Shown here: positions 1-64,000 of the stretch, piece by piece
Numbering within the stretch: the stretch's first letter is position 1
How the letters are laid out: every line of letters begins with the position of its first letter
Source: Tenggerimyces flavus
GTDB lineage: Bacteria; Actinomycetota; Actinomycetes; Propionibacteriales; Actinopolymorphaceae
Direction: 5' to 3'
Length of the DNA stretch: 64,000 bases
Assembly (NCBI RefSeq): GCF_016907715.1
Contig: NZ_JAFBCM010000001.1
Span: 7,603,420 to 7,667,419, forward strand
Notes under the pieces: model-generated
Databases searched by the model: none
The model's input: the letters and a program-made list of their open reading frames with translations, nothing else
What the model was told of the DNA's origin: nothing
Translations under genes and position numbers: made by a program

Positions 1-457
1 GCGCCATCATCGGCACCGGAGAGAAGAAATGCGTACCGACGACCGACTCGGGCCGCTGGGTGACCGCGGCGATCTTGGTGATCGGGAGCGCGGAGGTGTT
101 CGTGGCGAGGACCGCGTCGTCCTTGGCGAGGCGGTCGAGCTCCTTGAAGACCTCGTGCTTGAGCTCGATCCGTTCGAACACCGCCTCGACCACCAGGTCG
201 GCGTCCGCGACCGCGTCGAGGTCGGTCGTGGTCGTGATCCGGCCGAGCGCCGCGTCGGCTTCCTCGGCCGTGAGCTTGTCCTTCGACACGAACTTGTCGA
301 GCGAGGCCTTGATGCCGCCGAGTCCGCGGTCGAGAGCCTCTTGTGTGACGTCGCGTACGACGACGTTCCAGCCACCAGTCGCGGCGACCTGGGCGATTCC
401 GGAACCCATCAGTCCCGCGCCGACGACGGCGACCTTTCCTGCACCCTGCTGAGCCAT
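1..457 (-). CDS. 3-hydroxyacyl-CoA dehydrogenase (3-hydroxybutyryl-CoA type), N-terminal part
   Basis: The reading frame starts at ATG 457 and runs off the left edge, so only about 152 N-terminal residues are present. They begin with a Rossmann NAD-binding motif (VAVVGAGLMGSGIAQVAA, residues ~9-26), continue with DLVVEAVFE and TNTSALPI, and reach GTHFFSPVPMM at the edge, the signature of the 3-hydroxyacyl-CoA dehydrogenase NAD domain. The family oxidises L-3-hydroxyacyl-CoA to 3-ketoacyl-CoA with NAD in beta-oxidation or butanoate metabolism, in the cytoplasm. It is divergent from the MurA-like gene, with 174 bp between the starts. The exact chain-length preference cannot be read from the fragment. 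Confidence 0.9.
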   Translation of the reverse strand, partial: MAQQGAGKVAVVGAGLMGSGIAQVAATGGWNVVVRDVTQEALDRGLGGIKASLDKFVSKDKLTAEEADAALGRITTTTDLDAVADADLVVEAVFERIELKHEVFKELDRLAKDDAVLATNTSALPITKIAAVTQRPESVVGTHFFSPVPMMA

Positions 458-631
458 GAGGGCACCCTAACGACCGGCGGCAATTCGCGATCACTACGGT
501 ATGTCTCGCTTGCCGAATCATCGCATGGGGTCTATATCCGGCATTTCCCGCATGAGCGCAACCATCATGCGTCCAGATGCGTCTTAGCTTGCACGACGCG
601 TCGGCGCATCACCGTGAAGGGATCCCGCAGC

Positions 632-1951
632 ATGTCGGCAGAGGACGTTCTCGTCGTTTCCGGCGGCAACCCACTGGTGGGTGAGATCACCGTGCGCGGC
701 GCCAAGAACCTGGTGCCGAAGGCGATGGTCGCGGCCGTACTCGGCGACGATCCCTCGACGCTGTCGAACGTGCCGCGCATCCGCGACGTCGAGATCGTGC
801 GCAACCTGCTCGAGCTGCACGGTGTGACCGTTCGCGACGGCCTGTCCTCTGACTCGCTCGTACTCGATCCCACGCGGGTGGAGCGGGCGGCGGTCGCCGA
901 CATCGAGGTGCACGCCGGCGCGAGCCGGATCCCGATCCTGTTGTGTGGTCCGCTGCTGCACCGGCTCGGCCGGGCGTTCATCCCCGACCTGGGCGGCTGC
1001 CGGATCGGCGACCGGCCGATCAACTTCCACCTCGACGCGCTGCGTCAGTTCGGCGCGGTGGTGGAGAAGCGGCCGGAGGGCCTGCTGCTGTCGGCTCCTC
1101 AGGGGCTGTCGGGGACGAGGATCTCGCTGCCGTACCCGTCCGTCGGCACCACTGAGCAGGTGCTCTTGACGGCTGTGCGCGCGTCCGGCGCGACCGAGCT
1201 TTTGAACGCGGCTGTCGAGCCGGAGATCATCGACCTGATCTGCGTCCTGCAGAAGATGGGCGCGATCATCAACCTCGACACCGACCGCACGATCCGCATC
1301 GAGGGAGTGTCGCGGCTGTCCGGGTACGTGCACGACGCGCTGCCGGACCGGATGGAGGCCGCGTCGTGGGCCTGCGCCGCGCTGGCGACGGGCGGCGACG
1401 TGTTCGTACGGAACGCGCGGCAGACCGACCTGATGACGTTCCTCAACGTTTTCCGCCGTGTGGGTGGGGAGTTCTCGGTCACGCGCGACGGGATCCGGTT
1501 CTGGCATCCCGGCTCGAAGCTCGCCTCGATCGCGCTGGAGACCGACGTTCATCCGGGCTTCATGACCGACTGGCAGCAGCCGCTGGTCGTGGCGTTGACG
1601 CAGTCGACGGGGCTGTCGATCGTGCACGAGACCGTGTACGAGAACCGGCTCGGCTTCACCTCGGCCCTGGTCGACCTGGGCGCGCAGATCCAGGCGTACT
1701 CGGAGTGCCTCGGGCCGACGCCCTGCCGCTTCGGGCGGGGCAACTTCGTGCACTCCGCGGTGATCTCGGGCCCCTCGCCGTTGCACGGCGCGGACTTGAC
1801 GGTGCCCGACCTGCGCGGCGGCTTCTCGTACATGATCGCCGCGCTGGCCGCCTCGGGGCGGTCGACCGTTCGCGGTGTGGGCATCTTCCGCCGCGGCTAC
1901 GAGAACTTCGAAGCCAAGCTCGAGTCCCTCGGCGCCTCGGTCTCGGGCTAG
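632..1951 (+). CDS. MurA-family enolpyruvyl transferase with catalytic Cys (paralogue 1)
   Basis: A 439-residue EPSP-synthase/MurA fold protein. I chose ATG 632 because GAAGGGA (616-622) lies 9 nt upstream and homology begins at VSGGNPLVGEITVRGAKN; upstream in-frame codons read through the promoter region. K25-N26 are the UDP-GlcNAc/PEP-contacting pair of MurA. GGCRIGDRP carries Cys123 at the position of E. coli Cys115, the fosfomycin target. Family role: transfer of enolpyruvate from PEP to UDP-GlcNAc, the first step of peptidoglycan synthesis in the cytoplasm. A second MurA at 4733 has Asp at the same position. The divergence (GAKNLVPK, PDRMEAASW) suggests a specialised paralogue, so the substrate is not certain. 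Confidence 0.88.
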   Translation: MSAEDVLVVSGGNPLVGEITVRGAKNLVPKAMVAAVLGDDPSTLSNVPRIRDVEIVRNLLELHGVTVRDGLSSDSLVLDPTRVERAAVADIEVHAGASRIPILLCGPLLHRLGRAFIPDLGGCRIGDRPINFHLDALRQFGAVVEKRPEGLLLSAPQGLSGTRISLPYPSVGTTEQVLLTAVRASGATELLNAAVEPEIIDLICVLQKMGAIINLDTDRTIRIEGVSRLSGYVHDALPDRMEAASWACAALATGGDVFVRNARQTDLMTFLNVFRRVGGEFSVTRDGIRFWHPGSKLASIALETDVHPGFMTDWQQPLVVALTQSTGLSIVHETVYENRLGFTSALVDLGAQIQAYSECLGPTPCRFGRGNFVHSAVISGPSPLHGADLTVPDLRGGFSYMIAALAASGRSTVRGVGIFRRGYENFEAKLESLGASVSG

Positions 1952-2175
1952 GTCGTTCCAGGTCACAACTGAGCGACTTTGATCGGCCCTAGGCGGGTCG
2001 GCTTGTTGATCATGGGTCGGTGCGTCAGGCTTGCCTGCCTGGATGGATTTCTCTCCGTCACGACGGTGCGGGCTGTGGGAGGCACATGGCCCGCACCGTG
2101 TTTGTTGCCCGATGCCTCGCAGCTTCGGCCACGCCGCGACGTCTTCCCTGGCCGCGGACGGCCGACAGGCCAACG

Positions 2176-2210
2176 AGAAGAGGGCGCCCATTCGGGGGGC
2201 GCCCTCTTCT
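2176..2210. terminator. Bidirectional terminator hairpin between convergent genes
   Basis: A perfect 14-bp stem: 2176-2189 pairs with 2197-2210 (AGAAGAGGGCGCCC and its complement), with a 7-nt loop. It is followed on the plus strand by a T-rich stretch (CGTGTTTCTTCT). It lies between the end of the MurA-like gene (1951) and the end of the convergent membrane-protein gene (2248), so it can serve both. Confidence 0.85.
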
Positions 2211-2247
2211 CGTGTTTCTTCTCCTACCTACCTCTTCGCCCGTGCTC

Positions 2248-3501
2248 CTACAGAGGGAGCGGTAGCTGCGTGGGCAGCGGGATGGGCAACGGCAGAGGCA
2301 GCGGCGGCAACGGGATCGCCGTCGGGAGGGGGAGCGGCAGCGGCAGCCCCGGTGGAGTCTGGGGCGGCTTCGGCGGCTCGGGCTCGGGCGTCGGCTCCGG
2401 TGGCTTCGGAACCGGGATGGGCGGGAGTGGGTTCGGAGGCTCCGGGGGCGCCGGCGGCGCTGGGGGCTCCGGTTCGGGGTCCGGCTTCGGAGGCAACGGT
2501 GGCTCCGGAATCGGATCCGGGTCGGGAATGCGCGGTACGGGGTCGGGGTCCGGCCCTGGCGGGGTCGGCACCGGGTTCGGGATGGGGTGATCCGGCCCGG
2601 GCTGAGGCTCGGGTACCGGATCCGGGGCCGGCGTACGCGGAATCGGTCGCCCCGGAACGACAGGAGTGACCGCGTCGTTCCGCGGCACGAGCTCGTCCTG
2701 TACGCCCATGAGCGCGACGTCCTCAGGCATCGCCGCGTTCTCGTTCTGACGCGCGTCACCGCCGGTGGGACGGTCCGCCGTGATCGACAGCGTGAACGGA
2801 CCGTTCCCCTCGCCGTTGCGCGCACCTCGTTGGTCGAACGAGACCGCGAACGAGGCGGCCACGAGGATCAGCGGAAGCAGTACCGCGATGTGCCGGTACC
2901 TCTTCCGCCGGCCGAACCACCCGCGCCGAGCCCGGTGTCGCGCCGGTCCCTGGTCGATGACGTCGTCGATCGGCAACGACGGCGCCGGACGGGGCGGCCT
3001 GGAGGCCGGCGGTGGGGTGGACGCCTGGGCTGGCTCGGGCGAACTCGGCGCGGCCTCATCTGCCTTCGCCTGCTTCGGCGCGGGTGGTCGTTCCGGACCC
3101 TCCGGTCGTCCCGTTCTGGGCAGCCCTGTTTTTGGCAGGGTCGTCCAACCTGGGGTGCTGACCGGCGGTGTAAACGCATAACCCGGAGCTCGTCCTCCGG
3201 GAGTGGTGGCTTGTCTTGGCGCAGGCGGTGCTTGTGGTGCATGCGGTGCTGACTTCTGATCTTGTGCTTCTTTTCTTACGGGAGCAGGTGGTGCTTTCGG
3301 TGTGTCTGACGATTCGCCTGACTGGCGTGGGACCTCCAACTCATCCCCCTTGTCGCATGGGTCGCGGCAGCACCATCCCTCTGGGTGCTCTGGGCGATTC
3401 CCTTGCGGCGCGTAACCACACGCTCGCTCCCCGGCATAAGCACAAGACCGTAGCCGCTCCATGCAGCGGTGGGAAGACAGAACGTGTGCGAAATCTTCCA
3501 T
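2248..3501 (-). CDS. Proline-rich single-pass membrane protein with Cys-rich N-terminus
   Basis: Function not recognised. Starting at ATG 3501 (MEDFAHVL) gives 417 residues; the open frame extends to 3633 but that extension looks non-coding. In order: a Cys-rich N-terminal segment (HRC, RSCAYAGERACGYAPQG, GWCCRDPC; at least six Cys in ~50 residues), a long Pro/Ala linker, a basic stretch (RHRARRGWFGRRKRYR), one membrane helix at ~204-222 (HIAVLLPLILVAASFAV), then an outside tail. The last ~130 residues of the tail are almost only Pro alternating with D/E/L/I (PDPVP, PEPEPP, PLPLPLP). Topology rule (positive inside) puts the Cys-rich part in the cytoplasm and the Pro tail in the cell wall. The start lacks a strong ribosome binding site, so it is tentative. 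Confidence 0.65.
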   Translation of the reverse strand: MEDFAHVLSSHRCMERLRSCAYAGERACGYAPQGNRPEHPEGWCCRDPCDKGDELEVPRQSGESSDTPKAPPAPVRKEAQDQKSAPHAPQAPPAPRQATTPGGRAPGYAFTPPVSTPGWTTLPKTGLPRTGRPEGPERPPAPKQAKADEAAPSSPEPAQASTPPPASRPPRPAPSLPIDDVIDQGPARHRARRGWFGRRKRYRHIAVLLPLILVAASFAVSFDQRGARNGEGNGPFTLSITADRPTGGDARQNENAAMPEDVALMGVQDELVPRNDAVTPVVPGRPIPRTPAPDPVPEPQPGPDHPIPNPVPTPPGPDPDPVPRIPDPDPIPEPPLPPKPDPEPEPPAPPAPPEPPNPLPPIPVPKPPEPTPEPEPPKPPQTPPGLPLPLPLPTAIPLPPLPLPLPIPLPTQLPLPL

Positions 3502-3595
3502 GGACGATGGAAAACGCAGAATGCCTGCGAATCGTGTCCAGGTAAAGGGTGATTTGTAGCGAAGTCTGCTGCCGTACAGGACGGCCGGATGCGGA

Positions 3596-4168
3596 CTACC
3601 GTTCGCCGCCGGGCTTCCACAGAACGTCACCATCGGGCAGGTTCGCGACCCGAGCGAAGATGAAGAGCAGATCGGACAAGCGGTTCAAATAGGCCGCCGC
3701 GAGCTTGTTCATGGTCTTCTCGTGCACCTCGATCGCGGCCCACGCGGAGCGCTCGGCTCGCCGTACGACGGTCCGCGCGACATGCAGCAGCGCGGCCCCC
3801 GGTGTGCCGCCGGACAGCACGAACGAGCGGAGCGGCTCGACCTGCTCGTTGAACTCGTCGCACCAGCCCTCGAGCCTGGTGATGTAGTCGGGGAGCACAC
3901 GCAGCGGCTCGACCTTGGGGTCCTCGACGATCGGGTTGCCGAGGTCGGCGCCGACGTCGAACAGGTCGTTCTGCACGCGGACCAGCACGGTGTGGAGCGG
4001 CTCGGGCAGGTTGCCCATCGCGATCGCGAGCCCGATCTGCGCGTTGGCCTCGTCCACATCGGCGTACGCGATGAGCCTGAGATCGGTCTTGGGAGCCCGG
4101 CTCATGTCGACCAACCGCGTCGTCCCGTCGTCGCCAGCCCTGGTGTAGATGCGCGTGAGATTGACCAT
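3596..4168 (-). CDS. pduO: PduO-type cob(I)yrinic acid a,c-diamide adenosyltransferase
   Basis: 190 residues, normal length for the PduO/MMAB family. The N-terminus VNLTRIYTRAGDDGTT is the family ATP-binding signature; RLEGWCDEFNE and the helix VVRRAERSAWA...LNRLSDLLFIFAR are typical of the trimeric all-helical fold. It transfers adenosyl from ATP to cob(I)alamin, making coenzyme B12 in the cytoplasm. Start ATG 4168 gives the canonical MVNLTRIYTR. It ends 95 bp before the start of the convergent-side membrane protein gene on the same strand and is divergent from murA at 4733, separated by ~560 bp of repeat-rich DNA. Confidence 0.93.
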   Translation of the reverse strand: MVNLTRIYTRAGDDGTTRLVDMSRAPKTDLRLIAYADVDEANAQIGLAIAMGNLPEPLHTVLVRVQNDLFDVGADLGNPIVEDPKVEPLRVLPDYITRLEGWCDEFNEQVEPLRSFVLSGGTPGAALLHVARTVVRRAERSAWAAIEVHEKTMNKLAAAYLNRLSDLLFIFARVANLPDGDVLWKPGGER

Positions 4169-4207
4169 GTGGTGAGCGTACGGGCGCCGCCTCCCCCACC
4201 TCGTGCG

Positions 4208-4276
4208 ACTTCCCTCACTGGAGCGGGGTTTACATCGCGGCAGGGCGCCCCGAAACCCCGTTCTGGTGAGGGAAGT
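4208..4276. repeat. Imperfect inverted repeat upstream of murA
   Basis: 4208-4231 (ACTTCCCTCAC..GAGCGGGGTTT) is the inverse of 4253-4276 (AAACCCCGTT..GTGAGGGAAGT), with about three mismatches and a 21-nt loop. It sits 40 bp upstream of the PduO-type gene, in a 560-bp gene-free stretch that also holds a repeat copy (4333-4577) and a second hairpin (4610-4653). Confidence 0.7.
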
Positions 4277-4332
4277 GGGTGCGAGCTGTGGACAACCGGC
4301 CCAGCCGCTCGAGAGTGCTGGTTGCTCGGTTC

Positions 4333-4577
4333 CTCTTGGCGAAGCTCCCTGGCCATTTGGCTCTCTGGGTGCGGTGTTGCGACGACGAGCTGTCCTGGTG
4401 TTGGGAACTGGCGTGGGCTGTCGCGGCGGTCGATTGTGGCCACCAGTTTCAAAGCCGCCGCCCCAACCCCCGGAACAGTTCCCCGGGCAAGGCCTGCTTG
4501 CCTTCCTGCTTGCTGCCGTACTGAGGTCGCTTGTGGGGCCCCGGCTTGCTTGTCGTTCAGATGAAGCCGGGTCGTCC
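4333..4577 (+). repeat. Dispersed intergenic repeat R1, copy 1
   Basis: Shares long matching blocks with the reverse complement of 6572-6891: CTTGGCGAAGCTCCC, GCGGCGGTCGATTGTGG, CCACCAGTTTC, CCCCCGGAACAG, GGTCGCTTGTGG and GATGAAGCCGGGT, in the same order. Copy 1 has about 60-70 extra bases near its left end but lacks the 117-bp palindromic insert found in copy 2. No convincing ORF lies in it. Confidence 0.75.
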
Positions 4578-4609
4578 GTCGCCTGGAGTTGTTCCAGGAT
4601 CTCTCGGAC

Positions 4610-4653
4610 TTGTTGGAGAGATGTCGACTTCTAAGCCGACATCTGTCCAACAA
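4610..4653. repeat. Dispersed hairpin H1, copy 1
   Basis: 17-bp arms 4610-4626 and 4637-4653 (TTGTTGGA.AGATGTCG and inverse) with one mismatch and a 10-nt loop; GGAC/GTCC extends the stem after a bulge. It lies 80 bp upstream of murA. A related hairpin at 30726-30767 keeps the TTGGACAGAT core but swaps one inner base pair. Confidence 0.8.
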
Positions 4654-4732
4654 CTGTCCGAGGGCCGCGCCGCCATCTGAGTGGGCGGGGGCTGAGCTGC
4701 GGGTTCAGCACGCGCGGGTAGGTGGCTCATGA

Positions 4733-6028
4733 GTGGCACGTAAGATGCGGCCGGTGGAGCGGTTACGGATTGCTGGCGAGGCCCGGCTCGCGGGTGAGGT
4801 CACGGTCAGCGGGGCGAAGAACAGTGCGCTGAAGCTGATGGCGGCCGCGCTGCTCGCCGAGGGGCGGACGGTTCTGCGCGAGGTCCCAGCGATCCTCGAC
4901 GTCACGTACATGGGCCGCCTGCTCCAGCGCATGGGCTGCGAGCTGGACACCACCGACGGCGCGCTCAGCATCGACGTACCCGCGAACATCGAGCACGAGG
5001 CCGACTACGACCTCGTCCGCAGGCTCCGCGCCTCCATCACCGTGCTCGGCCCGCTCGTCGCGCGCTGCGGCAGGGCCAAGGTCGCGCTGCCCGGCGGCGA
5101 CTCGATCGGGTCCCGTGGCCTGGACATGCACGTCACCGGCCTGGCGAAACTCGGCGCCGAGGTGCACATCGAGCACGGGTACGTCGTCGCCGAGGCCGCG
5201 AAGGGCCTGGTCGGTACGACGATCGAGCTCGACTTCCCGAGCGTCGGCGCCACCGAGAACCTGCTGCTCGCCGCCGCCCTCGCCACCGGTACGACCGTCA
5301 TCGACAACGCCGCGCGCGAGCCCGAAGTCGTCGACCTGTGCGCCATGCTCACCGGCATGGGCGCCAAGATCGAGGGCGCCGGCACCTCGATGCTGCGGAT
5401 CGAGGGCCAGGAGACGCTCAGCGCCACCGAGCACGTCACGCTGCCCGACCGGATGGTCGCCGGGACCTGGCTCATCGGCGCCGCGCTCTCGCGGGGCGAC
5501 GTGACCGTGCACCGGGCGCGCGCCGAGCATCTGGACATCGTTCTCGAGAAGCTCACGATGGCCGGCGCCACCGTCACCTCCGGACCAGACTGGGTACGGC
5601 TGGAGCTCGCCGACCGGCCGCGCGCGGTCGAGATCAGCACGCTGCCGTACCCCGGCTTCCCCACCGACCTGCAGGCGATGATGGTGAGCCTCGCCGCGGT
5701 GTCGGAGGGGACGTCGATGATCACCGAGAATCTCTTCGACGGCCGCTTCCGGTTCGTCCAGGAGCTCGCCCGGCTCGGTGCGGACGTGCGTGCCGACGGC
5801 CACCACGCGGTCGTACGAGGCGTGCCCAAGCTCTCCGGCGCCCCCGTCGAAGCGCCCGACATCCGCGCCGGTGCCGCCCTCGTGCTCGCAGGCCTGGTCG
5901 CGGACGGCGAGACCGTCGTCTCCGGCGCCCACCACCTCGACCGCGGCTACCCCGACCTCGACGGCGTGCTCACCCGCCTCGGCGCCAAGGTCAGCCGCGA
6001 GCCGGACGACCTGGACGCCGACCTCTGA
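4733..6028 (+). CDS. murA: UDP-N-acetylglucosamine 1-carboxyvinyltransferase, Asp-type
   Basis: 431 residues, standard MurA length. GTG 4733 has AGGTGG 8 nt upstream; ATG 4745 is an alternative. K29-N30 (SGAKNSALK) match the substrate-binding Lys-Asn. The active-site loop reads [11 protein letters not shown] with Asp123 in place of the usual Cys. In mycobacteria and chlamydiae this substitution gives intrinsic fosfomycin resistance. The protein makes UDP-GlcNAc-enolpyruvate for peptidoglycan. The overall sequence ([33 protein letters not shown]) fits the housekeeping actinobacterial MurA better than the 632 paralogue. A gene with a MerR-type operator follows directly. Confidence 0.93.
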
Positions 6029-6032
6029 GCCC

Positions 6033-6054
6033 TTGACCTCAACCAAGGTTGAGG
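6033..6054 (+). promoter_or_regulatory. MerR-type promoter/operator
   Basis: TTGACC (6033-6038) overlaps a perfect palindrome CCTCAACCAAGGTTGAGG (6037-6054). The layout of a -35 next to an 8-bp-arm palindrome in a long spacer is typical of promoters activated by MerR-family regulators (SoxR/CueR class). With the usual 19-bp spacer the -10 falls at ~6058-6063, about 7 nt before ATG 6071, implying a leaderless message. No MerR gene is in the window. Confidence 0.7.
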
Positions 6055-6070
6055 GCGGACAGTGGCTCGT

Positions 6071-6481
6071 ATGACAACGACAGACACCGACCTCGAAGCG
6101 ATCCTGCAGGTCGTCGCGACCGTCGAGCACGCGCAGAACAACGAGCTCCCCGACGAGTTCCTGCAGCTGTTCCGTTCCGACGCGATCTGGACGACCGGCG
6201 GCGGCAAGCGTCTCTTTGGCCTGGAGGAGATCTCGGCCTTCACCCACCAGGTGCTGCCCGGTGGCATGGCGGGGCTCTCGATGAAGTTCGAACTGGAGCA
6301 CGTGCTCTTCATCCGCCCCGACGTCGCCGCGGTGAAGCTCAAGCAGATCTACACCACACCCGACGGCCTGGACATTGGCTCACCGCTGTGGGTGCTGGCG
6401 AAGGAGAACGGCAAGTGGCTACTCACCGCCTGCCAGAACATCATCGTCCTCGACGATTCCGACGCCGAAGCCGCCGCCTGA
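6071..6481 (+). CDS. SnoaL-like / SgcJ-EcaC family small protein
   Basis: 136 residues with the cone-shaped NTF2-like pattern: an N-terminal helix (TDLEAILQVVATVEHAQNNELPDEFLQLFRSDAIWTT), then beta strands ending in VLAKENGKWLLTACQNI, which is the SgcJ/EcaC (DUF4440-like) signature. These proteins are small cytoplasmic ligand-binding or enzyme folds and the substrate cannot be told. ATG 6071 is preferred because the MerR-type promoter at 6033-6054 would start transcription at about this base; GTG 6062 is the alternative. It is likely induced by a MerR-type regulator encoded elsewhere. Confidence 0.8.
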   Translation: MTTTDTDLEAILQVVATVEHAQNNELPDEFLQLFRSDAIWTTGGGKRLFGLEEISAFTHQVLPGGMAGLSMKFELEHVLFIRPDVAAVKLKQIYTTPDGLDIGSPLWVLAKENGKWLLTACQNIIVLDDSDAEAAA

Positions 6482-6506
6482 CCCCCGCATACGCTCCGTG
6501 CGTTTC

Positions 6507-6557
6507 GAATGAAGGGCACCTTCATTCGAACCTATTGAATGAAGGTGCCCTTCATTC
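6507..6557. terminator. Perfect 21-bp hairpin, loop GAACCTATT
   Basis: 6507-6527 and 6537-6557 are exact inverse copies (core GAATGAAGGGCACC) with a 9-nt loop GAACCTATT. It lies 26 bp after the SnoaL-like gene, so it probably ends that transcript, although A's rather than T's follow. The loop is the same as in the unrelated-stem hairpin at 7052-7104. Confidence 0.75.
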
Positions 6558-6571
6558 AAAAAGGAGGGGGA

Positions 6572-6891
6572 CGGAACCACCCGGCTTCATCCGAGCGACA
6601 TAAAGACCGGGGGAACCCCCACAAGCGACCCGAGCACGGCAGCAGACCGGAACGGCAAGCAGCCTCGCCCGGGACACCTGTTCCGGGGGCGGGGGCGGCG
6701 CGTTAGAAACTGGTGGCCGGGCCGGGGCGAGTCAAGGGTCGCAAAGCGATCGCGAAGCGACGTCGTTTGCACTTGCGCGAAGCGCCGCTCCAAACGGCGC
6801 CCTTGACGCGCCCCGGACCGGCCACCACAATCGACCGCCGCAACAGCCCACGGACAGCACCAACAGCCGGGGAGCTTCGCCAAGAACACGA
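6572..6891 (-). repeat. Dispersed intergenic repeat R1, copy 2 (with nested insert)
   Basis: Reverse-strand copy of 4333-4577, colinear block by block, but interrupted after GATTGTGG by the 117-bp inverted-repeat element at 6711-6827. Divergence of ~20% outside the core blocks suggests an old family. Open frames here are shadows without coding character. Confidence 0.75.
6711..6827. mobile_element. 117-bp MITE-like palindromic element
   Basis: 28-bp terminal inverted repeats: 6711-6738 (starts TGGTGGCCGG) and 6800-6827 (ends CCGGCCACCA) match at 26 of 28 positions. It encodes nothing. The equivalent site in repeat copy 1 (near 4440) is uninterrupted and reads TGTGGCCACCAGTTTC, so the block is either an insertion in copy 2 or a deletion from copy 1. 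Confidence 0.65.
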
Positions 6892-6916
6892 GCCGCGTCC
6901 GCCGCGCAACCCATCC

Positions 6917-6994
6917 ATGATCATGAGCGTGATCATGAAGCCGAATCGGTCATATACGCCGGGTTTGCCTTCATGATCACGTTCATGATCACGG
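6917..6994. repeat. Palindrome family P, copy 1
   Basis: The right arm 6969-6994 contains two CATGATCAC units; the left arm 6917-6940 is its inverse with one mismatch. The centre (ATATACGCCGGGTTTGCC) is the reverse complement of the centre of the copies at 62152-62220 and 62371-62450, so this copy is inverted relative to them. Confidence 0.8.
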
Positions 6995-7051
6995 GCGTTG
7001 AGGGCAGCTGTTGTCGAGGTGGCCCGTGGTGCTGGTGTGGCGAGGTCTGGC

Positions 7052-7104
7052 TGGGTCGGGGGCACCCTGGTCCGAACCTATGGGACCAGGGTGCCCCCGA
7101 CCCA
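7052..7104. terminator. Hairpin family T, copy 1: terminator of the atp/DUF2550 transcript
   Basis: Exact 22-bp arms 7052-7073 and 7083-7104 (core GTCGGGGGCACCCTGG) with loop GAACCTATG. It lies 29 bp beyond the DUF2550 stop codon (7133, minus strand). Two near-identical hairpins occur at 62076-62130 and 62296-62348. Confidence 0.85.
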
Positions 7105-7132
7105 ATCCGCTCCTTGCGCGAGGGCCGGCGGG

Positions 7133-7570
7133 CTAGTACCGCGCGGGAGCCCGGCCAGGTGGTGCGGCCTCGAGCCAGGCCAGGAAGCCGGTCAGCGCGT
7201 CCTCCGCCATCGCGAGCTCCACCACTTGCCCCGCCTCCATGCACTCCACCACGACGTGCCCGTCGTACAGACCCAAGGCCTCGGTGGCCAACGGAGAGCG
7301 CCGCGAACGGACGGTCAGCTCAGACCGCGAGAACACACGCCGGGGCCGGGGAGCGAACGAGAAGACCCGGAACCACTGCACCGAGTCGCCGGAGTAGCGC
7401 GCCACCCCCAGCACCCAGGCCTGCGCTCCGGACAGCTTCGTCAACCGCACCGAGCAGTCGAACGTGCCACCGCCGCGCTGCAACACGCGACGGCGAATCG
7501 CCATGCCCGCAAGGGCAACGATCACCAGGGCCAGGAACAGCCCAAGGATGTCGAGGACGACTTCGATCAT
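7133..7570 (-). CDS. DUF2550 domain membrane protein
   Basis: 145 residues. One N-terminal membrane helix (~3-22, VVLDILGLFLALVIVALAGMA) is followed by RRRVLQRGGGTFDCSVR and a soluble domain ending EAAPPGRAPARY. DUF2550 proteins occur next to atpC throughout actinobacteria, and this one starts 33 bp after atpC, so it is probably co-transcribed. Its function is unknown. The cytoplasmic domain (GVARYSGDSVQWFRVFSF) resembles a PH-like beta fold, but that is inference. Confidence 0.85.
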   Translation of the reverse strand: MIEVVLDILGLFLALVIVALAGMAIRRRVLQRGGGTFDCSVRLTKLSGAQAWVLGVARYSGDSVQWFRVFSFAPRPRRVFSRSELTVRSRRSPLATEALGLYDGHVVVECMEAGQVVELAMAEDALTGFLAWLEAAPPGRAPARY

Positions 7571-7603
7571 GCGCGGCCGACCTCAACCCATCGAGTCGCG
7601 CTA

Positions 7604-7996
7604 CTACTGGGCCATCTCGACGGCCCGGATGCGCGTCTCGGCGCGGCGTACGGCGTCCAGCGCGTCCTCGTCGTCCGTTCCTGCGGCCTGCGCGCGCTCG
7701 AGGTCGCGCCGGGCCTGCTCGAGATCGATCTCGCGGGCCATCTCGGCGAACTCGGCGAGGATCGACACGCGGTTCTGCGCCACCGACAGGAAGCCGCCGT
7801 GCACAGCGGCGACAAAAGTCTCAGACGAGGGCGTACGGATCTCGACGACACCGTCCGCGAGCAGCCCGAGCAGGGGCGCGTGGTCCGGCAGGATGCCGAC
7901 GTCGCCCTCGGTCGTGCGCGCAACCACGATCGTCGCCTCACCAGACCAGACAGTACGGTCCGCGGCGACGAGCTCGACGTGCAGGGGGTCCGCCAC
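7604..7996 (-). CDS. atpC: F1Fo ATP synthase epsilon subunit
   Basis: 130 residues. GTG 7996 is chosen because GGAGG lies 6 nt upstream and the sequence then starts [20 protein letters not shown] as in family members. An N-terminal beta-sandwich ([19 protein letters not shown]) and a C-terminal helical hairpin ([12 protein letters not shown]...AVRRAETRI) are present. It is part of the central stalk and regulates F1. It is the last F1 gene of the operon, 119 bp after atpD, a longer gap than elsewhere in the operon. Confidence 0.95.
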
Positions 7997-8115
7997 CAGG
8001 TGCCTCCGAGATGATCTATCCGGCGAGGATACCTTCCCCACCGGAGCCGCTTCGCGCGGGAGCCGTCAACGACGACTCCCGCACGCGGACGAACGAGGAG
8101 TCCAACGGGAGGGCC

Positions 8116-10489
<2,374 letters not shown>

Positions 10490-10495
10490 GGTCGA

Positions 10496-12136
<1,641 letters not shown>

Positions 12137-12198
12137 GTGTCTTCCCTGCTTCCTCGTGCTGTCTCGTGCGTCGTCATCATCGATACCTGCAGGCCCAG

Positions 12199-13792
<1,594 letters not shown>

Positions 13793-13829
13793 GGGACCTT
13801 CCTTTTTCTAGGGTTTCCACACCGGTGGA

Positions 13830-14618
13830 TCAGTGGTCTTCGGCGAGGGCGCCGGAGATGTAGTTGGCCGTGAGCAGGGTGAAGATGTACGCCTGCAGCA
13901 CCTGCACCAGGAGCTCCAGGAACGACAGGACGATCATCAGGACCCACGCGATGATGCCGACGGGCTTGTAGAGGATCTGGTCGGTGTGCAGCAGCAGGTA
14001 CTCGCCGCCGAGCGCGAACAGCACGATCACCATGTGGCCGGCGAACATGTTCGCGAACAACCGCAGCGCCAGCGTGACGGGCCGGACCAGGATGTTCGAC
14101 GCGAACTCCAGCGGAATCAGCAGGAGCAGCATCGGGCCCTTGATGCCCGCCGGAACGGTCTGGTGGTTGAGGTAGCCGACGAAGCCCTTCCGCGCGATGC
14201 CGACCCCGTTGTAGACGAGCCAGGTCAGGATCGCGAGCGGGTAGACGAAGCCCACATGGGAGAACGTCGGAAACTGGATGAACGGGACGAGCCCGAACAC
14301 GTTGTTGACGAGGATGAAGAAGAACAGCGCGACCAGGTAGGGCACGAACTTGAGGAAGTCGTGCGAGCCGATCACGTCGCGGGCGATCGAGTTGCGGACG
14401 AAGCCGTACGCCATCTCCCCGGCGTACTGCATCTTGCCCGGCACCACGGCTGCCCGGCGGCTCGAGGCGACGAAGAACACCGCGACGAGAGCCGCGGCCA
14501 GCACCAGCAGGATCATCGGCTTGGTGACGCCGAGGAAGAGTGCCGGCAGCTGGAAGTCGGACGGTCCGGGCGGCGTGAAGCCTCCGCCTTCAGCAGCGAG
14601 GAGGACCTGCGCGCTCAC
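13830..14618 (-). CDS. atpB: F1Fo ATP synthase a subunit
   Basis: 262 residues starting at GTG 14618 with GGAGAAGG just upstream. It has five or six membrane helices; the essential arginine sits in TLALRLFANMFAGHM and the following helix ends VLQAYIFTLLTANYISGAL. It forms the two proton half-channels of Fo next to the c-ring. It is first of the Fo/F1 structural genes, after the atpZ/atpI-type genes. Confidence 0.97.
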   Translation of the reverse strand: MSAQVLLAAEGGGFTPPGPSDFQLPALFLGVTKPMILLVLAAALVAVFFVASSRRAAVVPGKMQYAGEMAYGFVRNSIARDVIGSHDFLKFVPYLVALFFFILVNNVFGLVPFIQFPTFSHVGFVYPLAILTWLVYNGVGIARKGFVGYLNHQTVPAGIKGPMLLLLIPLEFASNILVRPVTLALRLFANMFAGHMVIVLFALGGEYLLLHTDQILYKPVGIIAWVLMIVLSFLELLVQVLQAYIFTLLTANYISGALAEDH

Positions 14619-14661
14619 ACCTTCTCCTTCCCTGCTGAGGTCTGTCGGGTCATGTGTCGGG

Positions 14662-14892
14662 TCATGTACCGGAGGGAGGCTCGCGGTAGCCGAACCGCTT
14701 GAAGATCAGGAAGATCGAGAGCCCCATGCCGACGACGATGCCGATCGCCACGAGGAACGACGTACCCAACCAGCGGTCGAGGAGCCAACCGATCCCCCCG
14801 TAGAGCCCCACTCCTGCTACCAGGTAGCCGAAAGCGCTCCACGGGTCGGGTCCGCGCCCCGGCCGGGGCGGGTCCGTTTCCTGCTGGCTCAT
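14662..14892 (-). CDS. AtpZ/AtpI-family small membrane protein
   Basis: 76 residues. After a Pro-rich polar start, two membrane helices: AFGYLVAGVGLYGGIGWLLD (~20-39) and SFLVAIGIVVGMGLSIFLIF (~45-64). The glycine-rich hairpin with WLLDRWLGTS is typical of the AtpZ/AtpI family encoded upstream of atpB, proposed to help Fo assembly or Mg/Ca transport. It is in operon position, 43 bp upstream of atpB. Confidence 0.82.
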   Translation of the reverse strand: MSQQETDPPRPGRGPDPWSAFGYLVAGVGLYGGIGWLLDRWLGTSFLVAIGIVVGMGLSIFLIFKRFGYREPPSGT

Positions 14893-14981
14893 CGCGCTCC
14901 GGACTGTAGCAAAGAGGGCCCGAGTCGATCATGGCGGGGTAAAGACTTCGCAATGTCCGTTGGCCTTTCATGACAGCACCG

Positions 14982-15458
14982 TCATGCCGCACCGCCGGAT
15001 TGCTGCGTCTTCTGCTCCTCCGAGCCTGCGTCCGCGTCGTCCGTCTTCTCGTCGAAGTTGAAGATCGGCTGCCGCATCTTGACGAACGCGCGGAGCTCGC
15101 CGGTGATCCAGACGATCACGCAGGCGACGGCGGTGAGACCCATGATCGTTCGGCTCATCACCGCGTCGATGCCGTCCAGGTTGGCGATCACGCCGGTGGT
15201 GACGGCGAACAGGATCACGCGGATCGTGTAGCTGCCGAGCGCGGTGAGAAGGAGAACGTACGGGTCCTGGTCACGGACCAGGCGCAGGGCCAGCAGGCCG
15301 AGGCCGGAGAAGAGGATCACGACGGCCGCGCCGAGCGCGGCGCCCCACAAACCGTGGAGCCCGTCGACGATCGTGGCTGCGACCATGGCGATGGCGGCGA
15401 CGACAAGCGTCGGCACCAGCGCTCCCTTAAGCAGCGGCGTCACTCTGTCGGTCGTCAT
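14982..15458 (-). CDS. atpI: ATP synthase I (AtpI-like) membrane protein
   Basis: 158 residues from ATG 15458 (MTTDRVTPLLKGAL); the longer open frame to 15587 is promoter DNA. Four membrane helices (GALVPTLVVAAIAMVAATI; GAALGAAVVILFSGLGLLA; YVLLLTALGSYTIRVILFAV; RTIMGLTAVACVIVWITGE) and an acidic tail match the actinobacterial atpI position and topology. AtpI homologues assist c-ring assembly. It is the first gene of the atp transcript; a Rex-like box lies 114 bp upstream. Confidence 0.8.
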   Translation of the reverse strand: MTTDRVTPLLKGALVPTLVVAAIAMVAATIVDGLHGLWGAALGAAVVILFSGLGLLALRLVRDQDPYVLLLTALGSYTIRVILFAVTTGVIANLDGIDAVMSRTIMGLTAVACVIVWITGELRAFVKMRQPIFNFDEKTDDADAGSEEQKTQQSGGAA

Positions 15459-15571
15459 GATGGCGGCCGTCCTCGCGGTACCTGGCGACGATCTTCGTCG
15501 TCGGGACTGGGTGTTCCTGGTCTGCCCGCACCGACGTTGGTGTGAGCTGATCAGCACCTGTGAGACCTTGC

Positions 15572-15589
15572 TTGTGAAACTTAGCACAA
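15572..15589. promoter_or_regulatory. Rex-like (redox repressor) operator upstream of the atp operon
   Basis: TTGTGAAACTTAGCACAA matches the Rex consensus TTGTGAA-N4-TTCACAA at 12 of 14 positions and is flanked by a further C/G pair. It sits in the 340-bp gap between atpI and the wecA-like gene. On the minus strand it overlaps a possible -10 (TAAGTT). Apart from this box I see no gene in 15459-15798. Confidence 0.65.
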
Positions 15590-15798
15590 GGTGCCGTCGA
15601 ATGCCGAATCGGGAGGTCAGACCTTTCTCACTTCGGGCTCACCCTAGAGGGTCCGGCAGCGGCCTCTACTGCGGGGCTGTGGGCGACGTCGAGTCCGGCT
15701 CGTCGAAGAAGCTCCCCGCACATCGGTCATGCGACTGACAGGCGGCCGGTTCGCTGAACCCGCGAAACTGAGCGAGCCGGGGCTCGACCAATGAGAAG

Positions 15799-16950
15799 CT
15801 AGCTCGACTTGGCGCGAGACGGTGCGAGCGCGGCCAACTTGGCGGGGAGCCGGCGCCTGGGGAGCAGGACCGTGACGAGGACCGCGAGCACGATCGCGCC
15901 GCCCACTCCTCCGACGGTGACCAGGGTTGGCCACAGGCCGAGCGCGACGACGCCGAACGCCACGACGCCCGCCCACATGTAGAGGATCAGCACCGCGGCC
16001 TTGTGGCTGTGGCCGAGCTCGAAGTGCACCCGGTGGTGCAGGTGCCTTCGGTCCGCGTCGAACGGGGACTTGCCGGCGAGCACACGTCTGCCGATGGCCA
16101 TGACGAGGTCGGCGAACGGTAAAGCGAGCACCGCGATCGGCAGGATGAGCGGCAGCAGCGCGGGGAGCAGGTTGGGCCGTTGGCCGTCGACGGGGAGCGC
16201 GCTGGCGTCCAGGTAGCCGGTGAGGCTGATCGTCGACGTCGCGAGCATCAGGCCGATCAGGTAGGCGCCCGAGTCGCCCATGAACACCCGCGCGGGGAAG
16301 AAGTTGTGCGGAAGGAAGCCGAGGCACGCGCCGGTGACGGCGGCGGTGATCAGCGTCGAGGTGGTGGCGCGGTTGAGCCCGTACTGGATCGCCAGCAGGT
16401 AGGAGTAGCTGAAGAACGCGGCCGCGCCGATGCACGCGACCCCGGCCGCGAGGCCGTCGAGCCCGTCGACGGAGTTGACCGCCACCGCGCCGACGACGAT
16501 GGCGAGCGCAGTCACGGCTGCACCGAGGCTGGGGCTGAGGGAGAAGGTCGTACCGTCCGGCAACGGGAGCCAGTTCAGCTGCACGCCGAACACGACCACG
16601 ATGCCCGCGGCGACCACCATGCCCGCGAGCTTGGTGATCCCGTCGAGGTCGACGAGGTCGTCCAAGGCTCCGACCAGCGCGATGACGAAGCCGGCCAGCA
16701 GGATCGCCCACGCGTCGCCACTGACCTCGGGCAGCGCGCCGAGGAACGGCAGGTTGGTGGCGACGATGAACGCGGCCGAGACGCCGCCGAGGATCGCGAG
16801 GCCGCCGAGCCGCGGAATGGGCGCGGAGTGCACGTCCCGGTCCCGAATGGCCGTAACCGCGCCAAGCCGCGCCGCGGCCCGGCGAACCAGGCCCCCCAAC
16901 AGGTAGGTGGTGGCGGCGGCGACGAAGAGGACGAGCAGGTACTCACGCAC
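15799..16950 (-). CDS. wecA: Undecaprenyl-phosphate GlcNAc-1-phosphate transferase (MraY/WecA family)
   Basis: 383 residues, GTG start at 16950. About eleven membrane helices. Family motifs: RDVHSAPIPRLGGLAIL near the N-terminus, GALDDLVDLDGITK (catalytic Asp pair), NSVDGLDGLAAG, and RRHLHHR in the last cytoplasmic loop. It transfers a GlcNAc-1-phosphate-like sugar to undecaprenyl phosphate on the inner membrane face, starting a cell-wall polymer (arabinogalactan linker in mycobacteria, teichoic or other glycans here). The position beside the atp operon equals that of Rv1302. Confidence 0.9.
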   Translation of the reverse strand: MREYLLVLFVAAATTYLLGGLVRRAAARLGAVTAIRDRDVHSAPIPRLGGLAILGGVSAAFIVATNLPFLGALPEVSGDAWAILLAGFVIALVGALDDLVDLDGITKLAGMVVAAGIVVVFGVQLNWLPLPDGTTFSLSPSLGAAVTALAIVVGAVAVNSVDGLDGLAAGVACIGAAAFFSYSYLLAIQYGLNRATTSTLITAAVTGACLGFLPHNFFPARVFMGDSGAYLIGLMLATSTISLTGYLDASALPVDGQRPNLLPALLPLILPIAVLALPFADLVMAIGRRVLAGKSPFDADRRHLHHRVHFELGHSHKAAVLILYMWAGVVAFGVVALGLWPTLVTVGGVGGAIVLAVLVTVLLPRRRLPAKLAALAPSRAKSS

Positions 16951-17007
16951 GGTGCCAGAAGCCTATGCCGTCCACGTTCGGTAACGCCGCTGCCCTCGGC
17001 GTCCCGC

Positions 17008-17583
17008 TCAGCCGACGAGGGCGGTCAGCGAGGTGTCGATGGCGGTAGAGATCTGGCCGATCGCGCGGCGGTAGTCCTCGATGGGGTTGCCGATCGGGTC
17101 GGGGATGTCGTCCTCGTCTGGGTGCGCCGGGCGTACGGTCCCCCGCTTGCGCGCGGTCGCCGCCACCACGGCCTTCGCCCGGTCCCCGGGGTCGGCCGGC
17201 AGGTCGAGCCCGGCTACGGCCGCTTGGGCCGTACGGGCGAACTCGGTCAGAGTGAACGCCCGCTTCAAGGCCGCGGGCGCCAGGGTGACCACGCCGGAGC
17301 GATGTCGGCGTTCCATCGTCAGCACCAGGCCGGCGGTGGAGATCACCGTCTCGGTCAGCGCCCGCGAGTCCGGGCCGGCGACGTCGACGCCGAGCTCGGT
17401 GAGGACGTTGCCCGCCAGCGGCGTCATCGCGATGCCGTCCCGTGCCTGCGTTCCCGCGCTCCCCACCACGAAGTCCGCCTGGTCAGAGCCGAACCGCTTG
17501 CCCAGCCAGCTCACCGCGAGGCGGTGCGCCATCGGCGAACGGCACTGGTTGGCCGTACAGACGAACAGGATCGTGAACGTCAC
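17008..17583 (-). CDS. Low-molecular-weight protein-tyrosine phosphatase family
   Basis: 191 residues. The N-terminal loop FVCTANQCRSP holds the C-X5-R signature (Cys9...Arg15) and DIPDPIG near the C-terminus holds the general-acid Asp. The family removes phosphate from protein tyrosine or arginine. GTG 17583 overlaps the tsaC stop (GTGA), so the two are co-translated. The pairing of a LMW phosphatase with TsaC upstream of wecA is common in actinobacteria. Confidence 0.88.
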   Translation of the reverse strand: MTFTILFVCTANQCRSPMAHRLAVSWLGKRFGSDQADFVVGSAGTQARDGIAMTPLAGNVLTELGVDVAGPDSRALTETVISTAGLVLTMERRHRSGVVTLAPAALKRAFTLTEFARTAQAAVAGLDLPADPGDRAKAVVAATARKRGTVRPAHPDEDDIPDPIGNPIEDYRRAIGQISTAIDTSLTALVG

Positions 17584-18431
17584 CGCTCCCCAGTCTCCTT
17601 CTCTCCGTCCTGGTCCCCGTCGTGCTGGTCCGTCTCCGCCGCGACTGGCTCGTCTGCCACCGGCTCCTCGGCCACAGGCTCTTCCGCCACTGCCTCTTCA
17701 GCCACCGGCTCCTCGGCTGCCGCTGCCTCTTCGGTCTCCTCGTCGGCTGCCTCGGGCTCCTCGACCTCGTCCGGCTCCTCGGAGTACTCGACCAGCGTCG
17801 GTACGACTTCCCGCAGCTGGTCGAACGTCAACGCGCCCTCGCGCAACAAGACCGGTTCCGGCCCCGTCAGGTCCACGATCGAGGACGGCAACGGTCCCGG
17901 CGTCGGACCGTCGTCGAGGTACACCGCGACCGAGTCGCCCAGCTGCTTCTCCGCGTCGTCGGCTGTCGTCGCCGCGGCCTGCCCCGACAGGTTCGCCGAC
18001 GACACCGCCAACGGACCGGTCCGCCCGAGCAGCTCCAACGCGAGCTCGTGGTCGGGCATCCGCACGGCCACCGTGCCCTCGTTCTCGCCCAGGTCCCAAA
18101 CCAGCGACGGCTGCTCCTGGCACACGATCGTCAACGGGCCTGGCCAGAACGCCGAGATCAGCGCCCGCCCGGAGTCGGGTACGGACGCCGCGATCCCGTC
18201 CAGCATCCCCACCGAACCGACGAGCACCGGCGGCGGCATCTGCCGTCCCCGGCCCTTCGCCGCCAACAGCCCGGCGACCGCGGGCGCCTCGAAGGCGTCC
18301 GCCGCGATCCCGTAGACCGTGTCGGTGGGCAGGACGACGAGATCGCCCCGCCGCAATGCCGTGGCCGCCGCCTCGAGTGCCGCGTCCCGTTCCTCCGGCG
18401 TAGCCGCCGCCCAGTCGTACCGTTCGCTCAC
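17580..18431 (-). CDS. tsaC: L-threonylcarbamoyladenylate synthase (Sua5/YrdC) with acidic tail
   Basis: 283 residues. Residues ~1-215 are the YrdC domain: PTDTVYGIAADAF, KGR, SSANLSG. It makes threonylcarbamoyl-AMP for the universal t6A37 tRNA modification. The last ~70 residues are a low-complexity acidic tail made of (A)EEPVAEE-type repeats followed by QHDGDQDGEKETG. This is absent from E. coli TsaC and is not the Sua5 C-terminal domain. It is co-translated with the phosphatase and divergent from the DUF1707 gene (51 bp). Confidence 0.9.
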   Translation of the reverse strand: MSERYDWAAATPEERDAALEAAATALRRGDLVVLPTDTVYGIAADAFEAPAVAGLLAAKGRGRQMPPPVLVGSVGMLDGIAASVPDSGRALISAFWPGPLTIVCQEQPSLVWDLGENEGTVAVRMPDHELALELLGRTGPLAVSSANLSGQAAATTADDAEKQLGDSVAVYLDDGPTPGPLPSSIVDLTGPEPVLLREGALTFDQLREVVPTLVEYSEEPDEVEEPEAADEETEEAAAAEEPVAEEAVAEEPVAEEPVADEPVAAETDQHDGDQDGEKETGER

Positions 18432-18469
18432 GCGCGCATCGTTTCACGAAGGTCCGACGCGACGCCCAC

Positions 18470-18475
18470 TAGGCT
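18470..18475 (+). promoter_or_regulatory. -10 element TAGGCT, leaderless start of the DUF1707 gene
   Basis: TAGGCT ends 7 nt before GTG 18483, the spacing expected when the start codon is the transcript 5' end. No Shine-Dalgarno is visible. Confidence 0.55.
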
Positions 18476-18482
18476 GAGCGGC

Positions 18483-19097
18483 GTGAGCGGCAACCTCCCC
18501 GAACCACGTCCACCCGCGCAGCGCGCCTCCGACAGCGACCGAGAGGACATCGTCGAACGCCTCCGCGAAGCCGCGGCCGAGGGCCGGCTCACCATGGACG
18601 AGTTCGAGGAGCGGATGTCGTCGGCCTACCAGGCCAGAACGTACGGCGAGCTCGAACGCCTCACCAGCGACCTCCCGGTCAAGCAGTCCAACACCCCGAG
18701 CCAGCCCACCGAGATCCGCCTCCGCGCCACCGGCTCGACCGTCCGCCGCACTGGCCGCTGGATCGTCCCGCAACGCATCGTCGTCGAGAACAACATGGGC
18801 TCGGCCGTCGTCGACATGACCGAGGCCACGATCCTGTCCCGCGACGTCCATGTCGCCGTCCAGCTCACCGCGGGCTCCCTGGTGATCAAGGTCCCGCCGG
18901 GAACGACCGCCGACACCGACGAGCTGCACACCCCGTTCGGCTCCTCGAGCGTCCGCGTCGACAGCCCCGGCGAGCCCCGCCTCCGCCTGCACGTCAGCGG
19001 CAACGCGGCCATGGGCTCGGTGCACATCCGCCACCTGAACATCTTCGAACGCTGGGGTCGCCAGTTCCGCGCCTGGCGAAACTCCCGAGGCATCTAG
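18483..19097 (+). CDS. DUF1707 / LiaF-like domain protein
   Basis: 204 residues from GTG 18483. The N-terminal DUF1707 (SDSDREDIVERLREAAAEGRLTMDEFEERMSSAYQARTYGELERLTSDLP) is followed by a C-terminal beta-helix segment (GSAVVDMTEATI..VHVAVQLTAGSLVIKVPPGTTADTD, SGNAAMGSVHIR), similar to cell-wall-stress LiaF/DUF4097 domains. No membrane helix is seen. It is a probable cytoplasmic protein of unknown role and the only plus-strand gene in this block. Confidence 0.8.
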   Translation: MSGNLPEPRPPAQRASDSDREDIVERLREAAAEGRLTMDEFEERMSSAYQARTYGELERLTSDLPVKQSNTPSQPTEIRLRATGSTVRRTGRWIVPQRIVVENNMGSAVVDMTEATILSRDVHVAVQLTAGSLVIKVPPGTTADTDELHTPFGSSSVRVDSPGEPRLRLHVSGNAAMGSVHIRHLNIFERWGRQFRAWRNSRGI

Positions 19098-19116
19098 GCC
19101 GTGTCGTAGTGGTTGC

Positions 19117-19250
19117 CTTACCCGGCCAGTGACCGCTCTACCTGGCGTCCACCCCACGTAAAGCGGCCAATGACCATGTTTACATGATCATTGGCCCCAG
19201 GTCGGGGCCGGACCGGTCGAACCCACCGCCGGACGAAGGATCGAGGCTAG
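19117..19250 (+). repeat. Dispersed repeat R2, copy 1
   Basis: About 134 bp matching 58013-58145 in the same orientation (TTACCCGGCCAGT, CTACCTGGCGTCCACCCCA, GTAAAG.GGCCAATGA, GATCGAGGCTAG). It contains the palindrome GGCCAATGACCATG..CATGATCATTGGCC (19164-19195). It begins 20 bp after the DUF1707 stop and supplies the prmC stop codon (19247-19249). Confidence 0.8.
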
Positions 19251-20080
19251 GCTCGGGAAGCGGTCACGAAGCGGGGGCGGCCGGCGAGGTCCGGGCGGTC
19301 GCGTACGGACTGCCAAGCTCCGGTTGACGCGAAGACCGCGGGCGCCGTTTCCCCTTGTACGTCTGCGTGTTCGACCACCACGACGCCGCCTGGACGAAGC
19401 AGGCGGGCGGCGGAACGTTCGATCACGCGGATCGCGTCGAGCCCGTCCTCGCCCGACCACAGCGCGAGCGCCGGGTCGTGGTCGCGGACTTCCTGCTCGA
19501 CCGACTCGTACGCCGCCATCGGGATGTACGGCGGGTTCGCGACGACCAGATCCACGGTCCCGTTCAACGCGGGCAGCGCGTCGGCGGCGTCGCCGCGTAC
19601 CAGCGTCACCGCGTGGCCGGCGACGTTGCGCGAGGCCCACTCGAACGCCGCCCGGTCCAGCTCGACGGCATGCACGACGGCGGCCGGAACCTCGGTCGCG
19701 ATGGCCAACGCGATCGCGCCCGACCCCGCGCAAAGATCCACCACGACGGGCGAGACCATCGAAGCCAACGCGTCGATCGCGTACCCCGCCACCACCTCGG
19801 TCTCCGGTCGCGGCACGAAGACACCAGGCCCAACCTTCAACAGCAGATGGCGAAACGGCGCCTCACCGGTCAGGTGCTGCAACGGCTCGCGCTTCTCCCG
19901 CCGCGCCACCAGCTCCTCGAAGGCAGCCCGCGAGGAAGCGGAGACATCGACGAGAGAGACCTGGCCCCGCGGTACGCCGAGAACGTGCGCGAGCAGCAGC
20001 TCCGCGTCGAAGCGCGGCGACGCGACACCGGCCGCCTCCAGCCGTGCGACGGCGTCGGCGAGCAACGTGCGCGTGTTCAA
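19247..20080 (-). CDS. prmC: Peptide chain release factor N5-glutamine methyltransferase
   Basis: 277 residues. TTG 20080 overlaps the prfA stop (TTGA), the usual coupling; longer frames run inside prfA. N-terminal helical domain, then SAM-binding [16 protein letters not shown] and the NPPY catalytic motif (VVANPPYIP). PrmC methylates the Gln of the GGQ motif in release factors; its substrate gene is directly upstream. The C-terminal end and stop lie in repeat R2, so the last residues may be recently altered. Confidence 0.95.
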
Positions 20081-21153
20081 GCAGGGCCCTCCAGGGCGGC
20101 GAGTCGCTCCTGCTGGTCGGCGGTGATCAGCGCGTCGACCACGCCGTCGAGCTCGCCGTCCAGCACGTGGTCGAGGTTGTACGCGGTGTAGCCCACGCGG
20201 TGGTCGGTGATGCGGTTCTGCGGGAAGTTGTACGTACGGATCCGCTCCGAGCGGTCGACCGTCCGGACCTGCGAGCGCCGCGCGGCCGAGGCCTCGGCGT
20301 CGGCGGCCTCCTGAGCCTGCTGGAGCAGCCGGGCGCGGAGGATGCGCAGGGCCTGTTCCTTGTTCTGCAGCTGGGACTTCTCGTTCTGGCACGACACGAC
20401 GATGCCGGTCGGGACGTGCGTGATCCGGACGGCGGAGTCGGTCGTGTTGACGCTCTGCCCACCCGGACCGGACGACCGGTAGACGTCGATGCGCAGGTCC
20501 TTCTCCTCGATCGCCACGTCGATCTCTTCGGCCTCGGGCATCACGAGCACGCCGGCGGCCGAGGTGTGGATCCGGCCCTGCGACTCGGTCACGGGAACGC
20601 GTTGGACGCGGTGCACGCCGCCCTCGAACTGCAGCCGGGCGTACGGCGTGCCGCCGCCCGCGGTGGCCTTGCCCTTCACCGCGAGCGTCACACTCTTCAC
20701 GCCGCCGAGGTCGGAGTCGGCGGCGTCCATGACCTCGGTCTTCCAGGAACTGCGCTCGGCGTACCGCATGTACATCCGGAGCAGGTCGCCGGCGAACAGC
20801 GCGGACTCCGCGCCACCTTCACCGGCCTTGATCTCGAGGATGACGTTCTTGTCCTCGTTCGGGTCGCGCGGCAGCAACAGCAGCCGGAGCGCCTGCTCCT
20901 GCTCGACGAGCCGCTCGGCGAGCCGTTCGGCCTCCTCGGCGAAGCTCGCGTCCTCGGGAGCGAGCTCGCGGGCGGCGGCGAGATCGTCGTTGGTCTGCTT
21001 CCAGGCCTCGTACGCGCCGGCGACCTGCTGCAGCTCGGAGTAGCGTCGGCCCACCTTGCGCGCCTCGGCTTGGTCGGCGTGGATCGCGGGGTCGGAGAGC
21101 CGCCGTTCGAGCTCGGCGTGCTCGGCCATGAGGGTCTCAACGGCCTCGAACAC
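20077..21153 (-). CDS. prfA: Peptide chain release factor 1
   Basis: 358 residues, full length. The codon-reading tripeptide region is [14 protein letters not shown] (PVT at 187-189, RF1-type for UAA/UAG). GGQ at 231-233 ([14 protein letters not shown]) triggers peptidyl-tRNA hydrolysis. It is followed by prmC with a 4-nt overlap and preceded by rpmE after a hairpin at 21198-21244. Confidence 0.97.
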
Positions 21154-21197
21154 GGTCTCTCCCTTCCTGCTGCTGACGAATGACGATGGGACGACAA

Positions 21198-21244
21198 CGG
21201 CGCCGACGCGGCGGTCCCCTGTCGGGGTCCGCGCGTCGGCGCCG
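21198..21244. terminator. Hairpin between rpmE and prfA
   Basis: A 13-bp perfect stem, 21198-21210 (CGGCGCCGACGCG) with 21232-21244, 9 bp past the rpmE stop codon. No U-tract, as is common for high-GC terminators; it may only attenuate into prfA. Confidence 0.7.
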
Positions 21245-21252
21245 CGAGGTCG

Positions 21253-21480
21253 CTACTTCTTGTTCTGTCCGCCCTGCGCCTGCGCGTACCGCTTCTCGAA
21301 GCGGGCGACGCGGCCGCCGGTGTCCAGGATCTTCTGCTTGCCCGTGTAGAACGGGTGGCAGTTCGAGCACACGTCGGCGTGGATCGTGCCGCTCGTCGCG
21401 GTGCTCCGCGTGGTGAACGTGTTACCGCACGTACACGTCACAGTCGTCTCGACGTACTCGGGGTGGATTTCAGGCTTCAC
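21253..21480 (-). CDS. rpmE: 50S ribosomal protein L31, zinc form
   Basis: 75 residues from GTG 21480 with AGGAG 8 nt upstream. Zn ligands Cys16, Cys18, Cys38 and Cys41 ([15 protein letters not shown]) mark the zinc-binding (C+) paralogue. In actinobacteria this form is replaced by a zinc-free L31 when Zur derepresses it. No Zur box is seen here, as expected for the C+ form. Confidence 0.96.
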
Positions 21481-21782
21481 TGGGATGCTCCTAGCTCTCT
21501 GGGCCGCCGGGTCGCTCTCGGGTTCGGGAGCGTGAACCGGAACCGCTGTTGAGTGTGCCAGATGACATAACACGAGGGTGCCTCAGGGCATTCCAGAGGC
21601 ACATTCACGCCAACTTGGGCGTCGCCTCGCTCGCAAAAGCGTCGGCGGCGTCGTTGCCATCGCGACGACGACGCGCCGACGGCGCTAGCCGACGACCTCA
21701 GCCATCCCATCCACCTGGCGCCGTCGTTGCGCGGCGCCGGCGTGATGGTGACGACTAAGGCCGCCGACCGATGCGAGCCATG
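21481..21782. other. Gene-free spacer between rpmE and rho
   Basis: About 300 bp with the rpmE promoter region at its left end. The open frames in it overlap each other on both strands and have no family resemblance. I see no RNA gene or repeat. Confidence 0.5.
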
Positions 21783-23843
21783 TCAATCGTCGTCGTTGTT
21801 GTTGCCGTTGCGGGTGTTGCCCGAGAGCGGCATCGACTTGTTGATCTGCATGAGGAACTCGACGTTGCTCTTGGTGTCCTTGAGCCGGTTGAGCAGGAGC
21901 TCGAGTGCCTGCAGGCCGTCCAGTCCGCCCAGGACTCGGCGCAGCCGCCAGACGATCGCCAGCTCTTCCTTGGTCATCAGCAACTCTTCGCGCCGTGTGC
22001 TGGAGGCGTCGACGTCGATGGCCGGGAAGATGCGCTTGTCGGCGAAGTCCCGCTTCAGGCGCACCTCCATGTTGCCGGTGCCCTTGAACTCCTCGAAGAT
22101 GACCTCGTCCATGCGCGAGCCGGTCTCGACCAACGCCGTCGCCAGGATGGTCAGCGAGCCGCCGTTCTCGATGTTGCGCGCGGCACCGAAGAACTTCTTC
22201 GGCGGGTACAGCGCGCTCGAGTCGACACCACCGGACATGATCCGGCCACTGGCCGGGGCTGCCTGGTTGTACGCGCGGCCGAGGCGGGTGATGCCGTCGA
22301 GCAGCACGACCACGTCGTGGCCCAGCTCGACGAGCCGCTTCGCGCGCTCGATCGCGAGCTCGGCGACGGTCGTGTGGTCCTCCGCCGGCCGGTCGAACGT
22401 CGAGGCGATGACCTCGCCCTTGACCGCCCGCTGGAAGTCCGTGACCTCCTCCGGACGCTCGTCGACCAGCACCACCATGAGGTGAACCTCGGGGTTGTTG
22501 GTCGTGATCGAGTTGGCGATCGACTGCATGATCAGCGTCTTGCCGGCCTTGGACGGCGACACGATCATGCCTCGCTGGCCCTTGCCGATCGGCGACACGA
22601 GGTCGATGACACGGCCGGTCAGGTTGGACGCCTCCGTCTCGAGACGGAGCCGCTCCTGCGGGTACAGCGGGGTCAGCTTGCCGAACTCCGGACGCGCCTT
22701 GGACAGGTCCGGGTCGGCACCGTTGACGGTGTCGACACGCACCAGCGGGTTGAACTTCTCCCGCCGTTCGCCATCCTTCGGCTGCCGGATCGCTCCGGTG
22801 ATCGCGTCGCCCTTGCGCAGGCCGTACCGCTTGACGACGGCGAGCGAGACGTACACGTCGTTCGGGCCGGGCAGGAACCCGCTCGTACGAACGAACGCGT
22901 AGTTCTCCAGCACGTCGAGGATGCCCGCGACAGGGATGAGAACGTCGTCCTCATTGACCTGCGGCTCGGCGTCGTACCGCTCGCGGCCCGGGCCAGCCTG
23001 GCCGCCACGGTCGTTGCGGCTGCTGCTGCTCCGGTCGTTGCGGTCGTTGCGATCGCGGAACCGATCCCGAGCCCGACGACGCCGGCGGCGACCGCCGCTC
23101 TCGTCATCGTCGTCCCGGATGTCGCGCTGGCTGTCGCGCTGGCTGTCGCGCTGGCTGTCCCGCTGACTGTCGCGCTGGTTGTCACGCGGGTTGTCGCCGC
23201 GCTGACCTTCGCGCTGAGTGTCGCGCTGGCCCTCGCGCTGGCGGTTGCCACCGTCACGGCCGCCTTCGCGGTTGCCGTCCCGGTCGCGGCCGCCTTCGCG
23301 GTTGTCGCGGTTACTGTCCCGGTCGCGACTGCCCTCGCGGTTGCGGGGCTCGCGGCCCTGGTCGCCGCCGCGGCGCTCTTCGCGCTGCTCGACGACGGGG
23401 GCCTGGTCGGTCACCACAGCCGGGGCCGCGTCAGCCGCTTGCTGCGCTGCCGCGTTGGTGGCCGTGGCCTGTGGCGCGGTGATCTCGATCTGAGTTTGTT
23501 CTCCCGCGAACTGACCGTTGTCCGCGGTGCCGCTTGCCTCGGCGCGCTTACTGGCGCGAGGGGCACGCTTGGCCGTGGTACGAGACTTGGGGGCCTCGGT
23601 CACGGCGGCTGCCTGCGACGGTGCCGCCTGGCCCGACTGCGCGGCCTTGATCGCGTCGATCAACTGGCTCTTGCGCATCCGGCCTGTCCCGGTGATGCCC
23701 AGCCCCTGCGCCATTTGCTGCAGTTCGGGGAGCACCATCCCGGAAAGTCCACTGGTCCGGCGCTTTGGACCGGCAGGCTTGCCATTGTCCGTAGGCGCCG
23801 CAGCGGCTTGAGAGGAGGCGGCGGTTTCGGTGGTTTCGGTCAC
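21783..23843 (-). CDS. rho: Transcription termination factor Rho with long disordered insertion
   Basis: 686 residues from GTG 23843 (GGAAGG 7 nt upstream). Residues ~30-66 are the Rho-N helical domain (SGMVLPELQQMAQGLGI...MRKSQLIDAI). About 70-295 is a low-complexity insertion first rich in Ala/Thr, then in Arg/Asp/Asn/Gln (repeated DSQRD, GGRRRRRRARDRFRDRNDR). From ~296 follow the RNA-binding cold-shock fold and the ATPase (Walker A SPSKAGKT, 429-436). Rho is a hexameric RNA helicase that ends transcription. Actinobacterial Rhos often have such insertions that add RNA affinity; this one is long and internally repeated. Confidence 0.96.
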   Translation of the reverse strand: MTETTETAASSQAAAAPTDNGKPAGPKRRTSGLSGMVLPELQQMAQGLGITGTGRMRKSQLIDAIKAAQSGQAAPSQAAAVTEAPKSRTTAKRAPRASKRAEASGTADNGQFAGEQTQIEITAPQATATNAAAQQAADAAPAVVTDQAPVVEQREERRGGDQGREPRNREGSRDRDSNRDNREGGRDRDGNREGGRDGGNRQREGQRDTQREGQRGDNPRDNQRDSQRDSQRDSQRDSQRDIRDDDDESGGRRRRRRARDRFRDRNDRNDRSSSSRNDRGGQAGPGRERYDAEPQVNEDDVLIPVAGILDVLENYAFVRTSGFLPGPNDVYVSLAVVKRYGLRKGDAITGAIRQPKDGERREKFNPLVRVDTVNGADPDLSKARPEFGKLTPLYPQERLRLETEASNLTGRVIDLVSPIGKGQRGMIVSPSKAGKTLIMQSIANSITTNNPEVHLMVVLVDERPEEVTDFQRAVKGEVIASTFDRPAEDHTTVAELAIERAKRLVELGHDVVVLLDGITRLGRAYNQAAPASGRIMSGGVDSSALYPPKKFFGAARNIENGGSLTILATALVETGSRMDEVIFEEFKGTGNMEVRLKRDFADKRIFPAIDVDASSTRREELLMTKEELAIVWRLRRVLGGLDGLQALELLLNRLKDTKSNVEFLMQINKSMPLSGNTRNGNNNDDD
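23121..23192 (-). repeat. Six 12-bp tandem repeats inside rho
   Basis: Units of GTCGCGCTGGCT: three exact copies (23121-23156) and three degenerate ones to 23192. They encode the DSQR-type repeats of the Rho insertion. The pattern suggests slippage-driven length change. Confidence 0.85.
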
Positions 23844-24188
23844 GTGAGGTCCTTCCCACGCGTGTTGTCGGCCGTGCGACGATGCGCCGACCCTGATCTC
23901 CATACCGGCTCGGGTACTGCCGGGTGGGTTCCTCCTGTCGGAGTGGTCATGCGATACGTACACGGGGTGTCTGCTATCTCGCCTCAATCCGGCCTGACCC
24001 TGTGCCCATGAACACAACGGTCACGGATAGGGACGCCACGGAATCTGGTGACGAGCGACGAAAGACGCTCCCCCGGAGCTATGGCGAGATGGGTGCCAGG
24101 CCACTTCAAGGCCTCGGCCCAAGAAAGAGCGTAACAGAACCTGATCCGCTCGGTCTCTACCCCCCACCAACGTGTCGCCTCACCTTTC
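23844..24188. other. Spacer between rho and thrB (rho leader)
   Basis: 345 bp. An in-frame ATG at 23903 could extend Rho by 20 residues but has no nearby Shine-Dalgarno. A GGAGG at ~23930 has no convincing ORF after it. No hairpin terminator obvious to me. Confidence 0.45.
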
Positions 24189-25118
24189 TTATTCCCCGTT
24201 GCCAGTGCCACGTTGAACGACAGCTCCCTCGCCGTCGACGTCGAGACAACGCGCGACGAAGCCCGCGGGTGCCTCGGCGGCCAGCTTGGCGCTGTCCAAC
24301 TCCTGACAGAACGCCAGCACGGTCGGCCCGGCGCCGGAGATCACCGCGGGTACGCGGCGGTCGCGCAGCTCCCTGACCAGGGCCAACGACTCCGGCATGG
24401 CCGGCGCGCGGTATGGCTGATGCAGCCGGTCCTCGGTCGCGGCGAGGAGCAAGTCCAGGTTGACCGGCTCGTGCGGCCGGCCCGCGAGCGCGGCGACGAG
24501 CAGCCCCGCGCGGCCCGCGTTCGCGGCGGCGTCGGCGTGGGGAACCGTCGCCGGGAGCAGCCCTCTCGCGGCCTGCGTGGAGACCGGAGCGTTCGGCACG
24601 AACACCACGGCGGAGACTTCGCCCGGGTCCAGCCGGTACGCCCGCGAGTGCGCGCCGCCGTCGATCCAGGCGACGGTCAAACCGCCGAGCAGGCAGGCCG
24701 CGACGTTGTCCGGGTGGCCTTCCAGGCTTGCCGCGAGCATGAGGCAGCCGTCGTCGTCGAGCCGGTCCTCGCCGTTCTCGACGAGCGCTCTTGCCGCGAG
24801 CACACCGGCGACGATCGCACCTGCCGACGAGCCGAGGCCGCGGCCGTGCGGGATGGTGTTCGTACAGTGCAGCCGCAGGCCGTCCGGACGTTCGCCGAAC
24901 TGGTCGAACGTCGCGTTCATCGCCTGGACCACGAGGTTGTCGTCGCCGGTGGACACTTCGCCGGCGCCCTCCCCCGTGACCTCCACCTGGATGCCCGAAT
25001 CAGCAACGGAGACTGACGCTTCGTCATAGAGGCCGAGCGCCAGGCCGAACGCGTCGAAGCCCGGACCGAGGTTCGCGCTGGTCGCGGGGACCCGTACTCG
25101 TACGCGTCTGTCCGACAT
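24189..25118 (-). CDS. thrB: Homoserine kinase
   Basis: 309 residues from ATG 25118, 4 nt after the thrC stop. GHMP-kinase motifs: VRVPATSANLGPGFD (motif 1), TIPHGRGLGSSAGAIVAG (ATP loop) and ISGAGPTVLAF (motif 3). It phosphorylates L-homoserine for threonine synthesis. It forms an operon hom-thrC-thrB with spacings of 4 nt. The tail (VVQRGTGNGE) is slightly longer than usual. Confidence 0.96.
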   Translation of the reverse strand: MSDRRVRVRVPATSANLGPGFDAFGLALGLYDEASVSVADSGIQVEVTGEGAGEVSTGDDNLVVQAMNATFDQFGERPDGLRLHCTNTIPHGRGLGSSAGAIVAGVLAARALVENGEDRLDDDGCLMLAASLEGHPDNVAACLLGGLTVAWIDGGAHSRAYRLDPGEVSAVVFVPNAPVSTQAARGLLPATVPHADAAANAGRAGLLVAALAGRPHEPVNLDLLLAATEDRLHQPYRAPAMPESLALVRELRDRRVPAVISGAGPTVLAFCQELDSAKLAAEAPAGFVARCLDVDGEGAVVQRGTGNGE

Positions 25119-25122
25119 CAGC

Positions 25123-26193
25123 TCAGCCGAGATCGAGGAGCCGCGCGGCCGCCTCGGCGTCGGGGGGCACGACGAGCTGCGGCACGTCGCCGGCGAAGTC
25201 GAGCGCGGTCTCGACATCCTTCAGCCCATGGCCGGTGACGGTGATCGCGATCCGTTGGCCCGGGTCCAGAACGCCGGCGGCATGCGACCTGAGCAGGCCG
25301 GCGACGCCGACGGCCGAGGCGGGCTCGACGAAGATGCCGTCGTGGGAGGCAAGGTGAGCTTGCGCCCGCAGGATTTCGCTGTCTGGAACGGCTTCGATGC
25401 GTCCGTTCGACTCCTCCAGTGCCGCGTCGGCGTCCTCCCAGCGAGCCGGATTGCCCACCCGGATGGCTGTGGCAACGGTCTCAGGTTGGGCGACGGGCGC
25501 GTGGTGGACGATCGGCGCGGCGCCCTCGGCCTGGTATCCCCACATCCGCGGCACCCTGGTCGCGGGCCCGTTCTCCTTGTACGCCTGGTAACCCGCCCAG
25601 TACGCGGTGATGTTGCCCGCGTTGCCGACCGGAAGGACGTGGAGGTCGGGTGCGTCGCCGAGCACGTCGACGATCTCGTACGCGGCCGTCATCTGGCCGG
25701 CGAGCCGGTAGCCGTCCTTGTTGGCGGAGTTGACGAGCACGACCGGGTAGCGGTCGGTGAGGCCGCGGGCGACGGCGAGGCAGGCGTCGAAGTTGCCCTG
25801 CACCTGGACGAGCTTGGCGCCGGTGACGATCGCCTGGACGAGCTTGCCGCGGGCGATGCGGCCCTCGGGGACGAGGACGACGGGCAGCATTCCGGCCCGT
25901 ACGGCATAGACCGCGGCCGACGCGCTGGTGTTGCCGGTGGAGGCGCAGACGACGACCTTCACGCCCTGCTCGGCGGCCTTGGACACCGCGACGGTCATGC
26001 CGCGGTCCTTGAACGAGCCGGTCGGGTTGTCGCCCTCGACCTTGATCCAGACCTCGCAGCCGGTCTCCTCCGAGAGCCAGGCGGAGGGAACGAGCGGCGT
26101 ACCGCCCTCGCCGAGCGTGACGACCGGCGTCGCGTCCGTGACAGGCAGTCGGTCCCGGTACTCCTGGATCACCCCACGCCACGGCGCTGCCAT
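25123..26193 (-). CDS. thrC: Threonine synthase
   Basis: 356 residues, PLP fold type II. The cofactor lysine is Lys62 in NPTGSFKDRG; the phosphate-binding loop is PVGNAGNITAYW. It converts O-phosphohomoserine to threonine. It starts 4 nt after hom and ends 4 nt before thrB, so the three are one transcriptional unit. Confidence 0.97.
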   Translation of the reverse strand: MAAPWRGVIQEYRDRLPVTDATPVVTLGEGGTPLVPSAWLSEETGCEVWIKVEGDNPTGSFKDRGMTVAVSKAAEQGVKVVVCASTGNTSASAAVYAVRAGMLPVVLVPEGRIARGKLVQAIVTGAKLVQVQGNFDACLAVARGLTDRYPVVLVNSANKDGYRLAGQMTAAYEIVDVLGDAPDLHVLPVGNAGNITAYWAGYQAYKENGPATRVPRMWGYQAEGAAPIVHHAPVAQPETVATAIRVGNPARWEDADAALEESNGRIEAVPDSEILRAQAHLASHDGIFVEPASAVGVAGLLRSHAAGVLDPGQRIAITVTGHGLKDVETALDFAGDVPQLVVPPDAEAAARLLDLG

Positions 26194-26197
26194 GTCG

Positions 26198-27484
26198 CTA
26201 CTCCCCTTCGACTCGCATCAGACTCGAGACATCCCGAACGATGTCGAGCTCCCTCAAATCATCTACGGTCGCCGAGAGCGCCGCGTCGGCGGCCTCGTGG
26301 GTGACGATGACGAGCTGCGCGTCCTCGCCCCGGCCCTCCTGGCGGACGGTCTGGATCGAGACGTCGTGCTGGGCGAAGACGTCCGCGACGGCGGCGAGCA
26401 CGCCCGCCTTGTCGTCGACGTCGAGCGAGACGTGGTAGCGCGTCCGGGTGTCGCCCATCGGGTGCACCTCGAGCTGGGCGTACGTGGACTCGCCTATGCC
26501 GCGGATGCCCTGGACCCGGTTGCGGGCGACCGTGACGAGGTCGCCGAGGACCGCGCTCGCGGTCGGCGCGCCGCCGGCGCCCTGGCCGTAGAACATCAGC
26601 TGGCCGGCCGCGGCGCTCTCCACGAACACCGCGTTGTACGCCTCGCGCACGCTCGCGAGCGGGTGGCTGCGCGGGATCATCGCCGGGTGGACGCGTACGC
26701 CGACGCGGTTGTCCTCGCTCAGCTCGGCGATCGCGAGCAGCTTGACCACGCAGCCCATCGCCTTGGCGCTGGCGACGTCGGTGGCGGTCACGTCGGTGAT
26801 GCCCTCGCGGTGGACGTCGGAGGCGAGGACTCTGGTGTGGAACGCGAGGCTGGCGAGGATCGCCGCCTTGGCGGCGGCGTCGAACCCCTCGACGTCCGCG
26901 GTCGGGTCGGGCTCGGCGTACCCGAGCGCGGTGGCCTCGTCGAGCGCCTCGGTATAGCTGGCGCCGTAGCTGTCCATCTTGTCGAGGATGTAGTTGGTGG
27001 TGCCGTTCACGATGCCGAGGACCTTGTGGACCTTGTCACCGGCGAGGGACTCCCGCAGCGGCCTGACCAGCGGGATCGCGCCGCCGACGGCGGCCTCGAA
27101 GTAGAGGTCGACGCCGTGCTTCTCGGCGGCCGCGAACAGCGTGCCGCCGTCCTCGGCGAGCAGGGCCTTGTTGGCGGTGACGACGGAGGCGCCGTTCTCG
27201 AACGCTGCCAGGATGAGGCTCCGGGCGGGCTCGATGCCGCCGATGACCTCGATGACGAGGTCGATGCCTTCCTTGGTGACGAGGCCCTTGCCGTCAGCGG
27301 TGAACAGGCTCTTGTCGACGGGGACGTCGCGTACCTTCTCCGGGCGCCGCACCGCGATGCCGGCGAGCTCCAGCGGCGCGCCGATCCGGGCGGCCAGGTC
27401 GTCGGCGTGCTCGATGAGCAGCCGGACCACGTCGGTCCCGACCGCGCCGCATCCGAGTAGCGCCACATTGAGTGGTTTGCTCAC
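26198..27484 (-). CDS. hom: Homoserine dehydrogenase
   Basis: 428 residues from GTG 27484 (AGGGGG upstream). NAD(P) fold LLGCGAVGTDVV, catalytic domain with GGIEPARSLILAAFENG, VVTANKALLAEDGG and GIVNGTTNYILDKM, and a C-terminal ACT domain (RYHVSLDVDDKAGVLAAVADVFAQ) for threonine feedback. It reduces aspartate semialdehyde to homoserine. A much longer open frame upstream overlaps lysA and is a shadow. Confidence 0.97.
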   Translation of the reverse strand: MSKPLNVALLGCGAVGTDVVRLLIEHADDLAARIGAPLELAGIAVRRPEKVRDVPVDKSLFTADGKGLVTKEGIDLVIEVIGGIEPARSLILAAFENGASVVTANKALLAEDGGTLFAAAEKHGVDLYFEAAVGGAIPLVRPLRESLAGDKVHKVLGIVNGTTNYILDKMDSYGASYTEALDEATALGYAEPDPTADVEGFDAAAKAAILASLAFHTRVLASDVHREGITDVTATDVASAKAMGCVVKLLAIAELSEDNRVGVRVHPAMIPRSHPLASVREAYNAVFVESAAAGQLMFYGQGAGGAPTASAVLGDLVTVARNRVQGIRGIGESTYAQLEVHPMGDTRTRYHVSLDVDDKAGVLAAVADVFAQHDVSIQTVRQEGRGEDAQLVIVTHEAADAALSATVDDLRELDIVRDVSSLMRVEGE

Positions 27485-27570
27485 GGTTGCCCCCTGCCTC
27501 GTTAGATCTTGGCAAGTCTCTTGGACGGCGCTGTTTCTCGCTCGCGTCGTCCAAAATTCGAGACAAAGTC

Positions 27571-28971
27571 TCACCATACGTCGAGGCGCAGGAGATCTTC
27601 TTCCGTTTCTCTTCTGACGATCACTCGTGCTTGGTTGTTGTCGACGGCGACGATCGCGGGCTTGGGGACGTGGTTGTAGGTGCTCGCGAGGCTGCGGCAG
27701 TAGGCGCCGGTGGCGGGCACGGCGAGCAGGTCGCCGGGGGTGACGTCGGCGGGGAGGAACTCGTCCTTGACGAGGATGTCGCCGGACTCGCAGTGCTTGC
27801 CGACGACGCGGCTGAGCGTGGGCTGCGCGTCGGACTTCCTGCTGGCGAGCGTGCAGGAGAACTCGGCGTCGTACAGCGCGGTCCGTACGTTGTCGCTCAT
27901 GCCGCCGTCGACGGCCACGTAGTTCCGGCTGGCGCCGGCATCGAGCTCGACGGGCTTGACGGTGCCGACCTCGTACAGCGTGAAGACCGCAGGGCCGGCG
28001 ATGGCGCGGCCAGGCTCGATCGACATGCGGGGCTTCTCGACGCCGTACGCCTTGCACTCGTGCTCGACGATGTCGTTCATGCCTTGGGCGAGCTTGCTCG
28101 GCGGTTGGGGGTCGTCCTGCGTGGTGTAGGCGATGCCGAAGCCACCGCCGAGGCAGAGCTCGGGCAGCGTGATGCCGTGGGTGTCGCGGATCTCGGTGAA
28201 GAGGCCGACGACCCGCTTGGCGGCCACCTCGAAACCGGAGGTGTCGTAGATCTGGGAACCGATGTGGGAGTGCAGGCCCCTGAGCTCGAGGCTGGGCTCC
28301 TTGAGGACCCGTTCGACCGCGTCGTGCGCATGGCCGCCGGCGAGCGAGAAGCCGAACTTCTGGTCCTCGTGCGCGGTGGCGATGTACTCGTGCGTGTGCG
28401 CTTCGACGCCTACCGTGACCCGTACCAGGACGCGTGCGGTGGTGTTGCGATCCGTTGCCAGCTTGGCGATTCTCGCGATCTCGTCGAACGAGTCGACCAC
28501 GATCCTGCCGATCCCTGCGTCGATCGCCCTTGCCAGCTCGTTCTCGGACTTGTTGTTGCCGTGGAACGTGATGCGCTCGGGCGGGAATTCGGCCTTGAGC
28601 GCGACGGCCAGCTCGCCGCCGGAGCAGACGTCGAGCCCGAGCCCCTCCTGCTCGATCCACTTGGCCACCTCGACACAGAGGAAAGCCTTGCCCGCGTAGT
28701 AGACATCCCACCCCGCGAACCCTTCGATGAACTCCCGGCACCTCGACCGCAGGTCCTGCTCGTCGACGACGTAGAGAGGGGTGCCGAACTCCTCCGCCAG
28801 CTGCTTGACCCGCAGCCCAGCAACCGTCAACTCCCCGTTGCCATCCTTGGCAACGTTCCGCGGCCACAGCGCGGGCACGATCGCATTGACATCCTCCGGA
28901 GCCCTCAACCAAGCCGGCCCCCGATGCCCCTGGTCGGCATGCATCGTCCCGGCCTCATGCGCTCTACTCAC
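27571..28971 (-). CDS. lysA: Diaminopimelate decarboxylase
   Basis: 466 residues from GTG 28971; ATG 28944 (MHADQGHRG) has GAGG 8 nt upstream and may be the real start. PLP lysine Lys95 (VYYAGKAF), HSHIGSQI, the glycine loop LGGGFGIAY, and the second-subunit HCESGDIL. It makes L-lysine from meso-DAP, the last lysine step, and so controls DAP left for peptidoglycan. In streptomycetes the neighbour upstream is the nrtL/response-regulator pair; here 8.3 kb of other genes intervene. Confidence 0.96.
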   Translation of the reverse strand: MSRAHEAGTMHADQGHRGPAWLRAPEDVNAIVPALWPRNVAKDGNGELTVAGLRVKQLAEEFGTPLYVVDEQDLRSRCREFIEGFAGWDVYYAGKAFLCVEVAKWIEQEGLGLDVCSGGELAVALKAEFPPERITFHGNNKSENELARAIDAGIGRIVVDSFDEIARIAKLATDRNTTARVLVRVTVGVEAHTHEYIATAHEDQKFGFSLAGGHAHDAVERVLKEPSLELRGLHSHIGSQIYDTSGFEVAAKRVVGLFTEIRDTHGITLPELCLGGGFGIAYTTQDDPQPPSKLAQGMNDIVEHECKAYGVEKPRMSIEPGRAIAGPAVFTLYEVGTVKPVELDAGASRNYVAVDGGMSDNVRTALYDAEFSCTLASRKSDAQPTLSRVVGKHCESGDILVKDEFLPADVTPGDLLAVPATGAYCRSLASTYNHVPKPAIVAVDNNQARVIVRRETEEDLLRLDVW

Positions 28972-29014
28972 CCCTCAATAATGCCGGGCAGCGCGATCAA
29001 GAAGCCAAGCGGCC

Positions 29015-29592
29015 CTAACGGACCTCGAGCACCCTGAAGTCCTTCGGGCCTGCCTCCGCGATCAACGTCGCCAACTCCCGCCGCAACAGCAGATAGCGGA
29101 ACGCCTTCCAGCCATCGCCAAACCACTCCGGACTCGCGGCAACGTCGACATCGCCCAGCTCCGGTCGCACCTCAAGGGCGGGGAGCTGCTCGTAGCTCAA
29201 GGGCTCCAGCGCCACGTTCCGCAATCGGTGCACGTTGCTCCCGGCACCCCATGCCTGGCGACCGTCCGCTCCCGCAACTCCTCCGGATCGAACCATTGGC
29301 CACCCACGCTCGGAAACACGATCTGCATAGCGCGCCCAGGTGGGGTCCCGTGCCAGTCGATCTCTCGCAACTCAACCTTGAACTGACTAGCCACCCGCTC
29401 GGCAACGGAGACCTCCATGCAGATCGTGTCGCTTTGCCAGTTCGGCTGCCACGATCCCTCGCAGCGCGATAGCCCTTTCCGCTGCAACACCAGGTTGCCG
29501 CATTGAGCATGCAATGGAGTTCCGCAGGACCGACACCAACCCTCCTCACCGAACATCGGTGTCAAACCAACGAGTCCTCCGGCCACGGCCAC
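29015..29592 (-). pseudogene. Double-CXXCG motif protein, frameshifted
   Basis: Two frames join into one protein. Frame 1 (29592-29197) has GWCRSCGTPLHAQCG, VASQFKVELREIDWHGTPPGRAMQIVF, WFDPEELRERTV and TCTDCGTWRWSP, then a stop. Frame 2 (to 29015) continues LSYEQLPALEVRPELGDVDVAASPEWFG..FRVLEVR. Adding one C in the AGCCCTTG run at ~29205-29210 restores a single frame, so this is a one-base deletion or a sequencing error. The two CxxCG motifs and the overall pattern match the double-CXXCG family (myxobacterial SitI-like proteins are members). ATG 29556 (MFGEEGWCRSCG) is the likelier start. Confidence 0.65.
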
Positions 29593-29690
29593 CCACGATG
29601 CCGCTTAACCGACAGCCAAACGAAGTCCTTCATGACGGACCAGTCAAGCAGACACGACGCAGCGCTCAGCTGGCCTCGCAGACGGTCCGT

Positions 29691-30079
29691 CTACTGCTCG
29701 ACCCACCGTTGATCCGGATCCAACGTTCCCCCACTCACAAAGCATTGGAAAGAATCCAGTGCCTGCTGAAGGGTCACTACGAATCGCCCTTCATATTGGG
29801 CAGGTTGACCTCCTGCCACAAGAGTCACTTTCCCGCTCGAGCCGTCCTGCAGATTGACCCTCTGAAAGAACGTCTGATTGTCAAAGGTTACGTACACGAC
29901 CAACTTGTCCGGAGCCGAACCCCCGCACGCGATGTGAGCGCACCACGAAACGCCATCACCAGAGTCCGATGGACGCCGTCCAGCAGCTTCACTCTCTCAG
30001 TGGCGACGTCCCCACTCTCCACGTCGATCTCATGGTGGTTGGATTCCTCATCCCAGGTGAGCTGGTAGGACTCGATCAA
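29691..30079 (-). pseudogene. Unrecognised small protein gene, frameshifted
   Basis: TTG 30079 begins IESYQLTWDEESNHHEIDVESGDVATERVKLLDGVHRTLVMAF; the frame breaks, and a second frame resumes with SAPDKLVVYVTFDNQTFFQRVNLQDG and ends DQRWVEQ at 29691. The break is near 29920-29960. Joined length would be ~125 residues, a compact alpha/beta protein. I do not recognise the family. The position, between a fragment (30115) and a full-length copy (29015) of the same double-CXXCG gene, suggests it is part of a repeated two-gene cassette. Confidence 0.45.
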
Positions 30080-30114
30080 GGTCGATCACCAACCTGCTTC
30101 TGGGCCCACGACAG

Positions 30115-30249
30115 TTAGCTCCGCCACGTTCTGCACTCCGTTGCATGTCTTTCCCGGGACCGATACCTGGCCAGAAACACGCGCTGCATCGCCTGACACG
30201 GCGGTGTGGGGTGCCAGCCAACCTCACGCAACTCGACCCGGAACTCGTC
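30115..30249 (-). pseudogene. Fragment of a second double-CXXCG gene
   Basis: DEFRVELREVGWHPTPPCQAMQRVF aligns with SQFKVELREIDWHGTPPGRAMQIVF of the gene at 29015, and ECRTWRS with DCGTWRWS. DNA also matches (GCAACG..TGC.GAACGTGGCG). The flanking N- and C-terminal parts are gone, so it is a decayed duplicate. It lacks a start codon of its own. Confidence 0.6.
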
Positions 30250-30675
30250 ACTCCGACACGAGCGGGCGCAGCGCATATCTCGCAGGCAAGTCACCCAAGA
30301 GGTAGTAGGTGGCGAACAGGTCGGCCGACTCCTCCCAGGAGAAGACCTCATGTTGACCAACTTCCACCGACGATCGGCCGTCATCCCAGGCGATGACTTC
30401 CGTCAACTTCCCTCCGCCCGCCGTTGTCGGCCTCCCGATGACGAGGTGGCCGCGTTCAGGGGACCCAGTTCGAGAGTCATCCGCTCCGCAGTTCCAGCAC
30501 TCTGAATGTACTCAACGACGTCGCTGGGATCGACATCATCTAGCGCCTTCCCTGGCGGCAATGGCCACAGGCACACCGCGAAGATGTCGACGCCATTCAT
30601 GCGGGACAACATGCCACGGAGCTCTTCTTCCACGGACCCCGCGTACCTGAACTCACCAGTGAAATCGCCGTTCAT
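30248..30675 (-). pseudogene. Unrecognised small protein gene, frameshifted
   Basis: ATG 30675 reads NGDFTGEFRYAGSVEEELRGMLSRMNGVDIFAVCLWPLPPGKALDDVDPSDVVEYIQ..MTLELGPLNA. It then shifts frame near 30440 and continues HLVIGRPTTAGGGKLTEVIAWDDG..EVFSWEESADLFATYYLLGDLPARYALRPL, ending at 30248. One added base in the GCGGCC stretch would restore ~140 residues. No family recognised; a small acidic alpha/beta protein, immunity-protein-like in size and setting (inference). Confidence 0.5.
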
Positions 30676-30725
30676 CGTTACGGCATGAGTCGGCCGCGCC
30701 TACTAGCCCCCGCCGGCCCAGCACC

Positions 30726-30767
30726 TGTTGGACAGATCTCGGCCTCTATCCCGAGATCTGTCCAACA
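30726..30767. repeat. Dispersed hairpin H1, copy 2
   Basis: Perfect 17-bp arms 30726-30742 and 30751-30767 (TGTTGGACAGATCTCGG and inverse), loop CCTCTATC. Compared with 4610-4653 one inner pair is G-C in one copy and C-G in the other, so pairing is kept. The rest of 30676-30927 holds no gene I can support. Confidence 0.85.
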
Positions 30768-30927
30768 ACTCCGCGCGTGCAAGTGGCCGGCGCTGAGGTC
30801 GGGCCTCGCCTGGCGATCATTCTGGATGCTTCGCCAGATACGTCGACATGATCTTGATCTCCTCGCCAGTCCTCGTGAACTCTAGGCGTTAGGTGTCCCG
30901 AAGGCATCGCCGATCTGTGCGTCTGAC

Positions 30928-31395
30928 CTAGCCCGTGAGCACTGGGATCGCAGCCGCCGCGACAAGGGCGTTGTCAACCACCACTCTCCCCGGCCCACTA
31001 CGCAGCGAATCCAATGAACTGCAAGCGCTCACCAGCGGGATCAGACTGTCACGAATCAGCACTTCCACCACATCGACTCTGCCCGCTTCTTCGATGGAGG
31101 ACTCGAGGTCCAACAGATGGTCGATTCGAGCAGACTGATCCTCGTCGACAAGATCGTTCCATCGCGCCCTTACGTGACAGAGCCGCTCCTTCGGGAACGG
31201 CTCACCATCAAGGTCGCGAAGCAGGACGCCGAGGTTCAGGTAGTACTTGCTCGAGAGGTGCGACACCTGCAGCTCGAGGACGCAGATCGTCTCAGCGGTC
31301 GACTGATACCAGGAGTTCGATCGTCTGGTCAGGCCATGAGCCGTCAACTGCCGGTCGAAGGCGTTCTTGATGACGTCAGGACGTGCATGGGTCAT
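30928..31395 (-). CDS. DUF4304-like protein
   Basis: 155 residues. IKNAFDRQLTAHGLTRRSNSWYQSTAETICVLELQVSHLSSKYYLNLGVLL is the typical DUF4304 opening; the C-terminal part is helical. DUF4304 proteins are small cytoplasmic proteins of unknown role, often found beside polymorphic-toxin or defence genes. Its stop-side neighbour is the decayed cassette region. Its ATG 31395 overlaps the stop of the gene at 31392 by 4 nt, so these two are coupled. Confidence 0.75.
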   Translation of the reverse strand: MTHARPDVIKNAFDRQLTAHGLTRRSNSWYQSTAETICVLELQVSHLSSKYYLNLGVLLRDLDGEPFPKERLCHVRARWNDLVDEDQSARIDHLLDLESSIEEAGRVDVVEVLIRDSLIPLVSACSSLDSLRSGPGRVVVDNALVAAAAIPVLTG

Positions 31396-32201
31396 CCGGT
31401 CCGGTTCCGGCGGAGTTTGCGGCCGAGGGCGCGGCGGAGGCGCCAGAAGTGGAGGGTGACGCGGCCTAGTTTCGAGCGGCGCAGTCTGCTGTGTTGCTTG
31501 GCCAGCGTCCGCTGTTCCTGAGCCAGCTCGTCGGCCTGGCGTTCCACGTCCATCCGCGACCGGCGTTCAGCGGCCAGCGACTCGGCCAGCAGCCGGAGGT
31601 GCGCGAGCAAGGCGGACTCCGACGCGTAGCGATCCTCGGACGACGCCCCCATAGACCGCGGCGAGTACGCCGCCAGGGTGGCGGCCATCGTGGCGATCCG
31701 CGCCGACACGTTCGGCGAGGGGGTGTCGGGCCACGTTGCCGGAGTGAAGACAATGCACGGCATTCCGTCGATCACGCCCACCGAGGACCACTCCAGCCCC
31801 CGCACCTGGGAGGCCAACGCGACGTCGGAAGCGAGCACCGACGCGGGCGACACCGGCACGACCACGGCACCGCCGGACCGCAGGACCGAGCGGGTACGGG
31901 TCGCCAGCGCCACTCGGCGCGCCAGCGACAGCTCCGGCCCGTCGATCACCACAAGGTCGTACGACACATCGAGCCCGACCTCGCGCGCCAGCCCCTCGAC
32001 GTCCCACGCAGGTCCCGCGTGCACCACCCGCGCACGCTGGAAGTCCAGAGCCAGCCCCAGCCGCACACCCCAAGGCGAAGACGCGATCACCAGCAGGTCG
32101 CGCGACGGCGCGGAGAGCTCCGCGAGGGGCACGAGCCCCGTCGGCGGAACCTCAGTCATCGGCACGCGCAGCAGGGTAGCCCCGAGGGTCTGTGCCGACA
32201 T
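31392..32201 (-). CDS. Unrecognised protein, Rossmann-like with C-terminal coiled coil
   Basis: 269 residues from ATG 32201 (ATG 32159 is an alternative). The N-terminal ~140 residues look like a methyltransferase-type Rossmann fold (DLLVIASSPWGVRLGLAL, YDLVVIDGPELSLARRVAL, LRSGGAVVVPV), but no clear SAM motif. Residues ~205-245 form a charged coiled coil (LAAERRSRMDVERQADELAQEQ), then a very basic tail (SRLRRSKLGRVTL, RRALGRKLRRNRTG). It is divergent from a large glycosyltransferase gene (62 bp), suggesting a shared surface-glycan role (inference). Confidence 0.6.
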   Translation of the reverse strand: MSAQTLGATLLRVPMTEVPPTGLVPLAELSAPSRDLLVIASSPWGVRLGLALDFQRARVVHAGPAWDVEGLAREVGLDVSYDLVVIDGPELSLARRVALATRTRSVLRSGGAVVVPVSPASVLASDVALASQVRGLEWSSVGVIDGMPCIVFTPATWPDTPSPNVSARIATMAATLAAYSPRSMGASSEDRYASESALLAHLRLLAESLAAERRSRMDVERQADELAQEQRTLAKQHSRLRRSKLGRVTLHFWRLRRALGRKLRRNRTG

Positions 32202-32263
32202 CTGCGGGTTGGTAACGTAACGTCCGCTCAGATCACTGCGGGTACACGGCACCAAGGAGCGCG

Positions 32264-34384
32264 ATGGCAACCGAACAGTCGCCTGAGCGCGCGCGCCCTT
32301 GGCAGCGGCACGCGGCCGACGTTCCGGTCGACGAGGGCATCGTCGGCCGCTGGATCCACGACCTCGAGGACGCCCAGACCGAGGCCGCCCAGGCCCAGGA
32401 CCCGGCCCGCCAGGAGGACGGCGTCAGCGTCGTCGTCACGTTCGAACTGGGCGACGACGTCGCACCATGCCTGCGCTCGATCGCCGCCCAGACGATCGAC
32501 CACGACCGCTTCGAGGTCGTCGCGGTCGTCCCGCACGGGACCGACCTCGCGCCGTTCGACACGTTCGAGGCCGAACGACGGGACGTACGGCTCAGGCTCA
32601 TCGAGCTCCCCGCCACCGGCCGCTTCGCGCCACGCGACGTCGGCACGGCCGCGGCGAGGCGTACGTACACAGCGTTCCTCGCCGCCGCTGACTACCTGAG
32701 CTCGAGCTACCTCGAAACCATGCTCGACCGCACCACAACCCGCGAGATCGTCGCCGCCCACCTCGTCGACGCCGCCACGGACGCGCCGGTCGAGCACCCG
32801 CTCACCTACGTCGCCGGCAAGCTCGTCCCCACCACGTTCGCCAAGCAGGTAAGCACGAGCGACGAGATCGTCTTCCTGCTCACCTTGCTCGCGCGCTACC
32901 GGCTCGACGTCGCGCGCACCGACCAGCAGGCGACCTACTTCCGCGCGCCCCGCGTCACCCTGCGGCAAGGCCGCACCCAGGACTTCGACCTGAACGTCGC
33001 CGCGCCGATGCACACGATCGGCAAGCTCAGCGAGCTCGAGGGCACCTGTCCCCGCGAGTCGCTCGAGCTGCTCCGCGACCACATCCGCCTCGTCGCCGCG
33101 CCGATCAACGCGTACCTGAAGGAGAAGCCGGAAGATCACGATCGGGTGCTCGACCTGATCGAGAGCTACGACCTCGCCGAGTTCCCGTACGACGTTGTCA
33201 ACCGCGGGTTGGCACGCAGCCTCGCGATCTCGTACTGCTTCGTTCCGTACAACGACACCAGCGCGATCGTCATGGCCAAACGCGTCCGCGCGCGCCGCGA
33301 TCTGGTCGATGTCGTCTTCAACACAATGGACCAGACGCGCGAGATCGACCCGAGCATGCGGCGGATCTCCAGCCCGTTCGTCGAGGACGAGATCCCGATC
33401 GCGACGCCGACGCGCTGGTCGAGCTGGCCGCGGATCGACGAGTTCCGGCTCGAGGGCATGCGCCGGATCGAAGCGCTGGAGGCTCAGAAGGGCCCGTACG
33501 CCAAGCTCTACAGCCGCGTGATGTGGCCGGCCTCGCAGTTCCTCGCGGCGTCGTACAAGCTGCACAACCCGTCGGTCACCTGGGTCGCGGAGTTCTCCGA
33601 CCCGGTGTCGCGCGACGTGACCGGTGCCGAACGGGGAACGCCCATCGAGGACGGGCCGTTCCTCGACGCGGTGCACGACGAGCTGAAGAAGCGCGGACTC
33701 CCCGTGCTCGACTCGGACAACCTGATGGCCTGGTGCGAGTACCTCGCGTACACGCTCGCCGACCGGATCGTGTTCACGAACGAGAACCAGCTCGAGTACA
33801 TGCTGAGCTACTGCCCGGTGCCCGAGCTCGTGCCGCTCGTTCGCGCGAAGACCGTCGTCTCACCGCACCCGTCCCTGCCGCCGCGGTTCTACTCGATGAG
33901 CGAGCAGACCTACCCGCTCGACCCGTCGGCCGCGCACCTCGCCTACTTCGGCAACTTCTACGCGACGCGCGGGCTGGGCGACCTACTGAACGCCCTTGCG
34001 GGGTTGGACGAACCGACCAAGTCCAGGCTGCACCTGCACGTGTTCACCGGGAACGCCGACGACCTCCGCACGCATGTGAAGTCACTCGGCATCGAGGACA
34101 ACGTGCACATCAACCCGTACGTGCGGTTCCTCGCGTTCCTCAACCTGACCACGAAGTTCGACTGCCTCATCGTCAACGACGCCTTGACGGCGGACAGCCA
34201 CGCCAAGAACCCTTACCTGCCGTCAAAGTGGAGTGACTACAAGGGCAGCGGCCGCCCGGTCTGGGGCTTGATCGAGGACGGCAGCCCCCTGAGCAAGCAG
34301 CCCCTGACGTACTCCTCCCCCGTCGGCGACCTGCAAGCAGCACAAGAGATCCTGCGCAAGCTCGCTCAGAGCAAGATGTCCTGA
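32264..34384 (+). CDS. Large two-domain glycosyltransferase (GT2-like N-terminus)
   Basis: 706 residues; ATG 32264 with AAGGAG 5 nt upstream. N-terminal GT-A-like region (~53-200: VSVVVTFELGDDVAPCLRSIAAQT, then DYLSSSYLETML in place of the usual acceptor region). C-terminal GT-B-like half (~400-700) with TWVAEFSDPVSRDV, DRIVFTNENQLEYML, HLAYFGNFYATRGLGDLLNAL, a GT4-type layout. It probably builds a surface polysaccharide or glycosylates wall polymer; donor unknown. The gene ends tail-to-tail with the next glycosyltransferase, overlapping by 19 bp. Confidence 0.75.
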   Translation: MATEQSPERARPWQRHAADVPVDEGIVGRWIHDLEDAQTEAAQAQDPARQEDGVSVVVTFELGDDVAPCLRSIAAQTIDHDRFEVVAVVPHGTDLAPFDTFEAERRDVRLRLIELPATGRFAPRDVGTAAARRTYTAFLAAADYLSSSYLETMLDRTTTREIVAAHLVDAATDAPVEHPLTYVAGKLVPTTFAKQVSTSDEIVFLLTLLARYRLDVARTDQQATYFRAPRVTLRQGRTQDFDLNVAAPMHTIGKLSELEGTCPRESLELLRDHIRLVAAPINAYLKEKPEDHDRVLDLIESYDLAEFPYDVVNRGLARSLAISYCFVPYNDTSAIVMAKRVRARRDLVDVVFNTMDQTREIDPSMRRISSPFVEDEIPIATPTRWSSWPRIDEFRLEGMRRIEALEAQKGPYAKLYSRVMWPASQFLAASYKLHNPSVTWVAEFSDPVSRDVTGAERGTPIEDGPFLDAVHDELKKRGLPVLDSDNLMAWCEYLAYTLADRIVFTNENQLEYMLSYCPVPELVPLVRAKTVVSPHPSLPPRFYSMSEQTYPLDPSAAHLAYFGNFYATRGLGDLLNALAGLDEPTKSRLHLHVFTGNADDLRTHVKSLGIEDNVHINPYVRFLAFLNLTTKFDCLIVNDALTADSHAKNPYLPSKWSDYKGSGRPVWGLIEDGSPLSKQPLTYSSPVGDLQAAQEILRKLAQSKMS

Positions 34385-36390
34385 TACTTCGGACGGATCA
34401 CGGTCCAGTCGAAGTGCTCGACGACGTACGAACGGGCGGCCGCGCCTGCCTTCGCGCGCACTTCGGGGTCGGCGTGGGCGAGGATGCGCTGGACGGCTTC
34501 GTCGACGTCGTCGACGACCCAGTCGGGCGGGAACGTTCCGCGGGCACCGCCGTAGTGGGCGTACATCGGCCAGTTGCGCACCACCGGCACCGCGCCCGAC
34601 GCAGCGCCCTCCGTCACCCCGACCGGGAAGCCCTCCCGCCGGCTCGAGCTCAGGACGAAGCCCGCCGCCTGCAACGCCGCCGGCACGTCGTCGGTGAACG
34701 GCAGATACCGGATCCCGTCCCGTACCTCATCCAACACAGCCCGCGCCCGGAACTTGTCCCGATGCCGCATCGCCGAAAGATGCGCTCGGTCCTGAAAGTC
34801 TCGGCCCATGAGCAGCAACTTCCAGGAAGGATCCACCGCACGCAACGCGGCGAGAACGTCCAACGCCCACAGGGGATCCTTCACGCGCTGCGCCCAACCG
34901 ACGATCGCGATCGTACGGTCGGCACCCGGTGCCTTCGGCGCCCCGAAGCGCTCCAAATGCATCGCGTTCGGCGCCACGTGGACCCGCGGACCCACCGCAA
35001 CTTCCGGGGCCGCCTGGCTGACCAGCGCACGGACGTGGTCCGCCACGAACACCACGTCCGACACCCGCGACCAGTCGATCACGTGCACCTGGTGCGAAAT
35101 CGCCTCCAGGCTGTGGAATCGCACCGCGATACGCGCCGAGCGCGGCGCGTGCAGAGTCGTCCACACCGCGGCGTTGTCGCACCAGTCGACAAAGATCGTG
35201 TCCGCCCACTCCAGCAGCGCGGCGTCGGCCGGCGCGGGCGGCGGAACGGCCGCGCCCGTCGCGGCACGGAGCCGGTCGAGGATCAGGTCGTACTGCCCAC
35301 GTCGCCGGGGCGGCGTCGCCTTCGCCTTCAGGTCGAGGACGCGAACCTCCAAGCCAGGAAGGCCGGAGAACTCCTCGATGATCGGCTTGGTGAAGTTCGG
35401 ATAGTCCCCCGGAACGATCAGCAGCCGCTCGGTCCGCGTGGGCGAGACTCCCGAGGATTCGGCGGAAGTTCCGAGAACGCCGAACACCCGTGACTCCCGC
35501 AGCGGCGCGAGGAAGGCATCTGGGTCGGCGGCCAGCGGGCTCGCCAGGACGTCGGCATGCAGCTCGCGGTTGAACAGAGCCTCGACAGCCTCCAGTACCC
35601 GGTTCGCCGCAACCTCGAGTGACCCCGCGTCGAGCGCCTCGTCCGCCTGCCGCAGGACCGCGCGGACCAGGTCGCCCAGGTCGGCGGGAGCGGGTTCGCC
35701 GCAGCTCACCAACGCCGTCGCGAGCTCAAGCTCCGTACGTTCCCGGACGTCGGCAGGCAACGCGAGACCGAGACCCGACGAGGCAACCTCGCGAGCCTCG
35801 GCGAACGAGAGATTCCGCCGCAACAGTTGGGCAATCGTCGCCGCGTGCGGCACGAACTCCGCCAACGTGGCGTCGCCGGGAGACGACACCACAGCCCGCC
35901 AGGCGGCGACCACGCTCGCCGGACTCGCCGCGGTCATCCCCCGGTCGAGCAGCTTGCGCAACGTCGTCGCCGGCCCGCCGCGGGCGGCGACCAGAGGAAG
36001 GGCGTCGAGCCCGACCGCGGCGATCCGAGCCTCGGCGTTGGCGCTCGTCGCCTGCCGGACAGCCCACGCTGCCGCACGATCCACCGCGACCACGGCATCC
36101 GCGCGCCGCCCCTCGGTCCGCAGCCAGGGGTCGTACTTCGCGTACAGGAACGTCCGGGCAGCGGCCCCGCCGAGCCGACCGGCCAACCGCACAGCGGTGG
36201 ACCGGACCAGCCCCGCCGACTTGAACCGAAGCCGTCGCGCCTCGACACCCTCAGCGGGCGGAGGCAGCGAGCTGACGTCGTACGCATGCCCGATCCGCAC
36301 GACGTGCCCCGCGGCGACGAGGCGCGCCGCCAGCTCGCGGGCGCTCGTCCAGCCGCGAGGAAGGGCGGAGATCAGCAGTACCTCGGTCAC
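34366..36390 (-). CDS. Glycosyltransferase, GT4-like
   Basis: 674 residues, GTG start. N-terminal MTEVLLISALPRGWTSARELAARLVAAGHVV is a GT-B nucleotide-fold opening; the C-terminal half has RTIAIVGWAQRVKDPLWALDVLAAL, LLLMGRDF, and SSSRREGFPVGVTEGAASGAVPVVRNWPM, the GT4 donor-binding E-x7-E-like region. A middle segment (~130-300) is a helical insertion. Substrate unknown; adjacency suggests joint work with the 32264 enzyme. It lies 24 bp downstream of the gene at 36414 on the same strand. Confidence 0.8.
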   Translation of the reverse strand: MTEVLLISALPRGWTSARELAARLVAAGHVVRIGHAYDVSSLPPPAEGVEARRLRFKSAGLVRSTAVRLAGRLGGAAARTFLYAKYDPWLRTEGRRADAVVAVDRAAAWAVRQATSANAEARIAAVGLDALPLVAARGGPATTLRKLLDRGMTAASPASVVAAWRAVVSSPGDATLAEFVPHAATIAQLLRRNLSFAEAREVASSGLGLALPADVRERTELELATALVSCGEPAPADLGDLVRAVLRQADEALDAGSLEVAANRVLEAVEALFNRELHADVLASPLAADPDAFLAPLRESRVFGVLGTSAESSGVSPTRTERLLIVPGDYPNFTKPIIEEFSGLPGLEVRVLDLKAKATPPRRRGQYDLILDRLRAATGAAVPPPAPADAALLEWADTIFVDWCDNAAVWTTLHAPRSARIAVRFHSLEAISHQVHVIDWSRVSDVVFVADHVRALVSQAAPEVAVGPRVHVAPNAMHLERFGAPKAPGADRTIAIVGWAQRVKDPLWALDVLAALRAVDPSWKLLLMGRDFQDRAHLSAMRHRDKFRARAVLDEVRDGIRYLPFTDDVPAALQAAGFVLSSSRREGFPVGVTEGAASGAVPVVRNWPMYAHYGGARGTFPPDWVVDDVDEAVQRILAHADPEVRAKAGAAARSYVVEHFDWTVIRPKYQDILL

Positions 36391-36413
36391 GCAGGCGACT
36401 CTAACGAGCCGCC

Positions 36414-37319
36414 TCAGTCACCCCGGCCATACGTCCCGTCCGACGACCTCGGCGACTCCGGCTCCGGCTCCGACGTGCTGCGGGGGCGGGCGGGGCGGTA
36501 CGGCCGCGGCGCGGGGATCGTGTTCGGGTCGTACCAGATCCGCCTGGTCACGGCGACCCACCACAGATGGAAGTCCACCTCGGTCGCGGTCGTCTCCGGC
36601 GGTGCGGCAGCCCGCGCCGCCGCCAGCCGCGCGGCCCGGTCCCACTCGACCTGACTGATCCCGGACTCCTCCAGCTCCCAGAAGTCCTGTTCGAGCTCGA
36701 AGGCCGTCCGTGGCTCGTCCGACCGTCGCGCGTTCCGGTCGCTCACCTCCGGCGGCGCGAGGTCGTACCGGAAGACCCAGACCTTGTCGCCCGGCGTCAC
36801 GATCCAGCCCCAGACCGGCTCGTCCGCGAGCGAACGGTAGCGCCGCTCCTGCTCGCGGATCTCGGCGAGCTCGGCGTCGCGGACGGCCTGCTCCGCGAGG
36901 AACTGCCGCCGCAGCTCGTCCACCTCGGCCTGGTGCCGGCGCGCGATCTCGTCGAGCACGGGCTGGTACGCGAGCCGTGCGGTCTGCGTGTCCTCGTGAT
37001 ATCGACGCTTCGCCGACTGGATCCGCCCACGACCGCCAGGTACGTGGTGGCGCCATCGACTGCGGTAGAGCACCTTCCACAGCGCGACGTTCGCGGCGGC
37101 GATGACGTCCATGTACTCGGCCGCGGCGGACCGCCAGGCCTGCTTGTCGGCCTCGGTCCCGCGGACGGTCCCGTAGCCCAGCTCCTCGTCGTATCCGGGC
37201 AACAGATCGATCGAGTAGTAAGAGAAGTACTGCCCGTCGTGCAGGCGCGAACCTATGCCGACGAGCGTCGTCTTGATCAGGACCTGCGCGTCCTCCGGCA
37301 CGCTCCCAGCATCTCTCAC
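36414..37319 (-). CDS. Unrecognised coiled-coil protein
   Basis: 301 residues from GTG 37319 (GTG 37301 is the alternative). An N-terminal alpha/beta part (VLIKTTLVGIGSRLHDGQYFSYYSIDLLPGYDEELGYG) is followed by a helical coiled coil at ~120-165 (LDEIARRHQAEVDELRRQFLAEQAVRDAELAEIREQE). Then a small domain (PVWGWIVTPGDKVWVFRYDL, EVDFHLWWVAVTRRIWYDPN) and a Pro-rich tail. No signal peptide. Probably in an operon with the glycosyltransferase; function not recognised. Confidence 0.6.
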   Translation of the reverse strand: MRDAGSVPEDAQVLIKTTLVGIGSRLHDGQYFSYYSIDLLPGYDEELGYGTVRGTEADKQAWRSAAAEYMDVIAAANVALWKVLYRSRWRHHVPGGRGRIQSAKRRYHEDTQTARLAYQPVLDEIARRHQAEVDELRRQFLAEQAVRDAELAEIREQERRYRSLADEPVWGWIVTPGDKVWVFRYDLAPPEVSDRNARRSDEPRTAFELEQDFWELEESGISQVEWDRAARLAAARAAAPPETTATEVDFHLWWVAVTRRIWYDPNTIPAPRPYRPARPRSTSEPEPESPRSSDGTYGRGD

Positions 37320-37346
37320 CCGGCGTGGGCCGGGGAAGGGTTTCGG

Positions 37347-38016
37347 TCAGATCCGGTCCGATGCCGGCTGCCCCAGTGCCGCGAGGCCGTGGGCCAGGAC
37401 GACGCGGGTGGCGTCGACGAGGGCGAGCCTCGTTCGGTGCGTGTCGTCGGGAACGTCGTCGCCGTGCGGGATCGCGAGGCGGTCCTCGATGAACCTGGGT
37501 ACGAGGTCGGCGATCTCGGCGAGCACGGCGACGATCGGCTCGGCCGTAGTGGCGCGCGCGATCACGGCAGGGTACTCCCCGAGCGCGTCGACCAGGGTGC
37601 GTTCGGGGCGCTGCTGGAGGACGTCGGGGTGGTCGAGACCTCGCTCGAGGCCGAGAGCGGCGGCGTGGCGTTGGACCATGCCGAGCATGGCGTACGCGTA
37701 CCTGGCTTCGTCTGCCGGCGCGGCGAAGGTCTTCGCGGGGCCGCCGTACGTCGGGCCGATGCTCTCCAGGAGGTGCGCGAACACGGCAGTACGGAAGCGG
37801 ACGTTGACGTACCCGGCTCCGGTGACCTCGGCGGCTGCGAACTCGGGGCGGTCCCCGCAGCTCGGCAGCGAGCTGCTCGGCACGTCCCCGGCCGGCCGCG
37901 AGTGCGGCGGGTGTGGCGAAGTCCCAGTCGCCGGTCGGCTGGCGGACGACCCGGATGCCGTTCGTCGTGGGTCCGAGCGCGTCGCGTACGGCGCGGGCGA
38001 CCAGCTCGGCGAGCAC
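37347..38016 (-). pseudogene. ArgS-related anticodon-binding protein (NrtL-like), frameshifted
   Basis: Frame 1 (GTG 38016): LAELVARAVRDALGPTTNGIRVVRQPTGDWDFATPAALAAGRGRAEQLAAELR. Frame 2 continues DRPEFAAAEVTGAGYVNVRFRTAVFAHLLES..RTLVDALGEYPAVIARA..LVDATRVVLAHGLAALG, with the arginyl-tRNA synthetase N-terminal fragment and DALR helices but no catalytic domain. Removing one G from the G4 run near 37868 restores the frame. It lies next to a CheY-like gene and tRNA-Arg as in other actinobacteria. Either a real mutation or a homopolymer error. Confidence 0.75.
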
Positions 38017-38021
38017 GGGCG

Positions 38022-38390
38022 TCAGGCTAGCTCGCGGACCGTCGCGATCAGGCGGGCCGGGTCGAACGGCTTGGCGATGTACGCGCTCGCGCCGAGGTCC
38101 GTCGCGCGGGCGATGTCGCTGCCGCCGGCCTTGGCGCTGACCATGACGACCTTGATCCCCGCGTACGCACGGTTGGCGCGGATCCGGCGCAGCGTCTCGA
38201 TGCCGTCGAGCTCGGGCATGACGACGTCCAGCGTGATCAGATCCGGCTTGAACTCGGGGATGCGGGCGAGGCACGCGGCACCGTCCGGCGCCTCGTCGAC
38301 GACGAACCCCTCCAGCTCGAGGTTGACGACGATCAGCCTGCTGATCGTCGCCGAATCGTCCGTGACCAGCACACGTCGTTCCTCTGCCAC
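38022..38390 (-). CDS. Single-domain response regulator (CheY-like receiver)
   Basis: 122 residues, receiver domain only. Acidic pocket Asp11-Asp12, phospho-acceptor Asp55 (LITLDVVMP), Ser85 and Lys107 (YIAKPFDP) all present. No output domain, so it must act by protein contact. It sits 6 nt upstream of the nrtL-like gene (same strand) and divergent from tRNA-Arg; this trio is conserved in actinobacteria. Its partner kinase is not in the window. Confidence 0.92.
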   Translation of the reverse strand: MAEERRVLVTDDSATISRLIVVNLELEGFVVDEAPDGAACLARIPEFKPDLITLDVVMPELDGIETLRRIRANRAYAGIKVVMVSAKAGGSDIARATDLGASAYIAKPFDPARLIATVRELA

Positions 38391-38516
38391 GTGGGCAGGC
38401 TAGTGGCGCTGCCGCCTCGGCGAAGGCGAAACCAGTGGGCCGCCGCGCCGGGGGAACGTAGGCTTGCCCAGATCCGGCCCGGTCCGGCCTGCCTGCTACC
38501 CTGGCAGCCGTCCCGA

Positions 38517-38588
38517 GCCCCCGTAGCTCAGGGGATAGAGCAACGGCCTCCGGAGCCGTGTGCGCAGGTTCGAATCCTGCCGGGGGCG
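38517..38588 (+). tRNA. tRNA-Arg (anticodon CCG)
   Basis: Acceptor stem GCCCCCG/CGGGGGC (38517-38523 with 38581-38587), D arm GCTC..GAGC, anticodon stem ACGGC/GCCGT with loop CTCCGGA (anticodon CCG at 38550-38552), T arm GCAGG TTCGAAT CCTGC, discriminator G. 72 nt, CCA not encoded. Reads CGG codons. The 3' end is duplicated at 40366-40384. Confidence 0.97.
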
Positions 38589-38595
38589 CCCTCTC
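38577..38595 (+). repeat. att-like direct repeat, left copy (tRNA 3' end)
   Basis: CTGCCGGGGGCGCCCTCTC, covering the last 12 nt of tRNA-Arg plus 7 nt, recurs exactly at 40366-40384 in the same orientation, 1,789 bp away. tRNA 3' ends are classic integrase targets. No integrase lies between the copies. Confidence 0.65.
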
Positions 38596-38709
38596 TCACC
38601 ACCATGATCACGGTTCTGACCTGCAGAAATGCGCAGCCTCGATAACGGTCACTGTCTCCTCGACGAGATGCGGGGAAAGTAGAGGCCTCCGCTCGCGTGC
38701 GGTGGGCGG

Positions 38710-38916
38710 TCAGTCGATCCAGTGCAGCTGGACGAGCACCACGGACCGCTGCTCCTCAAGGACGAAGTAGACGAGGTGTGCGCCTCGTTGGGTAGGTCCG
38801 AAGTAGCGGACTCGCATGTTGCCCGGTCGCTTGGGGTCTGGCAGCGGAGCGTTCCACGGGTCGGTTTCGATCGCGACGCGAACATCGGCGTAGAAGGGCA
38901 ACAGGTCGACCGGCAT
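38710..38916 (-). CDS. RelE/ParE-like toxin, N-terminus uncertain
   Basis: 68 residues from ATG 38916. The C-terminal strands (MRVRYFGPTQRGAHLVYFVLEEQRSVVLVQLHWID) fit the RelE/ParE fold. The same frame extends to 38985 with good family-like sequence (EYEIEAYPEVAAAVDTM) but contains no ATG, GTG or TTG, so either the start is unusual, translation is coupled, or the 5' end has decayed. It lies just after a DUF6247-like gene, the likely antitoxin. Confidence 0.55.
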   Translation of the reverse strand: MPVDLLPFYADVRVAIETDPWNAPLPDPKRPGNMRVRYFGPTQRGAHLVYFVLEEQRSVVLVQLHWID

Positions 38917-38985
38917 GGTGTCGACGGCGGCAGCTACCTCGGGGTAGGCCTCGATCTCGTACTCAGGGCGACGGCAGAGTGCTTG

Positions 38986-39354
38986 TTAGCCGCGGCGGGC
39001 GAGGATCTCATCTGCGGTGGGCGCGGGGACCAGCCCGAACCGGGACTTGACGGACTCCCACGGTTCGCCGGCGGCCGCCGCGGCCTGGATCGCCTCAGCG
39101 CGCGCCATCCTGTCCCGGAAGCCGTCCGGGTCGCCGTTCACGAGCCACGCGAGACGACGCCAGCGTTCGAGGACGTCGTCCAGCTCGGTCAGGTCCAGCC
39201 GTTCCCGCGCGACGTCGAGGGCGTGCGACCACTCGGCGTCGAACGCCGGACGGTCCTCGGGTAGCAGTTCGGCCCGGACCTCGGCCGGTGTGCGCTGCAT
39301 CGGATGCGGCGCACCGTGATCGTCATGTGCAGGTGCCGCAGACATGGCGTTCAC
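38986..39354 (-). CDS. DUF6247-like protein, probable antitoxin
   Basis: GTG 39354 has GGAGGG 7 nt upstream; ATG 39345 is an alternative. ~122 residues: MQRTPAEVRAELLPEDRPAFDAEWSHALDVARERLDLTELDDVLERWRRLAWL, then a C-terminal AAGEPWESVKSRFGL that resembles antitoxin tails binding a RelE partner. The family assignment is from pattern and from the toxin-like gene 69 bp downstream. Confidence 0.6.
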   Translation of the reverse strand: MNAMSAAPAHDDHGAPHPMQRTPAEVRAELLPEDRPAFDAEWSHALDVARERLDLTELDDVLERWRRLAWLVNGDPDGFRDRMARAEAIQAAAAAGEPWESVKSRFGLVPAPTADEILARRG

Positions 39355-39535
39355 AGGACCGCCCTCCACCCCCCGGCGACTCGTTCGAGTACCGGGCGCT
39401 GACCACGAATGATGTCGAGCGGACCCAGCGCCAGAGGAACACGCTCGGAGATGGTAAGTGCCTTTCGTGCGCCTCGCCTCCCGTGGTCCACAGACAACGA
39501 GGCTATGCCCAGCCCTGGCTTACGACGAGGTGTTA

Positions 39536-40300
39536 TCACCGGGGAGGGACCGGAGGCCGTCCGGACGCCGTTCGCGCAGCCACGCGCTGCAGCCGTACGA
39601 CGGCGACGACCATCGCCACCTCGAGGAGGATCGAGACGACCGCGAGCCACCCGATCTCGAACGTGATCGCGATGCCGATCACGATGGCGTTCAGGACGAG
39701 GAGCGGCATCATGATCATGGCAGCCCGGTTCCGGCGGAAGTGCTCGGGCGAAGTGTCCATCCGATTCTCCTCGATCGCCTGGCGGGGGCGCAGCAGGATC
39801 TGCGTCGGCCACAGCACCACGACGAAGATCGCGAGCGCCAGCAGCAGACCCGCGGCGTACCCCATCAGACCGAACAACACCGACGGCACCGCCGGTCCGT
39901 CAGCCGGGAACCAGTAATGCCACTTGTCCGCTGCTTGTGCCGTCGCCAGCGCGCCGGAAGCCCGCACCGTGACCTCGGCGATCCCCATCGCGATCACGGC
40001 ACCGGCCGCGCCGAACACGGGGAACAGGAACCAGCGCCGGGTGACCTCAGCCATCGACAGGTCGTGCTTGCCGCCCCAGGCCAGTTCGAGCGTCGGGAAG
40101 GCGCCGGCGATGGCGGGGCCGACGAACATGAGGTAGCTGAGCGGGTTCTCGCCCTCTGAATCGCCGACGCCCGCGCGGAACCCGACAGCGCTCGACAGGA
40201 CGCCGATCACCGTGACGATCATGGCCGGCACGCTGTAGTTCGATGCGATCCACGCACGGACGGACCTCGGTCGGGAGCGTTGGGGCCTGCGTCTCGCCAT
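39536..40300 (-). CDS. Unrecognised four- or five-helix membrane protein
   Basis: 254 residues. A basic N-terminus (MARRRPQRSRPRSVR) then helices at ~26-44, ~55-72, ~93-110, ~140-165 and two near the C-terminus (AAMIMMPLLVLNAIVIGIAIT, WLAVVSILLEVAMVVAVV). A polar loop carries MDTSPEHFRRNR. No transporter or enzyme motif seen. It is the largest gene in the segment bounded by the 19-bp tRNA-derived repeats. Confidence 0.6.
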   Translation of the reverse strand: MARRRPQRSRPRSVRAWIASNYSVPAMIVTVIGVLSSAVGFRAGVGDSEGENPLSYLMFVGPAIAGAFPTLELAWGGKHDLSMAEVTRRWFLFPVFGAAGAVIAMGIAEVTVRASGALATAQAADKWHYWFPADGPAVPSVLFGLMGYAAGLLLALAIFVVVLWPTQILLRPRQAIEENRMDTSPEHFRRNRAAMIMMPLLVLNAIVIGIAITFEIGWLAVVSILLEVAMVVAVVRLQRVAARTASGRPPVPPR

Positions 40301-40365
40301 CCGGCGACCCTATCGAGGAGAGTGCCCACCGCATCGGCCCACAGGCAGCGAGGTCAACGGCGAGA

Positions 40366-40384
40366 CTGCCGGGGGCGCCCTCTC
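40366..40384 (+). repeat. att-like direct repeat, right copy
   Basis: Exact 19-bp copy of 38577-38595. It overlaps the stop codon region of the dihydrofolate-reductase-like gene (stop 40383-40385), so the repeat supplies the last bases of that gene. Confidence 0.65.
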
Positions 40385-40946
40385 ACCGCTTCGTCTCGTA
40401 CCTGGTCATGACCACGCCGCCGGGGAACGTTCGTGTCTCCATCAGGTTCAGGTTCACCCAGCTGTCCAGCGCGGTGAAGAACGGTAAGCCACCGCCCACC
40501 AGCACAGGATGGGTGACGATCTCGTACTCGTCGACCAACCCGGCCCGCATCGCCGCCCCAGCAAGCGTTGCGCCACCGACCCGCATCGGCTCGCCGTCGC
40601 CGGCCTTGAGCCGGGTGATCTCCGCAACAGCGTCGCCAGCGACCAAGCGCGTGTTCCAGTCGACCTTGTCGATCGTCGAGGAGAACACCACCTTCGGCGT
40701 GTCCCGCCAGTTCCGCGCGAACGCGATCTGCGCCGGGGTGGCGTCGGGCTGCTGGTCGCCGGTCGGCCAGTGGGAACTCATCATCTCCCACAGCTTGCGG
40801 CCGTACATCAACAGCCCGATCGCCACCTCCTGGTCGAGCCACCACTGGAACAGCTCGTCGTTCGGCACGCCCCAACCGATGTCGTCGCCAGGCGCGGCGA
40901 TGTAGCCGTCCAGGGTCAGGTTCATGCCATAGACCAGTTTCCGCAT
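40383..40946 (-). CDS. Dihydrofolate reductase-like (RibD C-terminal) protein
   Basis: 187 residues. MRKLVYGMNLTLDGYIAAPGDDIGW, LLMYGRKLWEMM, FSSTIDKVDW and a glycine-rich NADP site (MRVGGATLAGAAMRAGLVDEYEIVTHPVLVGGG) are those of the RibD_C/YwjB subfamily. These are NADPH-dependent reductases of unknown substrate, common in actinobacteria. A shorter relative occurs at 44636. Confidence 0.85.
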   Translation of the reverse strand: MRKLVYGMNLTLDGYIAAPGDDIGWGVPNDELFQWWLDQEVAIGLLMYGRKLWEMMSSHWPTGDQQPDATPAQIAFARNWRDTPKVVFSSTIDKVDWNTRLVAGDAVAEITRLKAGDGEPMRVGGATLAGAAMRAGLVDEYEIVTHPVLVGGGLPFFTALDSWVNLNLMETRTFPGGVVMTRYETKR

Positions 40947-41120
40947 GACGCCATGCCTTTCTGCCCGGCGGCCTGTCTCCGGTCGCCTCTCGCCGCTTAT
41001 ACGAACGACTCATGCCGGATTCGACACGCTATCGAGAGCAGCTCTGGACCGGCCTCGTCTCACCTCGCCCACGCACGCACGCAGCGCACCGGATCGAGGC
41101 AGTCAGCGAAGCGCGCCGCC

Positions 41121-41126
41121 TATGCT
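41121..41126 (+). promoter_or_regulatory. -10 element TATGCT, leaderless start of the sigma gene
   Basis: TATGCT ends 6 nt before ATG 41133, where transcription would start at or next to the start codon. No Shine-Dalgarno is present. The 40947-41120 stretch before it shows no gene. Confidence 0.6.
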
Positions 41127-41132
41127 GCCCGG

Positions 41133-41771
41133 ATGGACCTCCCGCCCGATGCGACGCTCGTCGCGCGCTTGCGGGACGGGGACGAGGCCGCGTTCGCGCT
41201 GATGCTGGACGCCTGGTCCACCGGCATGCTCCGCCTCGCCCGCACGTTCGTCGCCACCCACGAGTCCGCGGCGGAGATCGTGCAGGAGACGTGGATCGCC
41301 GTCCTGCAGGGCATCGACGGGTTCGAGGGACGTTCGTCGCTGAAGACCTGGGTCTACCGGATCCTCGTCAACACCGCGAAACGCCACGGTGCGCGGGAGC
41401 GGCGCACGATTCCGTGGAGCAGCCTGGTCGGCGAGGACGAGGGTCCTACGGTCGATCCGTCGCGCTTCCACACTGCCGGGCCGTACGAGGGCCACTGGCG
41501 CGAGTTCCCGCACGCCTGGCCGTCACCGGAGCAGGAGACGCTGGCTGGCGAGACCCGGCGGCAGGTCGCGGCCGCGTTGGAACGGCTGCCCGAACGGCAA
41601 CGGGCCGTGATCGCGTTGCGGGACGTCGAGGGCTACTCCTCCGACGAGGTCTGCGCGATCCTGGAGATCTCGGCGGCGAACCAACGGGTGCTGCTCCACC
41701 GTGCCCGGGCGTTCGTGCGCGCGGCTTTGGAGGGCTACTTCGCCACGGCAGGAGAGGAGACGCGAACGTGA
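41133..41771 (+). CDS. ECF-type RNA polymerase sigma factor
   Basis: 212 residues. Region 2 (ATLVARLRDGDEAAFALMLDAWSTGMLRLARTFV..AEIVQETWIAVLQGIDGFEGRSSLKTWVYRIL) and region 4 (ERLPERQRAVIALRDVEGYSSDEVCAILEISAANQRVLLHRARAFV) are intact; a ~50-residue linker lies between. Its stop overlaps the start of a zinc anti-sigma gene (GTGA). It directs transcription under a signal held by that anti-sigma; targets unknown. Confidence 0.92.
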   Translation: MDLPPDATLVARLRDGDEAAFALMLDAWSTGMLRLARTFVATHESAAEIVQETWIAVLQGIDGFEGRSSLKTWVYRILVNTAKRHGARERRTIPWSSLVGEDEGPTVDPSRFHTAGPYEGHWREFPHAWPSPEQETLAGETRRQVAAALERLPERQRAVIALRDVEGYSSDEVCAILEISAANQRVLLHRARAFVRAALEGYFATAGEETRT

Positions 41772-42004
41772 CCGACCTGGTCTGCACCGAGTTCGTGGAG
41801 CTCGTCACCGCGTTCCTCGAAGGCGGGCTCGACCCGGAGACCGAGGGCCGGTTCGTCGACCACCTCGCGCAATGCCCCGGCTGCGAGCGCTACCTCGACC
41901 AGTTCCGCGGCACGATCGAGACCCTCGGCGAGCTGCCCGAGGAGACGCTGTCGGATCAGGCGCGGCGCGACCTGCTCGACGCCTTCCGCGACTGGAACCG
42001 TTGA
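41768..42004 (+). CDS. Zinc-finger (HC2) anti-sigma factor
   Basis: 78 residues. ZAS motif His32-x3-Cys36-x2-Cys39 (HLAQCPGCERYL) plus Cys6, followed by a helix that would wrap the sigma factor. No membrane helix, so a soluble, possibly redox-sensing form. Translationally coupled to the sigma gene by a 4-nt overlap. A close paralogue lies at 43270. Confidence 0.9.
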   Translation: MTDLVCTEFVELVTAFLEGGLDPETEGRFVDHLAQCPGCERYLDQFRGTIETLGELPEETLSDQARRDLLDAFRDWNR

Positions 42005-42043
42005 TCATGTAACGCTTCGGGCGGCCGCCGACACTGAGCCGGC

Positions 42044-43273
42044 ATGAATCTTCGACTTCGCCGCCGGATGGTGCCGCTGTACGTCGCGGCCGTCCTGCAG
42101 GGCTTCGGCCTCTGGGTCCCGATCGAGAAGCTGTTCATGAACGAGATCGGCTTCGACGCCGCGTCGGTCGGGCTGATGGCTGCCGCGTACGCCGCGCTGG
42201 TGCCGATCGTGGAGATCCCGTCCGGCATTCTCGCGGACCGGTGGAGCCGCCGCGGCGTCCTGATCCTCGCCGCCGTCGCGATGTTCGGGAGCACCGTCAT
42301 CGGCGGTCTCAGTACGAACGTGGTGACGTACATCGTCGCCGCGCTCGTGCTCGCCTTCTACTTCGCCATGTACTCGGGGACGATGGACTCGATCGTCTAC
42401 GACACGGTGCTCGAGGAGACCGGCGACAGCGACGCGTTCCAGAAGCAGCTCGGCCGCGTCCGCGTCGTCGAGAGCTGCGCGCTCGTCGCGAGTGCGCTGC
42501 TCGGGGGCTGGCTCGCGAGCCTCACCTCGCCGCGCCTGACGTACTTCCTGACGCTGCCGTTCCTCGCGCTGTCGGTCGTCGCGTACCTGAGGTTCCGCGA
42601 ACCGCAGCTGCACAAGGCCCGCGAGGCCACGTCGGTACGCGACCAGATCACGCTCACCTACCGCACCCTGCTCCGCCGCGGTCAGCTCCTCCCGATCGTC
42701 GCGCTGACCGTGCTCACCGCGCTCATCCTGCAGGTGGTCATCGAGTTCGGCCCGCTGTGGCTGCTCGCGCTGTCGGCCTCGGCCGTGGTGTACGGGCCGT
42801 TCTGGGCCGGCGTCATGTCCAGCTTCGGGGTCGGTGGGCTGATCGCCGGTCGGTTGCGGCTGGACCGGCCCGCGCCGTTCGCGCTGGTGGTCGGGCTGAT
42901 GCTGCTCGCGAGCCTCACGCTCGTCACCAGCCGGAGCCTGCTGCTGATCTCGGCCGCTCAGGTCGTGCTCGCGATCCTCGTCGTGGTGGTGGGCATCTAC
43001 GTCGCGCGGTTGCTGCACGACGGCATCCCGTCGGAGGTACGGGCCGGCGTGGCGTCGGGCGTCGGCGCGCTCAGCTGGATCGCGTTCCTGCCTTTCGCGC
43101 TCACGTTCGGCGTGGTGAGCAAGAGCAACGGGGTCCACACCGCGGGCTGGATGATCGTCGGAGCGGTCGTCCTCGTCGCCGTCGCGCTGGTGGCCGTCAC
43201 GCTGCGCCGCGTCCCGGCCGAGCCCGAGGCCGAGCCCGCGTTGGTGCCGATCGAGGCGGGGCAGCCGTCGTGA
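42044..43273 (+). CDS. MFS transporter
   Basis: 409 residues, about 12 membrane helices. Loop 2-3 carries DRWSRRGVL (MFS A-motif, GxLaDRxSRR), and the tail is acidic (PAEPEAEPALVPIE). Probably a drug or metabolite exporter. The stop overlaps the start of a second HC2 anti-sigma-like gene. It may belong to the regulon of the adjacent sigma factor (inference). Confidence 0.88.
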   Translation: MNLRLRRRMVPLYVAAVLQGFGLWVPIEKLFMNEIGFDAASVGLMAAAYAALVPIVEIPSGILADRWSRRGVLILAAVAMFGSTVIGGLSTNVVTYIVAALVLAFYFAMYSGTMDSIVYDTVLEETGDSDAFQKQLGRVRVVESCALVASALLGGWLASLTSPRLTYFLTLPFLALSVVAYLRFREPQLHKAREATSVRDQITLTYRTLLRRGQLLPIVALTVLTALILQVVIEFGPLWLLALSASAVVYGPFWAGVMSSFGVGGLIAGRLRLDRPAPFALVVGLMLLASLTLVTSRSLLLISAAQVVLAILVVVVGIYVARLLHDGIPSEVRAGVASGVGALSWIAFLPFALTFGVVSKSNGVHTAGWMIVGAVVLVAVALVAVTLRRVPAEPEAEPALVPIEAGQPS

Positions 43274-43467
43274 ACGACCTTGCCTGCAGGGAGTTCGTCG
43301 AGCTCGTCACCGACTACCTCGACGGAACGCTGGACGCCGCACGTACCGAACGCTTCCTCACCCACCGCGCCACCTGCCCCGGCTGCGCGCCGTACCTGGA
43401 CCAGATCAGGCGGACCATCGCCCTGCTTCGCGACCTCGACCGACCTCACCTTGGGAGTACGCCATGA
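43270..43467 (+). CDS. Second HC2 anti-sigma-like protein
   Basis: 65 residues; GTG 43270 overlaps the MFS stop. His32-x3-Cys36-x2-Cys39 (HRATCPGCAPYL) and Cys6 sit at the same residue numbers as in the protein at 41768, and CREFVELVTDYLDGTLD aligns with CTEFVELVTAFLEGGLD, so it is a duplicate. It has no sigma gene of its own beside it. It is followed by a VOC gene with a 4-nt overlap. Confidence 0.85.
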   Translation: MNDLACREFVELVTDYLDGTLDAARTERFLTHRATCPGCAPYLDQIRRTIALLRDLDRPHLGSTP

Positions 43468-43862
43468 CCGACGCCAACCGCGACGACGGAATCCTCAACG
43501 GGACAAGGGCCTACAGCGGAATCGCCGTAGACGACCTCACGGCGGCCAAGCAGTTCTACGAACGGACGCTGGCACTCACAGTGATCGAGGAAGGCGACCT
43601 GCTGAATGTCACGATCGCCGGCGGGGCGCGGGTGCTGATCTATCCCAAGCCCGACCATCAGCCCGCCACGTTCACCGTCCTCAACTTTCCGGTCGACGAC
43701 ATCGACACCGCCGTCGACGGCCTGACCGCACGCGGCGTGCGGTTCAAGCGGTTCGACGGGATCGAGGTCGACGAGAAGGGCATCTCCCGCGGCGACGGGC
43801 CGTCCATCGCGTGGTTCACCGATCCCGCCGGCAACGTGCTGTCCGTCCTTCAAGAGAAGTAG
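43464..43862 (+). CDS. VOC (glyoxalase/bleomycin-resistance) family protein
   Basis: 132 residues, single VOC domain pair: YSGIAVDDLTAAKQFYERTLAL and FTDPAGNVLSVLQ. Metal-ligand positions are not obvious at both ends, so enzyme versus binding protein is open. It is last in a four-gene overlap chain (sigma, anti-sigma, then MFS, anti-sigma, VOC). Confidence 0.88.
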   Translation: MTDANRDDGILNGTRAYSGIAVDDLTAAKQFYERTLALTVIEEGDLLNVTIAGGARVLIYPKPDHQPATFTVLNFPVDDIDTAVDGLTARGVRFKRFDGIEVDEKGISRGDGPSIAWFTDPAGNVLSVLQEK

Positions 43863-43865
43863 CGC

Positions 43866-44477
43866 TCAAGCCACGTCGGCGGTCAGGTGAGCGCGGACGG
43901 ACTTGAGGAGGTCCTTCGGCTCGTCGGCCCAGAGGTTCACCTCGGTGACGGTGTGGTCGCCGTCGTGGCGGGGGACGACGATGGGTTCGCGCAGGCTGAC
44001 CTGGACGTTGGTCTGTTTGACCTGCACCACATGGAGAATCGTGCCGTCGAACTGGACGGACCGGCCCTTCTCCAGGTCGCGCCGCACCTGCTTCACCGTG
44101 TCGATCGCGGACCACGGGATCGTCAGGTCGATCGAGATCCCGTAACGCACCCGCAGCCCTGACGGGCCGACCGTGTGCGGGTGGATCTTGAGGCTCGCGA
44201 GCAGGCCGACCATCCAGGCGAGACCCCAGATCCCCAACACCAGCAGGGCATTGCGCGAGTGCTCCCACGGCAGCGCGAGGTGGACGACGGGGACCTCGAT
44301 CGCGTTCATGACGATGAACGCCCAGATCAGCGGAGCGCTGGCGCCAGCGTACGGATGGAGCTCAGCGCCCGGCTCGTTCGTCCGCGGCCGCCGCAGCAGC
44401 CAGCGGAACAGGCTGCGCCACAGGCCGATCTCGTACCTGATCACTCGCCACGCGAGGCGGAACCCGCTCTTCGCCAT
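43866..44477 (-). CDS. PH-domain-like membrane protein
   Basis: 203 residues from ATG 44477, GGAGG 8 nt upstream. Two membrane helices (SAPLIWAFIVMNAIEVPVVHLAL; ALLVLGIWGLAWMVGLLASLKI) then a beta domain (VGPSGLRVRYGISIDLTIPWSAIDTVKQVRRDLEK..VQVSLREPIVV) typical of bacterial PH-like membrane proteins. It is controlled by the palindrome at 44494-44514 just upstream. Function unknown; membrane stress or lipid sensing would be guesses. Confidence 0.75.
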   Translation of the reverse strand: MAKSGFRLAWRVIRYEIGLWRSLFRWLLRRPRTNEPGAELHPYAGASAPLIWAFIVMNAIEVPVVHLALPWEHSRNALLVLGIWGLAWMVGLLASLKIHPHTVGPSGLRVRYGISIDLTIPWSAIDTVKQVRRDLEKGRSVQFDGTILHVVQVKQTNVQVSLREPIVVPRHDGDHTVTEVNLWADEPKDLLKSVRAHLTADVA

Positions 44478-44493
44478 GTGCTGCACCTCCTTC

Positions 44494-44514
44494 ATTGTGA
44501 AGTCTATTCACAAT
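44494..44514. promoter_or_regulatory. Perfect 8-bp-arm palindromic operator
   Basis: ATTGTGAA-GTCTA-TTCACAAT, directly before the Shine-Dalgarno of the gene at 44477. On the minus strand TTGCGC (44522-44527) is a possible -35, putting the -10 inside the palindrome. The half-sites are those of Rex, but the spacing is 5 rather than 4. Confidence 0.7.
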
Positions 44515-44635
44515 CTACTTGTTGGCGCAATTGATGGCGCGATCCGTGGGGTTCCGGTCGTGGACGACCGCCGGCTCAGCGCCCTACCGTGGAGGCGTTG
44601 ACGCGAAATTTCTCGCATTAGAGAGGACTCGACTG

Positions 44636-45172
44636 ATGGGAATCGTGAAGACCGACCTCACCGTCTCCGCCGACGGCTACCTGGCCGGACCCAAGCAGAG
44701 CGCGGAGAACCCGTTCGGCGAAGGCGGCGATCGCCTGTTCGCCTGGGAGGACGACGAGGCCAACGCGCCGGCCTTCGAGTCGACCCCGACGGGTGCGTAC
44801 GTCGTCGGGCGCAACCTGTACGCCGCGGACCTGCCGTACGACGCCCCGGTGTTCGTCCTCACTCATGACCCGCGCGATCCGGTGACGAACGGCGGCACCA
44901 CGTTCCACTTCGTCACCACCGGCATCGAGGCCGCACTCGAGCAGGCGCGCGAGACCGCGGGCGACCGCGACGTGCACGTCGCCGGCGGCGCGGAGACGGT
45001 ACGGCAGTACCTTGCCGCGGGACTGCTCGACGAGCTCGTACTCCACCTCGCGCCGCTCACCCTCGGCGCCGGCGAGCGACCGCTGGACGGCGTCGGGAGC
45101 CTCACCTTCGAGCAGGTCGAGGTCGACCCGAAGCCCGCGGTCACCCACGTCAGGTACCGCGTCCAGCGCTAG
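44636..45172 (+). CDS. Dihydrofolate reductase-like (RibD C-terminal) protein
   Basis: 178 residues from ATG 44636 with AGAGGA upstream. VKTDLTVSADGYLAGPKQSAENPFGEGGDRLF, AYVVGRNLY, and VHVAGGAETVRQYLAAGLLDELVLHLAPLTLGAGERP are the RibD_C NADP-binding pattern. Cytoplasmic reductase, substrate unknown. It overlaps the convergent VOC gene by 4 bp. Confidence 0.85.
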   Translation: MGIVKTDLTVSADGYLAGPKQSAENPFGEGGDRLFAWEDDEANAPAFESTPTGAYVVGRNLYAADLPYDAPVFVLTHDPRDPVTNGGTTFHFVTTGIEAALEQARETAGDRDVHVAGGAETVRQYLAAGLLDELVLHLAPLTLGAGERPLDGVGSLTFEQVEVDPKPAVTHVRYRVQR

Positions 45173-45558
45173 GCCCAGGTCTTGGCCGTCGCGTCGAACA
45201 GGGCCTGGTCGCTCTCCACCGGCAGGACGCAGAGCAGATGGCCACCGGGCGCGCGCAGGATGCGGCACTCCTGCCACCGTTGGACCAGCTCGGCCCCGAG
45301 TGCCACGAGCCGCTCCAGCTCGGCCTCGGGGTCGTCGCTCTCGATGTCCACGTGGTACCGCGGCGCGTCGTCGACCGCCTGCAGCGCTAGCCGGACCCCG
45401 TCCGTCGCTCCCGGCAAGCTGATGAACTGCGGCTCGTCCGGAAGTGGCCGAGCTTGGACTCCCAACGCGGCGGACCAGAAGTCCGTCGCGCCGGCGACCT
45501 GCTCGCGCGGCGTGTCGATGAGGACGGCGTAGACGCGGCTCCGATGCATGGCAGCCAT
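45169..45558 (-). CDS. VOC family protein
   Basis: 129 residues. RVYAVLIDTPREQVAGATDFWSAALG opens the first VOC half; YHVDIESDDPEAELERLVALGAE and LRAPGGHLLCVLPV form the second. The His and Glu metal ligands are partly present. Function not assignable beyond the family. Confidence 0.85.
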   Translation of the reverse strand: MAAMHRSRVYAVLIDTPREQVAGATDFWSAALGVQARPLPDEPQFISLPGATDGVRLALQAVDDAPRYHVDIESDDPEAELERLVALGAELVQRWQECRILRAPGGHLLCVLPVESDQALFDATAKTWA

Positions 45559-45690
45559 TCAACCGCGCCCCACGTGCGAGGTGTCGAGTTCCCGACTTGC
45601 CGAGTTACGACACGTTTGGGGTCTGGGTGTGGCGATGGGTGGGAGACATCGTGGATCGGAGCATTTCGTGGCACCGCAGAGAGGACCCTG

Positions 45691-48600
45691 ATGTCTCGGA
45701 CGCGCCGCATCGCCGCCGTCGCTACGACGTTGGCGCTTCTGATCGTCGCGCTTGGCCAGACGAACGCCCAGGCAGCCGAGCCTGAGCGCGGCGGCCCTGA
45801 CACCGGCCTCGTCGGCCAGGTCACGCTCGTGACCGGCCACGTCGTGCAGGTCGCGCGCGGGCCGAACGGGCGCCTGGCGGCAACGGTCGAGGCACCGGAC
45901 AACCGCGATGCCGACGTCCTGTCGTTCATCGACGGCGACGGCGACCTGCACGTGCTGCCGCGCGAGATCCTCCCGCTCCTGCAGGCCGATCGCATCGACC
46001 GGCGGCTGTTCAACGTCAGCGACCTCGTCGCGCAGGGGTACGACGACAAGCGTCGCTCGACGATCCCGCTCATCGTCGAGTACCCGGACGCCACCTCCGC
46101 GACCGCCGTCCAAGCCAAGGCGCGCACGCTCTCGGCCGCCGGCGCGACAAAGACCCGCGCGTTCGGCCACGCCGACGCCGTCGCGGTCGCGGTGCCCAAG
46201 GACGACGCCGACGGGTTCTGGTCGGCCAGCAAGGCGATGAACGATGCCGACAAGATCTGGCTCGACGGCAAGGTCAAGGTGACGCTGGAACAGAGCGTCC
46301 CGCTGATCGGCGCCCCGCCGGCCTGGGCGGCCGGGTACGACGGCGAGGGCACCAAGGTCGCCGTCCTCGACACCGGGTACGACCCCACGCACCCCGACCT
46401 CGCCGGCAAGGTCAGTGCCGAGCGCGACTTCACCGGCGGCACGTCGGCCGTCGACGGGCACGGTCACGGCACCCACGTCGCGGCCACGGTGGCAGGCAGC
46501 GGTGCGGCCTCCGAAGGCCGGCGCAAGGGCGTGGCTCCAGCCGCGGACCTGATGGTGGGCAAGGTGCTCGGCGACGACGGTTTCGGCGACGAGTCCTGGA
46601 TCATCGCCGGCATGGAGTGGGCCGCGGCCGGCGGCGCCAAGGTCGTCAGCATGAGCCTCGGCGGCGATCCCACCGACGGCACCGACCTGCTGTCGCGCGC
46701 GGTCGACTCCCTCACCACGGACACCGGCACGCTCTTCGTCGTCGCCGCGGGCAACTACGGGCCTGGATCCGGGACGGTCAGTACGCCCGGCAGCGCTACC
46801 ACCGCACTGACCGTCGGCGCCACCGACAAGTCCGACGAGTTGGCGGACTTCTCCAGTCGGGGACCACGCCTCGGCGACGCCGCCGTCAAGCCCGAGTTGA
46901 CAGCACCGGGTGTGAACATCGTCGCGGCGAGGGCGGCCGGTACGTCGCTCGGCTCCGTCGTCGACGAGCAGTACACGTCGGTCTCCGGAACGTCGATGGC
47001 CACCCCGCACGTCGCGGGCGCCGCCGCGATCCTCGTCCAACGGCACCCGACGTGGACACCCGCGCAGCTCAAGGCGGCGTTGGTCGGTTCGGCGAAGGCT
47101 CCGACCAGCGGCACGGTGTTCGGCCACGGGTCGGGACGGCTGGACGTGCCGGCCGCGTTGAACGCGAACGTCATCGCCGAGCCGAGCACGTTGACGTTCG
47201 GCTTCGTGCCGTGGCCGCCCACAGGCACGGCACCGGTTGAGCGCAAGGCGACGTACCGCAACACCGGCACGGCACCGGTCACGCTCGACCTCGCGCTGTC
47301 CGCCGCGTACACCGCGGGCGGCCAGCTGCCCGCCGGTGCCGCGACCGTGACGCCGGCGCAGGTCGTCGTTCCAGCCGGCGGTACGGCCGAAGCGACCGTG
47401 ACCGTCAAGCCCGAACTGGTCGAGGCCGGCGACGTGAGCGGCCTGCTCGTCGCCACCGGCGGCGGTGCGACCGTCAGGACGCCGTGGTCGTACGCCGAGG
47501 AGGACCCGCACTACGACCTCACCGTCGACGCGATCGGCTCCAACGGCAAGTCGTCGACCGGCTGGGCGATGATCTGGACCAAGTCGTTCGGCTTCTACTA
47601 CTACGCCATGAGCTTCGACGGCACCGGACCCAAGACGATGCGGCTCCCGGCGGGCGACGACTACATGGTCCTCGGCGGCGTCACGACCGAGGACGCGAAC
47701 GGCACGATCCTCGCCGAGACCGTCGACGGCACGCCGCAGCTCGCGTTGACCGAGAACCGGACGGTCACGCTGGACGCGCGGCGCGGCAACCCGCTGTCGT
47801 TCCGCACGCCGCGAGCCTCGACGCCTACGCAGCTCCAGTTGGGCTGGAAGCGGTGGTACGACGACGGCGACCACATGGACGCGCAACTCATGTACTCCGG
47901 CAAGGTCCCGCAGCTCGCCGTGGCACCGAGCGCACCGGTGCGGGCGGGTGAGTTCGAGTTCGTCGCCGGCGGGCGGCTCGTGCGGCCGGGCTCGGCGCCC
48001 GGGCGGTCGCCGTACGTCTACGACCTGCTCGTGCCGACCGCGGACCGGCTCCCGGCGAGCGGCACGTTCCGGATCACCAGCCGCGACCTGACGACGATCG
48101 ACACCACGTTCGTCGGCGTCGGTGCGGACGGGCGGACCACCCGGGAGAGTCGGGTCGGTTTCTCCGAGCGCGGGTCGCTGCGGGTCACCGGGCTCACCCC
48201 GGTGGTCGCCGAGCCGCGGCGCACGGACTACGTGTCGGCGAATGGGACGCGCTGGGGCTCGATGGTCAGGCTGCCCACGGCCCGCGCGGACAAGGTGCCG
48301 GTGATGTGGTCGAACTACCGCACGTACCGACCGGGCAGCAAGTCCTCCGAACGCTGGTGGGGCGCGCCGTACACGGTCGGAACGGACTCGGAGTTCTCCA
48401 TCACCGACGTGTACCGGCGGGAGAACAGCCTCAACGTCCTGCTGCGCGACTACCAGGACGGCGTGCCCGGGCACTGGGGCGACTCCTACCTCAACCAGGA
48501 CCAGCATCAGTCGGTGAGCAGCCGCATCTACCGCGGCGACGAGCTGCTGGCCGAGGCGCCGAGGGGGTCGGTCGACGTGGACGGGCTGCCGCCGGAGCCG

Positions 48601-49050
48601 GCGACGTACCGGTTCGTGCACACGATCCGGCGGCAGGGGCCGGTGTGGACGAGCTCGTCGTTCAGCGAGTCGGACTGGACGTTCCGGTCGGCGTACGAGG
48701 GGGACACGTCCTGGCCGCCGCGCGGCATCCCGCTGCTCGACCTGGACTGGGCGGTGCCGACGGACTCGAGCAATACGGCGCCACCTGGGCGTCCGTTCGC
48801 CATCGACCTGCAGGCGCGGCACGTACGCGGACTGCAAGCGGGCACGCTGGAGCCGGCGAAGCTCTCGCTGTCGTACGACGACGGCACGACCTGGCAGTCG
48901 GTGCCGCTGCGGCCGCGCGGGAACGGCCGCTACACGGCGGTCCTGGTCCATGCCGCCAAGCCCGGTTGGGTTTCGCTGCGCGGCGAGGTGAGCGACAGCG
49001 TGGGTGGGACGCTCAAGCAGACGACGATCCGCGCTTACCGCTTGCGCTGA
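45691..49050 (+). CDS. Secreted subtilisin-like serine protease (S8), multidomain
   Basis: 1,119 residues; ATG 45691 with GAGAGGA upstream. A signal peptide (RRIAAVATTLALLIVALGQTNAQA) is followed by a propeptide (~30-200). Then the S8 domain: Asp227 (VAVLDTGYDPTHPDL), His259 (GHGTHVAA), Asn355 (AAGNYG), Ser435 (SGTSMATPHVAGA). Residues ~500-1119 are beta-rich repeats (fibronectin-like, then several unassigned wall-facing domains). Exported and self-processed, likely an extracellular protease. The long C-terminus suggests a substrate-binding or wall-anchoring role. No LPXTG seen. Confidence 0.92.
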   Translation: MSRTRRIAAVATTLALLIVALGQTNAQAAEPERGGPDTGLVGQVTLVTGHVVQVARGPNGRLAATVEAPDNRDADVLSFIDGDGDLHVLPREILPLLQADRIDRRLFNVSDLVAQGYDDKRRSTIPLIVEYPDATSATAVQAKARTLSAAGATKTRAFGHADAVAVAVPKDDADGFWSASKAMNDADKIWLDGKVKVTLEQSVPLIGAPPAWAAGYDGEGTKVAVLDTGYDPTHPDLAGKVSAERDFTGGTSAVDGHGHGTHVAATVAGSGAASEGRRKGVAPAADLMVGKVLGDDGFGDESWIIAGMEWAAAGGAKVVSMSLGGDPTDGTDLLSRAVDSLTTDTGTLFVVAAGNYGPGSGTVSTPGSATTALTVGATDKSDELADFSSRGPRLGDAAVKPELTAPGVNIVAARAAGTSLGSVVDEQYTSVSGTSMATPHVAGAAAILVQRHPTWTPAQLKAALVGSAKAPTSGTVFGHGSGRLDVPAALNANVIAEPSTLTFGFVPWPPTGTAPVERKATYRNTGTAPVTLDLALSAAYTAGGQLPAGAATVTPAQVVVPAGGTAEATVTVKPELVEAGDVSGLLVATGGGATVRTPWSYAEEDPHYDLTVDAIGSNGKSSTGWAMIWTKSFGFYYYAMSFDGTGPKTMRLPAGDDYMVLGGVTTEDANGTILAETVDGTPQLALTENRTVTLDARRGNPLSFRTPRASTPTQLQLGWKRWYDDGDHMDAQLMYSGKVPQLAVAPSAPVRAGEFEFVAGGRLVRPGSAPGRSPYVYDLLVPTADRLPASGTFRITSRDLTTIDTTFVGVGADGRTTRESRVGFSERGSLRVTGLTPVVAEPRRTDYVSANGTRWGSMVRLPTARADKVPVMWSNYRTYRPGSKSSERWWGAPYTVGTDSEFSITDVYRRENSLNVLLRDYQDGVPGHWGDSYLNQDQHQSVSSRIYRGDELLAEAPRGSVDVDGLPPEPATYRFVHTIRRQGPVWTSSSFSESDWTFRSAYEGDTSWPPRGIPLLDLDWAVPTDSSNTAPPGRPFAIDLQARHVRGLQAGTLEPAKLSLSYDDGTTWQSVPLRPRGNGRYTAVLVHAAKPGWVSLRGEVSDSVGGTLKQTTIRAYRLR

Positions 49051-49060
49051 GGACTTGGTG

Positions 49061-49795
49061 GTGAGCATCGAGCTGACACCGATACCCCTGGGTCTTTTCT
49101 GGGTGCCGGGTGGCGACCTCGCGAAGTACGAGACGCGGGTGCGGGCGCCGTACGTCGTCTGCGCGTACCTGCTCCGGCACCCCGAGGGAACCGTCCTGTT
49201 CGACACGGGGATCGTCGGCGACGCCGAGGCCGTGCGGCGGTACACGCCGCGAACGTTCCAGCTCGAGGAGCAGCTCGCGGCCGCCGGTGCGGCTCTCGGC
49301 GACATCGATGTCGTCGTCAACTGCCACTTGCATGCGGACCATGCGGGTGGGAACCACCTGTTCGCCGGCACGCCGATCGTGGTGCAGCGGCGCGAGGTCG
49401 AGGCCGCTCTCGATTCGGACTACACGGTGCGCGGGGCGGCCGTCGACTTCCCGGGTGTGAGTCTCCAGGTCGTCGACGGTCGGCACGAGCTGATGGCGGG
49501 TGTCACCGTCGTGCCGACGCTGGGACACTCGCCGGGTCATCAGAGCCTGCTCATCAGCGGGATGGCGGAAGGCACCGTGCTGCTGGCCGGGCAGGCGTTC
49601 GACCAGGCCAGCGACTACGCACTCGCCGACCTGGCCGTCCGCCTTGGCGCCAGCGACCTCGACGTCACGGCACCGGACTGGATGGACGAGCTCCGGCACG
49701 TGGACACGGCGTACTTCGCCCACGACCTCACCCGCTGGCAGCCCCCGACCGCCACCTTCACCGGCACCGACGCCCTGGCCGCGTGGCCGGACTAG
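49061..49795 (+). CDS. Metallo-beta-lactamase-fold hydrolase (AHL-lactonase-like)
   Basis: 244 residues; GTG 49061, 10 nt after the protease stop, GAGGAC upstream. HLHADH motif at His89-x-His91-x-Asp93-His94, LGHSPGHQSLLI, and GIVGDAEAVRRYTPRTFQLEEQLAAAG in the helical cap resemble N-acyl-homoserine lactonases (AttM/AiiA group). It could open a lactone or another ester; the family also includes non-AHL enzymes. Confidence 0.85.
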   Translation: MSIELTPIPLGLFWVPGGDLAKYETRVRAPYVVCAYLLRHPEGTVLFDTGIVGDAEAVRRYTPRTFQLEEQLAAAGAALGDIDVVVNCHLHADHAGGNHLFAGTPIVVQRREVEAALDSDYTVRGAAVDFPGVSLQVVDGRHELMAGVTVVPTLGHSPGHQSLLISGMAEGTVLLAGQAFDQASDYALADLAVRLGASDLDVTAPDWMDELRHVDTAYFAHDLTRWQPPTATFTGTDALAAWPD

Positions 49796-50099
49796 CGATC
49801 CCGACCACGACTACCCCGTGGATCGTTGCCCTATTGACGGAAACGGTTGTTGAGGAACGCCCAGAGGGCGGCCTTCTCCAGTCTCGCGCTCCACGCGCGG
49901 CGACGTTTCGCCTTCGTGGGCGGGACCTGGGTGGGTTCTTGACTCTGCTGGAGCGACCGGCGGGGGCGCCCGCGGGTTGGGATGACCCTCATGCTCTCTT
50001 CTGCCAAGCATAGTGGCGAGGTCAAGGTCCCGAGCGTCGTTTCGACGACCCCCTTCCCCTCTCGGCCGACCTCCTCAAGCAAGAATCCGGTAGGCAGGT
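49796..50099. other. Gene-poor spacer before the ECF42 sigma gene
   Basis: About 300 bp. Short overlapping frames on both strands have no family resemblance. No palindrome clearly above background. Confidence 0.45.
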
Positions 50100-50126
50100 T
50101 GTCGGATCGGGGCGCACGCGTTCGTA
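50100..50126 (+). promoter_or_regulatory. Candidate ECF42-type promoter
   Basis: TGTCGG (50100-50105), 17-bp spacer, CGTA (50123-50126): close to the TGTCGA...CGTC pattern I recall for ECF42 sigma factors. It lies directly upstream of an ECF42 gene, as expected for autoregulation. It would start the RNA at about GTG 50133. Confidence 0.5.
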
Positions 50127-50153
50127 GCGAGAGTGAGCGACGACCCCAGCCAC

Positions 50154-50166
50154 AAGGAGGTGATCC
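50154..50166 (+). promoter_or_regulatory. Extended Shine-Dalgarno AAGGAGGTGATCC
   Basis: 13 contiguous bases complementary to the 3' end of 16S rRNA, 5 nt before GTG 50172. Far longer than usual and it decides the start of the sigma gene. Confidence 0.85.
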
Positions 50167-50171
50167 AGGGC

Positions 50172-51410
50172 GTGAGCGACGTCGAAGAAGCCATCACCGC
50201 CGCGCACCATGAGGAGTGGGCGCGGGTGGTCGCCTCGCTGACCAAGCGCTTCGGCGACCTCGACGTCGCCGAGGAGGCTGCTGCCGAGGCGTTCGCGACC
50301 GCCGTCGAGCGGTGGCCGACCGACGGTGTCCCGCCCAACCCTGGTGCCTGGCTGACGATGACCGCCAACCGCAAGGCCATCGACCGCATCCGGCGCGAAA
50401 GCAAGCGCGACGGCAAGCACAAGGAGGCTCAGATGGCGTACGACGACGACCCGCCGGAGCCCCTCGGGGCCATCGAGGACGAGCGGCTCCGGCTGATCTT
50501 CACCTGCTGCCATCCCGCCCTCGCGATGGAGACCCGCATCGCGCTGACGCTGCGCATGGTCGGCGGCCTGACCATGCCCGAGATCGCCCGCGCGTTCCTG
50601 GTTCAGGAGGCCGCGATGGGCCAGCGGATCACCCGCGCGAAGGCCAAGATCAAAGCGGCGCGCATCCCGTACCAGGTCCCCAACGCCGAGGACCTCCCCG
50701 AACGCGTCTCCGGCGTCCTCGCCGTGCTCTTCCTCGTGTTCAACGAGGGCTACCTGGCGACCGGCCCCGACACCGATCCCGTACGCCCCACCCTCACCGC
50801 CGAGGCGATCCGGCTCACCCGCCTGATCCGCACCCTGCTGCCGAACGACGGCGAGGTCGCCGGCCTGCTGGCGTTGATGCTGCTCATCGAGGCCCGCCGC
50901 ACCGCTCGGGTCGCGGCGAACGGCGAACTGGTCAGCCTCGACGAACAGGACCGCGGCGCCTGGAACGCGGCGCTGGTCACCGAGGGGCACCGGCTGGTCC
51001 GCGAACGTCTCGTCGCCGGCGAAGCTCCCGGCCGCTACCAGATCCTCGCGGCCATCAACGCCGTCCACACCGACGCCCGCGACGTACGCGACACCGACTG
51101 GTCCCAGGTCGTCGCCCTGTACGACCAGCTCGTCAGTCTCGACGCCTCACCGGTCATCGCCCTCAACCGGGCGATCGCGGTCGCCGAGCTCGACGGCCCT
51201 GAGGTGGCGCTGGGTGCCATCGACCGGCTCGAGGACAAGCTGGCCGGCTACCACGCGTACCACGCCGCCCGCGCCGACCTCCTCCGCAGGCTCGGCCGCA
51301 GCCAGGACTCGCGCGCGGCGTACGACAAGGCCATCGAGCTCGCGGGCAACACCGCCGAGACCGCTTACCTCACCCGCCGCCGCGACCAGCTCGGGCTCAC
51401 GACCACCTAA
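50172..51410 (+). CDS. ECF42-type sigma factor with C-terminal TPR-like extension
   Basis: 412 residues from GTG 50172 (extended Shine-Dalgarno; upstream GTG 50133 is the leaderless alternative). Sigma region 2 (EEWARVVASLTKRFGDLDVAEEAAAEAFATAVERWPTDGVPPNPGAWL), region 4 (ERLRLIFTCCHPALAMETRIALTLRMVGGLTMPEIARAFLVQEAAM), then ~240 residues of helical repeats (DUF6596-type) that control activity in this group. No YCII partner lies upstream here, unlike the relative at 58668. Convergent with a GNAT gene, 4-bp overlap. Confidence 0.9.
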   Translation: MSDVEEAITAAHHEEWARVVASLTKRFGDLDVAEEAAAEAFATAVERWPTDGVPPNPGAWLTMTANRKAIDRIRRESKRDGKHKEAQMAYDDDPPEPLGAIEDERLRLIFTCCHPALAMETRIALTLRMVGGLTMPEIARAFLVQEAAMGQRITRAKAKIKAARIPYQVPNAEDLPERVSGVLAVLFLVFNEGYLATGPDTDPVRPTLTAEAIRLTRLIRTLLPNDGEVAGLLALMLLIEARRTARVAANGELVSLDEQDRGAWNAALVTEGHRLVRERLVAGEAPGRYQILAAINAVHTDARDVRDTDWSQVVALYDQLVSLDASPVIALNRAIAVAELDGPEVALGAIDRLEDKLAGYHAYHAARADLLRRLGRSQDSRAAYDKAIELAGNTAETAYLTRRRDQLGLTTT

Positions 51411-51952
51411 ACCGTCTTGCGCATCAGGGCCGCCGGCCAGGAGATGTCGTCCAGAACGCGAACGGTCACTCGCTCGGCGACGTGATAGCCGAGGCGGAGG
51501 CGTACGGCCTCGCTCAACGGCGTGCACAGCGCCTCGAAGCGCCGGAAGCCCGCGATCCGGGCCGCGGCCTCGGTCGTCTGCGCGAGCAGCGACGCGAAGC
51601 CGCGGCGGGTCCACGCCGGGTCGACGTACGTCGCGCGCATCGTCGCCGTCGTGACAGCGGCCGAGTGCGCCGAGTGCGCCGAGCCGTCCGGCGTCCCTGG
51701 TGGATAGAACTGACCGCGGGCGCTCCATCCGCTGCCGGCGACGAGGAGCCCGTCGACCTCCAGCACGTAGTAGGTGCCGTCGGCGAACAGCTCCTCCTCG
51801 ACCTGGTAGAGCCCCACCGTCCGCCCGGCCTCGAGCTGGGCCGCGGTGTAGACCTCGTCCAGCAGCGTCAGCACGGACCGCTCCGCCAACGCGTGCACGG
51901 CCGCCAGGTCCTTCAGCGACGCCGGCCGGACGATGATCCTGGGTGTCTCCAT
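51407..51952 (-). CDS. GNAT N-acetyltransferase
   Basis: 181 residues from ATG 51952. IIVRPASLKDLAAVHALAERSVLTLL, YVDPAWTRRGFASLLAQTTEAAA (acetyl-CoA loop) and FEALCTPLSEAVRLRLGYHV are the GNAT core. The loop DGSAHSAHSAAV comes from a short GCCGAGTGC tandem repeat. Acceptor unknown. Confidence 0.87.
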   Translation of the reverse strand: METPRIIVRPASLKDLAAVHALAERSVLTLLDEVYTAAQLEAGRTVGLYQVEEELFADGTYYVLEVDGLLVAGSGWSARGQFYPPGTPDGSAHSAHSAAVTTATMRATYVDPAWTRRGFASLLAQTTEAAARIAGFRRFEALCTPLSEAVRLRLGYHVAERVTVRVLDDISWPAALMRKTV

Positions 51953-52006
51953 GCCCCCAGAGTCTCCACGATCGAGCGCTGATCGCATCGGCAACGACTA
52001 CCTAAC

Positions 52007-52876
52007 TCAGGCCAGTGCCTCGAGCAGCCGTTCGCACCGCGCCGGGTCGATCGTCAACCCCGTTTGCAGTCCCCACAGCCAGTAGCTGACCGCCCGAACG
52101 ATCGTCCAGCCGAGCGCCTTGTCCGGGTCCAGCGACCCCGCCGCCACGAGCGTGTCCAGCAGCGTACGGATAGCGGCGGGCCGCGCGTCGAGGTCGAGCC
52201 GCCACCACATCAGCTCCGGGACGGAGAGCTCCGGGTCACCGGCGACCGGCCGCGGGTCGATCGCCAGCCAGGGCTCCCGTTCGGCGCCGAGGATGTTGCC
52301 GTAGTGCAGGTCGGTGTGAACGAGCGAGCGCCCACTCGAAGCCTGCAACGCAACCAACAGCTCCGACGCCTGGTCGACCCAACGCCGCGGCACCGGCGAG
52401 CCGAGCTCCGCCTGCCGCTCCCCCAGCGGGACGTCCTCGCGCGGAGCCCGGATCCCGGGCGGCGCCGGAACGGTGAGCCGCCGGATCACCCCGCCGGCGA
52501 TCTCCGCGGCCGACAGCAGTGGGAGTTTCTCCAACGAGCGTGCGGCATCCAGCCGTTCGAGCAGCACAGCACCGTCGTCGGGCGACGCCTCGAGCAGCCG
52601 TACGGCGCCATGCCCGTTCCACGCGCGCAGGGCGGCGACCTCGTCGTACGTCGAGTGCTCCGACCACGACACCTTCAGCACGCACGGCTGACCGAGCACC
52701 GACCCGAAGACGACGAGCGCGAGGTCCCCGTACTGCGCCGGCTCCGCCGCCAACGAGACCTGCCATCGAGCAGCGAGCCGCTCCACCAGCGCGGGAAGCT
52801 CCGAGACCCAGCGGCGGCCGGCGGCACCACTCTTGCGAATGCGTTCGGCGGCGAAGCGCTCTGGAACCAAGACCAT
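52007..52876 (-). CDS. Aminoglycoside/hydroxyurea-type phosphotransferase
   Basis: 289 residues from ATG 52876; the longer open frame covers a neighbouring GNAT gene. Kinase-like fold: LVVFGSVLGQPCVLKVSW (Lys), LLERLDAARSLEKL, Brenner motif VHTDLHYGNIL (His-x-Asp...Asn) and LAIDPRPVAGDP. Closest pattern is the streptomycin 6-kinase/hydroxyurea group. In producers or soil actinobacteria such kinases can inactivate streptomycin, but many phosphorylate other small molecules. Divergent from the GNAT at 52907 (30 bp). Confidence 0.87.
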   Translation of the reverse strand: MVLVPERFAAERIRKSGAAGRRWVSELPALVERLAARWQVSLAAEPAQYGDLALVVFGSVLGQPCVLKVSWSEHSTYDEVAALRAWNGHGAVRLLEASPDDGAVLLERLDAARSLEKLPLLSAAEIAGGVIRRLTVPAPPGIRAPREDVPLGERQAELGSPVPRRWVDQASELLVALQASSGRSLVHTDLHYGNILGAEREPWLAIDPRPVAGDPELSVPELMWWRLDLDARPAAIRTLLDTLVAAGSLDPDKALGWTIVRAVSYWLWGLQTGLTIDPARCERLLEALA

Positions 52877-52906
52877 CGCCGGACACGTTACGGGAGGATG
52901 GGCGAC

Positions 52907-53395
52907 GTGACGACAGAGAATTCGCTGCACCTGCGCGACATCACCGACGAGAACAGGGACGCTGTCCTCGCCCTGAAGGTCAAGCCGACCCAGAACCAGT
53001 TCGTCGCGTCGGTTGCCCAGTCGCTCCGAGACGCCGAGAACCACCCCGAAGCCAAGCCCTGGTACCGGGCGATCTACGACGGCGACGAGCCGGTCGGGTT
53101 CGTGATGATGAGCTGGAAGGTGCCGCCAGGCCAGCCCGGGATCTTCGGCCCGTACTTCCTCTGGCGGCTGCTCGTCGACGAACGCCACCAGCGCCGCGGC
53201 GTCGGGCGCGCGGGGCTCAGCCTGGTCATCGATCTCGCCAAGAAGGACGGCGCCACCGAGCTGCTCACGAGCTACCAGCCCGGCGACGGCGAGCCGTGGC
53301 CGTTCTACCAGGGGTTCGGCTTCGAGCCGACCGGCGAACTGGACGGCACCGAGATCCTGCTCCGCCTCGACCTCACCAAGGGAAGCGGCCAGTGA
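52907..53395 (+). CDS. GNAT N-acetyltransferase (spermidine-acetyltransferase-like)
   Basis: 162 residues. GTG 52907 is 9 nt after GGGAGG; ATG 52898 is too close to it. LHLRDITDENRDAVLALKV, FLWRLLVDERHQRRGVGRAGLSLVIDLA (acetyl-CoA loop), YQPGDGEPWPFYQGFGFEPTGELDGTEILLRL. The pattern resembles polyamine acetyltransferases. The stop overlaps the methyltransferase start by 1 nt. Confidence 0.88.
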   Translation: MTTENSLHLRDITDENRDAVLALKVKPTQNQFVASVAQSLRDAENHPEAKPWYRAIYDGDEPVGFVMMSWKVPPGQPGIFGPYFLWRLLVDERHQRRGVGRAGLSLVIDLAKKDGATELLTSYQPGDGEPWPFYQGFGFEPTGELDGTEILLRLDLTKGSGQ

Positions 53396-54087
53396 TGCGG
53401 GACCTCCGTTCGGTCGAGGACGTCCTGCGCATGCTGGACGGCTGGTTCGCGGCGGACGCGGCGAAGTGGGACCAGTTCTACGCCGATCGGGAGAAGCCGA
53501 TCCCGTTCTTCGTCGCCAAGCCGGACGAGTCGCTCGCTTCCTGGCTGTCGACCGGCGTCCTCCCGAAGGGCCGCGCGCTCGACCTCGGCTGTGGACACGG
53601 GCGCAACGCGATCGCGCTCGCCCAAGCGGGCTTCGATGTCGACGCCGTCGACCTGTCGTCGTCGGCGATCGAGTGGGGCAAGGCCCGTGCCGCGGAGGCG
53701 AGCGTCGACGTACGGTTCCACCAGGCCGACATCTTCACCGTCGCGCTGCCGCACGACCGGTACGACCTGGTGTACGACTCCGGCTGCCTGCACCACCTGC
53801 CACCGCACCGCAGGGTCAGCTACCGAGACCTGATCGACCGCGTCCTCGAGCCGGGCGGCCACTTCGGGCTGGTCTGCTTCGCCGCCGGCGCGATGGGCTC
53901 CGAGCGCACCGACGAGGAGCTGTACCGCGCGGGCTCGCTCGAGGGCGGCCTCGCGTACGACCAGGACTCGCTGCGCTGGATCTTCTCCGACTACACCGAG
54001 GTCGAGCTCAGACCGATGGCCGAGCAACCGGACGACGCGGCGACGTTCGGCAAGGACTTCCTGCTGACGGCGCTGTTCCGCAGGTAG
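53395..54087 (+). CDS. SAM-dependent methyltransferase
   Basis: 230 residues. Class I motif ALDLGCGHGRNAIALAQAGFDVDAVDLS (~62-90), DLVYDSGCLHHLPPHRRVSY, LEPGGHFGLVCF. The N-terminus (WDQFYADREKPIPFF) is typical of thiol/tellurite-type (UbiE/TehB-like) methyltransferases. Co-transcribed with the GNAT upstream. Substrate unknown. Confidence 0.88.
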   Translation: MRDLRSVEDVLRMLDGWFAADAAKWDQFYADREKPIPFFVAKPDESLASWLSTGVLPKGRALDLGCGHGRNAIALAQAGFDVDAVDLSSSAIEWGKARAAEASVDVRFHQADIFTVALPHDRYDLVYDSGCLHHLPPHRRVSYRDLIDRVLEPGGHFGLVCFAAGAMGSERTDEELYRAGSLEGGLAYDQDSLRWIFSDYTEVELRPMAEQPDDAATFGKDFLLTALFRR

Positions 54088-54111
54088 CACCGGAGGGGGA
54101 AAGAAACAAAG

Positions 54112-54270
54112 ATGTCGTCTCGATCACGTCTCCTCGCGGAGATCGCCACCTCCGTTCCGCCGGCCGAGACCGAGGTCCGCCTGCGCCGCGCGGTGGTGCT
54201 CGGCGGGGGCATCGCCGGACCCGCGCTCCTGGCCCGCGTGCTGTGGCGGTCACTGACTCCCGCGCGCTGA
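54112..54270 (+). pseudogene. N-terminal fragment of a FAD-dependent oxidoreductase
   Basis: ATG 54112 encodes 52 residues: ...VPPAETEVRLRRAVVLGGGIAGPALLARVLWRSL then stops. GGGIAGPALLARVL is the FAD dinucleotide motif of monooxygenase-type flavoproteins, which continue ~350 more residues; here the gene is cut. GGAGGGGG lies 15 nt upstream. The last 21 bp overlap the convergent DsbA gene, which may have replaced the remainder. Confidence 0.6.
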
Positions 54271-54900
54271 CCACGCCTCGTCGATCGCCTGCGTGAACGT
54301 GTCGAGCGGGACCGCGCCGGGGATGCCGTAGCGCGCGTCGACGACCGTGAACGGGACGCCGGTGACGCCGAGCTGCTGGGCCTCGGCCTGGTCGCCGCGT
54401 ACGACGTCGGCGAACTCGTCGCTCGCCAGCACCTGCTCGGCCCGTTCCCGCGCGACGCCCACGCCCTCGGCGGTCGCGACGAGGAACGCGTGGTCGAACG
54501 TGTCCATCCGGCCGCCGAACAGCGCCAGCTGCAGCTCCGCCAGGAACCGCGGCCCATGGCCGGTGGTGGTGGCGAGCTGCAGCACGCGATGGGCGTCGAA
54601 CGTGTTCGCCGCGACGCGGTCGGACTTGTACGGCAAGCCCTCCGCCTCGGTCAGCGGCAGCATCGAGTCCAGCTGCCGGAGCGTGTCGGCCTCCGACCAG
54701 CCCATCCGCTTCGCCACGTACGTCGTCACCGCCACAGGCACCTTCGGCGCGCCAGGGTCGAGCTCGAACGCACGCGGGACGATCTCGATCTGGTCGGCGT
54801 GCGGCGATGCCTGGACCGCCTTCTCCAGCCGCGCGGCGCCGACGTAACACCACGGACAAGAGAAATCGCTCCAGAGGTCGATGCGCATCCGCTCGTTCAT
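54250..54900 (-). CDS. DsbA-family oxidoreductase (FrnE-like)
   Basis: 216 residues. DFSCPWCYVGAARLEKA carries the redox pair Cys15-x-x-Cys18; the second half has the thioredoxin cis-Pro (GVTGVPFTVVDARYGIPGA). No signal peptide, so cytoplasmic like FrnE, a dithiol isomerase or oxidoreductase linked to polyketide and oxidative-stress pathways. Divergent from a TetR gene with a nested operator between them (85 bp). Confidence 0.9.
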   Translation of the reverse strand: MNERMRIDLWSDFSCPWCYVGAARLEKAVQASPHADQIEIVPRAFELDPGAPKVPVAVTTYVAKRMGWSEADTLRQLDSMLPLTEAEGLPYKSDRVAANTFDAHRVLQLATTTGHGPRFLAELQLALFGGRMDTFDHAFLVATAEGVGVARERAEQVLASDEFADVVRGDQAEAQQLGVTGVPFTVVDARYGIPGAVPLDTFTQAIDEAWSARGSQ

Positions 54901-54913
54901 CGGTCTCCGATGC

Positions 54914-54973
54914 TAAGTTGATGGTCGTCTCAAGTTGGGACCGTAGCACTAACTTGAGGTGCCCATCAACTTA
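54914..54973. promoter_or_regulatory. Nested inverted-repeat operator between dsbA-like and tetR genes
   Basis: Outer arms TAAGTTGATGG (54914-54924) and CCATCAACTTA (54963-54973); inner arms TCAAGTT (54930-54936) and AACTTGA (54951-54957). Four half-sites share AAGTT. The layout lets one TetR bind twice and control both divergent genes. The right outer arm abuts the tetR Shine-Dalgarno AAGGAGG. Confidence 0.75.
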
Positions 54974-54985
54974 AGGAGGACGGCC

Positions 54986-55534
54986 GTGGCCGCGCTGCGC
55001 CGGGACGCCCGCGAGAACGTCGAGAAGCTCACCGCCGCGGCGACGCGCGTGTTCGTCGCGCAGGGTCTCGGCGCGCCGCTGGACGAGGTCGCCCGGGCGG
55101 CGGGGGTCAGCACGGGCACGTTGTACAACCGGTTCGGCAGCCGCGAAGCGCTCATCGACGCGATCGCACCGGCGCTCGTCGCGTCGCGGATGGCCGCGGT
55201 CGCCGCCGACGCGGAGTCGGAGCCGGACGCGTGGGGCTCGTTCGCGCGGTACGTCAGCGGCCTGCTGGAGCTGCAGGTCGAGTGCCCGGCGCAGGACGAC
55301 ATCCTCACCCGCCGCTTCCCGGAGTCGCGCGAGCTGACCACCCTGTGCGACGTGGCGAACCGCCAGGCGGTGACGTACCTCGAAGCCGCCCAGGCCACCG
55401 GAGCCGCACGAGCGGACGTGGACGCGCACGACCTCACCGCGCTGTTCGCCGCGACCTCCGGCATCCTCCGGTCCGCCGGCCCGGAAGCCTGCCGCCGCCA
55501 CCTCCGCCTCGTCCTCGCCGGCCTGCGGATCTAG
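54986..55534 (+). CDS. TetR-family transcriptional regulator
   Basis: 182 residues from GTG 54986, AAGGAGGA 6 nt upstream. HTH: LDEVARAAGVSTGTLYNRFGSREALIDAI (~31-60), standard TetR. The C-terminal ligand domain is variable. It probably represses itself and the divergent DsbA gene through the operator at 54914-54973. Confidence 0.93.
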   Translation: MAALRRDARENVEKLTAAATRVFVAQGLGAPLDEVARAAGVSTGTLYNRFGSREALIDAIAPALVASRMAAVAADAESEPDAWGSFARYVSGLLELQVECPAQDDILTRRFPESRELTTLCDVANRQAVTYLEAAQATGAARADVDAHDLTALFAATSGILRSAGPEACRRHLRLVLAGLRI

Positions 55535-55567
55535 CGGTTCCGGACGCGGACTGTCCGGAACGCGGTC

Positions 55568-55573
55568 TATCGT
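55568..55573 (+). promoter_or_regulatory. -10 element TATCGT, leaderless start of DUF1905 gene
   Basis: TATCGT, 7 nt before ATG 55581, no Shine-Dalgarno at the proper distance. Confidence 0.45.
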
Positions 55574-55580
55574 GCGAGGC

Positions 55581-55871
55581 ATGGACGTGGAGTTCAGCGG
55601 CGAGATCTTCCACTGGCGTGGGCCGGCGCCGTACTACTTCGTGCGCGTTCCCGAGGAGGACAGCGAGGACATCCGCGACATCGCCACCGGCCTCACCTAC
55701 GGCTGGGGCATGGTCCCCGCCAGCGGTCAGGTCGGCGACACCGAGTTCACCACCGCGCTCATCCCGAAGGACGGCTGCTACCTCGTTCCGCTCAAGGACA
55801 AGGTCCGCAAGGCGGAGGACCTGAACGAGGGCGACACGATCGAGCTGCGCCTGTCGTTCGCCGTGGCTTGA
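55581..55871 (+). CDS. DUF1905 domain protein
   Basis: 96 residues. MDVEFSGEIFHWRGPAPYYFVRVPEEDSEDI and VPLKDKVRKAEDLNEGDTIELRLSF match DUF1905, a small beta-barrel of unknown role. A second DUF1905 (fused to a YdeI-like domain) lies at 62473. Confidence 0.88.
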   Translation: MDVEFSGEIFHWRGPAPYYFVRVPEEDSEDIRDIATGLTYGWGMVPASGQVGDTEFTTALIPKDGCYLVPLKDKVRKAEDLNEGDTIELRLSFAVA

Positions 55872-55958
55872 ACCGCGACGCGGTCATCCCTCAGACGTAG
55901 AACAACGCGACCCGCGAGGGATTCGCCGCGCCGACGGCGGCCAGCAGGATGGTCGATC

Positions 55959-57176
55959 ATGAGCCTGATCAGCCGCCGCACCGTGTCCATCGGAATCGCC
56001 GCCAGTCTTGCCCTTTTGGGCAACGCCACAACGGCGAACGCCGCACGAGGACTGCGGCCGCGGCTCCCCGAACCGACCGGACCGTACGAGCTCGGCACCA
56101 CCGAGATGCACCTCGTCGACACCTCGCGGACGGATCCGTGGGTCGCGAATCGCCCACGAGAGTTGATGATCAGCGTCTGGTACCCGGCCCGCCCGTCGTC
56201 GCACGAGCCGACAGCACCGTACGCCGGCGCGAACGTTGCCCCGCAGCTCGCGAGCCAACTGGCCGGCTTCCTCGGGCTCGCCGGCGACACGCTGGACCTC
56301 GCCGGAACGACCACGCACGCCCACCGTGGAGCCAAAGCGCTCGGCCGCCATCCCGTCCTGCTCTGCTCCCCCGCACTCGGCGCAAGCCGCACGGTCGGCA
56401 CCTACCAGGCCGAGGAGCTTGCGAGCCGCGGCTACGTGGTGGTGACGATCGACCACACGTACGAGACGCCGGTGGAGTTCCCCGGCGGTCGCGTCACCGG
56501 CGTTGAGGCGCCGTTGTGGCACGAGACGTTCAAGGACCGCGAGATCCCGGTCCGCGTCGCCGACACCAGGTTCGTCCTCGACGCGCTCGAGCGGATCGCG
56601 AACGGTGGCAACCCGGACGCGGAGAATCGTCAACTCCCACGGGGACTTCGCGGCGCGCTGGATCTCCGCCGCATGGGCATGTACGGGCACTCGCTCGGCG
56701 GCTTCACCGCGGCCGAGGCGATGCTCGTCGACCGCCGGATCGATGTCGGCGTCAACCTGGACGGCTCGATGAAGTACGAGCGGGACGACGGCTCGTACGA
56801 CCTGAGCGAGGTCGTCCAACGCGGGTTGACGAGACCGTTCCTGCTGTTCGGCGGCGGGACGCACTCGCACCTCGACGACCCGGCCTGGGCCGCGTTCTGG
56901 CTCAACCAGCGCGCGTGGAAGCTTGACCTCAACCTGCCGACCGGCTCGCATGGCGCGTTCGCCGACCACCAGATTGTCCTTCCCCCGTTGGCGAAGGCGA
57001 ACGGGATCCCGCACGAGGTCATCACGCAGGCCCTCGGCGCGATCGAGCCGGCGCGTGCCGTGACGGCGGTCGGCAGCTACCTCGGCGCGTACTTCGACCA
57101 GTTCCTGCGGGGCCGTCCGCAACCAATGCTGTGGAGGGAGTCGCCGCGCTTCCCCGAGGTCGCCTTCGTCAGATGA
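55959..57176 (+). CDS. Secreted alpha/beta hydrolase (PAF-acetylhydrolase-like)
   Basis: 405 residues. Signal peptide ends near ANA-28 (RRTVSIGIAASLALLGNATTANA; RR could also make it Tat-exported). Lipase box GHSLGG with Ser245, VVVTIDHTYETPVEF, MISVWYPA near the N-terminus and a late His (GSHGAFADHQ) complete a serine hydrolase of the platelet-activating-factor acetylhydrolase type. An exported esterase or lipase. It overlaps the convergent membrane gene by 8 bp. Confidence 0.88.
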   Translation: MSLISRRTVSIGIAASLALLGNATTANAARGLRPRLPEPTGPYELGTTEMHLVDTSRTDPWVANRPRELMISVWYPARPSSHEPTAPYAGANVAPQLASQLAGFLGLAGDTLDLAGTTTHAHRGAKALGRHPVLLCSPALGASRTVGTYQAEELASRGYVVVTIDHTYETPVEFPGGRVTGVEAPLWHETFKDREIPVRVADTRFVLDALERIANGGNPDAENRQLPRGLRGALDLRRMGMYGHSLGGFTAAEAMLVDRRIDVGVNLDGSMKYERDDGSYDLSEVVQRGLTRPFLLFGGGTHSHLDDPAWAAFWLNQRAWKLDLNLPTGSHGAFADHQIVLPPLAKANGIPHEVITQALGAIEPARAVTAVGSYLGAYFDQFLRGRPQPMLWRESPRFPEVAFVR

Positions 57177-57864
57177 TCCCGTACTGCGCCAGCTCGTCGC
57201 GGATCTTGCGCTGTTGGACGTTCGCCGCAACGGTCGTCCCGAGCGCGAGCAGCGCCATGACGAACACGACGACGTTCGGAACGCCGCCTCCCAGGATCGC
57301 GAACACCAACGACAGCGCACCGGTGACGGTCACGAAGAGCGCCACCTGCTTGAGCGATCCGGCGTACCGATGCACGACCTGCTCGGGGAACTTGCCGACC
57401 GCGTGCTTCAACACCACGCGGCGGCCGTGCTCGGCCTCGAGTCCGGAGAGGAGGTTGAAGAACGCGAACATCACGAACCACCGCGTGCCCAGGTTGTCCG
57501 AGCCCATCGTCAACACGACGAACATCCCAGCCTGGGCGAGGAAAACGAGCGACAGGCTCAGGGTGGCGAACAGCTCGACCCGGACCAGGTACAACCGGGA
57601 CCCGAACGACACCGCGAGATACTCCAGCACGGTCGCGGCGATACCGGTGAGCCACATCGCGACCTTGGCCGGGTAGAGCCAGGTCGCGAACGGGCCCTCG
57701 ATCAACGCCGGCAACGCGGTCGCCGCGACGCCGAGCGACAGGCCGGCGATGACCGTGAGGAGCATCCGGTAGTCCTCGGCACCGCTCGCGGCGGATCCGA
57801 ACGAGCGAAACAGTCCAGGTCCACCGCTGCGTCGCGGCTCGTCAGGTGTCTCAGGTGCGGCCAT
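57169..57864 (-). CDS. Unrecognised six-helix membrane protein
   Basis: 231 residues. Helices at ~35-55, ~64-84, ~95-122, ~125-140, ~173-193 and ~195-213; a conserved-looking cytoplasmic loop EAEHGRRVVLKHAVGKFPEQVVHRYAGSLKQ. No motif I recognise. Both termini polar. Confidence 0.65.
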   Translation of the reverse strand: MAAPETPDEPRRSGGPGLFRSFGSAASGAEDYRMLLTVIAGLSLGVAATALPALIEGPFATWLYPAKVAMWLTGIAATVLEYLAVSFGSRLYLVRVELFATLSLSLVFLAQAGMFVVLTMGSDNLGTRWFVMFAFFNLLSGLEAEHGRRVVLKHAVGKFPEQVVHRYAGSLKQVALFVTVTGALSLVFAILGGGVPNVVVFVMALLALGTTVAANVQQRKIRDELAQYGII

Positions 57865-58012
57865 GCAGGAAAGCTACAACGCCCACCGTTGTCGGTGGGC
57901 GACGTTGGTCTGTGAAAGACGGACGTGCCTGTCCTCCTGGGGAGACTGGGGATCGCGACGTCTCGAGTGATCTGAGCGGGAAGGCACTCCGTGGGTGGGC
58001 GTCGTGGACGCC

Positions 58013-58145
58013 TTTACCCGGCCAGTCGCCTCTCTACCTGGCGTCCACCCCATGTAAAGGGGCCAATGATCATGTAAACATGATCCTTGGCACGCGGTCG
58101 GCCCGGACCGGGCGAACCAACGGCCGGACGACAGATCGAGGCTAG
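58013..58145 (+). repeat. Dispersed repeat R2, copy 2
   Basis: Matches 19117-19250 (TTACCCGGCCAGT, CTACCTGGCGTCCACCCCA, GATCGAGGCTAG), with palindrome GGCCAATGATCATGTAAACATG. Mismatches about 15%. It lies in a 470-bp gap (57865-58332) that otherwise holds only the ECF42-type promoter. Confidence 0.8.
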
Positions 58146-58266
58146 CGTCGGCGACATGCTGACTGGGACGTTGATCGCGGAGAGCCTGCGCGTGGGTGCG
58201 TCGCTCTCCGGTCTCGCGCTGTCCTCGTCCATGCCAGGGACCTGCCGCGAGAGATCTGCTGAGTCC

Positions 58267-58294
58267 TGTCGATTCCCGGAGCTGCCCGTTCGTC
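58267..58294 (+). promoter_or_regulatory. ECF42-type promoter of the YCII-sigma operon
   Basis: TGTCGA (58267-58272), 18-bp spacer, CGTC (58291-58294), 38 bp before the YCII start. This matches the TGTCGA/CGTC target pattern I recall for ECF42 sigma factors, and the sigma gene is second in this operon. Confidence 0.65.
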
Positions 58295-58332
58295 GAGGCT
58301 GTAGGAAGATCACTCCGGAAGGGACAAGACAG

Positions 58333-58671
58333 ATGCCTCAGTACGCGATCCTGCTCTACATGCCCACCCCCGACGAGCCGTCCGACATGCCTCCGGCGGA
58401 GCTGGAGGCGCATCTGCGCTACGACGAGCGGGTCAAGGAGCTCGGCGGCAAGACCGGGCCGGCGATCGCGCTCGCCCCGAGCAGCACGGCCACGACGATC
58501 CGCGGCGACGCCGTCACCGACGGGCCGTTCCTCGAGGCCAAGGAGGTGCTCGGCGGCGCGTTCGTCCTCGAGGCACGCGACCTCGACCACGCGATCCGGA
58601 TCGCCCGGGAGTGCCCGTCGACGTGGCGCGGCTCGGTCGAGATCCGGCCGCTGATCGGCATCCAGGAGTGA
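58333..58671 (+). CDS. YCII/DGPF-domain protein
   Basis: 112 residues from ATG 58333. QYAILLYMPTPDEP opening and the DGPF motif at 63-66 (VTDGPFLEAKEVLGGAFVL) define the YCII/DGPF family. These are the usual genetic partners of ECF42 sigma factors and probably part of their regulon. The stop overlaps the sigma start (GTGA). Confidence 0.92.
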   Translation: MPQYAILLYMPTPDEPSDMPPAELEAHLRYDERVKELGGKTGPAIALAPSSTATTIRGDAVTDGPFLEAKEVLGGAFVLEARDLDHAIRIARECPSTWRGSVEIRPLIGIQE

Positions 58672-59897
58672 CGGCCGACGAGGTCGCGCGCGCCGTAGCC
58701 GAAGCGCATCGCCACGAGTGGTCGTTCGTCCTCGCGGCAACGGCCAGGGTCACGCGCGACCTCGACCTGGCCGAGGAGTGCGTGCAGGAGGCGTACGTCA
58801 CCGCGCTCGACGCGTGGGAACGCGACGGCGTCCCGCGCAGCCCGGGTGCGTGGCTCACGACCACCGCGCGCCGGAAGGCGCTCGACGCGATGCGCCGCGA
58901 GCAGGTGCTGAAGACCAAGCTGCCGATGCTGATCGAACCGGAGGTGAGCGAGATGGACGACCCCGAGTCCGTGCCGGACGACCGGCTGCGGCTGATCTTC
59001 ACCTGCTGCCACCCGGCGCTCGCCCAGGAGGCGCAGGTCGCGCTCACGCTGCGGCTGGTGTGTGGCATCCCGACCCCGCACATCGCGCAGGCGTTCCTCG
59101 TGTCGGAGGCCACGATGGCGGCTCGACTGACGCGTGCGAAGAAGAAGATCGCGGCGGCCCACATCGCTTACCGGGTTCCGGATTCGGCCGAGCTGCCGGA
59201 TCGGTTGGACGCCGTTCTCACCGTGATCCATCTGCTGTTCACGACCGGCCACACCGCGCCTTCGGGCGACGAGTTGGTCAACCTGGAGCTGGTCGAACGA
59301 TCCGTCGACCTCGCCCGGCTGTTGCGTTCACTGATGCCGGACGAGCGGGAGGTACGGGGCTTGCTGGCGCTGCTGCTCGTCACCCATGCCCGGCGGACGA
59401 CCCGTACCGACGCCTCGGGCCGGTTGCTGCTGCTGTCGGAACAGGACCGAACGGCGTGGGACCGGGCGGAGATCGAGGAGGCGGACCGGCTCGTGGTCGA
59501 GGCGCTCCGCGGCCCGAGTCGTGGCCGGTACGCGCTGCAGGCCGCGGTCGCCGCGCTGCATGCGGTGGCGAGAACGTACGACGACACCGACTGGCCGCAG
59601 ATCCTCAGCCTGTATGGCGAGCTGCTCGCGATCTGGCCGTCGCCGGTCGTCGCGTTGAACCGCGCGATCGCGCTCTCGATGGTGTCCGGCCCGGAGGCGG
59701 CGCTGCCGGTGATCGAGTCGTTGGAGCAGGACGGCCGGCTCGACGGCTACCGCTACCTGCCGGCGACCAAGGCCGACCTGCTCCGCCGGATGGGCCGGCT
59801 GAAGGAGGCCGCCGACGCCTACCGCACGGCGCTCGCCCAGGCGGACAACGAAGCAGAACGCGCGTTTCTCTCGTCCCGGTTGGAGGAAGTCTCCTAG
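58668..59897 (+). CDS. ECF42-type sigma factor
   Basis: 409 residues from GTG 58668. Region 2 (FVLAATARVTRDLDLAEECVQEAYVTALDAWERDGVPRSPGAWL), region 4 (DRLRLIFTCCHPALAQEAQVALTLRLVCGIPTPHIAQAFLVSEATM) and a ~230-residue C-terminal helical-repeat extension (ending LKEAADAYRTALAQADNEAERAFL, TPR-like). No anti-sigma nearby; in ECF42 the extension itself tunes activity. Predicted to act on the promoter at 58267. Confidence 0.93.
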   Translation: MTADEVARAVAEAHRHEWSFVLAATARVTRDLDLAEECVQEAYVTALDAWERDGVPRSPGAWLTTTARRKALDAMRREQVLKTKLPMLIEPEVSEMDDPESVPDDRLRLIFTCCHPALAQEAQVALTLRLVCGIPTPHIAQAFLVSEATMAARLTRAKKKIAAAHIAYRVPDSAELPDRLDAVLTVIHLLFTTGHTAPSGDELVNLELVERSVDLARLLRSLMPDEREVRGLLALLLVTHARRTTRTDASGRLLLLSEQDRTAWDRAEIEEADRLVVEALRGPSRGRYALQAAVAALHAVARTYDDTDWPQILSLYGELLAIWPSPVVALNRAIALSMVSGPEAALPVIESLEQDGRLDGYRYLPATKADLLRRMGRLKEAADAYRTALAQADNEAERAFLSSRLEEVS

Positions 59898-60061
59898 AGC
59901 AGCTGGGCGCCGTAGCTCTCCCACAGCACCCGTATCGCCTCCGGGCTACGGTCCTCGTCGCCGGTCGCGCCATCGGCCGTCCACTCGGCGAGCACGAGTC
60001 CCGAGCCCGGAGTCACGAGGACGTTGTCGGCGAGTCGGGGTGCGGTGCGCGGTGTGGTCAT
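59894..60061 (-). pseudogene. Short cupin-like remnant
   Basis: ATG 60061 gives 55 residues: TTPRTAPRLADNVLVTPGSGLVLAEW then DGATGDEDRSPEAIRVLWESYGAQLL. The first part looks like the start of a cupin-type protein and the last ~17 residues like its tail, with the metal-binding barrel missing, as if an internal deletion joined the ends. Overlaps the sigma stop by 4 bp. Family identity is inference. Confidence 0.4.
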
Positions 60062-60176
60062 GCGCCCTACCTTGTCACCAGTTTGTCCCAGGCGCGGGTC
60101 GCTGAGCAGCTTGTTCAGCGTCTTCGATCGATGCGCTACACATGTGCATGCGTACTACCCGCGAGTGTAGTCGAGC

Positions 60177-60182
60177 TAGGCT
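60177..60182 (+). promoter_or_regulatory. -10 element TAGGCT, leaderless start of GNAT gene
   Basis: TAGGCT ends 8 nt before GTG 60191 with no Shine-Dalgarno. Confidence 0.5.
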
Positions 60183-60190
60183 GCGGAGCT

Positions 60191-60634
60191 GTGATCCGTG
60201 ACGCACAACCGAGCGACCTCGACGCGATCCGCCGGCTCTACCGGCAGCTGAACCCCGACGACCCGGATGTCACCGACGGCTCCGACGCCGAGGCGTTCGA
60301 GGAGATCCTGCGGACGCCCCGGCTGCGGCTCCTCGTTCTCGAACGCGACGGCGAGGTGGTCGCCACGACGTACCTGAACGTGATGCCCAACCTCACCCGC
60401 TCGGCCTCGCCGTACGCCCTGATCGAGAACGTCGTCGTCGAAGAGTCCTTGCGGGGAACGGGATTGGGCAAGCAGCTGATGTCCGCGACGCTGCAAGCCG
60501 CCTGGGACGCGGGCTGCTACAAGGCCATGCTGATGACGGGCTCGAAGCAACCCTCGACCCACGCCTTCTACAAGGCCTGCGGCTTCGCCGGCGACGTCAA
60601 GACCGCCTACCAGGCGAGAAAATGGCGCGCTTAA
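60191..60634 (+). CDS. GNAT N-acetyltransferase
   Basis: 147 residues from GTG 60191. IRDAQPSDLDAIRRLYRQLNPDDPDV, LIENVVVEESLRGTGLGKQLMSATLQAAWDAGC (acetyl-CoA loop) and STHAFYKACGF are complete GNAT signatures. Small standalone enzyme, acceptor unknown. Followed by the ProRS gene, 29 bp, which has its own leaderless promoter signal. Confidence 0.9.
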   Translation: MIRDAQPSDLDAIRRLYRQLNPDDPDVTDGSDAEAFEEILRTPRLRLLVLERDGEVVATTYLNVMPNLTRSASPYALIENVVVEESLRGTGLGKQLMSATLQAAWDAGCYKAMLMTGSKQPSTHAFYKACGFAGDVKTAYQARKWRA

Positions 60635-60650
60635 GCGGGTAGAACTCTCC

Positions 60651-60656
60651 TAGAGT
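60651..60656 (+). promoter_or_regulatory. -10 element TAGAGT, leaderless start of proS
   Basis: TAGAGT ends 6 nt before ATG 60663; no Shine-Dalgarno upstream. Confidence 0.55.
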
Positions 60657-60662
60657 CGGCCC

Positions 60663-62069
60663 ATGGCAGCTGTACTCACCCCGCAGGCGGACGACTTTCC
60701 GCGTTGGTACCAGGACGTGCTCGCGAAGGCCGAGCTGGCCGACAACGGCCCGGTGCGGGGGACCATGGTCATCCGACCGTATGGGTACGCGCTGTGGGAA
60801 CGCATGCAGGCCGAGCTGGACGCGCGGATCAAGGCGGTCGGCGCGCGCAACGTGTACTTCCCGTTGCTGATTCCGGAGAGCTACCTGCAGCGCGAGGCCG
60901 AGCACGTCGAGGGCTTCAGCCCCGAGCTCGCCGTCGTCACCCATGCCGGCGGCAAGCAGCTCGACGAGCCGCTCGTCATCCGCCCCACCAGCGAGACGAT
61001 CTTCGGCGAGTACATGGCGAAGTGGGTCCAGAGCTACCGCGATCTGCCGCTGCTGCTCAACCAGTGGGCGAACGTCGTCCGTTGGGAGCTGCGGCCGCGC
61101 CCGTTCCTCCGTACGACCGAATTCCTTTGGCAGGAAGGGCATACGGTCCACGCGACTGAGGCGGACGCCGCCGCGTTCGCGAGGACGATCCTGCACGACG
61201 TGTACGCGGATCTGATGACGTCGGTGCTCGCGATCCCGGTCGTTCCGGGGCGGAAGACCGTGCACGAAAGGTTCGCCGGCGCCGTCAACACGATGACGGT
61301 CGAGGGCATGATGCGCGACGGCAAGGCCGTGCAGCTGGGGACCTCCCACGAGCTCGGGCAGAACTTCGCGCGGGCGTTCGACATCACGTTCCTCGACGCC
61401 GAGAGCCAGCGGCAGACCGCGTGGACGACGTCGTGGGGCGCGGCCACGCGGATGCTCGGCGGACTGATCATGGTGCACGGTGACGACGCGGGGCTGCGGC
61501 TGCCGCCGCGGGTCGCGGCGACACAGGCCGTCGTGATGGTCGCGAAGGCCGGCGAGGGCGTGGTCGAGGCGGCTTCTGCTTTGGCGGCCGAGCTGCGCGC
61601 CGCCGGCGTGCGGGTCGAGGTCGACGACCGCGTCGACACCGGCTTCGGCCGGCGCGCAGTGGACTGGGAGCTGAAGGGCGTGCCCGTACGAATCGAGCTC
61701 GGGCCGCGCGATCTCGCGGCGGGCTCGGCGACGGTGGTGCGCCGGATCGGCGGAACGAAGACGTCGCAGCCGCTCGCGTCGGTGGCGTCGTCGGTCGCGG
61801 CCGCGATGGACGAGGACCAGGCCGCGCTGTTCGCGGAGGCGACGAAGCTTCGCGACGACCGGATCGCCGACGTCGCCTCGATCGACGAGTCGGTCGAGGC
61901 CTCGGCGGCGGGCTGGGCTCGAATCCCGTGGGCGGTCGTCGGCACCGAGGGCGAGACGCTACTCGCCCAGAGCGGCATCACCGTGCGCTGCCTCGTCCGC
62001 CCGGACGGCAGCGTGCCGGACTCCGAGGACGAGCCGGACGTACTCGCCTACGTCGGCCGCGCCTACTAG
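60663..62069 (+). CDS. proS: Prolyl-tRNA synthetase, archaeal/eukaryal type
   Basis: 468 residues. Class II motifs: VIRPTSETIFGEYMAKWVQSYRDLP, motif 2 VVRWELRPRPFLRTTEFLWQEGHTVH, motif 3-like GLIMVHGDDAGLRLPPRVA, then the anticodon-binding domain. It lacks the bacterial editing insertion, so it is the short archaeal/eukaryal-like ProRS. Many actinobacteria have the bacterial form elsewhere; if so this is a paralogue, perhaps giving inhibitor resistance. The C-terminal zinc-like domain is reduced. Confidence 0.93.
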   Translation: MAAVLTPQADDFPRWYQDVLAKAELADNGPVRGTMVIRPYGYALWERMQAELDARIKAVGARNVYFPLLIPESYLQREAEHVEGFSPELAVVTHAGGKQLDEPLVIRPTSETIFGEYMAKWVQSYRDLPLLLNQWANVVRWELRPRPFLRTTEFLWQEGHTVHATEADAAAFARTILHDVYADLMTSVLAIPVVPGRKTVHERFAGAVNTMTVEGMMRDGKAVQLGTSHELGQNFARAFDITFLDAESQRQTAWTTSWGAATRMLGGLIMVHGDDAGLRLPPRVAATQAVVMVAKAGEGVVEAASALAAELRAAGVRVEVDDRVDTGFGRRAVDWELKGVPVRIELGPRDLAAGSATVVRRIGGTKTSQPLASVASSVAAAMDEDQAALFAEATKLRDDRIADVASIDESVEASAAGWARIPWAVVGTEGETLLAQSGITVRCLVRPDGSVPDSEDEPDVLAYVGRAY

Positions 62070-62075
62070 CCCCGC

Positions 62076-62130
62076 TTGGGTCGGGGGCACCCCTGTCCGA
62101 ACCTAGGGGACCAGGGTGCCCCCGACCCAA
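62076..62130. terminator. Hairpin family T, copy 2 (after proS)
   Basis: Stem core GGGTCGGGGGCACCC with loop GAACCTAGG, a small mismatch in the upper stem, starting 6 bp after the proS stop. First half of a tandem composite repeat (unit 2 at 62296-62450). Confidence 0.8.
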
Positions 62131-62151
62131 CCCCGGCCCACCGCCCCCGGG

Positions 62152-62220
62152 TCCGTGATCATGAAGGCAAACCCTGCGTATACGACCGGTTGGGCTTCAC
62201 GATCACGTTCATGATCACGG
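62152..62220. repeat. Palindrome family P, copy 2
   Basis: Right arm CTTCACGATCACG... to 62220 complete; left arm lacks 12 bp (GAACGTGATCAT) relative to copy 3. Centre TGCGTATACGACCGG identical to copy 3. Confidence 0.75.
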
Positions 62221-62295
62221 GGGCGCCGACCCGAGCCACCTGCTGGCGGCCGGCGCTGGTGTCGCTCCCGCCCGGCTGGCGTGACGCGAGCCGAC

Positions 62296-62348
62296 TGGGT
62301 CGGGGGCACCCTTGTCCGAACCTATGGGACCAGGGTGCCCCCGACCCA
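62296..62348. terminator. Hairpin family T, copy 3
   Basis: Arms 62296-62317 and 62327-62348 with one mismatch, loop GAACCTATG. Offset of 219-220 bp from copy 2. Confidence 0.8.
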
Positions 62349-62370
62349 ACCGCGGCCCACCGCCACCGGT

Positions 62371-62450
62371 CCGTGATCATGAACGTGATCATGAAGGCAA
62401 ACCCTGCGTATACGACCGGTTGGGCTTCATGATCACGTTCATGATCACGG
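62371..62450. repeat. Palindrome family P, copy 3
   Basis: Perfect 26-bp arms 62371-62396 and 62425-62450, each with two TGATCATGAA units, around TGCGTATACGACCGG. 62076-62220 and 62296-62450 form a direct tandem duplication of hairpin T plus palindrome P. Confidence 0.85.
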
Positions 62451-62472
62451 GCCCCCCGACCCAGGCCAGCTG

Positions 62473-62916
62473 CTAGCGGCCAGCGCTGATATCCGCCACG
62501 GCTTTGGCGATGCGGCGTTGGCGGGTGGCCTCGGTCTTGGCGTCCTCGATCGACATCACCCAGCGGCGCTTGTGGCTGTAGGACAGGGCGGCGAACCGTT
62601 CGTTCGCCGCCTTGTCCGCCTTCAGCGCGGTCGCGAAGTCGTCCGGCACCTCGACCTCACGCGGTTCGGTGTCGAGCTCGACCTCCACGTCGAGCTCGTC
62701 GCCACCCGCGACCCCAGCGTGAGCCCGGACCTCGGCGCTCACGCCGACCAGGTACGCGCCGCCCATCACCGCGATGCTGCTGCGGTACGTGTAGCCGTTC
62801 AGCGTCACCCGCACCGGCGGCCGCTTCCCCTTGCCGAGCGCCTCGACGACGTCCGGCGGCACCTCGATGCCGGTTGTGTTCTTGCCACTACTCAGAATCG
62901 TCGTCCGAAACTTCAT
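62473..62916 (-). CDS. DUF1905 plus YdeI-like (OmpD-associated) protein
   Basis: 147 residues. N-terminal DUF1905 (FRTTILSSGKNTTGIEVPPDVVEALGKGKRPPVRVTLNGYTYRSSIAVMGG) and C-terminal YdeI helices (ALKADKAANERFAALSYSHKRRWVMSIEDAKTEATRQRRI). Cytoplasmic, role unknown. The repeat cluster lies right after its stop. Confidence 0.87.
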   Translation of the reverse strand: MKFRTTILSSGKNTTGIEVPPDVVEALGKGKRPPVRVTLNGYTYRSSIAVMGGAYLVGVSAEVRAHAGVAGGDELDVEVELDTEPREVEVPDDFATALKADKAANERFAALSYSHKRRWVMSIEDAKTEATRQRRIAKAVADISAGR

Positions 62917-62931
62917 AGACGACAGGATGGC

Positions 62932-63423
62932 CTAGTAGTTCTGCTCCTGCAGCGAAAGCGGCTTGGTCATCTGCTGCGACGTCACCTGATACCCCAGGCT
63001 CTGGTAGAGCCGGACCGCGGCGGCGTTGCGACCGAAGACGTTGAGACCGATCTCGGTGATACCCCGCTCGACCATGGAGCGCTCGCCGGCTTCCATGATC
63101 GCGCGACCGTAGCCGCGGCCCTGGTGGGCGGGCATCACGTGCAGGTCGTACACCCAGGCGCCCGGGTGGTCGGCGTCGGAGCCGGGCAGGCCGATCCAGA
63201 TCGAGCCGACCGGAACAGAGGCGTCCTCCGCCACGAACAGCAGCATGTCCGACGTCGCGACCCCGTACGGCAAGAGCTCGTCGGTCTGCTGTTCGGCGTA
63301 CCGCAGCGCCTCCTCGGCACCCAACGCGCCGGACTCGAGCAGCGCCGCCGCATAGTGCGCGCTCGTCTGCCCGCGATACTTCGTGAACTCTACGTCGGTC
63401 ATCGCTCGTAGCGTGATGATCAT
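62932..63423 (-). CDS. GNAT N-acetyltransferase
   Basis: 163 residues. GSIWIGLPGSDADHPGAWVYDLHVMPAHQGRGYGRAIMEAGERSM (acetyl-CoA loop QGRGYG) and GLNVFGRNAAAVRLYQSLGY are complete. 16 bp upstream of the DUF1905/YdeI gene, probably one transcript. Divergent from the NAT gene (52 bp). Confidence 0.9.
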   Translation of the reverse strand: MIITLRAMTDVEFTKYRGQTSAHYAAALLESGALGAEEALRYAEQQTDELLPYGVATSDMLLFVAEDASVPVGSIWIGLPGSDADHPGAWVYDLHVMPAHQGRGYGRAIMEAGERSMVERGITEIGLNVFGRNAAAVRLYQSLGYQVTSQQMTKPLSLQEQNY

Positions 63424-63463
63424 TCCCGGCCCTTCCGCAGGCCGAGCAGCCTACAAGCCCGGC

Positions 63464-63469
63464 TACGGT
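63464..63469 (+). promoter_or_regulatory. -10 element TACGGT, leaderless start of nat
   Basis: TACGGT ends 6 nt before ATG 63476; no Shine-Dalgarno. Confidence 0.55.
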
Positions 63470-63475
63470 AAACGC

Positions 63476-64000
63476 ATGACGACCCTCGATGTCGCCGGAT
63501 ATCTCGCCCGGCTTGGCGTTTCGGCCCCCGGAACGCCCAGCGTGGAGGGCCTACGTGGCCTCCATCGCGCGCAGGTCGAGCGCATTCCGTACGAGGCCAT
63601 CGAGATCCAGCTCGGTCACCCGACGACCATCGACCCGTACGACTCCGCGGCCCGCATCATCGGCCGGCACAGAGGTGGCTACTGCTACCACCTCAACGGC
63701 GCGTTCTCCGTTCTGCTGAAGGCGCTCGGGTACGACGTCGTCTGGCACCGCGCCGGCGTCCAGAGCCACAGCCTCCCCTCCGCGCCGGGACCGGAGTTGG
63801 CCAACCATCTCGCGCTCACCGTGCACGGCCTGCCGAGCGACGACAACCCGACCGGCGACTGGCTGGTCGACGCCGGACTCGGCGACGGCCCGCACGAGCC
63901 GCTCCCGCTCAACGAGGGCGAGTACGACCAAGGCCCGTTCCACTACCGGCTGAGGCCCTCGGAGGTCGAGCAGAACGCGTGGCGCTTCGACCACGACCAC
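63476..64000 (+). CDS. nat: Arylamine N-acetyltransferase, N-terminal part
   Basis: 175 residues to the right edge; the gene continues outside. Catalytic triad visible: Cys70 (RGGYCYHLNGAF), His111 (ANHLALTVHG), Asp132 (WLVDAGLGDGP). RIPYEAIEI in the N-terminal helical bundle is also typical. Transfers acetyl from acetyl-CoA to arylamines or hydrazines; in actinobacteria it can act on drugs such as isoniazid or in secondary metabolism. Confidence 0.93.
   Translation, partial: MTTLDVAGYLARLGVSAPGTPSVEGLRGLHRAQVERIPYEAIEIQLGHPTTIDPYDSAARIIGRHRGGYCYHLNGAFSVLLKALGYDVVWHRAGVQSHSLPSAPGPELANHLALTVHGLPSDDNPTGDWLVDAGLGDGPHEPLPLNEGEYDQGPFHYRLRPSEVEQNAWRFDHDH

Follow-up and report, generated by a model that had tools for sequence, protein, structure and literature searches.

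Heterogeneous polyimmunity loci were described in 2012 as runs of immunity genes in same-strand order, closely spaced and without toxins (sections of Zhang et al., PMC3482391). In the same sections, SCP1.201 deaminases appear together with Imm1, and Tox-AHH together with Imm11 (PMC3482391). The Imm11 prototype is MXAN_0049, which binds and neutralises the AHH nuclease MXAN_0050, and its clan includes double_CXXCG (PF09535), the SitA6 neighbour (in the parts of PMC12077181 and PMC12077131 that we drew on). The pMF1 pair (pMF1.20/pMF1.19) was named SitA6/SitI6 (PMC7843461, in part). In our scans this pair matches PF09533 and PF09535, with pMF1.19 reaching 1.8e-68 against PF09535. Within the open-licence literature, we found no paper joining CXXCG, an immunity protein and a toxin, and no report that connects DUF4304 with immunity.

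In this study, we analysed a 64,000-nucleotide stretch (the window) of the single-contig 8.52 Mb chromosome of Tenggerimyces flavus. Upstream of a gene at 27571-28971, which we take to be lysA (a name given from the sequence by eye), lies a head-to-tail series of decayed minus-strand genes (Table 1). In our view, these genes probably represent a small, heterogeneous polyimmunity islet in decay, probably gained horizontally. An intact DUF4304 gene adjoins them, and it is a guess that it might be the last intact member of the islet.

Table 1. Features upstream of the presumed lysA gene, in positions of the window.
Feature	Position	Strand	Basis and remarks
double-CXXCG immunity pseudogene	29015..29633	-	frame reading, intact homologues, fold match to MXAN_0049; stop codon 29015-29017; breaks near 29570 and 29207; unmodelled branch, predicted fold Imm11-like
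Imm1-like immunity pseudogene	29691..30079	-	break near 29940-29957; homology to L048
second double-CXXCG gene remnant	30118..30249	-	middle part only, internal gaps; homology to downstream copy
U1 pseudogene, unmodelled immunity family	30251..30696	-	break near 30450-30466; partner tip in L057, L062, partly L054
intact DUF4304 gene	30928..31395	-	PF14137, 3e-11; G+C 0.596; adjoins decayed genes

Reading all frames recovered the four minus-strand pieces where a sequence-only reading of the window had placed them. The broken genes share this strand throughout, and the widest gap between them is about 60 bases. That reading had called 30675-30248 and 30079-29691 frameshifted, and one frame change was found in each (30675-30251 and 30079-29691); homology of the former gene, here called U1, begins about 7 codons upstream of the ATG at 30675. 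The downstream double-CXXCG gene had been given a start at 29592 and a single frameshift, which has to be revised: it starts with an ATG at 29633 and carries two breaks, because the N-terminal stretch conserved among homologues (MKDFVWL...RGWPWPEDS) begins at 29633 in a separate frame. The upstream double-CXXCG fragment, proposed at 30249-30115, was borne out, with 30249-30118 being homologous to the downstream gene at 41% identity over 61 residues (E 1.8e-7). Among 901 reading-frame segments of at least 30 aa outside 29000-29700, the segment of this fragment scored 108 against 47 for the next best, and none of 2000 shuffles reached the score of 105 of the trimmed fragment (shuffle maximum 54). 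Both the N-terminal CXXCG part and the last third of the protein are missing from the fragment, whose internal gaps sum to 17 residues. In NCBIfam and Pfam scans at E up to 10, which are non-exhaustive as HMMER filters discard weak matches, no immunity family was assigned to the broken pieces. A weak zf-ChsH2 match to the window double-CXXCG piece (0.0014) lies below the cut-off. The PF09535 and PF14430 profiles had no match in the T. flavus genome and were silent in control genomes too, and are hence uninformative here.

Intact homologues of the double-CXXCG gene, for which the sequence-only reading had proposed a search, are present in other genomes. The protein query was matched in 8 of 394 genomes, comprising T. 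flavus and seven others (G163 and G290 weakly), and at 12 loci of the species collection. The set used for neighbourhood analysis comprises 17 loci (L005/L066, L006/L065, L007/L067, L008, L011-L022 and L102); L004 and L011 denote one place and count as a single locus, and L009 and L010 were left out. Two loci, L010 and L030, were dropped as by eye they sit inside unrelated enzymes, and L009/L068 was too distant to count as a family member. At the latter (L068:4711-5535), a distant 274-aa protein with CXXC pairs and no Pfam match stands behind genes that by eye resemble T7SS cargo. Plasmid records searched with tblastn held no double-CXXCG gene. In an alignment of 13 members, cysteines 35, 73, 136 and 139 are invariant and cysteine 38 nearly so. 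Zinc-finger profiles match weakly, zf-ChsH2 in 8 of the 13 homologues (best 0.019) and zf-CW in one (1.9e-4). Searching PDB chains with the family profile gave nothing at E 1, the two matches beyond it being artificial zinc fingers (E 3.6 and 7.6).

The sequence-only reading had pointed out that SitI-type immunity proteins are among the double-CXXCG proteins. Membership of PF09535 did not hold, since none of the 13 homologues scored above the cut-off of this profile and hhalign against one genuine PF09535 member gave a probability of 0.2%; profiles and hhalign gave no sequence-level link to Imm11 or PF09535. The predicted fold nevertheless points to the same clan. The AlphaFold model of the family (pLDDT 78, pTM 0.81) had MXAN_0049 as its top Foldseek match, with E 8e-3 (next best 1.7), probability 0.93 and TM 0.44. 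Of the 690 chains compared in VIA-align, MXAN_0049 alone had a Z of at least 2, reaching Z 8.1 over 166 residues at 8% identity, although a Z near 8 alone is borderline by the program's own note and could reflect a common arrangement. The model suggests that the double-CXXCG family shares its fold with the Imm11 prototype and belongs near the Imm11/double_CXXCG clan.

At 5 of the 17 loci, from four genomes, the double-CXXCG gene is immediately preceded by one toxin-like tip (L012, L013, L015, L016 and L017). The distance from the tip end to the gene is 2 to about 70 bases, and in L017, a Microbacterium locus, the stop of the tip protein and the start codon of the gene overlap. The L017 carrier, the only one that could be typed, is an Rhs protein (RHS_repeat and Rhs_assc_core), and its tip reads AHHLIEQRF...W...H. 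In L012, the AHH tip ends a 578-aa frame directly upstream that has no family match. The AHH signature is complete in these two of the five loci; the frame is shorter in L015 and L016, both from one Cryobacterium strain, where DHL replaces AHH, and in L013 only the later part of the tip is matched, the AHH region being absent from the match. On the Cryobacterium contig of L015 (1793-1916), the N-terminal stretch of the double-CXXCG protein occurs twice in tandem. In L011 and L019, a further small gene stands between confirmed Rhs genes and the double-CXXCG gene downstream of them. No toxin was recognised at nine of the 17 loci, among them L021, which is partial, and L022, which is cut by a contig edge. 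Downstream of the double-CXXCG gene of L102 lies a gene whose tip is related (29% over 78 residues) and lacks the HH motif. This 207-aa gene (L102:4569-5192) perhaps represents a toxin domain that is inactive and has been retained with a different function. The tip beside the double-CXXCG genes was not matched by PF14412, and a weak alignment to pMF1.20 spans the HH motif and is not significant. The partner statistics are small, because among the 388 genomes of one family at least one was matched by the double-CXXCG profile (at most eight candidates scored per genome), and tip profile A4, run without a positive control, was found in 0 of 394. From the adjacency in 5 of 17 loci and the modelled fold, we infer that double-CXXCG proteins may neutralise an AHH-type or SitA6-type nuclease.

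Relatives of U1 (30696-30251) occur in 9 of 394 genomes, that is, in T. flavus and eight others. The two relatives that were scanned had no Pfam or NCBIfam match, and the structure model was unusable (pLDDT 47). Directly upstream of U1, a common tip is found in 3 of 11 loci, whole in L057 and L062 and partial in L054, where the tip copy ends two bases ahead of the U1 relative. In L057, the preceding protein bears the T7SS secretion signal PF21725 (T7SS_signal), and U1 overlaps its end. In L062, U1 stands behind two WXG100 genes and an effector that contains a WXG100_2 domain, and the tip is 38% identical over 110 residues. These tips have no significant Pfam match and carry a D-[x]n-E-x-K spacing, which we take to resemble that of PD-(D/E)XK nucleases. 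A further remnant of the tip, next to U1 in L056, was noted by visual inspection alone and left out of the counts. At L055:5552-7247, three U1 copies stand in tandem, the first of them apparently frameshifted near its end. No T7SS_signal was found in the T. flavus genome, and control genomes were silent too. The link to a WXG-type toxin, which had been put forward for the locus, holds for the gene at 30675-30251, through its relatives in L057 and L062. In the window, neither partner tip was found.

The gene at 30079-29691 has relatives in 8 of 394 genomes (T. flavus and seven others); the one in G098 sits within an unrelated enzyme. Its best relative, L048 (33-40% identical), matches PF14430 Imm1 at 8.8e-10, and another, L053, falls narrowly below the Imm1 cut-off. 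Judged by this homology to an Imm1 protein, the window gene is probably a diverged Imm1, albeit frameshifted and below detection by the Imm1 profile, which did not match it. A recognised toxin was present in none of the six Imm1-type loci that were fetched.

Seven relatives from other genera of the family all have lysA, accompanied by homologues of the next three upstream genes (31392-36390). Within about 9 kb upstream of lysA, the islet genes are absent from all seven (E 1e-3), and 1.2-3.2 kb of different sequence occupies the site; the double-CXXCG gene had no match anywhere in these seven genomes. The islet has a G+C content of 0.57-0.63 compared with 0.689 for the window, and no recombinase was recognised beside it.

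The sequence-only reading had suspected a graveyard of immunity genes, and the comparisons agree with it: elsewhere, some intact members of the double-CXXCG and U1 families directly follow toxin genes (for an Rhs protein in L017; for WXG/T7SS effectors in L057 and L062), and a further piece is related to Imm1. We propose that antidote genes of at least three families, namely double-CXXCG (with an Imm11-like predicted fold and in two unequal copies), Imm1 and U1, and perhaps also DUF4304, came to stand head-to-tail beside lysA, without their toxins and probably by horizontal transfer. When intact, these antidotes would act in the cytoplasm, where they would bind to the C-terminal toxin domain that a rival bacterium delivers, and block it. 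The double-CXXCG protein would be directed against putative nuclease tips with the AHH signature (Rhs-borne in the single locus with a typed carrier), U1 against the tip of WXG/T7SS effectors that looks like a PD-(D/E)XK nuclease, and Imm1 against its own toxin class; for such binding, adjacency in related loci and the predicted fold are suggestive. As orphan genes, they may have come under relaxed selection, potentially because the cell neither carried a cognate toxin nor faced a constant challenge, and frameshifts and deletions would then have accumulated.

Alternatively, the islet might be what remains of the 3' end of an earlier Rhs or T7SS toxin locus, in which successive toxin tips had been displaced along with their immunity genes and from which the toxin gene was later deleted. 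The arrangement in L011 and L019, in which Rhs genes are followed by another small gene and a double-CXXCG gene, would fit such an origin, and at least four Rhs-repeat genes exist in the T. flavus genome, of which the nearest lies at a distance of about 0.19 Mb. One of these lies at 7.41 Mb (L079). However, no toxin locus is visible in the window, because the two partner tips (those of the double-CXXCG and U1 families) have no match there. Furthermore, the carriers indicated by the immunity families differ, Rhs in one case and T7SS in the other, and 14-kb stretches around four Rhs genes hold none of the islet immunity genes at E 0.01. We therefore regard this origin as rather unlikely. It is highly improbable that the genes are in fact intact and the frame breaks assembly errors. 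The three longer genes are broken by simple frame changes, as such errors would produce, but four frame breaks, one two-sided truncation and internal gaps fall within 1.7 kb, the longest homopolymer near a break is 4, and the neighbouring lysA and DUF4304 frames are open, so that sequencing error is an unlikely cause of the lesions.

The sequence-only reading had also described a duplicated cassette. This is contradicted by the two upstream small genes, which belong to different families (Imm1-like and U1); hhalign between the U1 and Imm1 sets, which are shallow alignments, gave a probability of 1.2%, and the longest direct DNA repeat found was 20 nt at 85%. The companion idea of an unrecognised two-gene system of a small gene and a double-CXXCG gene, duplicated and now decaying, is largely refuted and least credible of all, for although the order occurs twice in the window and a small gene of other sequence also directly precedes the double-CXXCG gene in L011 and L019, the two small genes of the window are unrelated and neither of their families was found together with a double-CXXCG gene in any of 34 other fetched loci (most 3.5-20 kb long, searched both ways) or in L102.

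As a decaying polyimmunity islet, the locus resembles the described polyimmunity loci in having unrelated immunity families in tandem (Imm1, double-CXXCG and U1, assigned by homology only), on the same strand, closely spaced and with no partner-tip match between them. Its content likewise varies among relatives, the islet being absent from all seven, although these are of other genera. It differs in being small, mostly made of pseudogenes and without a recognised adjacent recombinase, and two of its families have no Pfam or NCBIfam match. With the AHH/Imm11 pair (MXAN_0050/MXAN_0049, PF14412/PF07791), the double-CXXCG family shares the predicted fold of MXAN_0049 and, in L012 and L017, a partner tip with the AHH signature. 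In contrast, sequence identity is as low as 8%, the tip is unmatched by PF14412, the family has conserved CXXC cysteines (read in the double-CXXCG family alone), and the partner in L017 sits on an Rhs protein instead of a T6SS or lipoprotein toxin. The family shares with SitA6/SitI6 the two CXXC motifs (CXXCG in most cases) and a small partner in which an HH motif occurs, but neither a profile match nor a significant hhalign link connects that pair with the double-CXXCG family or its tip.

On balance, we lean towards the view that the double-CXXCG genes form an unnamed third branch of the Imm11/double-CXXCG clan in Actinobacteria, which may bind zinc and act against a short, partly Rhs-borne AHH tip, and that U1 represents an unnamed family acting against a new nuclease tip found on WXG/T7SS effectors. 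Neither pair has a match in Pfam or NCBIfam. The new element is limited to these two immunity branches and their tips, which are unmodelled in the family libraries used; the kind of locus is already known. The window locus itself is decayed and ordinary, and what it supplies are two testable toxin-immunity pairs without family models. It suggests that the double-CXXCG/Imm11-type antidote of Myxococcus kin discrimination has an actinobacterial branch that is at least once linked to Rhs. It also suggests that antidotes of this type frequently have no recognisable toxin beside them and can be lost.
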